Of a DNA stretch of 34,607 nucleotides, positions 1 to 34,607 are shown piece by piece. The stretch is from a virus. Positions within the stretch are counted from its first letter, which is position 1. Each line of letters starts with the position of its first letter. The notes under the pieces are model-generated. The model was not told the origin of the DNA, searched no databases, and was given only the letters and a program-made list of their open reading frames with translations. Position numbers and translations under genes: made by a program. The stretch spans positions 1 to 34,607 of IMG/VR virus record IMGVR_UViG_3300008110_000195, one strand, 5' to 3'.

Positions 1-19
1 TCTTATCGTCTTCAGACAT
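1..19 (-). CDS. 5' end of a gene leaving the window
   Basis: Only the first six codons are present, reading MSEDDK. The ATG complement is at 17-19. A perfect GGAGG (complement cctcc at 27-31) lies 7 bases before it, so this is a real translation start. The product cannot be named. It is the next minus-strand gene after the DUF551-like gene. Confidence 0.6.
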
Positions 20-87
20 GATTAAACCTCCAAACATTCCATCTCTCTGGAGTCACACCACTGGGAAACGGCAGGTGTCGCCGTGGT

Positions 88-306
88 TCACTCCCCTCCC
101 GGCAGCGGGCCGATGGGTCGCCAGTATGTGACCGCTAGATACGCTGGCCATTTGCCATTCCATTTGCCGACCGTGCGGCTGTAGTCGCCCCCGTAATTTT
201 GACTAACCACAAGGTACTCGCCATGCTCGGTCGGCGGCTCACCCCACGCATCCCGCCAGCGAAGCAGGTCACGCAGTCGCTTGATTTCAATCTTCTCATC
301 ACTCAT
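88..306 (-). CDS. DUF551-like small phage protein
   Basis: A 72-aa protein. Its C-terminal half has the layout of DUF551-type phage proteins: a PPTEHGEYLVV segment, an aromatic-rich GKWNGKWPAY segment and a closing VTYWRPIGPLP. The function of that family is unknown. The frame is open to 357, but the internal ATG at 304-306 (MSDEKIEIKRL) is preferred because an AAGGA lies 11 bases upstream, while the outer ATG sits directly on that SD. The N-terminus is charged and helical (EKIEIKRLRDLLRWRD). It runs in the same direction as all neighbours. The family match is from memory of the motif pattern only. Confidence 0.55.
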   Translation of the reverse strand: MSDEKIEIKRLRDLLRWRDAWGEPPTEHGEYLVVSQNYGGDYSRTVGKWNGKWPAYLAVTYWRPIGPLPGGE

Positions 307-370
307 ACCCGCACCCATCCTTTCAGCCTGTAGCCCAGTGAATCCAGGCTTTAACAATCGGCCATAACCA

Positions 371-469
371 CTAGATTAACAGAACCAATACGGCTCCCGC
401 TATAAGCGCCGCCAAAACAAGGCTGAAAAGCATAGAGGTAATGGCCTTACCAATCTCGTTGGCGTCCAT
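371..469 (-). CDS. 32-aa single-pass membrane microprotein
   Basis: Translation gives MDANEIGKAITSMLFSLVLA and then a further hydrophobic stretch ending VLVLLI. That is a short polar N-terminus followed by one transmembrane helix of about 20 residues (residues 12-32). A GGAGG lies 6 bases upstream of the ATG, and the SD overlaps the stop codon (TAG at 473-475) of the upstream gene, so the two are probably translationally coupled. Membrane microproteins of this size occur in phage lysis and superinfection-exclusion loci, but nothing here identifies the role. The function is unknown. Confidence 0.6.
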   Translation of the reverse strand: MDANEIGKAITSMLFSLVLAALIAGAVLVLLI

Positions 470-472
470 CAC

Positions 473-655
473 CTACCTCCCAGCGACAGGTTGGTAAAGA
501 ACCCAGCCGTAAAGGGCCGATTTACGCAACAGGTAAACACCTGTTACGGTTCTGACCTTAGGGGTTAAGTTAGTAAAATCGACAAGCTCTCCAGACATTT
601 CAGCGACACCGTCGCGCTGTAACGCATGGAAATTGATTATGTCTCCAAGTCTCAT
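473..655 (-). CDS. Hypothetical protein, 60 aa
   Basis: A small soluble protein, MRLGDIINFHALQRDGV onward, with a beta-rich C-terminal half (VTGVYLLRKSALYGWVLYQP). The start is supported by AAGGA 7 bases upstream of the ATG at 653-655. Its stop lies inside the Shine-Dalgarno region of the 32-aa membrane microprotein, so the two probably share a transcript. No family was recognised. Confidence 0.5.
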   Translation of the reverse strand: MRLGDIINFHALQRDGVAEMSGELVDFTNLTPKVRTVTGVYLLRKSALYGWVLYQPVAGR

Positions 656-696
656 GTCTTCATCCTTCCTTTGTGAATAGCTTTTTGAATAGATTG

Positions 697-987
697 TTAA
701 AGCGTATCTTCTAGTTTTTTAGCGGTTATTGGCTTTGCTTCAACTATTTCTTGAATAGCTTTGCGAATAGCCTCTACTTCCTCGTTATACAGAGGATCGC
801 CTGGGGAACGCTCCAAACCTTTAACCAAGTCACGTAAATCTTGTATGTCGTCTTTGGACAGCCTGGGCTTTAACCAAGCCTGAATCATTTTGTCTAAAAA
901 ATAAATGTCGCAGACAATCATGCTTAAAACACCTAAGCAGCTGCCTACAAACATGCCTAGCATGAACCACACGTACCAACTGTTCAT
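697..987 (-). CDS. Small membrane-anchored protein, 96 aa
   Basis: The N-terminal 30 residues form a transmembrane segment (YVWFMLGMFVGSCLGVLSMI). A charged, mainly helical cytoplasmic domain of about 65 residues follows (LSKDDIQDLRDLVKGLE and NEEVEAIRKAIQEIVEAK). AAAGGAAG lies 4 bases before the ATG. The layout (N-terminal anchor plus charged helical tail) recalls many phage inner-membrane accessory proteins, but no family is recognised. It sits 13 bases after the radical-SAM gene in transcription order. Confidence 0.55.
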   Translation of the reverse strand: MNSWYVWFMLGMFVGSCLGVLSMIVCDIYFLDKMIQAWLKPRLSKDDIQDLRDLVKGLERSPGDPLYNEEVEAIRKAIQEIVEAKPITAKKLEDTL

Positions 988-1000
988 AAAACTTCCTTTC

Positions 1001-2122
1001 TTAAAAAATGTACCTTATTTGGCAATACGGCAGACAAGAGTTCAACATATCTTTTAAATTGTCTATGCCTTCGCTCTTGTAGTTGTTTTTGTACCTTAAA
1101 TTTACCATTCCGTTTTGTGACAGCTTTCTCTGTTGAATAACAGGAAGACCAAACCTGTTTTTAGTTTTGTCTTCTTCGTTATCCCAATGTCGCCACAAAT
1201 ACTTTTCCTCTGCTTGAGGATGCCACTGCATGTTTAAATCATGCAGCTTCTCATTGTGGGTTAGAAAAATAACCTCAGCTTTAAGCTGTTGTTTAGCTTC
1301 AGCAGACAGCGTGTTATCTAGCTGAGCAAACAAGTCCACATAATCGTTTTGCCAGCCGTCATAAATGATGACTGGAGACAAATTAATATGGACTTCGTAG
1401 CCAGCAGACACAAAATCATTGATGGCGTTAATTCTCTCTGTTATGGGAGAAGTGCGCACATCGACAACCCTAGCCACGTGCTCAGGCATTAGGCTAAACC
1501 TAATCCTGGTTTTGCGCTGTGGGTCGTAATTTAAAAGTTCGCGGTTTACGAACTTGGTGGCAAAAGAAGCTTTGCCGTTGGGGATGGTTCTAAACGCAGC
1601 AATAATGTCCTTAACATTATCGCTAACCAGAGAGTCAACGCTGCAGTCGCTGTTCTCTCCGATATCAAACGTCCAGTAGACGGGATCACACTGCTCATTC
1701 TCTGGTGTGATTACCTTGGGACCAAGTTTTTCACATTTTCTCTTAAGGTGTGCTATTATTTTTTCAATATTAGCAAACACTGTTATCGGGTTTGCGTACC
1801 CCTTACGCCTAGCTACGTAACAGTACGCGCAGGCCATAGCACACCCAGAAGAATGGCTTGGGGCGATCCAATCTGTAGATCTAGAGTTAGGCCTGCAGGC
1901 AATCGCTGTCTTAACTCCTAACACAAGCGTATGCGTTTTAACGCTATTCCATTTGCTAACAAGTTCAGGGTTGTTATTTAATTCGTCAATCTTCCAATGA
2001 CTATCTACAGCAATTTTTTTAGCTTCTGGATATTTGTTAAATACGTCTAAACCTCTTTGAAACTTTAAAGCTTCTTTGTCGTAATACATTAAATTTACGT
2101 TGAGCAAAGTATTTGCGTCCAT
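1001..2122 (-). CDS. Radical-SAM protein, spore photoproduct lyase type
   Basis: A 373-aa protein with a radical-SAM iron-sulfur motif, C94-x3-C98-x2-C101 followed by Y102 (GCAMACAYCYV), then a conserved-looking KGYANPITVFANIE stretch. This arrangement and length are those of the spore photoproduct lyase family, which uses a 4Fe-4S cluster and S-adenosylmethionine to reverse the thymine dimer 5-thyminyl-5,6-dihydrothymine. A direct repair role against UV damage is therefore plausible, but phage members are not characterised to my knowledge. The start at 2122 (MDANTLLN) is chosen because AGGAG lies 8 bases upstream. The frame remains open to 2236, but that part runs through a terminator hairpin and is not translated. 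It is transcriptionally isolated by that strong terminator. Confidence 0.75.
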   Translation of the reverse strand: MDANTLLNVNLMYYDKEALKFQRGLDVFNKYPEAKKIAVDSHWKIDELNNNPELVSKWNSVKTHTLVLGVKTAIACRPNSRSTDWIAPSHSSGCAMACAYCYVARRKGYANPITVFANIEKIIAHLKRKCEKLGPKVITPENEQCDPVYWTFDIGENSDCSVDSLVSDNVKDIIAAFRTIPNGKASFATKFVNRELLNYDPQRKTRIRFSLMPEHVARVVDVRTSPITERINAINDFVSAGYEVHINLSPVIIYDGWQNDYVDLFAQLDNTLSAEAKQQLKAEVIFLTHNEKLHDLNMQWHPQAEEKYLWRHWDNEEDKTKNRFGLPVIQQRKLSQNGMVNLRYKNNYKSEGIDNLKDMLNSCLPYCQIRYIF

Positions 2123-2179
2123 ATCCACAGCTCCTAATAACACCTTAAAACATAAAAAAATAGTCACGCAAAAAAAAAG

Positions 2180-2219
2180 ACAAAAGGTCGGTAGTTGCGT
2201 ACAACTACCGACCTTTTGT
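2180..2219 (-). terminator. Strong intrinsic terminator
   Basis: A perfect 18-bp stem (2180-2197 with 2202-2219) and a 4-base loop. On the minus strand it is followed by TTTTGTC and a run of nine T. It ends the transcript of the 2236-2427 gene just before the radical-SAM gene. It is the longest perfect stem among the terminators seen here. Confidence 0.85.
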
Positions 2220-2235
2220 ACGAAAGTAGTTTGCA

Positions 2236-2427
2236 CTAAACAAAAGTGCTAGCTTTTAAAACTACTCTACCTTTAGTTATGGCGTCGTCTGGAGCTGGTT
2301 CTTTAATTGTTTCTAAAGAAGCCAGATCAAAACACTCCATGTCCAAAGGGTCTATAACAAGGCAAGACTGCTTTTTCTGCGCTGGCGTAAGCTTTTGCAG
2401 CTTAGCCAGCAATTGCCCGTAAGTCAT
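2236..2427 (-). CDS. Hypothetical protein, 63 aa
   Basis: It begins MTYGQLLAKLQKLTPAQKKQ, a pattern common at the start of small phage proteins of the type YKELLEKLQKLTPEQ, followed by a strand-rich segment (SCLVIDPLDMECFDL). The start at 2427 is preferred over 2439: AAGGA is 11 bases upstream of the inner ATG, whereas the outer ATG abuts it. The start lies 1 base beyond the stop of the preceding gene, implying coupled translation. The function is unknown. Confidence 0.5.
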   Translation of the reverse strand: MTYGQLLAKLQKLTPAQKKQSCLVIDPLDMECFDLASLETIKEPAPDDAITKGRVVLKASTFV

Positions 2428-2428
2428 G

Positions 2429-2728
2429 CTACTTGTCATCCTTCACTTTTTTTAAAGGTGGAGGGCTTGGCAATCGAAGAACGTGCATTGGAATAGAGGC
2501 TAGACGTCCGTCTGGCGTGCGCCAAAACCCCTTTTCAAATTTAAGAATGCACGGAGCCTTATCTCCAAGATACAAAGCCACGTACCAAACATTTTGAACA
2601 GGGTTCTCTGGTAAAAACCAACCGCTAGTACCGCCTACGGGAATATCAAAGTTAAACGTCTTAGCGATAAGAGAACTGTCAGCCATAACAACTGGTGCTG
2701 CAGTTTTGGTCTCAGTAGCTTCACTCAT
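2429..2728 (-). CDS. Hypothetical protein, possibly DUF551-like, 99 aa
   Basis: The N-terminus is low-complexity (MSEATETKTAAPVVM). The C-terminal half carries spaced aromatic residues (VWYVALYLGDKAP, FEKGFWRTPDG) and ends in LPSPPPLKK, which loosely resembles the DUF551 layout seen at 88-306. The start at 2728 has AGGAGG 9 bases upstream. The start codon overlaps the stop of the zinc-ribbon microprotein gene, indicating coupled translation. The family assignment is weak. Confidence 0.5.
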   Translation of the reverse strand: MSEATETKTAAPVVMADSSLIAKTFNFDIPVGGTSGWFLPENPVQNVWYVALYLGDKAPCILKFEKGFWRTPDGRLASIPMHVLRLPSPPPLKKVKDDK

Positions 2729-2888
2729 TATCATTTCCCTCCTGGAAACTTTCGTCTTTGGAATAGTCCAACCGTTCACTTTTACAAACAGGACAGCAAG
2801 GAAGCTGATACAGCTTATTGGTTAGTCCTTTGATTACCTTGTGTCCTGTTTGCTCGCCTTCCCAGTTACAACGCAAACAATTAATCAT
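2721..2888 (-). CDS. Zinc-ribbon microprotein, 55 aa
   Basis: The protein starts MINCLRCNWEGEQTG. It contains two cysteine knuckles, C4-x2-C7 and C31-C32-x2-C35 (LPCCPVCKSE), separated by 23 residues: a classical rubredoxin-like zinc-ribbon layout. AGGAG lies 5 bases before the ATG at 2886-2888. It overlaps both neighbours by 8 bases, forming a compact translational string. Such small zinc ribbons in phages bind nucleic acid or host polymerase subunits, but the target cannot be read from sequence. Confidence 0.7.
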   Translation of the reverse strand: MINCLRCNWEGEQTGHKVIKGLTNKLYQLPCCPVCKSERLDYSKDESFQEGNDNE

Positions 2889-3069
2889 CAGAACTCCTGT
2901 TCTCAGTCATGGCTTGTTTGCACGCTTCAAGTTTTCTGTTCGTATTAGCTAACCTGTTACCTAGGCAATACGAACACCGCCCATGGTTACGACAAGACCT
3001 GTCGTTAGCCTTGGACTTACGATATGGTTCACGGCGCTCTTTACCGTGATCGATAGCTTTGTCTAGCAT
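2881..3069 (-). CDS. Cys/His-rich small basic protein, 62 aa
   Basis: A basic, hydrophilic protein with a central cluster C26, H29, C32, C35 (DRSCRNHGRCSYCLGNRL) that could hold one zinc ion. The pattern C-R-N-x-G-x-C-x2-C-x2-N-R recurs, from memory, in many uncharacterised phage proteins. AGGTGG lies 4 bases before the ATG. It is followed by an 8-base overlap with the zinc-ribbon gene, so two consecutive small metal-binding proteins are likely co-translated. The function is unknown. Confidence 0.55.
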   Translation of the reverse strand: MLDKAIDHGKERREPYRKSKANDRSCRNHGRCSYCLGNRLANTNRKLEACKQAMTENRSSDD

Positions 3070-3096
3070 AAACCCACCTAAGTTAATGTTCTGGAC

Positions 3097-3396
3097 TTAA
3101 CAACTACAGTTATCAATCGTATCATGATCGGGATGTACGGCTAAAACGTGTTTTAAACTTTCACGAATACTCCCGAGTATTTCTTTTAAATGAGCGTCAG
3201 TAAGTTCGGAAGAATTACGGAACATAAACTTAGCTTCAGCTAAAGTGTCGTAGAAAGTTTCTTCGACAATGCGTTTAAAATCAACGTCGTCTTCCGCTTT
3301 GAATTTATTAGCTAACTGCTGTGTTAACACCGCTATATTGCGATAAGACTTAAATAATTTTCTTGCGATTGGCAGCATGTCTTTTGACAGTCGCAT
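3097..3396 (-). CDS. Hypothetical helical protein, 99 aa
   Basis: An all-helical, charged protein (MLPIARKLFKSYRNIAVLTQ, FKRIVEETFYDTLAEAKFMF). It ends in a Cys pair (NCSC). GGAG lies 5 bases before the ATG. Upstream, the leader contains CCCCCTTTTTTT without a matching hairpin. No family is recognised. It is the first gene downstream of the structured non-coding block at 3456-3910. Confidence 0.5.
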   Translation of the reverse strand: MRLSKDMLPIARKLFKSYRNIAVLTQQLANKFKAEDDVDFKRIVEETFYDTLAEAKFMFRNSSELTDAHLKEILGSIRESLKHVLAVHPDHDTIDNCSC

Positions 3397-3455
3397 GGCT
3401 ACTCCAAAAAAAGGGGGTTACACAATACCTATGACCAAAAACTTTTAGTTTGTTC

Positions 3456-3650
3456 AAAAAAAAATAAAACCCTGGAGGGACTCGAACCCTCATCTCCCCG
3501 CTAGATGGCGCGACGGGGTATCTTTGGAATAGTTGTGGCAGTCACGCCTCCACCTATGGCTATTCCGAGCCCGTAGGCTTCAAACTTAGGTTGTAACTTA
3601 CGACCTAATTTGGGCTTGGTTGGAAAGCCCAAATAAAGTTTGAAGCTTAG
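3456..3650 (-). ncRNA. Candidate structured RNA with three-way junction and tRNA-like T-arm
   Basis: Reading the minus strand 5' to 3', the segment can form a near-perfect three-way junction. P1 pairs 3577-3587 with 3636-3646 (11 bp). P3 pairs 3608-3617 with 3625-3634 (10 bp). P2 pairs 3588-3595 with 3599-3606 (7 bp and one mismatch). Almost no base is unpaired at the junction. Downstream hairpins follow: 3526-3532 with 3560-3566 (7 bp) and 3496-3500 with 3514-3518 (5 bp). Last is a T-arm-like hairpin at 3475-3491 (GAGGG, loop TTCGAGT, CCCTC). After it comes CAGGG and a T-rich tract (3456-3469). A frame of 60 codons (3501-3683) crosses it but has only a TTG start without an SD. No canonical tRNA fits. 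Strand and boundaries are inferred. Confidence 0.4.
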
Positions 3651-3683
3651 ACGACAAGGTTTGTCGGGCACATGGACAAACAA

Positions 3684-3902
3684 AATAATCCATGCTATGT
3701 ACTATTTACGCTTTTATTTGTTTACTACGTAAACCAAATGTATTCAAAATTTTGTCATTGTCTATTATTACCATGTTGATAAACATTAAGAAGATATAAT
3801 AGATAAAGCGCTTTTTTTGAATATGTTTGGTTTACGTAGTAAACAAACAAAAGCGTAATTCGTACATAGAATGGAAAAAATTAATAATCCATTCTATGTA
3901 CG
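3684..3902. repeat. 60-bp inverted repeat element with flanking direct repeats
   Basis: Arms at 3690-3749 and 3815-3874 are inverted copies matching at 54 of 60 positions, with a 65-base AT-rich spacer. Each arm contains the palindrome GTTTAC-TAC-GTAAAC (or its complement). The outer end of the arm recurs again at 3889-3902, which with 3861-3874 makes a perfect 14-bp stem and 14-base loop. The segment aataatccat(g/t)ctatgtac is also a 19-base direct repeat with one difference at the two ends (3684-3702 and 3883-3901). No coding frame is present. Candidates are a replication origin or cruciform, a recombination site, or a miniature mobile element. Confidence 0.85.
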
Positions 3903-3914
3903 ATGATTTTTACG

Positions 3915-4505
3915 TCAGCTTGGTACTTCGTTTACACCAACGGCTGCTGTCCAATCTTTGGGATGCTTAATCACGTTAAGCACCTGCAGGTCATCGACAA
4001 TAGTGTCTTGGTCGTTTTCTTTTAGCTTACTAACGGCGCTGCTTTGAGGCTGGTAGCAAATACGCGCGTATGAGGTGGTGTCTGCGTCAGGAACCGTCTC
4101 TAAAGCGATTTTAACGGCCTCTGCGCGTGAAGTAGCTTCAACCGTAACAGTACGAATACCTACCTCTCTCAAAAACACTTTGAACGATTTGATCGTTTTA
4201 ACTTGGCTGCCGTCTTGGTGGAGCATGGGAATTTTATCCCAGTCAAACAAAGAGATAGCGCAAGCGCCCAACTTATCAAACTCGTCATAAGCCAGCATTG
4301 GAGCTTGCAGACCGTCTTCCATTGCCTGAAGCATTGCTACTTCTTTGGCTTTGGTATCGTCGTAATCGATGATATCCTCGACGCAGATACGTACTGCTTT
4401 GTAGTCAGGTCGGCCAATCGTGTTCATACCAGCCACGATTACACGAACTACGTTCTTGGTTTTTGCTGGAACAGAAGAAGTCTTCTTGGAAACTTTAGTA
4501 GCCAT
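3915..4505 (-). CDS. Hypothetical protein with basic tail and DpnD/PcfM-like C-terminal segment
   Basis: A 196-aa protein. The Lys-rich disordered N-terminus (MATKVSKKTSSVPAKTKN) is followed by a globular part. A later segment, SFKVFLREVGIRTVTVEATS then RAEAVKIALETV, matches the general pattern of small DpnD/PcfM-like strands in which a beta hairpin is followed by an (S)xxEA helix. The function is unknown. GAGG lies 5 bases before the ATG. It shares the basic N-terminal style with the next gene downstream in the window (4585-4941). It is the first gene next to the inverted-repeat block, which lies after its 3' end. Confidence 0.55.
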   Translation of the reverse strand: MATKVSKKTSSVPAKTKNVVRVIVAGMNTIGRPDYKAVRICVEDIIDYDDTKAKEVAMLQAMEDGLQAPMLAYDEFDKLGACAISLFDWDKIPMLHQDGSQVKTIKSFKVFLREVGIRTVTVEATSRAEAVKIALETVPDADTTSYARICYQPQSSAVSKLKENDQDTIVDDLQVLNVIKHPKDWTAAVGVNEVPS

Positions 4506-4534
4506 AACGTCCTCGTTAAACTAGCCAAAAACAA

Positions 4535-4561
4535 ACAAGGCTGAGAACACCTCAGCCTTGT
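4535..4561 (-). terminator. Intrinsic terminator
   Basis: An 11-bp perfect stem (4535-4545 with 4551-4561) with a 5-base loop. On the minus strand it is followed by TTGTTTTTGG. It lies between the 118-aa gene and the 196-aa gene. Confidence 0.75.
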
Positions 4562-4584
4562 CAAAACAAAACTAAAGACAACAA

Positions 4585-4941
4585 TTAACCAGCCATAAGC
4601 TGCTTAATTTTTGTGTCAACACTGCCAGACAGACTGCGCGCTTTTTCGCAGAAAAGAATCGCCTGGCCTTCCCTTACCAAAGTCACACGGCCTGGCTCTT
4701 CGTTAGTACCGTTTTTCTCAACGGTACGTGTCAGCCATACGCCGTCTTCTGCTTTTTTGATCTGCATCAAGAAAACGCCAAAATGAGCGTCAGCATTGTG
4801 GCCTATCCTGTACGTAGCCTTGGCTACGTCAAAGGTAACCCAGTCCGCAAAAGAAATTTTCTTGGCAGACTTGACTACCTTAACTTTTTTTACAACGGTT
4901 ACTTTTGTTTTCTTTTGCTTTACAGGTTTCTTCTTTTCCAT
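4585..4941 (-). CDS. Hypothetical protein with lysine-rich N-terminus, 118 aa
   Basis: The first 30 residues are almost only Lys, Val and Thr (MEKKKPVKQKKTKVTVVKKV), which suggests nucleic-acid binding or an unstructured tail. A compact alpha/beta domain follows (YRIGHNADAHFGVFLMQIKK). AGGAGG lies 9 bases before the ATG. A terminator follows its stop. No family was recognised. The resemblance to the neighbouring 196-aa protein is limited to the basic tail. Confidence 0.55.
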   Translation of the reverse strand: MEKKKPVKQKKTKVTVVKKVKVVKSAKKISFADWVTFDVAKATYRIGHNADAHFGVFLMQIKKAEDGVWLTRTVEKNGTNEEPGRVTLVREGQAILFCEKARSLSGSVDTKIKQLMAG

Positions 4942-4956
4942 GTCGTTGATCCTCCT

Positions 4957-6381
4957 TTACTTGGTTAAAACCCATCCCTTTTTCTTTATGTTTACAAGAA
5001 CTTCCAAATAACTAGACCAAGCATTTTCGTCTGACAGTTCCAAAATTAAGCGCTCAAAAGGTATTACCCTGTCTGTGGCTATTTTAGAAGTGTATTTGAC
5101 TATCTTTATAAGCCAAACGTGCGGAACACCAGAATAAGAAGAAGCAGACGGCGGTTCTGAACGGACGATAAATTTTGAGCGCATCCAGTCAGCTATTTTT
5201 TGCTCTTTATCTGCCGATAACCTAATAAGGTAATCAGAGTAAACTGAAAGGCTTGTTAAATAACAAAAATAACCTATAAACACTTCTTCAAAATTCTCTT
5301 CAACTTTTTCTTCCAAAGATCTCCAAAAACATCCTTTAAGCTTAGAAAAATAGTCACACAAACTGTGCATATCAAAATGCAAATTAATGTATGAATCTTC
5401 TAATTCTGTAAAATACTTGGTATACATTTTAAATAAATTTATAACAAGATCTGTAACAGCCTCATCCAGATCGTTTGGAACGAACTCGTCATCGTTAATA
5501 AAATCGGAAACCGTGTCTACTATTTCACAAATAACGTTTGAAGTTACTCTTAAAGTTTCAAGCCTGTAAGAAGAAACTGATGTGGTAGTGCGCATAGAAT
5601 TTCTAAATTCAGAAAAGTATTCTTCGCTTCTTAAATCTATTGCGTTGAAAGAATCTACTAGCATTTTTAGAGTTTCAAACATTTCTTGTTTGTACTCTTC
5701 ATTAGTTCTAGTAGCCTTCAAATAACTGAAATAGATTATTAAAGCCAAATTTTTTCTAGTCTCGTCCATCTGTCTGGTTAAACTAACCAGCCTGGTGTAA
5801 ATAGGAGCACTAGTATCAGCCACCGTGTTAAAATATCTACTGTCGTGAGATACGGTAGGTAAATCTAGAAACCTCAACGATTTAATATACTGCTCTAACT
5901 CAGGCCACCTATCGCCTAAATTAAAAACTTTTTCAATGTAGTCACAAGGCAAATTTCGAATATCCATTCTGCAGTTAAAATCAGTGTCTGCTCTGTAGCT
6001 GCAGTCTTGACTTATCATTAAACTTATTACTTTTTCTTCCAGCTCAGGCCACCTTGCTTTCAAAACTGTTGAAGCATAATTAAATGCTTCTGTGGGATTG
6101 ACTATTAAACTTTTACTGACTGGGTCAGTAAGTTTATTTGCTATAATTTCATGGATGATTCTTGACGGCAGCCCCTCTCTTCTACCTCCTTCTGATGTTT
6201 TATTCACCCACTCCATAACAAGGTCGCGTCCGTGTTTTTTGTTTGTTATTTTGATTATTCTGTGATTTTCTCTTTCTACCCTCTCTACTTGTTTGTCTGG
6301 CCTGTCTTCTTTTTTACGAACTCTTTTTGAAACTATTTCTTGTAAACTTCTTATCATTTTGTCTGTCTTCGTTTCCAACAC
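4957..6381 (-). CDS. Large helical protein with WPELE motifs, 474 aa
   Basis: It starts at GTG (6379-6381) with AAGGAG 7 bases upstream. A charged N-terminal region (SKRVRKKEDRPDKQVERVER) precedes an all-helical body in which a short motif recurs: VLKARWPELEEKVISL, LGDRWPELEQYIKSL. Comparable RWPE-E repeats occur, from memory, in large uncharacterised phage proteins and may be helical-repeat scaffolds. The coding region is markedly AT-rich. It lies 11 bases after the stop of a second protein (6393-7667) that has the same motif once, so they probably function together. No catalytic motif is visible. Confidence 0.6.
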   Translation of the reverse strand: MLETKTDKMIRSLQEIVSKRVRKKEDRPDKQVERVERENHRIIKITNKKHGRDLVMEWVNKTSEGGRREGLPSRIIHEIIANKLTDPVSKSLIVNPTEAFNYASTVLKARWPELEEKVISLMISQDCSYRADTDFNCRMDIRNLPCDYIEKVFNLGDRWPELEQYIKSLRFLDLPTVSHDSRYFNTVADTSAPIYTRLVSLTRQMDETRKNLALIIYFSYLKATRTNEEYKQEMFETLKMLVDSFNAIDLRSEEYFSEFRNSMRTTTSVSSYRLETLRVTSNVICEIVDTVSDFINDDEFVPNDLDEAVTDLVINLFKMYTKYFTELEDSYINLHFDMHSLCDYFSKLKGCFWRSLEEKVEENFEEVFIGYFCYLTSLSVYSDYLIRLSADKEQKIADWMRSKFIVRSEPPSASSYSGVPHVWLIKIVKYTSKIATDRVIPFERLILELSDENAWSSYLEVLVNIKKKGWVLTK

Positions 6382-6392
6382 GATCCTTCTCC

Positions 6393-7667
6393 TTAGATTG
6401 GGTTAAGTTTTACGCCTTGTCGTGCAAGATCTTGCAGTCCTTTTATGTAATCTTCAAACAAACCTTTATGTTTAATAGACATAAAGAAGTTATCGGTAGC
6501 CTTAGTTCTGTTTCTAAGGCATTTAAAAATGTAGTCTGTAACAGCTACGCAAAAAGACTCATGCTGAAAATTTCGCATGTTGTAGAGCCTAGACCACGTG
6601 CTACTTTCTTGCTGGCAGTCTCTTAAAACACTTTCAAATTGCGCAACCCTTTCTTGAGTAACTACTTCAAATAATTTGTTTTCTACATCTTCAGGAAGTC
6701 TAAGTTTTAATTCTGCACATACGTCTAGAACTTGGTATGGCTTAGTTAAAGCGTTGTCTATGATTTTTTGAATAGCTTCGTTCCAACATGGGTGTTCTTT
6801 GGTTTTGTCAAAAACTTTTTCCATATTGCTTAAATACGTAGAAAACAACCAAGACGAATGTCGATCTTCGTTTGTAATGTTTTGAAAACCTACGCTAATA
6901 AATTTTGAATATAACTTAATAAAGTTTTCCGTGTGTTTGTCTGTAGCACAATCGTAAATAACGTCCAAAAACGCATGGCAAGACAGTTCTGAAACTACAG
7001 ATAAGTTTCTTTGAATGACTGGCAAATCTATTATTGCAAACAACCAATCAAAAATATTTTTTAAAGTATTGTCTAAATTTTCTGGGTTTGTTTGACTAAG
7101 GCGCAACAGGGCCACCATGAAGCCCGTTTTAATCGACAACTTTTCTTCAATGACTTTTTTTACTTCTTGTGGAGACAACCTGGTGCTGTTTATTGCTATG
7201 CTGTTAAGCTTGTCAATGTCTTCGTTCAATCTGAAATTTGTTTCAAGAATTTGTTGAAGCTCTGGCCAGCTTTCAATTTTTAATTTTTCGCAGTATCGCG
7301 CTAGATGCCAAAGATTGGTTTCAACAGAGCTGGCGTCTCGAAGCAAAAGCTTCTGCAATTTTTCTATTAGTTTGTTTTCTAAAGCTTCAGACCTGGCTCG
7401 TTTTACGTCGATAAAATAATCAACTATTAGTGAGACGTTGTTATCTTCAACGCTGTCAAGCATGTACTTGTCTACAAAAGGGTTGTCGTGCATTTTTTCG
7501 TTTAAGGCTCTGTAGTACACCGTGTATATGCTGGTGTTTGCCCTAGGTTTGTACATGGCTTTGGTTGTGCTGTTGTTGTCCAACACAATCAAATTTTTTG
7601 GCTTGAACTTACTTACTTTGATAAGTTGGCTAGCCATCTCTTCAATAGAAAACGTGTAGCTGCTCAT
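6393..7667 (-). CDS. Large helical protein, partner of the preceding one, 424 aa
   Basis: A mainly helical, AT-rich gene. It contains one SWPELQQILETNF copy of the motif seen in the 474-aa protein and a series of helices spaced like an alpha-solenoid. Its ATG overlaps the stop of the 155-aa gene in an ATGA arrangement (7664-7667), so it is translated by coupling. No enzymatic motif is recognised. It may be a structural or interaction scaffold. The role is unknown. Confidence 0.6.
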   Translation of the reverse strand: MSSYTFSIEEMASQLIKVSKFKPKNLIVLDNNSTTKAMYKPRANTSIYTVYYRALNEKMHDNPFVDKYMLDSVEDNNVSLIVDYFIDVKRARSEALENKLIEKLQKLLLRDASSVETNLWHLARYCEKLKIESWPELQQILETNFRLNEDIDKLNSIAINSTRLSPQEVKKVIEEKLSIKTGFMVALLRLSQTNPENLDNTLKNIFDWLFAIIDLPVIQRNLSVVSELSCHAFLDVIYDCATDKHTENFIKLYSKFISVGFQNITNEDRHSSWLFSTYLSNMEKVFDKTKEHPCWNEAIQKIIDNALTKPYQVLDVCAELKLRLPEDVENKLFEVVTQERVAQFESVLRDCQQESSTWSRLYNMRNFQHESFCVAVTDYIFKCLRNRTKATDNFFMSIKHKGLFEDYIKGLQDLARQGVKLNPI

Positions 7668-8131
7668 TTCTCAATCCACCAAAAAGGTTTTTCTCTTGGA
7701 TACCATTTAGCCAAAGGTCTTTTGGCTCCGTTGTAGTACGCCCTGTAAGCTGTAACAGCGTCAGGGTGTTTGTATTCCACAGGCATAGCCTGAGCGAATA
7801 CCGTAAGTTCACCCTCAGGTATGTAGGCTTGTTTGTTTTTGCAGTCTTCAATGACTTCAACACTTTTGTGGTCGTGCCCATACCTGAATTTAAATTCAGC
7901 GTTTAACTCTAAACCCAGATCAATTAACCAACTGAAATTAGCTCTGGTTTTCCTGGCCCAGACAGCGCATGGGTGATTTTTATGCACTGGCTTGTACAGA
8001 GCCTCTTTCTCGTAAGTCCACAATCCTGTGCAAAGCAGTTGCGCCGACTCAAGTATCATCTTTGAGACGTGAGAGTTTACGTGATATCGCGCGCATACTG
8101 CTGGGTCTAGATCTAGAACAAATATGTTCAT
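7664..8131 (-). CDS. Putative pyrimidine-dimer DNA glycosylase-like phage protein
   Basis: A 155-aa protein whose pattern is common in aquatic phages: MNIFVLDLDPAVCARYHVNS at the start, then HVSKMILESAQLL, HKNHPCAVWARKT, FRYGHDHKS, FAQAMPVEYKHPDAVTAYR and a Trp-rich end (AKWYPREKPFWW). This family is often labelled pyrimidine-dimer glycosylase/endonuclease V (Pyr_excise type), and I recall it under that name. The match to classical T4 DenV is not visible by eye, so the enzyme activity is uncertain. If correct, it would be a second UV-lesion repair gene besides the radical-SAM protein. The start and stop form ATGA overlaps with both neighbours. Confidence 0.55.
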   Translation of the reverse strand: MNIFVLDLDPAVCARYHVNSHVSKMILESAQLLCTGLWTYEKEALYKPVHKNHPCAVWARKTRANFSWLIDLGLELNAEFKFRYGHDHKSVEVIEDCKNKQAYIPEGELTVFAQAMPVEYKHPDAVTAYRAYYNGAKRPLAKWYPREKPFWWIEK

Positions 8132-8370
8132 CTCTGATTGTTTGTAGACGCTATGCCTCTGAATCTGGACTCTCTGGCAACGTCGTCGCGCAGACTAGCT
8201 ACCAAATCAGATATGGCAGGCAAAGCTTCTACAGACATCAGTCCGATGCCGACCAGACAGTCTTTGACGTCTTCTGGATTTGCTCCAGGAGCGTTAGCCA
8301 ACTTCTTAAAAGACTTAACTACGTTAGCGGCGTTATGTAGCCACGTTTCGACAATCCTGTCATTTCTCAT
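8128..8370 (-). CDS. Hypothetical helical protein, 80 aa
   Basis: It starts at the ATG complement 8368-8370 (MRNDRIVETWLHNAANVVKS), with GGAG 7 bases upstream. The frame is open to 8406 but that part is the end of the CsrA-like gene. The composition is all-helical (KSFKKLANAPGANPEDVKDC). The first 11 bases overlap the CsrA-like gene and the stop overlaps the next start (ATGA). The function is unknown. Tight coupling to the CsrA-like gene suggests co-regulated expression. Confidence 0.55.
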   Translation of the reverse strand: MRNDRIVETWLHNAANVVKSFKKLANAPGANPEDVKDCLVGIGLMSVEALPAISDLVASLRDDVARESRFRGIASTNNQR

Positions 8371-8563
8371 CGTACCACTCCAAGTTTTCTGACCTCTCAA
8401 TATCAACGCTTTTAGGAGCGATGATACGAAGCCTTACTGTTCTTTTGTCGCTAATCTCAGCGACAATCACTTCAATTTCTTCTTCGCCAGCAAAACATAC
8501 GAATGATTCACCAAGGCGTCGAGTAAGAACCAACCCTGGCTGAATCGGTAGTTTATTGTCCAT
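8360..8563 (-). CDS. csrA: CsrA-family RNA-binding regulator
   Basis: A 67-aa protein with the CsrA fold signature: PGLVLTRRLGESFVCFAGEE (residues 9-28, compare LVLTRRVGE), a central strand pair (EVIVAEISDKRTVRLRI) and IAPKSVDIERSE near the end (compare APKSVPVHREE). CsrA dimers bind GGA motifs in hairpin loops of mRNA leaders and block or expose ribosome binding sites. A phage copy could redirect host carbon storage and motility control or act on the phage's own SD-rich leaders. The start at 8563 replaces a GTG that lies within the terminator. It has a 9-residue N-terminal extension relative to bacterial CsrA. Confidence 0.85.
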   Translation of the reverse strand: MDNKLPIQPGLVLTRRLGESFVCFAGEEEIEVIVAEISDKRTVRLRIIAPKSVDIERSENLEWYDEK

Positions 8564-8584
8564 TTTATTTCTTTCTATAAAAAA

Positions 8585-8616
8585 CCCACCCACTTGCTTT
8601 TACACAAGTGGGTGGG
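8585..8616 (-). terminator. Intrinsic terminator
   Basis: A 12-bp GC-rich stem (8585-8596 with 8605-8616) with an 8-base loop, followed on the minus strand by TTTTTTAT. It closes the transcript of the 133-aa gene just ahead of the CsrA-like gene. Confidence 0.8.
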
Positions 8617-8630
8617 CAAATTTTAGTTTA

Positions 8631-9032
8631 TTACTTCTTTGAACTTTTACCCATGTTCCGTTTAGTTTCAGCGATTATGGCGTTAGCTGCTTCTTTAGAC
8701 ATGGGTGCTGGAGGTTCTGGGCTATTTATTTTTGGAACATTCCAACCCCATGAAAGCATAGCCCTCTGCCTACCCCAACAAGTATTTGCACTTAATCCAG
8801 TAGCTTTAACTACTGCTGAAATACCTGCAGAAGCATTCTGAACATACTTTACAAGAAACTCATCCCAGTCAACTGTTTTATAGTTAACGTTACTAGTTTT
8901 AATTATAGTCTTTAAGGCTTTAGGGTCGTCTATAACTTGCTCTACATTATTTTTATTTATAATTACAGTAAAGTTGCCACCTACTTTGATAGTGCCGTTA
9001 AAATCGTTACCGCAAAAATTACTGCTGTTCAT
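8631..9032 (-). CDS. Hypothetical protein, 133 aa
   Basis: It starts MNSSNFCGNDFNGTIKVGGN with GGAGG 8 bases upstream. An Asn-rich, beta-like N-terminus (FTVIINKNNVEQV) is followed by a helical part that may be a small DNA-binding region: AGISAVVKATGLSANTCWGR has the spacing of a helix-turn-helix (A-xx-V-x5-L-x4-W). The C-terminus is Lys-rich. It is flanked by terminators on both sides, making it a single-gene unit. The HTH suggestion is an inference from spacing only. Confidence 0.5.
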   Translation of the reverse strand: MNSSNFCGNDFNGTIKVGGNFTVIINKNNVEQVIDDPKALKTIIKTSNVNYKTVDWDEFLVKYVQNASAGISAVVKATGLSANTCWGRQRAMLSWGWNVPKINSPEPPAPMSKEAANAIIAETKRNMGKSSKK

Positions 9033-9059
9033 CTTGTTTACCTCCAAATAAACAAAAAA

Positions 9060-9084
9060 GGCCTGCAGAATAAATCTGCAGGCC
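9060..9084 (-). terminator. Intrinsic terminator
   Basis: A 10-bp perfect stem (9060-9069 with 9075-9084), a 5-base loop, and a minus-strand T run (TTTTTTG). It follows the ParB-fold-like gene and precedes the SD of the 133-aa gene. Confidence 0.8.
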
Positions 9085-9106
9085 CAACCCAAACGAAAAT
9101 ACAAAA

Positions 9107-10057
9107 CTACTCAACTTCAGTTTCTGTCTGCTTTCCGTCCAAAACAGAAGCGCAGAAATCGGCAAAACTCTTTTTAATCATAGATGCGTAATTCTTAGAG
9201 TCTGTCCTTCTAACTCTTGTTTTACTTTCAGGGCTAAGCGCAAACCAAATAGCTTCACACCTTTGAAACCTGTCGGAATAATCTTTAACCCCCCTTCCTA
9301 AATTATCTATGGCCTTAGACGCTGCATCTTCAACAGTGCCTTTGTTGCTTGTAAGTATTCTTTTCCACTGACTATAAGTGTAAGCCACATCCTCATTATT
9401 TTTAGCCGTTATAGCATGATACGCCAAAGCAGCTAGCGTTCCAGAATTAGCCCTATAAGTGACATAGTCTGGCAAAGCCTTACATTCAACTGCAAATGTG
9501 TATACTCCTACTAAGGCTTTGTACAGCTTATCTTTATTAGCCCGATGCGTCTTAGCCCTGTTACCTGTTTTAAGTATAAAGTTAGCTATCTCTGTTAATT
9601 TTGCAGGATAACCAGAGGCGTCTGCATCACTACGTCTACGACCACTATCCATGTGCATGTATTCTTCTAAATCAGCGTTCCAACGCATAGCAATTTTGAT
9701 GCGGTCCTTTTTACTAGCTACAAACCCGTGAAGTCTATGGTTGCCATTAATTCCTCTGCCGCACTTTGTAAAAACAAAAAGAGATTCGCCTACAATCCAA
9801 TAACCGTCATTAATAATTTGCGTATTCAAATTAACGTTAGGCCAATTAATTCTTCTTTGTTCTTCATACATGCAGTTAATTAAAGCTACAGCGTCTTCTT
9901 TATCGATATACAACTCTGCAACATTTTGATTTAAAACCCACTTAAGGTTTTCGCCTAAATAACCATTTTTTTCTAAAATGCCAATAAGCAAACTATTAAA
10001 ATTTTCAACCTTAGCTACGTCATTTGACTCAATGCTTTCGATAACTTCCGTACTCAT
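9107..10057 (-). CDS. ParB/sulfiredoxin-fold-like phage protein, 316 aa
   Basis: Residues 80-145 carry a series typical of ParB-like proteins of phages: a strand pair (IINDGYWIVGESLFVF), a GRGINGNHRL motif (residues 100-109) resembling the D/N-G-x-H-R-L nucleotide-binding signature, then MRWNADLEEYMHMDSGRRRS. ParB-family proteins bind CTP and DNA or act as nucleases, but this one lacks an obvious DNA-binding domain. The rest is helical. AGGAGG lies 7 bases before the ATG. The family placement is from motif pattern only. It is isolated between two terminators. Confidence 0.5.
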   Translation of the reverse strand: MSTEVIESIESNDVAKVENFNSLLIGILEKNGYLGENLKWVLNQNVAELYIDKEDAVALINCMYEEQRRINWPNVNLNTQIINDGYWIVGESLFVFTKCGRGINGNHRLHGFVASKKDRIKIAMRWNADLEEYMHMDSGRRRSDADASGYPAKLTEIANFILKTGNRAKTHRANKDKLYKALVGVYTFAVECKALPDYVTYRANSGTLAALAYHAITAKNNEDVAYTYSQWKRILTSNKGTVEDAASKAIDNLGRGVKDYSDRFQRCEAIWFALSPESKTRVRRTDSKNYASMIKKSFADFCASVLDGKQTETEVE

Positions 10058-10098
10058 CTCAAAACCTCCTGGTAAAAATTCTTACTGGTAAAGCAAAA

Positions 10099-10122
10099 AA
10101 CTGGTAACTTCTGTTACCAGTT
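10099..10122 (-). terminator. Intrinsic terminator overlapping a stop codon
   Basis: A 10-bp stem (10099-10108 with 10113-10122) with a 4-base loop. On the minus strand it is followed by TTTTTTG. The TAA of the 89-aa gene (10121-10123) lies inside its 5' arm, so a terminating ribosome could affect folding. Confidence 0.75.
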
Positions 10123-10390
10123 AGTCGCAGTTCAAATACCTTTTCGTTTCTATGAATACCTCTCCGTCCTTATCAACACCCATCCGTAGGCTGCTGCCGT
10201 AACCGTTGGGGTGATACCAGACAAAGAAAGCTTCTTTAATGTGATCTTTGTATTTCTCAAGCTCTGGGCCTTTCATCGTTACAGTTGTTTCAAGGCTGTC
10301 TCTGTACTCTGTAACCTTCCATTTTTTATAAACCTCTTCAGGAATTCCTCGGAGGTACCCTAGCGATTCTGGTTTAATCTCAAGTCCCAT
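10121..10390 (-). CDS. Hypothetical protein, 89 aa
   Basis: It starts MGLEIKPESLGYLRGIPEEV at 10390, overlapping the end of the deaminase gene by 11 bases. The frame remains open to 10453 but that part is deaminase coding sequence. A charged alpha/beta protein (YRDSLETTVTMKGPELEKYK) with aromatic residues near the C-terminus (FFVWYHPNGYGSSL). GGAG lies 10 bases upstream. No family is recognised. It is coupled to the deaminase and may be a partner. Confidence 0.5.
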   Translation of the reverse strand: MGLEIKPESLGYLRGIPEEVYKKWKVTEYRDSLETTVTMKGPELEKYKDHIKEAFFVWYHPNGYGSSLRMGVDKDGEVFIETKRYLNCD

Positions 10391-10787
10391 TTGGCGAAAA
10401 CTCCAAAAATTGGTTTTCTTCCTGAAAACTGTAATAAAATCTGCTGCACCCAAGAGCCGTCATGACTTTGGCGCAAGCTTGACAAGGTTTGCTTATCCTA
10501 AGCAGCCCTTGTTTGTTTAGTCGCACGTTTACTATTTGAAACGGCGGTTTGACTGGATGCTTTTTATAAGCAGCCAGCTCAGCGTGATACTTTGGTCTGA
10601 AAGTCTCGTCCCAGTCCCTGTGGTAACCGAAATGTCTAGGCGGTTCGACCTTGCCATTCCTGGCCCATGAAACTATTTTTCCGTTTTTGACAACAAAACT
10701 GAAATGCGGAAAATTGTCACGTTCAGGATGTCGTTCAAGCTTTTTCTTGCAAAAATCAACTATCTGTTTTAGCAAAGTCTTTTTCAT
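10380..10787 (-). CDS. Cytidine/deoxycytidylate deaminase-like zinc enzyme
   Basis: A 135-aa protein with the zinc-deaminase signature: H68-A-E70 (KYHAELAAYK) and P101-C102-x2-C105 (SKPCQACAKVMTALGCSRFY). His and the two Cys would hold zinc and Glu would shuttle the proton. The family deaminates cytosine in nucleosides, nucleotides, tRNA or DNA. The short length fits a free nucleoside or nucleotide deaminase, but the substrate cannot be read. The N-terminal strand pair (HFSFVVKNGKIVSWARN) is typical. The start at 10787 overlaps the stop of the membrane-protein gene (ATGA). A phage dCMP-type enzyme would raise dUMP for dTMP supply. Confidence 0.7.
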   Translation of the reverse strand: MKKTLLKQIVDFCKKKLERHPERDNFPHFSFVVKNGKIVSWARNGKVEPPRHFGYHRDWDETFRPKYHAELAAYKKHPVKPPFQIVNVRLNKQGLLRISKPCQACAKVMTALGCSRFYYSFQEENQFLEFSPNGT

Positions 10788-11116
10788 GATGTTGCCAGCT
10801 TGAACCAAAACAAAGAAAAAACTACACACAATAAAGCCAGCCAGGCTTGAAAAGATATGGCTCTGGAGGCCAGCAAGGCTGGAATGATCGCGTACACCAT
10901 AGTGATGAGCGCATCCCATACCAAAGACGTGACGACAATTTTATGGTTGTCGTTTAAATGCCGTACCAGTGCCATCCACACAGAGGCGGATACCACTGAT
11001 ACGGCAAGGGTTATTGGAGCAAACCAACTAGAGTTGCGTATGCTTTCCGTATAGGAAGCGTAGCTGGCTGCTGAGTACAAAAGGGTCACCAACATTAGAC
11101 AGGTTACTACAAACAT
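10784..11116 (-). CDS. Multi-pass membrane protein, 110 aa
   Basis: Four hydrophobic segments are visible: MFVVTCLMLVTLLYSAASYA, FAPITLAVSVVSASVWMALV, SLVWDALITMVYAIIPALLA and AWLALLCVVFSLFWF, separated by short polar loops. The start at 11116 has GGAGG 5 bases upstream. The function is unknown. It sits directly before the deaminase with an ATGA overlap. Confidence 0.6.
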   Translation of the reverse strand: MFVVTCLMLVTLLYSAASYASYTESIRNSSWFAPITLAVSVVSASVWMALVRHLNDNHKIVVTSLVWDALITMVYAIIPALLASRAISFQAWLALLCVVFSLFWFKLATS

Positions 11117-11128
11117 GCGACCCTCCAA

Positions 11129-11160
11129 AAACAAGGGGGAGACTAAGCTCCCCCTTGTTT
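11129..11160 (-). terminator. Strong intrinsic terminator
   Basis: A 13-bp stem (11129-11141 with 11148-11160) containing GGGGG/CCCCC and a 6-base loop. On the minus strand the stem ends in TTTTTGG. It separates the secreted-protein genes from the membrane-protein gene. Confidence 0.85.
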
Positions 11161-11183
11161 ATACAGTCTTATCGTTAAGACTG

Positions 11184-11552
11184 TTAGTAGCGGCAGCAAG
11201 CGTACCACATTCCGTTGCGCCCCTGGGCCAGCCCCACTTCACGGGGTTGCCAGCGGTTGCGGTAGCAACACGACATCTCAGCTTGCTGGGGAGTTGAGCC
11301 GCAGCCCACGCCCTCAAAACCACTATTGCCGCCAAAATGCCCGATGCGCAGGATGTTAGCCATGTGGTTGGCTACTCCTTGCGCGCTGGAGAAAGTGCCT
11401 GCCACCACTGTGCGGACAGGCCCCTGTTGAGTGGACTGAACGGGTTGCCCTCCGTTTTGTCCGCGCCGTCCAATCAACCCAAAGGGGCCTGCCGTAGCCA
11501 CAGCAGCAGAGACAGCAACCATGCCTAGAGACAAAATATTGTAACGCATCAT
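11184..11552 (-). CDS. Exported Cys-rich protein, planctomycete-like
   Basis: A 122-aa protein with an N-terminal signal peptide (RYNILSLGMVAVSAAVATA) and probable cleavage before GPFGLIGRRG. The mature part has SAQGVANHMANILRIGHFGG, then GVGCGSTPQQAEMSCCYRN and a final GMWYACCRY. I recall such AQGVA-HMA-xx-GHFGG / GVGxGSTPQQA / CCY modules from secreted planctomycete proteins; they loosely resemble CAP-like repeats. GAGG lies 5 bases before the first ATG. GC content and amino-acid style differ from the AT-rich genes at 4957-7667, suggesting recent acquisition from a host. The function is unknown. Confidence 0.65.
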   Translation of the reverse strand: MMRYNILSLGMVAVSAAVATAGPFGLIGRRGQNGGQPVQSTQQGPVRTVVAGTFSSAQGVANHMANILRIGHFGGNSGFEGVGCGSTPQQAEMSCCYRNRWQPREVGLAQGRNGMWYACCRY

Positions 11553-11607
11553 GCTAACCTCTACCTAAGAAACAGAAACAAAATCAAACCAAGCCTGTCG
11601 GCAAAGT

Positions 11608-11913
11608 TTAGTTGACCTTTGTGCCAGGCACCAATTTGATGTCTGGGCCGTGAGACTGCTTAAGGGTCTTCACCCCTTCCTTCTTTGGAGCGGCAATGAG
11701 CTTGCCGTCCTTGTCCACGCCTACCTTGCTGACGCTGCCGTCAGCCCAGCGCAGGGCAGGCTTCCCATCCTTGCCGATAACGATTTCGGCATGCTCGGCG
11801 TGACGAGCTTCACGGCGCTCTTCAACTCGCTTGCGGATGTTGCCAAGAGGACCAGCCATCAAAGCAGAGCCAGAAACAGCAACAACAGCAGCAGCGATCA
11901 AAAACTTACGCAT
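11608..11913 (-). CDS. Exported small basic protein, 101 aa
   Basis: A signal peptide (MRKFLIAAAVVAVSGSALMA) is followed by mature GPLGNIRKRVEERREARHAE. The cleavage-site context (A, then GPLG) matches that of the neighbouring 11184-11552 protein (A, then GPFG), suggesting common origin or common export handling. The mature part is hydrophilic (EIVIGKDGKPALRWADGSVS), with strand-turn repeats KDGKPALRW and KDGKLIAAP. GGAGG lies 5 bases upstream of the ATG. It is probably periplasmic or surface-located. The function is unknown. Confidence 0.65.
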   Translation of the reverse strand: MRKFLIAAAVVAVSGSALMAGPLGNIRKRVEERREARHAEHAEIVIGKDGKPALRWADGSVSKVGVDKDGKLIAAPKKEGVKTLKQSHGPDIKLVPGTKVN

Positions 11914-11959
11914 CGTAACCTCCAGAACAAAAAAGCAACCAAGGAATACTTGGCTGCAT

Positions 11960-12032
<73 letters not shown>

Positions 12033-12074
12033 AAAGCTTAGTGATAATAACAACGAGGCCTAACAAGTCAATAC

Positions 12075-12147
12075 TACCCCTTGAAGGAATCGAACCTTCC
12101 CCGACGAGCTGTATAAGAACTCCGCTCTACCACTGAGCTAAAGGGGT
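12075..12147 (-). tRNA. tRNA-Ile, anticodon TAT
   Basis: A full cloverleaf of 73 bases. Acceptor ACCCCTT/AAGGGGT, D-arm GCTC/GAGC, anticodon stem GAGTT/AGCTC, loop CTTATAC giving TAT at positions 34-36, T-arm GAAGG TTCGATT CCTTC; no CCA. It reads AUA directly. A TAT isoleucine tRNA is rare in bacteria, which normally use lysidine-modified CAT. Confidence 0.9.
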
Positions 12148-12151
12148 GTAT

Positions 12152-12225
12152 TACTCTCGGCGGGAATCGAACCCACAACCTGCGGAGTAGAAATCCGCTG
12201 CTCTATCCAGTTGAGCTACGAGAGC
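12152..12225 (-). tRNA. tRNA-Arg, anticodon TCT
   Basis: A full cloverleaf of 74 bases. Acceptor GCTCTCG/CGAGAGT (one G-T pair), D-arm GCTC/GAGC with a 9-base loop, anticodon stem GCGGA/TCCGC, loop TTTCTAC, T-arm GTGGG/CCCGC (one G-T-type mismatch), discriminator A, no CCA. It reads AGA, a codon favoured by AT-rich phage genes. Confidence 0.9.
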
Positions 12226-12238
12226 GCGTTCAAGACGC

Positions 12239-12574
12239 TTACGGTTCCTGTGACATGCTGTCTCTAAACTTGTTCAAAGCTTCAGACAAGCCGTCTACCA
12301 GGATTAACATGTTGTTACTGTTTTGTTCAACATCTGAACCTACAGTAAACGAAACTTCGTTTAGGCTTTTATAGAGAGACGTTTTTAACTCTTCAAACTT
12401 TTCCAAAACCGTTGCAAGTTGAGCTGCATTAACTTTATGGCTGTACTCAAGCTCTGCTTGAGTGTCCTCCACTTGTTTAATCCTTCGCTCAAGGTTAGCT
12501 ACTCTGCTTTCGTCAAACTGTAACTGTGTAGGCTCTGCAAGCTGAGTAACTGCCTTCTTCCTTGTGAACAACAT
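12239..12574 (-). CDS. Coiled-coil protein, 111 aa
   Basis: A basic start (MLFTRKKAVTQLAEPTQLQF) is followed by a continuous heptad-patterned helix (VANLERRIKQVEDTQAELEY, AAQLATVLEKFEELKTSLYK) and then a second amphipathic helix. AGGAG lies 5 bases before the ATG at 12574. It lies 13 bases from the end of the upstream 519-aa gene, so they share a transcript. A chaperone or virion-internal role is possible but not shown. The function is unknown. Confidence 0.55.
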   Translation of the reverse strand: MLFTRKKAVTQLAEPTQLQFDESRVANLERRIKQVEDTQAELEYSHKVNAAQLATVLEKFEELKTSLYKSLNEVSFTVGSDVEQNSNNMLILVDGLSEALNKFRDSMSQEP

Positions 12575-12587
12575 AAACACTCCTTTG

Positions 12588-14147
12588 TTAGAAGTCCAAG
12601 AAGCGATTGGATCCGCTGTTAACTACCGTAGGCATGCTGGTCGTTGTTTTGCTTTGAAGATCTACTTCAAATCTAATCATCGACCCGTTCTCTGTCTCTA
12701 TCGTAAACATCATAAAGATACCAAGCTTGTAATCCCTATGCCTGCTATTTTCTCTAGGGATCGAGGAAGCCGTATACCCACTACAGACGCCTTGAACACT
12801 GGTTATGCCGTACTTGAATGACTCTTTGAAAACTATCTTACCTTCTGACATGACGTAAAAAGTATTCTTTAAATGTTTAGAGTCAACCCCTCTGGTGCAG
12901 AATGTCAAAACTTCTTTTGCCCCGCTGTGAAACAAATTGCACATGTAAACCTGTTGTTTGTCTGAAAACATTTCAGAAATGTTCAAGACATAACTAGGCG
13001 AAGGCATTTGAAAAGACACAGCGTCGTCAATACAGCCTTTGTAATTGACTGGAGCATCAAATAAAGCGCCTGGCTGTTTTGTGGCCAAAAGCTTTACTCT
13101 TTCGTCCTCGTAGCAAGCAGAATAAAACGCATCAAAGTTGTCATAAGCATAGATCTGGTTATCGTTAGCAACCAACAAAAGTTTTTTATTGTTGAATGCG
13201 AAATCAACTATGCCAGGCATTTGAAACGTCATCATGCAGAGAGGATTCCAAAGCTTTGGAGTAGTAGACAATCCTGGCTTCTTGTTTATGAAAAACAACT
13301 TATTGTTGTTTATAAGAAGACAGCTTGTAGCTTCGGAAGTTTTGCACATCAATCTAGTAGTGTTTACAGTGTAGCCGAAAGTACTGACTAGCATAAATGC
13401 ATTGTTTTCTAGAACACCAGGATCTCCTACTGCTTTACTACGCCTGAAGTCAGCTCTAGACTGACTTACAATCACGGCAGCTTTTTCGTCATTTAAATGA
13501 TTTAAAATGTGAACTATACGCATACCCACATTACTATCAGTCAAAATGTGTTTATTGCCGTTTATTTCAAGCCAGTAATCAAAAGCTAAAGTCTGCGCTG
13601 ATTTAATAGCGTAGTTTTGTAAATTTAAAGCTTCTGCAGGAATTGTTCCTTCATATTGCCGCCATTCTACACCGCAGTCCATCACATACTTGCGAACAAT
13701 AATTTCGTCTTTGTTGGACTTGCTTAGCTTTATAACAGTAAAGGAAATAAAATTTTCTTTATCTGACGTTACAGCTATTACCTGAGCAAATGAATTGAAA
13801 AACCTAGTTGTAAACAGTCCAATAACGGGTTTGTTAAGCTTTACAGACTTGACTATTTTTTGTTTATCATTATCAAAAAATACAACGCTGCTGGGATCGT
13901 CGTTAAAAACGTAGATGTCAGTAATAAATACACCTGACTCATTGGTGTCCAACTCCGATACTATTGGAAAAACAGAATGGATTTCTTGCCTCATCTTTTT
14001 AAATTCTTGATTATTCTCAAGCTGGCGAGCATCAAGACTTGCGTTAAAAAGATCAACTAAGACAGCTTCAATATTTTCCGCATTTTGATATTTATGTATG
14101 GGCAAGTGCGTTCTAACCGTCCGTCCGTGGTTCAAAACCTCCAACAT
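12588..14147 (-). CDS. Large beta-rich protein, possible propeller, 519 aa
   Basis: The sequence alternates short beta strands and turns. Several blocks resemble propeller blades: CLLINNNKLFFINKK, FAFNNKKLLLVANDNQIYAY, KNTFYVMSEGKIVFKES. No catalytic motif, signal peptide or membrane helix is visible. The ATG at 14147 has GGGAG 6 bases upstream; a TTG one codon earlier is possible. Its first 35 bases overlap the end of the 118-aa gene. It could be a virion structural protein or a surface-interaction protein. I do not recognise a family. Confidence 0.55.
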   Translation of the reverse strand: MLEVLNHGRTVRTHLPIHKYQNAENIEAVLVDLFNASLDARQLENNQEFKKMRQEIHSVFPIVSELDTNESGVFITDIYVFNDDPSSVVFFDNDKQKIVKSVKLNKPVIGLFTTRFFNSFAQVIAVTSDKENFISFTVIKLSKSNKDEIIVRKYVMDCGVEWRQYEGTIPAEALNLQNYAIKSAQTLAFDYWLEINGNKHILTDSNVGMRIVHILNHLNDEKAAVIVSQSRADFRRSKAVGDPGVLENNAFMLVSTFGYTVNTTRLMCKTSEATSCLLINNNKLFFINKKPGLSTTPKLWNPLCMMTFQMPGIVDFAFNNKKLLLVANDNQIYAYDNFDAFYSACYEDERVKLLATKQPGALFDAPVNYKGCIDDAVSFQMPSPSYVLNISEMFSDKQQVYMCNLFHSGAKEVLTFCTRGVDSKHLKNTFYVMSEGKIVFKESFKYGITSVQGVCSGYTASSIPRENSRHRDYKLGIFMMFTIETENGSMIRFEVDLQSKTTTSMPTVVNSGSNRFLDF

Positions 14148-14469
14148 CAATCTCTCCCTTCATGTGTTTAATTTTTTTAGCCAACTCGGCAGCTGCGTTG
14201 TCAGCAGCGTCGAACATCTGGCTGATCTGGTCAGCCTGGTGCATCAGCATCTTTGCTGTTTGCTGGCTTATGCCTACTAGGCTTGTAGGCGTGGAAATGT
14301 GTCCGTCTCTGCCAAGCATTAGGCCAAAAGGAAGATCAGTGTTACCGATCTTCCAGTTGAACACTATTGCCGCGCTGTCTAAATACGGGTCAATCGAAAA
14401 GGCTTGTTGAATTGCCAGATGTATGTGCTCCATCATCTGCTCTAGGGGCATCGGTTGCTTGCTGTCCAT
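14113..14469 (-). CDS. Hypothetical helical protein, 118 aa
   Basis: The protein begins MDSKQPMPLEQMMEHIHLAI. A central strand-rich part (AAIVFNWKIGNTDLPFGLML) precedes a long Ala/Met-rich helix (QTAKMLMHQADQISQMFDAA). GAGG lies 9 bases before the ATG at 14469. It overlaps the 3' end of the preceding membrane-protein gene by 80 bases, which is long even for a phage. An internal start (MPLEQMMEHI or MMEHI) would shorten the overlap. The function is unknown. Confidence 0.5.
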   Translation of the reverse strand: MDSKQPMPLEQMMEHIHLAIQQAFSIDPYLDSAAIVFNWKIGNTDLPFGLMLGRDGHISTPTSLVGISQQTAKMLMHQADQISQMFDAADNAAAELAKKIKHMKGEIDVGGFEPRTDG

Positions 14470-14773
14470 CTATTTTTTCCTCTATCAAATCTAATAGTCC
14501 TGTGGCAGTCCTTACTGCCAACCACCATACAGGAAACATCCACCAAGACAATATAGGAATACAAGCAAGCGATACCCATAGAGCAGTGTGGTAGCTGAAA
14601 CAAAATCTGCAACTAATCAATTCACCAAACTTTTGGGTAATCCACCAACTACCCTCGTCGCGTAATAACTCACCCCAAGCCCTGCCATATGCGAATATGG
14701 ATCCCTTAAACCAAACATCAATAATGGCTTTGGAAGCCAAAACGCATACGGCAAAGGCAAAGGGTATTGTCAT
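14390..14773 (-). CDS. Membrane protein, DUF1360-like
   Basis: A 127-aa protein with at least three hydrophobic segments (MTIPFAFAVCVLASKAIIDV, TALWVSLACIPILSWWMF, PVWWLAVRTATGLLDLI). Between them is the motif GELISCRFCFSYHTALW, which matches the C-x2-C-x3-(W/H) pattern of DUF1360, an uncharacterised phage and bacterial membrane family. The hydrophilic C-terminal tail (EKIDGQQATDAPRADDGAHT) overlaps the next gene. The start overlaps the upstream stop (ATGA at 14770-14773). Confidence 0.6.
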   Translation of the reverse strand: MTIPFAFAVCVLASKAIIDVWFKGSIFAYGRAWGELLRDEGSWWITQKFGELISCRFCFSYHTALWVSLACIPILSWWMFPVWWLAVRTATGLLDLIEEKIDGQQATDAPRADDGAHTSGNSTSLFD

Positions 14774-15123
14774 ACTTCTAGCTCTCTAGAAATTTCTTCG
14801 TCAGCTAATTCTTCGTCCTCATCCAACTCTGAAAGCTGCTGCGCCATCCACTCAGCCTTCTCCTTGGACCACAACCAAGTATAGTGAATGTCGTCGCCTT
14901 TCAACAACACATCGTCTGCTGAGTAAAGGTCTTTCATAAAGTCAGCTGAGCACAACTTCCTCCAGTAATGAATTACATTCTTTTCCATGCAAACAGAATC
15001 ACCGCCTGTGCCGACGATGTCATAAAACTCATCGATATTTTCTACCTTGTCGAGCAGATGTTTGATCATGTCTTTGAAGGTAATAACGGTGCTGCGACGA
15101 GTGCTGAAAGAATTATAAGCCAT
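14770..15123 (-). CDS. Hypothetical acidic protein, 117 aa
   Basis: It starts MAYNSFSTRRSTVITFKDMI at 15123 with AGGAG 8 bases upstream. A helical body (KHLLDKVENIDEFYDIVGTG) precedes a very acidic C-terminus (SELDEDEELADEEISRELEV). The acidic tail could mimic nucleic acid or be a flexible anchor. The gene is coupled by ATGA overlap to the DUF1360-like membrane protein. No family is recognised. Confidence 0.5.
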   Translation of the reverse strand: MAYNSFSTRRSTVITFKDMIKHLLDKVENIDEFYDIVGTGGDSVCMEKNVIHYWRKLCSADFMKDLYSADDVLLKGDDIHYTWLWSKEKAEWMAQQLSELDEDEELADEEISRELEV

Positions 15124-15127
15124 GACA

Positions 15128-15256
15128 CTATCTCCTGTGTTGCAAGTGATATGAAACAATAGTACTTGAATACCCAATTAAACGTTCTACTCGGTCTTCC
15201 TGGTCCTCAGGAAAATCGAATATAAAGTAGCTGCCGCCGCTGCTACTTGTATACAT
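15128..15256 (-). CDS. C-terminal part of a protein of uncertain start (possible frameshift product)
   Basis: The frame is open from 15475 down to 15128. From about 15330 it looks protein-like (QLDFDTLYLGKLFPSLIDDS, then SGGSYFIFDFPEDQED and RVERLIGYSSTIVSYH). The first ATG in the protein-like part is at 15256, giving only 42 aa, and has no good SD; the upstream ATG at 15415 lies deep inside the 101-aa gene. The part before 15256 already looks coding, so the real start is either non-ATG or the product arises by frameshift from the 101-aa gene. The coordinates given are the minimum. Confidence 0.35.
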   Translation of the reverse strand: MYTSSSGGSYFIFDFPEDQEDRVERLIGYSSTIVSYHLQHRR

Positions 15257-15275
15257 CTCTACAGTTTCTGAGTCG

Positions 15276-15581
15276 TCAATTAGACTTGGAAACAGTTTTC
15301 CCAGATACAGGGTGTCGAAGTCCAGCTGGGTCCGAATCTGGAAACGGGTTTTCTCTTTCCCATTTTGCCCAGTATTCTTTTGAAGGTCCAACCCATGGGT
15401 CCGAGACACAGTCATCCAAACCCCCGTCTTCAATAATATCCCTAGCTGCGTACATAGGACTGATGCCCTGCTCAAATAGAGTTTGTGTGTAACTGTCTGG
15501 TACTCCTGAGTCGTCCAGAGTTATGCAGGCTCTTCTTCGAAGATGCCAGTCAACTTGTTTGAGCCAAAGTTCTTTTGACAC
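15276..15581 (-). CDS. Hypothetical phage protein, 101 aa
   Basis: A GTG start (15579-15581) with AGGAGG 4 bases upstream. The N-terminal 55 residues (KELWLKQVDWHLRRRACITL, TLFEQGISPMYAARDII) follow the pattern W-x3-VD-x2-L ... D-x-(F/Y)-E-x-G-x-SP-x2-A of a small phage family found in many genomes, whose function is unknown. The C-terminal 25 residues (FPDSDPAGLRHPVSGKTV) look unlike a folded domain and overlap another frame that looks more protein-like (see 15128-15256). It follows a terminator. Confidence 0.55.
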   Translation of the reverse strand: MSKELWLKQVDWHLRRRACITLDDSGVPDSYTQTLFEQGISPMYAARDIIEDGGLDDCVSDPWVGPSKEYWAKWERENPFPDSDPAGLRHPVSGKTVSKSN

Positions 15582-15600
15582 AACTCCTCCTATAAAAAAA

Positions 15601-15629
15601 TAACCAGAGTCTTTGGCAGACTCTGGTTA
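15601..15629 (-). terminator. Intrinsic terminator
   Basis: An 11-bp stem (15601-15611 with 15619-15629) with a 7-base loop. On the minus strand the stem is followed by TTTTTTTATAGGAGG, so the T-tract runs straight into the SD of the 101-aa gene. Confidence 0.8.
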
Positions 15630-15648
15630 CACTTAGTTACAAGATCAG

Positions 15649-15804
15649 TCAGGAAGCGTTTTTATCCACATAATTTGCGCTGTACACAAAAGCGCACCAT
15701 AGGACTACAACCCATATCACAGGCATTAAACTGCCGCTTATTAAGCAAAACAGCCCACAAATGCCAACGCTTGCCAACCCTAACTGTCCTAAATCACTTA
15801 GCAT
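15649..15804 (-). CDS. 51-aa membrane microprotein
   Basis: Translation gives MLSDLGQLGLASVGICGLFC, continuing with a second hydrophobic segment MPVIWVVVLWCAFVYSANY and a short polar tail VDKNAS. This makes two closely spaced transmembrane helices (hairpin topology). An AAGG lies 5 bases before the ATG complement at 15802-15804. A terminator follows at 15601-15629. The size and topology are compatible with a holin- or antiholin-type protein, but no lysin is seen nearby and this is speculation. Confidence 0.55.
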   Translation of the reverse strand: MLSDLGQLGLASVGICGLFCLISGSLMPVIWVVVLWCAFVYSANYVDKNAS

Positions 15805-15818
15805 AGCTACCTTACTCG

Positions 15819-15977
15819 CTAGCTAGGCCACTCCTTAGAAGTTCCTCTATCTGGCTGCGGCTCACCTTGCGTGTAAGCTATATAATCTGGCAGCGGTAAA
15901 GGAGGCTCCAACGGATAGTCTCTAGTTCTTAGAGATGCAAGACAAACGGTACTCATGGGCTTGCGGTGGGTTTCCAC
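15819..15977 (-). CDS. Proline-rich small protein, 52 aa
   Basis: Translation from a GTG at 15977, which has AGGAGG 6 bases upstream, gives VETHRKPMSTVCLASLRTRD, then a Pro-rich part (YPLEPPLPLPDYIAYTQGEP). The frame is open to 16022, but that part would have no SD. The composition suggests an extended, unstructured protein. It lies between two membrane microprotein genes. Its reality rests mainly on the SD. Confidence 0.4.
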   Translation of the reverse strand: METHRKPMSTVCLASLRTRDYPLEPPLPLPDYIAYTQGEPQPDRGTSKEWPS

Positions 15978-16033
15978 AAGCCCCCTCCTTTCGAGAAACC
16001 TTCTTGGGGAGCGACTTGTCATACTTTAAAACC

Positions 16034-16147
16034 TCAACTTAATAGCATAACTAGTATAAATACTAGTATAGCAGGCCACCCTACTTGAATAAACTCTACA
16101 AGCGTGTTATAAAGGTGACCTATTTCTTTTGAATCTGGATTTGCCAT
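16034..16147 (-). CDS. 37-aa single-pass membrane microprotein, head-to-head with TerL
   Basis: Translation is MANPDSKEIGHLYNTLVEFI, followed by QVGWPAILVFILVMLLS. This is an N-terminal soluble part with one C-terminal transmembrane helix (about residues 20-37). AGGAGG lies 7 bases before the ATG, and that SD is itself within the first codons of the terminase gene on the other strand. The two start codons share CATG (16145-16148). An 8-bp inverted repeat at about 16050-16067 comes from the repeated Ile-Leu-Val codons. The function is unknown. Confidence 0.6.
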   Translation of the reverse strand: MANPDSKEIGHLYNTLVEFIQVGWPAILVFILVMLLS

Positions 16148-17963
16148 GCAAGAACCTCCTCCTGAATTGAACATAGACTTCAGATCTCTGTCTGATGTAG
16201 ACAAAGTGAATTTTTTTATAAAGTTAGCGCAATCGGGTAGACTTCCTAACTTTGCACCACTGTTGCCTATGGTATTAACGCTAGACGGTAAACCGTATAG
16301 CCTCGAAAACCATTTTCAGTTCGAGACGCTGTTCTATACCAGGATGCCTAAATCCATGGTGCTCAAAACAGGTCGTCAGGTAGGCAAATCCACTGTAGGG
16401 TCTGCTCACGGTGTCATCACTTGCACCTCCATACCTTATTTCCGCACGCTCTACATCACTCCGCTGTTTGAACAGGTGCGTCGTCTGTCCAACAACTACG
16501 TGAGACCGTTCATTGAACAGTCCCCACTACGTACCCTTTGGTTGGGTACGAATACGGAAAACTCCGTTCTCCAGAGATCTTTCCGTAACTACAGCATGAT
16601 GCAATTTTCTTTTGCACTGCTTGACGCTGATAGAGTTCGTGGTGTGAAGGCTGATAAACTTGTTATTGACGAAGTGCAAGACATAGACAAAGATCTAATT
16701 CCAATCATCAAAGAAACGATGTCAGCGTCTCCTTGGGCGATGAGTCAATATACGGGTACCCCGAAGACGCCAGAAAACACCATAGAAGGTCTCTGGTTAA
16801 TGTCTTCTCAAGCCGAGTGGTGTATTCCGTGTAAGGCTTGCAATAAATTAAACGTACCGTCAATCAAGCACGATCTAGACAAAATGATAGGTCCGTGGCG
16901 CGAAGACATATCTGAAAACAGTCCAGGAACTGTGTGCGCCAAATGTTCAAAAGTAATACACCCAAACAACGGCAGATGGATTCATAGGTATCCAGAGCGT
17001 AGATTCCAGTTTGCTGGTTACCACGTTCCGCAACCCATAATGCACATCCACTACTCTGAACCAGCTAAGTGGGGTGAATTGCTAGCCAAACGCGAAGGCT
17101 ACGGCAATTACACGCCAGAGAAATTTATGAACGAAGTTCTAGGCGAAAGCTGTGGAACAGGCGTTCAGCTGGTATCGATGGATGAACTACAAAAGGCTTG
17201 TCAGCTTGAGCACGCTAATAATCCAAGAGATCCTGGTAGCGCTTTGGCCGCCATGAAAAGATACAGATACAAAGTTTTAGCTGTTGACTGGGGCGGCGGT
17301 GGTGATGACGGAGTAAGTCTTACTGTAGTAAGCATCATGGGCATTACGAATACAGGTGTGGTTGATGTTATTTGGGCCAAACGCCTAATGACTCCACACG
17401 ATCACTTGCTTGAAGCTAAGCAGTGTCTAGACTTCTATGACATGTTTAAATGCGACTTCGTTGCGCATGACTACACTGGTGCTGGATCGCTTAGAGAAAC
17501 GTTCTTGTGCCAAGCTGGCGTGCCATACAAACGAATTATTCCAATTCAGTATGTGCGTGCTGCGTCTGGCAAGATCATGTATGTGGTCAAGCCGACAGAA
17601 AACAATCCAAGAGTTTATTACAGAATTGACAAGACTAGGTCGCTACTTACGGTGTGTGCAGCGATCAAGACAGGAAGAATGCGCTTCTTCAAATACGATT
17701 ACCGATCAACAGATGACCCAGGTTTGATACATGACTTCTTGGCTTTGGTCGAACAAAAGACTGAGACAAGAGTTGGGTCAGACATGTATACCATTACCAG
17801 ACACCCTCAGCTTACAGATGACTTTGCTCAGGCTGTAAACATCGGGGCTTGTGCCTTGTGGTACACGACTAATGCCTGGCCCAACCTTAACGTTCCTTCC
17901 AAATTCAACTTATCCGAGTCGGACGAACAGGTGCTTCGGGCTGATCCTGTGTGGAATGAGTAG
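16146..17963 (+). CDS. terL: Terminase large subunit (DNA packaging ATPase-nuclease)
   Basis: A 605-aa protein. Walker A is GRQVGKS (76-82), Walker B LVIDE (172-176), and the coupling motif YTGTP is at 202-206. A zinc-ribbon insert follows (C226, C229, C232 with C264, C267), as in GpA-like terminases. The C-terminal RNase-H-type nuclease begins VLAVDWGGGGDDG with Asp381 as first metal ligand. A later acidic residue in AHDYTGAGSL and the TDDFAQAVN segment near the end fit the other ligands. TerL pumps DNA into the prohead and cuts concatemers. The start is set by the only in-frame ATG; the upstream SD is weak. It is one of only two plus-strand genes. Confidence 0.95.
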   Translation: MQEPPPELNIDFRSLSDVDKVNFFIKLAQSGRLPNFAPLLPMVLTLDGKPYSLENHFQFETLFYTRMPKSMVLKTGRQVGKSTVGSAHGVITCTSIPYFRTLYITPLFEQVRRLSNNYVRPFIEQSPLRTLWLGTNTENSVLQRSFRNYSMMQFSFALLDADRVRGVKADKLVIDEVQDIDKDLIPIIKETMSASPWAMSQYTGTPKTPENTIEGLWLMSSQAEWCIPCKACNKLNVPSIKHDLDKMIGPWREDISENSPGTVCAKCSKVIHPNNGRWIHRYPERRFQFAGYHVPQPIMHIHYSEPAKWGELLAKREGYGNYTPEKFMNEVLGESCGTGVQLVSMDELQKACQLEHANNPRDPGSALAAMKRYRYKVLAVDWGGGGDDGVSLTVVSIMGITNTGVVDVIWAKRLMTPHDHLLEAKQCLDFYDMFKCDFVAHDYTGAGSLRETFLCQAGVPYKRIIPIQYVRAASGKIMYVVKPTENNPRVYYRIDKTRSLLTVCAAIKTGRMRFFKYDYRSTDDPGLIHDFLALVEQKTETRVGSDMYTITRHPQLTDDFAQAVNIGACALWYTTNAWPNLNVPSKFNLSESDEQVLRADPVWNE

Positions 17964-18189
17964 CTTCTTTATGGCTTTCTATAGCCAATCGGATGCACTC
18001 TCGCGCCTTCTCTAAGTCTTCTATGCCATTCTTACTGCGCCACCTGAATAGGTACTTCATGGCACAGCCGATTATGTAATCTTCAAAGCCTCTAGCTCCT
18101 AGGGCAGCACGCTGCGTGTGGTGGCAGTGAATACCGCTGCTGTCTTTAGGGTGGTAGTGGCTGGGTCTGACTGGATCGTTGTCTTTCAT
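17905..18189 (-). CDS. DUF3310 (SaV-like) protein
   Basis: A 94-aa protein with the DUF3310 layout: NDPVRPSHYHPKDSSGIHCH near the start, then FEDYIIGCAMKYLFRWRSKN and GIEDLEKARECIRLAIE. The family is widespread in phages and its biochemical role is unknown. Its 3' end overlaps the end of terL by 59 bases in convergent orientation, with no terminator between. Its start overlaps the primase stop (ATGA at 18186-18189), so it is co-translated with the primase. Confidence 0.85.
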   Translation of the reverse strand: MKDNDPVRPSHYHPKDSSGIHCHHTQRAALGARGFEDYIIGCAMKYLFRWRSKNGIEDLEKARECIRLAIESHKEATHSTQDQPEAPVRPTRIS

Positions 18190-20828
18190 CTGGCAATCCT
18201 TATAACTGGAACATGCCGAAGATCAGCCATGTACTCTTCCCACAGCTGACGCTCAATTACAAAGTATTGCTCAGTTTGTTGGCTGTCTACTGGCTCATCT
18301 AAAGTTGTGTTCAAAAATGGCTGTATCTCCAATCCGTCAGCCAAGTTAAATTTTTGCGAATGGAGTATAGTCATAAATTTACTTATGTCTATACAAGCTG
18401 TGTTGTCTCGCAACACTACTGGTCTGTTGACTCCTTCAGACAGCTGCCCGTTCAACAGGCCGTATCGGCAGCACTCTAAAAATGCGTTCACCACATTTTT
18501 AGGTTCATTAGAGTCGAACAGCTTTATGTTTTCTTTTGCCTTGTCCAATATGTCCGTGTCGCAACCTTTTAACAGCAGCCATTCTTTCATAGCGTCCAAA
18601 ACATAGACAGGCAGGTCTACGTGCTCTGGGACGTTCATCCCTCTTGTTGACAAAAGCCAACTTAAGAAATCAGGGAATATGCGCTTAGCTGCGGTGGCCT
18701 GCCAGGCTATGTGATTGCCTAGCTCTATGTGCGCTACGGTGCATGGGTGCGTCAGTCTGATTATGTTTGCTTTTATTTCGGTAGTTTCTGTAAAGCAAGA
18801 CACGTTTCTTTTAAAGACGGCCCAGGCAGCAAAGTCTTTTAGTTCTTTAAGACGTTTGCCCATAGGGTAGAGCGTAGGCCACAAAGGACTGTTTCTTAGT
18901 ATTGGTGAAATAGTATCAGTTATGCCGAACCAATCGCATACTATTTTTGCCATACTGCTGGTATTGCCGTAATAGAACAGCCTGAAAGCTGTGTCTGTCA
19001 TGGCTGGCTTGAGAGCAGATGCGACCACGCAACCAGCCAATGTCCATATAGACCTGTTGGTGACGCTGTCTACCGTAAGTGGTTTCAGCTGGTCAAACTT
19101 AGCTTTCTCGAAATAAACGTCTTTGGTAGGAAACCCAGGCAGTCTGTCAAACTTACAGTTGTAGTTCGTTACAGTGCCAGCTCCGCTTATGGCAAAGTTT
19201 GCAAACTTAAACAACCCTTCCACAGAGCACCAGCCCACGGTCGTTGACTCGTTAGCCATTTTGGGATTACTGAACGAAAACGCCAAGTCTTTCAAACAGT
19301 GTCGGTATTTCCTATTCAATCCATGATTGAAAATACCGTTAGCTGCCAGGGTTTTTTCTATGTACTTGTAGGCGTTGCCGTGCAGCTGCCCTTGACTATC
19401 GATAAACTCGATTCTGGGTTTATCTTTTATGTAGATAAAACCATAACATTTTATCTTGCCTTTGTTTACGGACATGGTATCAACTTGAACCCTGGCGGCT
19501 GAAACCATGATTCCATTCTTTTTGCAAAACCAACCGTACTCGTTCTCAAAGAATTCTTCTCCCTGCACTACGGCTGTTTTGTGTACAGCTGTGGGCAAGT
19601 TTTTGATGTACTTAGACATATTGGGGTATTTGCCTGACTCTACCTCAACCCAATCAGAAGGTTGCATCTCAAGCAGGCCAACAGCCGCTTCAGCCTCAAA
19701 CTGGTTAGCTGTTGTCAACCATTCTTCTAGAACATCAAAACAACGCCTACCAGATTTAATGACTGAATCCAACCAAGCTGACGCTTTGACTTTGCTAGCT
19801 ATTATCGAGTCAGCTGGCTCTGGTGTTTTGGTGGACAGTAGAAGATTGCCAGTCTTGTAAAATTTAAATGTCTCGCAACTCAGCTTGGGGTTGCTGTAAA
19901 CAAATTTGTTGTTGGTAAACGCTTTGAGGCTGTCAAAGCTGTCGATGTCGGAAACGGCTACCAAGGGCAAAAACTGGTTTGTCTCTTTGAAGTTTTTACC
20001 GTGCAGCTTCAGACCTTCAATAAAGTCATCAACAACGACAACATCTTTGTTTGCGCACTTGTCGTATATGGTGTCAAAGAAGGCCATTGAGCAATACTTG
20101 AGCGCTACTTTTCTGTGCGTAAGGTAGCGCGAGGTAGATTTAAGACCGCCGTTATCAAAGGTCAAAAATTTAAATTCCCTAATTCGACCAGGGACATCAA
20201 AGAACGGGATGACAAGCATGTTAGTCCAGTTGCCTTTAAAAGTCCTGTAGGCGTTGTTTTCTGGAGTCTTGTCCCCATTTGCGTTTACTAAGCTTCTTAA
20301 ATATTCCACGCCTGACTCTGCCTGACGTTTAGTGCAGAATCCTACCAGCTGGCCCATAGTGCTGCGCCAGTCCTCTATGCTGCTTGGTACAGGTATGTTT
20401 AGGGCTCTAAGAGTTTCTCTTATTAAAGAACATTCGTAAACCAAGTTACTTTTTTTAGCCTCTTCCCAAAATTTGTTATGCGTTTTCCTGGATTCAAAAT
20501 TTTTGTTAAGATATGTTTTAATAGTATCGTCAATATTATATGATGACGGTATAATCTTTTTAGATAATAAGTTGCTTATGGCTGTTTTTTCTGGCACATC
20601 CATGACCGCAGCTGCCAGATTAATCAGATCTCCGCATTCCTTACACTGGTTGCAATGGTACCACTGTGCTTTGTAAAATGGATCTGGATATAACGTTAAT
20701 TTTTTGCTAGCTTTGCAGAAAGGGCAATCTGCAGAAGCAGGCAACGCCAACGACGTTAAATTTAGATCTAAGTGTTTAACCAAAGTTTGCCAGTCAATAC
20801 GCTCAAGAATACCAGAGGATCCGTTCAT
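18186..20828 (-). CDS. CHC2/toprim-type DNA primase with a degenerate helicase-like region
   Basis: An 880-aa protein. The N-terminal zinc finger is of primase type (CPFC at 35-38, then YHCNQCKECGDLINLAAAV with C59, C62, C65). A toprim-like segment follows (DVVVVDDFIEGLKL at 262-275, then PLVAVSDIDSFDS), standing for EG and DxD metal sites, although the usual VxxVEGxxD is replaced by VDDFIEG. The C-terminal half (from about 595) resembles the phage primase-helicase core (IWTLAGCVVASALKP, then FRLFYYGNTSSMAK), but GNTSSMAK lacks a canonical GKS/T P-loop. It likely primes phage replication. Head-to-head CATG start with the plus-strand 20827 gene. Confidence 0.75.
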   Translation of the reverse strand: MNGSSGILERIDWQTLVKHLDLNLTSLALPASADCPFCKASKKLTLYPDPFYKAQWYHCNQCKECGDLINLAAAVMDVPEKTAISNLLSKKIIPSSYNIDDTIKTYLNKNFESRKTHNKFWEEAKKSNLVYECSLIRETLRALNIPVPSSIEDWRSTMGQLVGFCTKRQAESGVEYLRSLVNANGDKTPENNAYRTFKGNWTNMLVIPFFDVPGRIREFKFLTFDNGGLKSTSRYLTHRKVALKYCSMAFFDTIYDKCANKDVVVVDDFIEGLKLHGKNFKETNQFLPLVAVSDIDSFDSLKAFTNNKFVYSNPKLSCETFKFYKTGNLLLSTKTPEPADSIIASKVKASAWLDSVIKSGRRCFDVLEEWLTTANQFEAEAAVGLLEMQPSDWVEVESGKYPNMSKYIKNLPTAVHKTAVVQGEEFFENEYGWFCKKNGIMVSAARVQVDTMSVNKGKIKCYGFIYIKDKPRIEFIDSQGQLHGNAYKYIEKTLAANGIFNHGLNRKYRHCLKDLAFSFSNPKMANESTTVGWCSVEGLFKFANFAISGAGTVTNYNCKFDRLPGFPTKDVYFEKAKFDQLKPLTVDSVTNRSIWTLAGCVVASALKPAMTDTAFRLFYYGNTSSMAKIVCDWFGITDTISPILRNSPLWPTLYPMGKRLKELKDFAAWAVFKRNVSCFTETTEIKANIIRLTHPCTVAHIELGNHIAWQATAAKRIFPDFLSWLLSTRGMNVPEHVDLPVYVLDAMKEWLLLKGCDTDILDKAKENIKLFDSNEPKNVVNAFLECCRYGLLNGQLSEGVNRPVVLRDNTACIDISKFMTILHSQKFNLADGLEIQPFLNTTLDEPVDSQQTEQYFVIERQLWEEYMADLRHVPVIRIAR

Positions 20829-21996
20829 GACTCGCTCTCGTCTAGACCAACAGGGTGATACTAACGGTCAGACTCTTCATAGACTGGTAACGCTCTACGG
20901 AGCGCCTGACTTTGTGAAGTCAGCCTCTTCTGACGTTATTAACTATACGGCTGAAGAGAAGAATCCGACTGTATTTGCTGACACGGTCACCCTTTCATTT
21001 CCATGTCATACAGCGCCTGCTACCTACGTATCCATGCTTTATATGCTGGACAGCGAAAGCAAGCTCGGTAAACAAGCTAACCATATTAAGGACCGTATTG
21101 TCAAGGCTGCCGAATATTTTGGCATCAAGAAGCATATTGATTCTCTACTAGAAAAACACGCTTCCATGCATGCCGACAACCTGGATAAACTGTCCGACGA
21201 CTCGTTTGCGTACGTATTCACATACGACAACGGCACTAAAGAGCGCCATCTTCCGCTACGAAACGCACACGAAGTTAAGGCTGCTTGTGAATACCTGAAA
21301 AAATATCGAGACGAGTTCGTATATAACGATAGAGTCAAGATGGCTCAGAAAATACTCAAGTCAGGTTCTCTAGACCAGATTGAAGGCGAAGACTTGACTT
21401 ACCTGTACAAGCAAGCTGGCGCTGCTCTAGGCACGTCCAAAAACGCAGCCAGCCTGTTGTTCAAACGCGCTATGGCTTTGCGCAAACTAGGCAAAGATCT
21501 CAACACGCAAGAGATGCTGGCCAAGGCCGCAGAGGCTTGTCTTAACAATAAGACTTATGTACACACCATGGAAGGAATGCGCAAAGTAGCCAGCCTTATT
21601 GACAAGGTAGACAGAGAGTTCAAACTGCAAAAAATTACTGCCTTGGGCAAGCCTGAAGATTTGTTTAGCTTCACAGTAAAAGAAGCTAACGACTTTGCCC
21701 AAGACAGTGTCCAACTGACTACTGGCAGCATCTACAAGAAGTCAGACCTAGCAAACATCCCTGCTGATGAAATCAAGGATGTGCTAGGCGCTGACTTTGT
21801 AGATAGGGTAACAGCTGGCGGTATGATACTAGACACTGAAAAGCTTGCCGAAGAGCTGAAGACTCTTCCCCGAGGAGACGCAAGACTGTTTGAGCGTCTA
21901 GCGGATGCCGCGCAGGTTAAGCCTTTTGGTAAAGAAGCTTCTAGCCGAGATCGACTGCTGAAACTGGCTGCCCAACACGCACAACTTCTAGCGTAA
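20827..21996 (+). CDS. Putative virion-associated protein, 389 aa
   Basis: It starts MTRSRLDQQGDTNGQTLHRL at 20827 with AGAGGA 7 bases upstream (the frame is open to 20704). Residues 48-95 read TVFADTVTLSFPCHTAPATY, then SMLYMLDSESKL and KDRIVKAAEYFGIKK. A comparable FADP-x2-R-x-(Y/F)P-x-HT-x2-ATW pattern occurs, from memory, in phage proteins encoded near terminase and capsid genes, whose role is undefined. The remainder is helical and rich in Lys/Ala. Being on plus together with TerL, it may belong to the packaging or morphogenesis set. It ends overlapping the minus-strand 21941 gene. Confidence 0.5.
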   Translation: MTRSRLDQQGDTNGQTLHRLVTLYGAPDFVKSASSDVINYTAEEKNPTVFADTVTLSFPCHTAPATYVSMLYMLDSESKLGKQANHIKDRIVKAAEYFGIKKHIDSLLEKHASMHADNLDKLSDDSFAYVFTYDNGTKERHLPLRNAHEVKAACEYLKKYRDEFVYNDRVKMAQKILKSGSLDQIEGEDLTYLYKQAGAALGTSKNAASLLFKRAMALRKLGKDLNTQEMLAKAAEACLNNKTYVHTMEGMRKVASLIDKVDREFKLQKITALGKPEDLFSFTVKEANDFAQDSVQLTTGSIYKKSDLANIPADEIKDVLGADFVDRVTAGGMILDTEKLAEELKTLPRGDARLFERLADAAQVKPFGKEASSRDRLLKLAAQHAQLLA

Positions 21997-22171
21997 TCTC
22001 TCTACCAAGAACAGGTTTTTGACGACTAATAGCGTCAAGCAACATTGAAAGACCAAGAAGTAATTCTTGGTCTTTCTTCGTGCTGTTGACTAGATAGCTG
22101 TCGATCAACCGTTTTTGCTCTTCCAGAAGCTCAAAATCAATTGTCAGTTTGAAACTACTCAATTGTTTCAC
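21941..22171 (-). CDS. Hypothetical protein, 76 aa
   Basis: A likely GTG start at 22169-22171 (AAGGA 3 bases upstream), reading MKQLSSFKLTIDFELLEEQK; a TTG start nearby is possible. It is a helical and strand mixed protein (QELLLGLSMLLDAISRQKPV). The start overlaps the stop of the acetyltransferase gene by 17 bases, and its 3' end overlaps the 389-aa plus-strand gene by 56 bases (convergent). No terminator separates them. The function is unknown. Confidence 0.45.
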   Translation of the reverse strand: MKQLSSFKLTIDFELLEEQKRLIDSYLVNSTKKDQELLLGLSMLLDAISRQKPVLGREITLEVVRVGQPVSAVDLG

Positions 22172-22613
22172 TTATCCTTTCTGGAATCTTTCTAAGAAGA
22201 TACCCATCGTCACCGTTCTTGAAGTGCTGCTTTTTAATCGAAGCAGCTTTGAAACCCAAAGACCTGAAAAAGGACTGAGTATCGTTGTCGCTTTCCCTAA
22301 GCATCACCTCTATAGGTTTAATAGTCTTAGCTTTGGCGTAACCGTTGAGAACAAACTCAACCATGGCCTTGCCGCCGCCTTTTTTCTGAAACTCTGGGTC
22401 TACGGCTATGTGCATAATTTTGACGTGATCTTTAGCCCTGCCGTAAAGCATGTAGCCGACCACATCATAATAGCGTAGCAAAACCACACACGAACACTTG
22501 TCCATCCTTTGAAGATGCTTTAGCGCTATACGAGGATCTTTGTTCAAAACTTGACCAGACAAAGCCAAAACATAAGGAAGGTCACGACCTTCCATCCACC
22601 GTACATTGAACAT
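22155..22613 (-). CDS. GNAT-family acetyltransferase
   Basis: A 152-aa protein. Motif A is clear: VKIMHIAVDPEFQKKGGGKA, with QKKGGGKA at residues 76-83 standing for the Q-x2-G-x-(G/A) acetyl-CoA pyrophosphate loop. Motif B is later (FFRSLGFKAASIKKQH). An N-terminal strand reads VVLLRYYDVVGYMLYGRA. Such enzymes acetylate protein termini, lysines or small molecules; the target is unknown. The start at 22613 has AGGAG 7 bases upstream and overlaps the preceding gene by 32 bases. It is part of the operon that ends the AAA/DUF1257 block. Confidence 0.75.
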   Translation of the reverse strand: MFNVRWMEGRDLPYVLALSGQVLNKDPRIALKHLQRMDKCSCVVLLRYYDVVGYMLYGRAKDHVKIMHIAVDPEFQKKGGGKAMVEFVLNGYAKAKTIKPIEVMLRESDNDTQSFFRSLGFKAASIKKQHFKNGDDGYLLRKIPERISETIE

Positions 22614-22887
22614 TTGTATTCTCCTGAGGACCCACTGCATTATAAGACCTGCCAAAGCTATGCGTTTCAAGCCAATCTACTTCAGCAGCTAAAGCGTCCT
22701 CTCTTAATTTATATGGGCCGAGAACAGGACCGCCGACCCTTGTGAGGTCGGCGGTCCATTCACCCTCGGCATTAGGCTCGACATCCGAAGCTCGACTCAC
22801 GCACGACTTGCCTACGGTCATCAGTCCGCGAAGCTCGTCTTTGTAAATGAACTGGATCTCGCCAGACGGGAGGATTTCTACCAACAT
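22582..22887 (-). CDS. Conserved hypothetical phage protein, 101 aa
   Basis: The pattern IQFIYKDELRGLMTVG, then SRASDVEPNAEGEWTADLTR, VGGPVLGPYKLREDALAAEV and DWLE is a recurrent small phage and mobile-element protein: RxSHVEP-x3-G-x-W-x-ADL-x-PVGGP-x-LGPF-x2-R-x2-AL-x-AE. Its function is unknown to me. The start ATG shares one base with the stop of the DUF2997 gene (TAATG). The last 32 bases overlap the GNAT gene. It is probably a regular member of this operon. Confidence 0.7.
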   Translation of the reverse strand: MLVEILPSGEIQFIYKDELRGLMTVGKSCVSRASDVEPNAEGEWTADLTRVGGPVLGPYKLREDALAAEVDWLETHSFGRSYNAVGPQENTNVQCTVDGRS

Positions 22888-23072
22888 TAGTTTTGCGCCC
22901 GAATACGCTGATCTTGCTGGTAGAACTCTGCTTTGTACTCTTTGTTCTGCGCAGCGCCTAGAGCAGCCTCCAGTGACGCAGTCAGGTTTGTGCAGTTGCC
23001 GCCGCTTGCGCCTTCAACCTCTACAGAGGTGGTGCCATCAGCCTTAATGTTCACAACAATCTCAGCAGCCAT
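22887..23072 (-). CDS. DUF2997 protein
   Basis: A 61-aa protein. MAAEIVVNIKADGTTSVEVE is followed by GNCTNLTASLEAALGA and KAEFYQQ: the DUF2997 pattern of a strand pair, a G-x-x-C turn, a helix with LEEALG, and a KxEFY end. Members are typically encoded next to DUF1257 (Ycf35-like) proteins in cyanobacteria and phages. The biochemical role is unknown; the invariant Cys suggests metal or redox use, which is inference. The start overlaps the end of the 134-aa gene by 11 bases. Confidence 0.85.
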   Translation of the reverse strand: MAAEIVVNIKADGTTSVEVEGASGGNCTNLTASLEAALGAAQNKEYKAEFYQQDQRIRAQN

Positions 23073-23466
23073 CTTCCAAACTCCTCAAAATAATGGTAAT
23101 AGATCCGTCTCTCGACACTCGCATTGAATGTCGGTATAGCCCATTCTCTTTTGAAAACTTTTCTATCTCTCTCAAAGCTATGGCTTTTTTGAGAAGATGA
23201 CCACCAACCCCAATGCAGCTTTGCAATTGAAAGTTGGTGGTCGATTCTTTCCAAACCAGCTCAAAGCCTTGACGTAATTGGAATACGCCAATGGTCAGTA
23301 CGGGAACTTCGCTTTCAACACAACTATTAGGAATCAACACTCCGTACCCTGGACCTTTGACAGTATACGCACATAACGGCCATACACGATTTTCGTAATG
23401 CGATAGATTACAATCGTGAGCCACTGGGTTGAGCAACCCCTGACTCAATGTGGCCGTAACAAACAT
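23062..23466 (-). CDS. Hypothetical protein between DUF1257 and DUF2997, 134 aa
   Basis: It begins MFVTATLSQGLLNPVAHDCN. A middle strand-rich section (LTIGVFQLRQGFELVWKEST) and a C-terminal part (YRHSMRVSRDGSITIILRSL) show the same strand-turn-strand-helix architecture as DUF1257 proteins: the closing section resembles the GF-x-V ... G-x-I-x-L end of its neighbour. It may be a diverged DUF1257 paralogue, an inference. The start shares one base with the DUF1257 stop (TAATG). Confidence 0.55.
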   Translation of the reverse strand: MFVTATLSQGLLNPVAHDCNLSHYENRVWPLCAYTVKGPGYGVLIPNSCVESEVPVLTIGVFQLRQGFELVWKESTTNFQLQSCIGVGGHLLKKAIALREIEKFSKENGLYRHSMRVSRDGSITIILRSLEDGC

Positions 23467-23822
23467 TAGCGTCCTAGGCGTAGCTGAATAGTGCCTTCTG
23501 CAGTCAGGTTACGACTAAGGACACGAAATCCTCCAGTCTGCGCCTGCTTGAGAGTAACGTTCTCAGCATACTTTTGCCGAAATTCGTTGAAGCTCTCTTG
23601 AGAACCCCAACGGCCCTCGTAGTTGTCAAACGTAGCCACGCCATCCTTGATGGCAACAGGATAACGCCAGCCCCTAAGCTGTACAGCGTAATCGCACTCT
23701 TGACGGCCTTCAAACAGATTAACTTCTTTAGCTTCAATATAAGTACCGCCAAGTTCTTCGATAGTCTTCTTGACAGACTCTTGGTCGAGGAACTGGGTGT
23801 CAACGCTGGTCTTGTGAGACAT
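23466..23822 (-). CDS. DUF1257 (Ycf35-like) protein
   Basis: A 118-aa protein. It starts MSHKTSVDTQFLDQESVKKT, followed by EELGGTYIEAKEVNLF, RGWRYPVAIKDGVATFDN, FNEFRQKYAENVTLKQ and GGFRVLSRNLTAEGTIQLRL. These blocks match DUF1257 (MSHF-x2-I-x-TQ-x2-D-x3-L ... YA-x2-V ... GF-x-V-x5-G-x-I-x-L), a family including plastid/cyanobacterial Ycf35. The function is unknown. The start at 23822 has AAGGAG 8 bases upstream; the frame stays open to 24095, but that part is antisense-like shadow. It neighbours DUF2997 and an AAA ATPase, its usual partners. Confidence 0.85.
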   Translation of the reverse strand: MSHKTSVDTQFLDQESVKKTIEELGGTYIEAKEVNLFEGRQECDYAVQLRGWRYPVAIKDGVATFDNYEGRWGSQESFNEFRQKYAENVTLKQAQTGGFRVLSRNLTAEGTIQLRLGR

Positions 23823-23865
23823 TGAAAACTCTCCTTGAAAGAAATAATCCTTGAACCAAAAACTA

Positions 23866-25044
23866 TTAGATGTCCAAACCACGCATGAAAGAACCATACA
23901 CCGCCATGTGGGCTTCGGTGCTATTGATCTCTTCCCTGATGTCAGAGAAGTGTTTGGCCAAATCCCTTGCAGCATTCTCGCTGGAGTTGACCTCTTTGTG
24001 GTCAACGCCGTTGATGAGATGCCCAGCGGTAACCAAACGAGCCTGCAAGTCAGCAGGCACCATGAACGAAAAACCCTGAAGTTTGGCGTGAGCAACCTTC
24101 AAGGCGTTCAAGGTATCGCCCCTGAATCGACTGCCTTTAGACAAGGAACCCTCGATGTGGGCGAGAGCTTGCGCAAATTCCGCGATAGGCTCTTGAATCA
24201 TGGCTTTCACAGCCTGACTCACAGCCTGGGAGGTGGCTTGCCTAGCTTCGGCAACCCACGCGTCTGCGCCAGCTTCATCCAACAGGGTCCCAACATCATG
24301 AGCAGCCACTTCAACCACATCCAAAAGATGAGGTTTTAGGCGTTGAATAACTTGCTTGTCCTCTTCAGACAGCAAGTTATTTGACAACAGACTGGCAAGA
24401 CCAGTCTCCAGCCTGTCGTCAAAATCAGCAGGCAAGCCTGCTCCAAGGGGGAACAGCATACTGTAAATCTTGTGCATGGAAACAAAAGTGTCTCCATTCA
24501 CAAAATAACGAGACATGCTTTCCCACTCAAATGGGAAGTTCTCACGCACGTTGCTTACGTGAGCCTCCCACTGAGGCCTCAACTCGACAGCCTTATCGGT
24601 ATAGGCTTGTCGAGCTTGGTTCAATCGCTCGAACACGATCTGGGCAGGGCTCTTTCCTCCGTTTTGCTTAGCCAGAGGAACCAAGTAGGCTCCACCGACA
24701 AACGGAGTGCCGTACATATACGGCGCTGACCTGGCTTGCTGACCAATTCGAGACAAAGGGTTCTTGATATGAGGAGGCACCAGTTTAAATCTGGCACCGC
24801 TCAATAACTCTTGAGGCACTTCATGCTCACCAAGACGAACACTCGCATTATCCATCTTGCGTTCTACGCCGATAGCGCCGACTGTAACTTTAACAGCCAC
24901 GCAATTACGGGACAGCTTACGAAGAACCACGTCAGAGCTTGTTCGCTCCAAGTCTGACATATCAATCTGAGGAGTCTGAACACGTGCGACTGGTTCTGTA
25001 GGTACTACGGGAGCAACGATCTCTTGAATAACTTCTTGTGACAT
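23866..25044 (-). CDS. Hypothetical partner of the AAA ATPase, 392 aa
   Basis: It starts MSQEVIQEIVAPVVPTEPVA at 25044 with GAGAGG 5 bases upstream. After a disordered acidic N-terminus there is a helical domain with SRIGQQARSAPYMYGTPFVG then GAYLVPL, and FPFEWESMSRYFVNGDTFVS then MFPLGAGL-like turns, resembling in layout DUF3150 proteins that accompany phage AAA/MoxR-type ATPases. The match is uncertain. The C-terminal half is a long helical bundle (EARQATSQAVSQAVKAMIQE). It lies between the ATPase and DUF1257 genes, behind a terminator, so it may be the substrate or adaptor of the ATPase. Confidence 0.5.
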   Translation of the reverse strand: MSQEVIQEIVAPVVPTEPVARVQTPQIDMSDLERTSSDVVLRKLSRNCVAVKVTVGAIGVERKMDNASVRLGEHEVPQELLSGARFKLVPPHIKNPLSRIGQQARSAPYMYGTPFVGGAYLVPLAKQNGGKSPAQIVFERLNQARQAYTDKAVELRPQWEAHVSNVRENFPFEWESMSRYFVNGDTFVSMHKIYSMLFPLGAGLPADFDDRLETGLASLLSNNLLSEEDKQVIQRLKPHLLDVVEVAAHDVGTLLDEAGADAWVAEARQATSQAVSQAVKAMIQEPIAEFAQALAHIEGSLSKGSRFRGDTLNALKVAHAKLQGFSFMVPADLQARLVTAGHLINGVDHKEVNSSENAARDLAKHFSDIREEINSTEAHMAVYGSFMRGLDI

Positions 25045-25063
25045 AATTTCCTCTCCAAAAAAA

Positions 25064-25093
25064 GGGGGCCGACTCTTGGTAGAATCGGCCCCC
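25064..25093 (-). terminator. Intrinsic terminator between ATPase and partner gene
   Basis: A 9-bp GC-rich stem (25064-25072 with 25085-25093) plus a 3-bp inner stem and a 4-base loop. On the minus strand it is followed by seven T and then the SD of the 392-aa gene. Confidence 0.85.
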
Positions 25094-25114
25094 ATAACAA
25101 CAAACAAAAAAATC

Positions 25115-26707
25115 TTACGCGATGTTGGGATCCTTGAAGCTCAAGTCAACAGCGCGCACGTTAGTTTTAAGACTCTTACGTCCGCTAACGTTACGAGCGC
25201 GATCCTTGCCAAACACACGAATCTGCTCGATGTTCTCTGGATCGACCTTGGTAACGGGCACCAGATCGTTCAAAGCGGCCAGTAACTCCTTGGAGGAGAA
25301 AGTGGCCTTGGATTCTGGGTTGTTGGCATAAGCGTTGAAACGAGCAGCGATGATAGCCTGCTCAATCTCAGCGCCCACAAAACCCTCTGAAGCATTAATA
25401 ATCTTTGTCCACTCTTTGGCGTTAAACTCTACGTTAACGTTACGCTTGCGCATATGGATATCAAAGATTGTCTTGCGCTCTTCTTCGTCTGGCGTATCAA
25501 CGAAAAAGATTTCGTCAAAGCGGCCACGGCGAAGCAATTCGGGAGGCATGCCGTTGATGCGATTCATAGTCAGCACGACGAAAGTCTTGCTTTTCTTTTC
25601 TGCCAGCCAAGTCAAAAGCTGGCCGAAAATGCGGCGAGTAACGCCAGAGTCACCAGTTGACTCTGATGCGCCGCCCAAAACCTTGTCGGCCTCGTCAATC
25701 AATAGGACGCAACCTCCCATTGCGTCGGCAGTTTGAATAGTCTCGCGGGTACGGCGCTCGGATTCACCGACAAGGCTGTTGAACACAGCACCGATATCGA
25801 AACGAATCAAAGGCTGACCAAGCACCCGTGCGATTACCTGAGCGGCCCTGGACTTGCCAGTACCAGGCACGCCGATTAGCACCAAACCTTTCGGCATGTC
25901 GAGCTGCAAATCTTCGGCTTCAGAGCTGTACGCAACTTTGCGTTCTTCCAGCCATGACTTCAAATCAGTGAAGCCACCAAGCTCATCGCCAGACATAATC
26001 TCGCTTTTAGGGGAATAAGTCAGAACCTCGCTCTTCTTCAAAAGCAGTCCCTTCTCTTCCTCGATGGTCTCGATGATATCTTCACACCAACGTCCGTGCT
26101 TGACCAAGCACTCGGCAAGAACGCTCTCGGCGTCTGGGCAATTCAAGCCTGCCAGAGTGCTGACGATGGTGTGCTTAAGCTCATCAGAGATCACACGCTT
26201 GTTGGGATCGTTGATAGCCGCTTGAACCTTATTGAAAGCTACCTCCAACTGCTCGCGACTAGGATGCACCATCTCGATTACTTTCACGTATGGAAGCAAA
26301 TCTTGATTAAGTCCTTGGTTGGTAGTGATCAAAAACACAGTCCTGCATCGAGTAGGGTTGCTGAAATGATTAGACGCGATAGCCAGCTTTAGGCTGCTGA
26401 CCAGCGCAGGAATGGCGTTAAGATCATAGTGCATATCATGCACTGCAATCAAAGCGCGCTTAGAAGTAATAGGACCAGTGTCACTGGTGATTGCTTCAAT
26501 AGCTTGTACTGGATTGATGCAAACATTCTTGCCAAAGCCAGTAGCTGGATTCCAAGAAACGTAATCCATCTCCCGCTCGTTTGCGATAGCCTTGAGCATA
26601 GTCTCAGCGGCGTTGGCTTGACCGCCGACAACCAGCTGAACGCACTGGACACCGCTACGGATGTAAGCAGAAATCTTGGCAGCCACTTCATTGATGTTAC
26701 GCAACAT
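25115..26707 (-). CDS. AAA+ ATPase, Ycf46-like
   Basis: A 530-aa protein. The N-terminal half (ALIAVHDMHYDLNAIPALVS, then FLITTNQGLNQDLLPYVKVI) resembles the degenerate first domain of Ycf46-like proteins. The C-terminal AAA domain is complete: Walker A GVPGTGKS (279-286), Walker B VLLIDEAD (334-341), sensor-1 TMNR, and RRGRFDE (393-399) with arginine fingers. This layout is that of cyanobacterial/plastid Ycf46. It likely remodels proteins by ATP hydrolysis; the substrate is unknown. MLRN at 26707 is preferred over MIMLRN because GAAGG lies 7 bases upstream. Neighbours DUF1257 and DUF2997 support the family call. Confidence 0.85.
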   Translation of the reverse strand: MLRNINEVAAKISAYIRSGVQCVQLVVGGQANAAETMLKAIANEREMDYVSWNPATGFGKNVCINPVQAIEAITSDTGPITSKRALIAVHDMHYDLNAIPALVSSLKLAIASNHFSNPTRCRTVFLITTNQGLNQDLLPYVKVIEMVHPSREQLEVAFNKVQAAINDPNKRVISDELKHTIVSTLAGLNCPDAESVLAECLVKHGRWCEDIIETIEEEKGLLLKKSEVLTYSPKSEIMSGDELGGFTDLKSWLEERKVAYSSEAEDLQLDMPKGLVLIGVPGTGKSRAAQVIARVLGQPLIRFDIGAVFNSLVGESERRTRETIQTADAMGGCVLLIDEADKVLGGASESTGDSGVTRRIFGQLLTWLAEKKSKTFVVLTMNRINGMPPELLRRGRFDEIFFVDTPDEEERKTIFDIHMRKRNVNVEFNAKEWTKIINASEGFVGAEIEQAIIAARFNAYANNPESKATFSSKELLAALNDLVPVTKVDPENIEQIRVFGKDRARNVSGRKSLKTNVRAVDLSFKDPNIA

Positions 26708-26720
26708 GATCATGCCTTCT

Positions 26721-26734
26721 CGAACAATTGTTCG
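26721..26734. promoter_or_regulatory. 14-base perfect palindrome resembling a Gram-positive SOS box
   Basis: CGAACAATTGTTCG is its own reverse complement. It matches the CGAAC-N4-GTTCG framework of LexA boxes in Bacillus and mycobacteria. It lies 13 bases before the AAA ATPase start. It could also form a 5-bp hairpin over the SD. Confidence 0.5.
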
Positions 26735-26766
26735 GTTAGGTAAAGTAAATGTCTTAACGCTAAGAA

Positions 26767-27477
26767 TTATTTGGGTAAAGAAGCCGCTAATTTCTTTACC
26801 ACTTCAGAACTGTCACCGTTGTCTAGCGGAATACCTTCTAATTGGCCGACCATCAAACTCAAACGTTCTTTTATTACAGCGTTGATGTCGTCAGTTTTGG
26901 CTTTTTCTGTTTCAAAAATAGCCTGAAACATTTCTGGATCATCGCTGAAATCGTACTTAACTTTGTCAGCCATACCAGCGTAGTCGCCACGCAAACCAAC
27001 ACGCAAAATATCTGGAGGAGTTAAAATCCCTTCGTTTTTTAACGCTTCAGATATGTAATCAACTATTTCCTGAGCAAACGGCTCTTGATCGTCGTCGTCA
27101 GGCGGACTAATCATCAAAGCTTCAGTCATACCCCATGCGCACTCGGCAGCGTCAGCTGGATCGAAAACAGATGGGTCAAAGAGACTTCCAGACAGTACAT
27201 TGCATAAGTTTATAAAATCTGGAAGAGACTGAAAAAATGAATCAGTCGATAGTACCGCTATACCCGCCATCAATCTGTCGAACACTGAACGTGATAACTT
27301 CACGTCAAAGTCTTGTTCAATTTCAGTTTGGATTGTAAGAGGATCCCATTGAAGAGCCTCCGTACCGTAAGCATCCAAAAATAATGTAAGCAAAGTTGTG
27401 GCAAAACTATTTTGATCTTGCCATACTTTTTTACGTTTCTGAAAACGAACATTTATATTGTGGCGGGTTTCACTCAT
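26767..27477 (-). CDS. Hypothetical protein, 236 aa
   Basis: It begins MSETRHNINVRFQKRKKVWQ at 27477. A helical domain follows (QNSFATTLLTLFLDAYGTEA, LQWDPLTIQTEIEQDF), then a middle section with a DDDDQE acidic patch and a C-terminal helical part (MFQAIFETEKAKTDDINAVI). No motif is recognised. The start overlaps the stop of the 90-aa gene (TGATG), but its SD is weak. It precedes the AAA ATPase by 59 bases in the same direction and may be a partner in that system. Confidence 0.55.
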   Translation of the reverse strand: MSETRHNINVRFQKRKKVWQDQNSFATTLLTLFLDAYGTEALQWDPLTIQTEIEQDFDVKLSRSVFDRLMAGIAVLSTDSFFQSLPDFINLCNVLSGSLFDPSVFDPADAAECAWGMTEALMISPPDDDDQEPFAQEIVDYISEALKNEGILTPPDILRVGLRGDYAGMADKVKYDFSDDPEMFQAIFETEKAKTDDINAVIKERLSLMVGQLEGIPLDNGDSSEVVKKLAASLPK

Positions 27478-27749
27478 CAGATAGTAGCCTCTTGTACAGG
27501 ATAGTGCGCTCGACACTTCCTGACCGTTGCTGTTGTAAAAGCATCGCCTTCAAGGCGATTGCCGTTTTCATCAGTCCACTCAGTCCAAGAATTACCTGTA
27601 AATCCTGGCACCGATAGGCCCATAGTTTTGGCGTGATTCAGTGCAAGATTTCTGGCGTCTAAAGACTTTACAGCTTCTAGGTTGTCGGCTTCAACCACTA
27701 TAGTGCCTTTGTTGCCTAGCCGTTCACAAGACTCACTTACAATACGCAT
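27477..27749 (-). CDS. Hypothetical protein, 90 aa
   Basis: It starts MRIVSESCERLGNKGTIVVE at 27749 with AAGGA 5 bases upstream. A strand-rich N-terminal half is followed by a helical part (NLEAVKSLDARNLALNHAKT). The C-terminus (TATVRKCRAHYPVQEATI) overlaps the next start. The function is unknown. A strong hairpin (27821-27853) lies in its leader. Confidence 0.5.
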   Translation of the reverse strand: MRIVSESCERLGNKGTIVVEADNLEAVKSLDARNLALNHAKTMGLSVPGFTGNSWTEWTDENGNRLEGDAFTTATVRKCRAHYPVQEATI

Positions 27750-27820
27750 GACGTTCCTTTCTTTTAAAAAGACTGCATAGATTGTAGCAGTTAACCAATA
27801 GCTAAGGAAAGGGACCGTCA

Positions 27821-27853
27821 GCCCCACAACTTCCATAATGGAAGTCGTGGGGC
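27821..27853 (-). promoter_or_regulatory. Strong leader hairpin without T-tract
   Basis: 27821-27834 pairs with 27840-27853 (13 bp plus one position that is a G-U pair in minus-strand RNA), with a 5-base loop. No T run follows on the minus strand. It lies just after the 49-aa gene and upstream of the 90-aa gene, so it may be a processing, stability or attenuation element. Confidence 0.5.
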
Positions 27854-27860
27854 CTAAGCC

Positions 27861-28010
27861 TCAACCTACAAGTTTGCTCCTGTTCTTCCTACTGGTTCTT
27901 CCTTCCTGAAAAATCAGAGGTCTTGGCGAAATACCTAGGCGCATAAGATACAGTTCTGTAGCTGTCATGACTTTCGTAGTAACAATCATCTTCCTAGACT
28001 TGTCTGCCAC
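27861..28010 (-). CDS. Small basic protein, 49 aa
   Basis: A GTG start (28008-28010) with AGGAGG 5 bases upstream gives MADKSRKMIVTTKVMTATEL, then YLMRLGISPRPLIFQEGRTS and a basic end. It is charged and helical, and could be a small DNA- or RNA-binding protein. It lies downstream of the two putative tandem promoters. No family is recognised. Confidence 0.5.
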   Translation of the reverse strand: MADKSRKMIVTTKVMTATELYLMRLGISPRPLIFQEGRTSRKNRSKLVG

Positions 28011-28077
28011 GTCGGCCTCCTGCTAAACAACTAAAACACTAGCTAAAACTAGCTACCAATTAATAAATTGGTTGCTT

Positions 28078-28109
28078 ATTATTATGACGTAATATACGGC
28101 GTAATTTAA
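28078..28109 (-). promoter_or_regulatory. Putative promoter, copy 1
   Basis: The minus strand reads TTAAAT (28109-28104), a 17-base spacer, then CATAAT (28086-28081). It lies within the 13-base repeat ACGTCATAATAAT (28090-28078), shared with copy 2. The leader to the GTG at 28010 would be about 60 bases. Confidence 0.4.
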
Positions 28110-28124
28110 GCTTGCTAGATAGCT

Positions 28125-28204
28125 AAAAAATAACTTTCGTACCGACTTTGTTGGAGGTCAAAGTCAGTACGTCAGTGCGAGTGTAATTTTACAGGAAATT
28201 ACAT
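28125..28204 (-). ncRNA. Candidate small RNA with anti-SD loop
   Basis: It would start at about 28204, downstream of promoter copy 2, and end in a terminator: a 12-bp stem plus one G-U pair (28138-28150 with 28159-28171) and a T-rich end (28125-28133). The 8-base loop reads ACCTCCAA on the minus strand, complementary to the GGAGG of this phage's ribosome binding sites. An 8-bp hairpin (28182-28189 with 28196-28203) forms its 5' part. Transcription is inferred. Confidence 0.4.
28138..28171 (-). terminator. Terminator-type hairpin in the intergenic region
   Basis: A 13-position stem with one wobble, an 8-base loop, and a minus-strand tail GAAAGTTATTTTTTAG. The T run begins a few bases after the stem, so it is a plausible but imperfect intrinsic terminator. 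Confidence 0.6.
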
Positions 28205-28208
28205 TCAT

Positions 28209-28239
28209 ATTATTATGACGTGTTTTTTTACTTATTTAA
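28209..28239 (-). promoter_or_regulatory. Putative promoter, copy 2
   Basis: The minus strand reads TTAAAT (28239-28234), a 16-base spacer, then CATAAT (28217-28212) within ACGTCATAATAAT (28221-28209), identical over 13 bases to copy 1. It lies directly after the stop codon of the 100-aa gene. Confidence 0.4.
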
Positions 28240-28542
28240 CTACAGAGTGATTTGCACTAATTTGCCTGCTGTGTTCTTAAAAACGATTCTGAGTTTGTCC
28301 GCGTTAAGCTCTTGTTTAAGTTTTGTTAAAGCTTCTCCTCTTAGGTTAGATATGGTCGTTTTAACTTGCGAGTAGTTAGCCGCCCTGGCTCTAGCCTTTC
28401 TAGCGCACGGTGTGCACCTAGGGCTGCCTGGGTTTTTTATGTCTGCTGCAGTCTTAAGCGCTGGGATAGCCGACAATATACGAGGATTCGATAGTATCGA
28501 CGTAATAATTGAATCTTCTATAACTACAAGCCGCTCAGACAT
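28240..28542 (-). CDS. Hypothetical protein with one CxxC, 100 aa
   Basis: It begins MSERLVVIEDSIITSILSNP. A CTPCARKARARAA segment (Cys43 and Cys46) sits in a basic region, followed by helical and strand parts (TTISNLRGEALTKLKQELNA). AGGAG lies 5 bases before the ATG. A single CxxC with basic residues may bind metal or serve redox use. It is the last gene of the tail cluster before the non-coding gap. The function is unknown. Confidence 0.5.
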   Translation of the reverse strand: MSERLVVIEDSIITSILSNPRILSAIPALKTAADIKNPGSPRCTPCARKARARAANYSQVKTTISNLRGEALTKLKQELNADKLRIVFKNTAGKLVQITL

Positions 28543-28551
28543 GGCTACTCC

Positions 28552-29049
28552 TTACACTGCGCCAGAAGAACTGGAACTGCTGTTAGTAGGAAAGTCAGCT
28601 GGAGGAGGATTACCGATAGACAGGTCAGCTTGAGGCTGTATTTGATCCATGACATTAAGTGTATTAACTAAATGTCTTACTTCTTCCAAAATAGCTGTCC
28701 AAGCGTCTTCAGCTTGGGCTTGTGACCTGAAAACAAGGTCCACATAGTCCAAACGGCAGAATTCTGGATAAACGCCTACCAAAGGCGCTTCTTCTGGAAA
28801 CTCTTCTATATCTGACGGTGAGCACACGCCATCAAAAGCCAGTCTGTATGCGCCTTCACGGGCATTCATGGCTTCTCTGCCATACCTGAAGATGGTGTTA
28901 GGCATAAGGTTACCGCCATAGGCGACTACCTTGAACCTAAACCCGTCAATTGTGTTGCTAGTATATTTTGTTTGCACAAGTCTGCGAAGCCACACCCCTC
29001 TACCGTAAAGGGGATCGCCTATAGAAGAAGAACTTGAAGATGATGGCAT
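28552..29049 (-). CDS. Protein with serine tracts at both ends, 165 aa
   Basis: It starts MPSSSSSSSIGDPLYGRGVW and ends FPTNSSSSSSGAV, so a folded core of about 140 residues lies between two polyserine linkers. The core mixes strands and helices (FRFKVVAYGGNLMPNTIF, EDAWTAILEEVRHLVNTLNV). Ser tracts of this kind act as flexible linkers in surface or tail proteins. AGGTG lies 5 bases before the ATG. Its place between a glycosyltransferase and other tail genes suggests a virion or glycan-related role. No family is recognised. Confidence 0.55.
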   Translation of the reverse strand: MPSSSSSSSIGDPLYGRGVWLRRLVQTKYTSNTIDGFRFKVVAYGGNLMPNTIFRYGREAMNAREGAYRLAFDGVCSPSDIEEFPEEAPLVGVYPEFCRLDYVDLVFRSQAQAEDAWTAILEEVRHLVNTLNVMDQIQPQADLSIGNPPPADFPTNSSSSSSGAV

Positions 29050-29056
29050 GATTCAC

Positions 29057-31051
29057 CTATATTCCAAAAATTGATTGACTAGCTCCTCTACGAGGTTTGC
29101 TAGACCAACAAACTGTTTTCTTGTCGCCATTCCAAGGTCTTAGCTTATATCCATTTTGCCACATTTGTTCGCCTATGCAAATGTCGCCACCGTTATGAGT
29201 TAGCCGCACGTCTGGGATGTTAGCTTTTTTTATCGCCTCAGTTTTTGCTACCCAGCAACTTCCTGTACAGAAAAATATCTTATTTCCGTTAACCGTAGCC
29301 TCGCCTCTTCTGTCTCTGAACAACTTTCCTCTATACCAGTCGGCTTTTTTTACCCATTCTGCGTGCTTTGGTTGCATCGCGAAGTGGTAAATCGGCCCAA
29401 GCATACCAAAATCGGGGTCACTAATAGCGCCAGAATTAACAAGGGAACACATCTTATCGAACCATAGAGGATCGACATCGCACATTGTGTCGTCGTCAAA
29501 CCAAACGGTCCATTTTGTTGTGATTGGGTCTTTTTCATCGTGAAACATTTCTCGCATGCACGGATATTTAAATTTATTGGTTTCGCAGCTGTACAGCTTG
29601 GTTATTACGCCTTCTTTGACTAAATCGTCACAAAAAGCTCTAGTTTCATGGCATACAGCGTTGCAATACACTCTCAGCTGCAATTTTTCTGGTGTTGTCG
29701 TTGATTTTATGCTGGATAGGCATCTTTTATGCATTTCTGCATAATTTCCGTACAAAAGAACGCACAAAGTCATCTGACCGCCTATTGAAGCGGAATCTAC
29801 TAAAGAATTTCCAGGTTCTGGAGACACAAAAGTCGTTGTTACAGGCGATGGCGTATTTTCAAAAGCTTTTTCGTTAATTTGCGGTTTTTGCTCGTCATTT
29901 TCATTAACGATTAGATTGTTTGACATTGTTTTGGCTTTCAACTGAAAATCTTTGTTCTCTTCTGGCATATTCAATATTTTTGTGCTTATTGGAGGTACTG
30001 GACCCTCAGAAACAACAAACAAGCTGTATTTTGTCCCGTCTTTTGTGAAACAAAGAGGTTTAGTTATGTCTGGTAGCACCATACCCTCCAATAACGGCAA
30101 AGTACCGTCCATGTAGTAACTTAAAACCGATCCAACTATTTTATCTGTTGTAATCATGTCCATACAGACAGGAACAATCTGATTTCCTTCCGCTTGAACT
30201 GGATACGCGCAAAAGCTTCTATCGCCTTCTTCTTTTTGTACTTTGTTTTTCCAACAGCCTTTTCTAGCACAACAGTCTAGCTTTCCTATGGTGTGTAAAT
30301 ACCTGTGGTCTACTTTCAACAAGTTATGAACAGGTTGAAGACCAGGATTATCTCTGTGATAGCCTTCCCACCACCATTCTTCCCTACCGCCTCCTGTAAC
30401 CACACAAGGTTTGCCTAAAGCAGCGGCCATATGCATGGCTGAAGTTATAGTGCATATAACGCCATCAGAGTTATTGATAACTCTAATCATCTGTCTAAGA
30501 TTAGTTTTACCTACCAAATCTATAACGTTTTTTAATTTAGGGTGGTGGTGCGCTGGTCTAGACCCTTTTCCGCCTATCTGAACAGTGTGAATTCCAAAAT
30601 CTTTAAGTATGTCTACTACTTTTTGATACCGTTCGTATACCCAGTGTTTAGTGGTAAAGTCCATTTTACCGCCTGCCACCACTACCCAGTATCTGCCAGA
30701 CACTAGAGGCTCTTGCTCTGTCTCAGACAGATGAAGATCTGGGTGAGGATATAGCAGAGGCACGTCTATGCCTGTCTGAGTTTTTAAGTTCTTATGAAAC
30801 GATGTTATGAAATGAATTTTTTCTGTGCCTGCTACTTTTATATACGATCCGTAAGTTAGATTAACTATTTTGGCGTTTCTTTTGTCTGGCATTCTTTGAA
30901 TGTAAGGATTGTTGTCCCACAGTTCTCTAAACGTTGTATCTACTGCTATGTGAAAACGTCCTGGGTATGTTAGAGCCAAATCTCTAGCCACAGCCGTCAT
31001 TACCAAAATGTCGCCTGGTGCGCGTTGATGTCTCAGTATTATCTTTTCCAT
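29057..31051 (-). CDS. Fusion of GT9-type and GT-A-type glycosyltransferases
   Basis: A 664-aa protein. Residues 1-310 look like GT9 (heptosyltransferase type): RHQRAPGDILVMTAVARDLA at the start, and GKTNLRQMIRVINNSDGVIC then SAMHMAAALGKPCVV (181-218), the sugar-nucleotide site region. Cys260, Cys261 and Cys266 plus later Cys may bind metal. A disordered linker (365-425) leads to a GT-A domain (426-664): TLCVLLYGNYAEMHKRCLSS and WTVWFDDDTMCDVDPLWF, with D519-D521 as the DxD-like metal site. It probably builds or modifies host-type glycans or virion glycoproteins. AAAGG lies before the ATG. Confidence 0.75.
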   Translation of the reverse strand: MEKIILRHQRAPGDILVMTAVARDLALTYPGRFHIAVDTTFRELWDNNPYIQRMPDKRNAKIVNLTYGSYIKVAGTEKIHFITSFHKNLKTQTGIDVPLLYPHPDLHLSETEQEPLVSGRYWVVVAGGKMDFTTKHWVYERYQKVVDILKDFGIHTVQIGGKGSRPAHHHPKLKNVIDLVGKTNLRQMIRVINNSDGVICTITSAMHMAAALGKPCVVTGGGREEWWWEGYHRDNPGLQPVHNLLKVDHRYLHTIGKLDCCARKGCWKNKVQKEEGDRSFCAYPVQAEGNQIVPVCMDMITTDKIVGSVLSYYMDGTLPLLEGMVLPDITKPLCFTKDGTKYSLFVVSEGPVPPISTKILNMPEENKDFQLKAKTMSNNLIVNENDEQKPQINEKAFENTPSPVTTTFVSPEPGNSLVDSASIGGQMTLCVLLYGNYAEMHKRCLSSIKSTTTPEKLQLRVYCNAVCHETRAFCDDLVKEGVITKLYSCETNKFKYPCMREMFHDEKDPITTKWTVWFDDDTMCDVDPLWFDKMCSLVNSGAISDPDFGMLGPIYHFAMQPKHAEWVKKADWYRGKLFRDRRGEATVNGNKIFFCTGSCWVAKTEAIKKANIPDVRLTHNGGDICIGEQMWQNGYKLRPWNGDKKTVCWSSKPRRGASQSIFGI

Positions 31052-31062
31052 TTCAGCCTTTC

Positions 31063-31491
31063 TTAAGCTGACGGTTCGTATCGGTCGCAGTGAGTACAGG
31101 TAGCCACTCCGTCTCCTGGATTTCCAGCTCTTCTACATTTACCGTAAACCTTGCACTCATGCATTATTTTTCCAGCACAGTTGCAACCTGCTGGCTTTTC
31201 CAGAGTAGGCCCTAAATGTACACAAGGTATTCGCAGCCTTTGTACTCTTGCGTCTGAAGTGGTTTGAACCACTATAGGTTTTGGGCTTTCGTCACTGGCG
31301 GTTATTTTTATTTCTTCTTCAGGTGCGTTGGCTCTTAAGTAGTCTATAAGTTGTTGCTTGTAAGGAATAATGGTGTGGCTGAACTTAACAAAGTCCAGAC
31401 TTAAATTGCCTATAGGTGAAAGTTTGTTATTAACTACTTTCAACTTTATACCAAATTCTGCACATTTGGCGATTATTTCTTCTGGTGTCAT
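31063..31491 (-). CDS. TubC-N-like docking domain fused to a Cys cluster, 142 aa
   Basis: Residues 1-53 (MTPEEIIAKCAEFGIKLKVV, then KQQLIDYLRANAP) resemble the TubC N-terminal docking domain of NRPS/PKS proteins, a small helix-strand-helix protein-protein docking unit. The C-terminal part has seven Cys (90, 103, 105, 113, 119, 132, 135; GCNCAGKIMHECKVYGKCRR, ATCTHCDRY), a probable zinc or Fe-S site. Such Cys clusters accompany glycosyltransferases in planctomycete phages, as I recall. It sits directly before the GT fusion and may dock to it. Confidence 0.55.
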   Translation of the reverse strand: MTPEEIIAKCAEFGIKLKVVNNKLSPIGNLSLDFVKFSHTIIPYKQQLIDYLRANAPEEEIKITASDESPKPIVVQTTSDARVQRLRIPCVHLGPTLEKPAGCNCAGKIMHECKVYGKCRRAGNPGDGVATCTHCDRYEPSA

Positions 31492-31493
31492 GG

Positions 31494-32885
31494 CTATCCC
31501 CTACAGGTAGTCTCGTAGGTATCTCCGTTGTTAGGCGGCGGTACCATGGTAGCTGGATTTGGAGGCTGTACGCAAGTACATGTGTACCCCAAAGTGCTGG
31601 CGCAGTTGCTTGACGTAAGAATCCAATTATCAAACAACGCGCTGTACGTATAAGTGCACGTGCCGTTACAGACAAAAACTTCATTGCCGCAGTTCGGCGT
31701 AGTTCCAGTGCCTGTGTAACAAAACTCTGGAAGTATATCTGGATTTGGAAATTTTAAAGCATACAGGTATACGGTTACGGCTGAAAATTCTGCTTTAACT
31801 ATATACGGACTGTTAGCACTTACTACTGTTAAAGAAGAGGCTACTTCAAAAGTGTTTGATGTAGTGTTTTCTAAAACTACACAAAGCGACCCGTCTCCTA
31901 CATCTTTGGCCAGAACACTAAAGCCAGTACCTCCAAAGCCAGCCCACTGAACTTTTTGATAAGCGGTGTCGTTTTCCCCAGGGCATCCGACATTGAAATA
32001 GCCTAGTGTGTTTAAATAATGATCTGGCTCTACAGAATTTTGGCCAGTCTTTTTACCAAATAAACATTTACAAGGCTGATACGGTTGTGAACTTCTATAA
32101 CTGCAATTACCTGTGACGTTGTCTACGCCTAACTGATTAAAAGTAAAAGGAAAAGCTGGAGGAACTTGCTTGCTGTATATTGCGCCTCTAAAGCAGGTAA
32201 ACAAGCGTTCGCCGTTAAAAAATCCGCACACAGGCCCCGTCGAGGTCAAACCTGGTTCGCTTTCTACCGATGGTCCGCATCCTTCAAACCAAGGACTAGT
32301 ACCAGCAGCTATGCGAATATATCTTAAGTCTCCGTGGCACACGTCAGTAGCTGGGCTTACTGAAATGTAATCACTAGCGTAGCTGCGACCGCATGGCATG
32401 CACGGGTCTGCGTCTTTTCTATCCAAAGTTTTAGTGACAGAAAAATAAGGCAACCAGTATCCGTCTTTGAGCACATTAAATTGTAAATCTATTTCTACGG
32501 ATGTCTGGCTAAGCTGGGTAAACTTAGCCAAAATTTCCATTACGATGGCCGCGCCTGACTGAGTAGCCCAAGAACTTCTCTCAGCTCTACCTACCCAAAC
32601 ATTAGGCGCGTACTCTTGTCCTTCTTCTACTGGAGGACACCCTAGCTGTATTTCTGTCGATTCAAATCCCCAAAACCAACTTGGTGAAGGATAACTTGAG
32701 CTTTCATTTACATAAGTTTGCGTGCCTGTAGCCAACCTACATGGATTCGTGTAGAAAGAGACAGATATTCGCCCAGTTTTCATGGGCCATCCAGCGTTAC
32801 ACAGTGAGCATTCTAAAAAAGTGCCTACGGTTTCGTAGTAGTAACTTTTACATATGTTGTAAGCTACTACTTCAGAACTAATCAT
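31494..32885 (-). CDS. Cys-rich tail/surface protein, 463 aa
   Basis: A beta-rich protein with about 30 Cys. The C-terminus has CNGTCTYTYSALFDNWILTS followed by SNCASTLGYTCTCVQPP, a C-x-G-(T)C-x-Y ... W ... C-x-C-x2-P pattern I recall from planctomycete and phage surface proteins. Other clusters are FLECSLCNAGW, ADPCMPCGRS and SYRSSQPYQPCKC. The Cys density suggests disulfide-stabilised exposed domains. No signal peptide is seen. The start shares the TAATG overlap with the next gene. It probably forms a tail fibre or receptor-binding part. Confidence 0.55.
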   Translation of the reverse strand: MISSEVVAYNICKSYYYETVGTFLECSLCNAGWPMKTGRISVSFYTNPCRLATGTQTYVNESSSYPSPSWFWGFESTEIQLGCPPVEEGQEYAPNVWVGRAERSSWATQSGAAIVMEILAKFTQLSQTSVEIDLQFNVLKDGYWLPYFSVTKTLDRKDADPCMPCGRSYASDYISVSPATDVCHGDLRYIRIAAGTSPWFEGCGPSVESEPGLTSTGPVCGFFNGERLFTCFRGAIYSKQVPPAFPFTFNQLGVDNVTGNCSYRSSQPYQPCKCLFGKKTGQNSVEPDHYLNTLGYFNVGCPGENDTAYQKVQWAGFGGTGFSVLAKDVGDGSLCVVLENTTSNTFEVASSLTVVSANSPYIVKAEFSAVTVYLYALKFPNPDILPEFCYTGTGTTPNCGNEVFVCNGTCTYTYSALFDNWILTSSNCASTLGYTCTCVQPPNPATMVPPPNNGDTYETTCRG

Positions 32886-34123
32886 TACGGCACCAAATAA
32901 GCAGAAAAATTACCCATACCCATAACTCTCTCGACCCAGCCACCGCCTAAAGTGTTTAGTCTTAAACGTATTCCCCAATCGTCGTCTATTGTACCACCTA
33001 AGAAATAAAGATGAGGTACGCCTATACCAAAACCCAAAGGTGCCCAGGTGTAGCCAGTTATGTTGTTAGGTCTCCAAAAACGTTTTGAGCCTATTCTTGG
33101 AGATTTTAAAGTTTTGCCAGGCAATGGACTAGCAACCATGTAGACATGAACGTCCATAGAGTGGGCGTCTTTGTACCTGGCTACTGGCGGCTTGATAGCC
33201 GCAGGCGATGTGAAGTCAGCAGGCAAATTTCCTGGATCTTCCGCAGTCTTTTTGCCTTGATCGTTTCCGCCCACATAAAAATTGTTGTTGAAGAAAAATA
33301 TGTGACTATACCCGACATACTGACCAAGCAAGACACCTTCAGAAGAGTAAGCGTTGATAGGTGTGCAAAAAGGGATTAGCCCTCTGCCTTCTGGTGTGGC
33401 TACATTTATCGGCTGTGTGCCGTTGTCTTCCCAGTACACTCCTCCTGTAAACGGCTGCTCTATGTCGGCGTTATGCCATATATATTTTGCTGGATAGCTG
33501 TGGCCTAGTCTGTCTACAGGGCATATAGGCTGGTCGTAGTCATCTAGCATGTGACTGACGCCTTCGTCTGTAAAGCACCAGTCTAAGTAATTGTTGTATT
33601 GAGGATCACACGCTGTACGCCTTTTAACAGGATAAAAAGCATGCGGGTTAGCTATACCAGGGCCTGTAACGTAAGCTGGCGGATCGTACGGCTCGACTAT
33701 CTCAGACGGATGGGCGTCTGGGTCGTTTAACATGGGGGGCATAAAATTAGGCTGACTTCGTCTAAACTTCCAAGCGTCTAAATCAGAAAAATTGAAATAC
33801 ACTCCATTAAGATGAAGCACTTTTGTTGGGTTGTGATGGTTTATTATGTTTTCACCAGTCTGCCCGTATACTTCGCCTCTTTTAGAGTTTCCTATGGTGC
33901 TAAGTATATAAGGATATATTGGATTTATTTTTTTAGCCTGAGGCCAGGGTGGAATAGTGTCTGAAGGATCGCAGCTTCCTATGTCGTAGATTACTGGATA
34001 GCCTCTGGCTTGACTGCAATGAAACAAATGAACCGTTGCTGTTTTAAAAGGCTCGCACACGAAGGTTGGGCTGTGCCCTCCTCCCATTTCAGCAGCTAGC
34101 CTATGTGCAGACCTTCCTCTCAT
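32885..34123 (-). CDS. Beta-rich tail/surface protein, 412 aa
   Basis: It starts MRGRSAHRLAAEMGGGHSPT at 34123, after the stop of the Thr-rich protein; the upstream SD is weak (CAGAGTAATAAAA). The frame is open to 34201 but that part overlaps the other gene. The sequence is Tyr/Pro/Gly-rich with many short strands (HVYMVASPLPGKTLKSPRIG, FFFNNNFYVGGNDQGKKTAE). Cys are few. No enzymatic motif is visible. By context it is a virion structural protein. Confidence 0.55.
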   Translation of the reverse strand: MRGRSAHRLAAEMGGGHSPTFVCEPFKTATVHLFHCSQARGYPVIYDIGSCDPSDTIPPWPQAKKINPIYPYILSTIGNSKRGEVYGQTGENIINHHNPTKVLHLNGVYFNFSDLDAWKFRRSQPNFMPPMLNDPDAHPSEIVEPYDPPAYVTGPGIANPHAFYPVKRRTACDPQYNNYLDWCFTDEGVSHMLDDYDQPICPVDRLGHSYPAKYIWHNADIEQPFTGGVYWEDNGTQPINVATPEGRGLIPFCTPINAYSSEGVLLGQYVGYSHIFFFNNNFYVGGNDQGKKTAEDPGNLPADFTSPAAIKPPVARYKDAHSMDVHVYMVASPLPGKTLKSPRIGSKRFWRPNNITGYTWAPLGFGIGVPHLYFLGGTIDDDWGIRLRLNTLGGGWVERVMGMGNFSAYLVP

Positions 34124-34128
34124 TTTTA

Positions 34129-34607
34129 TTACTCTGGAGGAGCTAGGGTTGTGCCAGCTGGTGGGGTAGTTGGAACTTGTTCGCAACCAGCTGCTCTGCA
34201 TTCTTCAACCGTAAAGTACGCACCAGATATGACTTCTTCACATTGCCCGTAGTCACCAGGACTGCCTGACTGAACGCAAGTAATTCTAGGTCCAGCTGTA
34301 GTAGTCGTAGTGCTAGTAGGCGTTGGTGTTGTAGTAGTCGTGCTGGTTGTAGTTGTGGTCGTTGTAGTCGTGCTGGGGCTAGCCGTGGTAGTAGTAGTTG
34401 GGCCAGAGCAGTTATTTAAACAATCTGCTTCTGTAGCAAACTGTCCTTCTCCTGGATTTGTTTGCATACAGCCATAAAAAGGATTAAATCCTACATACCC
34501 TACAATAGTGCATTCCCAATCCAGACTGGGAGCAGCCGTTGTTGTGGTTGTGGTAGTAGTGCTGGTGGTTGTGGTCGTGGTTGTTGTGGTAGTAGTTGTA
34601 CTGGTTG
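34129..34607 (-). CDS. Thr-rich stalk protein with Cys modules, N-terminus outside window
   Basis: The frame is open to the window end, so the gene is truncated on its 5' side. It alternates Thr-rich linkers (TTTTTTTTTSTTTTTPTP-like tracts) with small Cys modules: one at about 34400-34540 (LDWECTIVGY, YGCMQTNPGEGQFATEADCL) and one at 34140-34290 (RITCVQSGSPGDYGQCEEVI, FTVEECRAAGCEQ). Both follow W/T-C ... G-C ... F-x-T-x3-C-x3-C. Codon use in the tracts is varied (ACA, ACC, ACT, ACG), so the repeat is kept at protein level. It is probably an extended, disulfide-capped tail or adhesin stalk. Confidence 0.65.
   Translation of the reverse strand, partial: TSTTTTTTTTTTTTSTTTTTTTTAAPSLDWECTIVGYVGFNPFYGCMQTNPGEGQFATEADCLNNCSGPTTTTTASPSTTTTTTTTTSTTTTTPTPTSTTTTTAGPRITCVQSGSPGDYGQCEEVISGAYFTVEECRAAGCEQVPTTPPAGTTLAPPE

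Follow-up and report, generated by a model that had tools for sequence, protein, structure and literature searches.

Does the run of small genes around a Ycf46-type AAA+ ATPase in a viral genome make up one functional module, and on what would such a module act? The question was raised by a locus in an IMG/VR virus record of 34,607 bases, which was analysed over its whole length (hereafter, the window). The order of transcription on the minus strand was a90, b236, the ATPase (AAA), DUF3150, DUF1257, f134, DUF2997, p120 (101 aa) and GNAT (Table 1). Gene calls and Pfam searches recovered all the genes named in the original prediction on this strand and where it had placed them, and Pfam confirmed a GNAT enzyme after the 101-aa protein. 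The original prediction had also treated the genes as one minus-strand operon. The genes lie on one strand and their junctions are tight: a single base was shared at the a90/b236, DUF1257/f134 and DUF2997/p120 junctions, and f134 and DUF2997 overlapped by 11 bases. The idea of a single operon has to be qualified, as a GC-rich hairpin with a 13-bp stem, followed by T7, splits AAA from DUF3150 within the longest gap of the core (70 b). Four relatives (L006, L007, L008 and L206) also had a hairpin here, each of differing sequence and read from single sequences, not from covariation, so the AAA/DUF3150 junction looks kept for structure. With a terminator-like hairpin between them, the synthesis of the motor is not bound to that of its partners, and their amounts would be free to differ.

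Table 1. Features of the locus, listed in the order of transcription; positions refer to the window.
Feature	Position	Strand	Basis or remark
a90, 90 aa	27477..27749	-	accessory protein; overlaps b236 start
b236, 236 aa	26767..27477	-	accessory protein; in 16/63 module loci
Ycf46-type AAA+ ATPase, 530 aa	25115..26707	-	PF00004 1.9e-27, motifs, tree
Intrinsic-terminator-like hairpin, 13-bp stem then T7	25064..25093	-	z = -5.5
DUF3150 protein, 392 aa	23866..25044	-	PF11348 5.7e-11; proposed client/effector
DUF1257 (Ycf35-like) protein, 118 aa	23466..23822	-	PF06868 1.6e-5; proposed adaptor
f134, 134 aa	23062..23466	-	accessory protein of close relatives
DUF2997 protein with GxxC cysteine, 61 aa	22887..23072	-	PF11211 1.1e-15; proposed adaptor
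p120-family protein, 101 aa	22582..22887	-	fifth core component; profiles and survey
GNAT acetyltransferase, 152 aa	22155..22613	-	PF13508 2.9e-10; only in close relatives

Elsewhere in the window, a terminase large subunit gene (phrog_675, 1.9e-56) was located at 16146-17963 on the plus strand, opposite to the module, and three clustered tRNA genes, for Met (cat), Ile (tat) and Arg (tct), at 11959-12225 on the minus strand. Two further genes recurred near the module in related phages: one for a protein of about 400 aa (20791-21996, plus strand; 15/63 loci) and one for an 880-aa protein with a weak match to a DnaG-type zinc ribbon (18186-20828, minus strand; 10/63 loci).

The ATPase had been predicted to be an AAA+ protein with a degenerate N-terminal domain. 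Its class was upheld: the best Pfam family was classic AAA, and the C-terminal half contained an intact Walker A (GVPGTGKS, residues 279-286), Walker B (VLLIDE, 334-339), sensor-1 (TMN, 380) and Arg-finger region (RRGRFD, 393). Support for a degenerate AAA-like N-terminal domain was at most moderate, with an hhalign probability of 48% between the N half and its own C half, in register over the sensor/lid region, and of 4% between the N half and FtsH/CDC48. In a quick tree, unrooted and drawn midpoint-rooted, 32 rows including the window AAA and Ycf46 fell on one side of a branch with an SH-aLRT support of 100. The window AAA thereby grouped with the other AAAs of the module, with cyanobacterial Ycf46 and with Corndog-type AAAs, and FtsH and CDC48 lay outside this group. 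Corndog-type mycobacteriophages (L004, L013, L015, L026 and L031) share the AAA clade of the module, but no DUF1257, DUF2997 or p120 was found near their ATPase gene, which has a neighbour of about 270 aa instead.

Other identities of the ATPase were considered and rejected. AAA-profile scans of genomes gave mostly FtsH; the window AAA has no protease domain or HEXXH and is separate from FtsH, and likewise from CDC48, in the tree. Membership of the MoxR class (AAA_5/AAA_3) was dismissed on an AAA_5 score below the cut-off, classic AAA being best. The operon is no MoxR-VWA machine either, with no VWA-domain partner in it by Pfam and CobT-like proteins in 0/63 module loci. An IetAS anti-phage system was discarded, the PADLOC match to IetA being confined to the AAA domain and no IetS protease partner being present. 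An apparent loss of Walker A in 16/60 module AAAs was traced mostly to variant P-loops and to one intein-like insert, with the lysine kept. The variants were SPPGCGKS in AAAs of a jumbo-phage group (L348, L284, L306, L320 and others) and GPPGAAKS in a second group (L212, L230, L246 and L251), both with Lys and Ser kept. The insert was found in an 846-aa module AAA (L034:2374-4914); it is long, interrupts the P-loop, starts with C, ends with HN before TGKS and looks like an intein.

The original prediction had listed the 392-aa protein as an unknown; Pfam assigned it to DUF3150 at 42.7 bits (cut-off 24.9). Its AlphaFold2 (AF2) model was mostly helical and weak (pLDDT 71), and a fold search with it against the PDB gave no match at E<=0.001. 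The same search with the model of DUF1257 (pLDDT 91.9) was equally negative at that threshold, and a fold search in BFVD returned two nameless matches. A sequence search for solved relatives of DUF1257, p120 and DUF3150 gave none that were meaningful. DUF1257 and DUF2997 of the window exceeded their Pfam cut-offs (25.5 bits against 22.2, and 57.6 against 24.1, respectively). An N-terminal Ser-His of DUF1257 was kept in 60/63 module copies and the GxxC cysteine of DUF2997 in 62/62.

The 101-aa protein matched no Pfam family. Profiles begun separately, on one side from this protein and on the other from proteins of 116-123 aa that follow DUF2997 in phages of Rhizobium, Aeromonas and Pseudomonas, converged on the same 18 proteins, which we call p120; seven of the 18 matched phrog_38408 (function unknown), while the window p120 matched no PHROG. 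A relation of p120 to DUF1257 was rejected by comparison. Among the accessory proteins, f134, which the original prediction had named as a possible DUF1257 relative, had no Pfam match; hhalign against DUF1257 gave 20%, with the C-terminal 68 columns in register, and f134 was fused to DUF2997 in L008, L208, L209 and L211. Both f134 and GNAT were confined to close relatives. No match to b236 was found in Pfam or PHROG. In 9/63 module loci, a short protein resembling a SWIM-type zinc finger was encoded near p120 or DUF3150 (L242:7222-7749, L234:7127-7597, L331:10593-11048 and six more).

A first survey of gene neighbourhoods was seeded with AAA and could therefore not be blind to it, for which reason p120 and DUF1257 served as independent seeds in a second survey of IMG/VR, restricted to deduplicated loci with full 7-kb flanks. 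The collection scans were seeded with closer subsets of the small families and not with wide alignments. Around p120 (33 nonredundant loci), AAA was present in 31 and DUF1257, DUF2997 and DUF3150 in 32 each; ten p120 loci seemingly without AAA mostly carried more distant AAAs. Around DUF1257 (27 loci), AAA and DUF2997 were always present, p120 was found in 25 loci and DUF3150 in 21. Run as a control against shuffled and reversed ORFs (4557 of each), the five profiles gave 0 matches. The claim that AAA, DUF1257 and DUF2997 recur together in cyanobacteria and phages was thus borne out well above chance by the seeded surveys and the cyanobacterial loci described below, and the neighbourhood survey proposed in the original prediction found conserved co-occurrence rather than none. 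That prediction had let a conserved 101-aa protein merely follow the operon; its conservation was verified, and the p120-seeded survey moved it from the flank into the core.

A total of 135 loci collapsed to 63 groups, taken as seeds or because they held three or more of the four families other than AAA; these groups had four main gene orders (19, 13, 13 and 10 groups) and all genes on one strand. Phages and plasmids that are unrelated share the set. It is held by isolated phages of Rhizobium, Aeromonas and Pseudomonas, and a plasmid of Candidatus Manganitrophus (Nitrospirota) carries AAA-DUF1257-DUF2997-DUF3150-p120 contiguously. Two Desulfobacterota genomes have the set without a detected p120; in Solidesulfovibrio, two copies of AAA-DUF1257-DUF2997-DUF3150 are followed by PDDEXK_1 and AAA_24. 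DUF3150 was the core gene most often missing (49/63 module groups) and was replaced by an unrelated family of about 210 aa in some phages; homology between DUF3150 and the protein of this size at the same place in the Rhizobium, Aeromonas and Pseudomonas phages was rejected for lack of similarity. A literature search returned no paper that joins these families in phages and none that mentions DUF3150.

The cyanobacterial and plastid Ycf46, Ycf35 and DUF2997 belong to the same AAA clade and the same DUF1257 and DUF2997 families, and AAA-DUF1257 and DUF1257-DUF2997 are neighbours in cyanobacteria too. There, however, the three families are usually spread over two loci. DUF1257 was present in 20/39 cyanobacterial genomes, and among 34 loci (including five extra), counted within about 1.5 kb, 14 held DUF1257 with DUF2997, 11 AAA with DUF1257, two all three and seven DUF1257 alone. 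The p120 profile found nothing in the 39 genomes, although the same tool recovers 6/6 known carriers, and DUF3150 was found in 1/39. As cyanobacteria keep the two gene pairs nearly without DUF3150, the pair must act without it. Two DUF1257 paralogues were seen in cyanobacteria (L168-L171 and L350-L378), one adjoining DUF2997 and the other the Ycf46 AAA. A 4Fe-4S ferredoxin gene adjoined DUF2997-DUF1257 in L168 and L169, an arrangement also reported in the literature (PMC4284462). The Synechocystis operon slr0373-slr0374(Ycf46)-slr0376 responds to stress and is of unknown function (PMC7496141, PMC7283877); going by gene order, slr0376 is presumably the DUF1257 paralogue.

DUF3150 is also paired with a second type of AAA+ machine. 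In ten plasmid/ICE-like or bacterial loci it stood beside a CbbQ/NorQ-class (MoxR) ATPase and a CobT/VWA protein, both in 9/10 and CobT only in one. Two of the ten were Burkholderiales plasmids (L180 and L181) with DUF2201 VWA-like proteins; the other eight had CobT-like proteins, with a CobS-like ATPase within the examined stretch in 7/8. In Pfam, the ATPase of L195 and L182 was AAA_5 plus CbbQ_C and the partner CobT, in contrast to the phage module, in which DUF1257, DUF2997 and p120 stand in place of a VWA protein. The searches showed the two partner sets to be mutually exclusive around DUF3150, with DUF1257, DUF2997 and p120 in 0/10 of the MoxR-DUF3150 loci and CobS and CobT in 0/63 module loci. 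The presence of DUF3150 in both the Ycf46-type and the MoxR/CobT setting is a new link. These loci often lay near recombination genes: RecT and YqaJ were next to MoxR-DUF3150-CobT in L195, L196 and L199, and ERF in L182. For one protein of L182, a PD-(D/E)XK label found no confirmation in Pfam. In L180 and L181, a ThiF-family gene (annotated as PRTRC system in L180) was about 6 kb from the MoxR-DUF3150-VWA genes.

How would such a set work? We propose an ATP-driven remodelling machine with three adaptors, DUF3150 as the client and a target in DNA replication or recombination, and give this model as a whole a probability of roughly 0.4. The motor would be the Ycf46-type protein, with one active and one degenerate AAA domain, and would form a hexamer. 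In NorQD, of the MoxR class, the ATPase ring acts through a VWA partner on a separate target (PMC13036017). The phage module is without a VWA protein, but may likewise combine a motor with a dedicated transducer. By analogy with the MoxR ring, DUF1257, DUF2997 and p120 may be read as the transducer, small fixed partners that take the position of the VWA protein and serve as adaptors between motor and client, and DUF3150 as the target, a client or effector that the motor would reshape. Its frequent absence and occasional replacement are the behaviour expected of a client, a role that we assign to DUF3150 tentatively, at somewhat less than even odds. The remodelled complex would most likely be part of the machinery by which the element replicates or recombines its own DNA, although as a specific target this is rather doubtful; here the neighbourhood is the guide. 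RepO-like, DnaB-like, ERF or primase-like genes were near a minority of the phage modules, a count to be read without a phage-genome background rate, and the PDDEXK_1 and AAA_24 genes adjoining the module in Solidesulfovibrio were counted as a DNA link, as were the RecT, YqaJ and ERF genes next to MoxR-DUF3150-CobT. Several observations weigh against the model: the minority share of such neighbours among phage modules, with terminase near 17/63; the negative fold search for DUF1257 and the weak, matchless DUF3150 model; the cyanobacterial gene pairs that are kept nearly without DUF3150; and the terminator-like hairpin between AAA and DUF3150. The original prediction had suggested a protein-remodelling or assembly system in which the 392-aa protein would be client or adaptor; the intact AAA motifs and the pairing of DUF3150 with a second AAA+ machine type fit this, and the roles themselves remain drawn from analogy.

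Other purposes were weighed against the remodelling of replication or recombination complexes. In the manner of NorQD or CobNST, the set could supply a target protein with a metal or Fe-S centre. DUF3150 is common to loci with CobT and a CbbQ/NorQ-class ATPase, a class that inserts metals (PMC13036017), and the conserved cysteine of DUF2997, the Ser-His of DUF1257 and the ferredoxin gene of cyanobacteria would suit such a role; however, no metalloenzyme recurred among the neighbours and the DUF3150 and p120 alignments show no metal motif, and we regard metal insertion as improbable. We give as little credence to a motor that remodels a structural or packaging complex during virion assembly or DNA packaging. 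Virion-less plasmids and ICE-like elements carry the module or its DUF3150/MoxR version, even though a terminase large subunit gene was within 7 kb of 17/63 modules (in the window on the opposite strand, some 4 kb past p120) and b236 directly precedes AAA in a set of phages. Host takeover or anti-defence, with the motor remodelling or unfolding a host protein, would agree with a set borne by mobile elements (DUF2997 was found in 1/398 Pseudomonadota chromosomes) and with the PADLOC IetA models that match AAA. This reading is likewise unlikely: the match is limited to one domain without an IetS-like partner, and the five-gene set is stable across distant phages, as opposed to the fast turnover typical of anti-defence genes.

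The genes might also have no joint function and simply be carried along with one another within a single phage lineage. The mosaic nature of phage genomes speaks for this, and related jumbo phages supplied many of the loci, as the collapse of the collection on grouping illustrates. Against this stand the deduplicated counts, the four gene orders, the carriage of the set by plasmids and bacterial genomes, and the pairing of cyanobacterial DUF1257 with AAA and with DUF2997. Mere drift is thus highly improbable, and the five genes very probably form one functional module.

For the remodelling machine, a wider possibility, which we consider rather unlikely as it stands, is that the Ycf46-type and MoxR-type motors, although unrelated, can stand in for each other in driving DUF3150 as their common client when mobile elements process their DNA. 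In that case, DUF1257, DUF2997 and p120 would represent a novel class of AAA+ adaptors, and the cyanobacterial and plastid Ycf46/Ycf35 a domesticated or ancestral form of the machine. Cyanobacteria have conserved Ycf46, Ycf35 and DUF2997, the first two also being conserved in algal plastids, and none has a settled molecular function. The compact version in phages and plasmids, which adds a named fifth partner and shares a client candidate with the better-understood MoxR-VWA class, makes binding, ATPase and deletion tests of these families possible.
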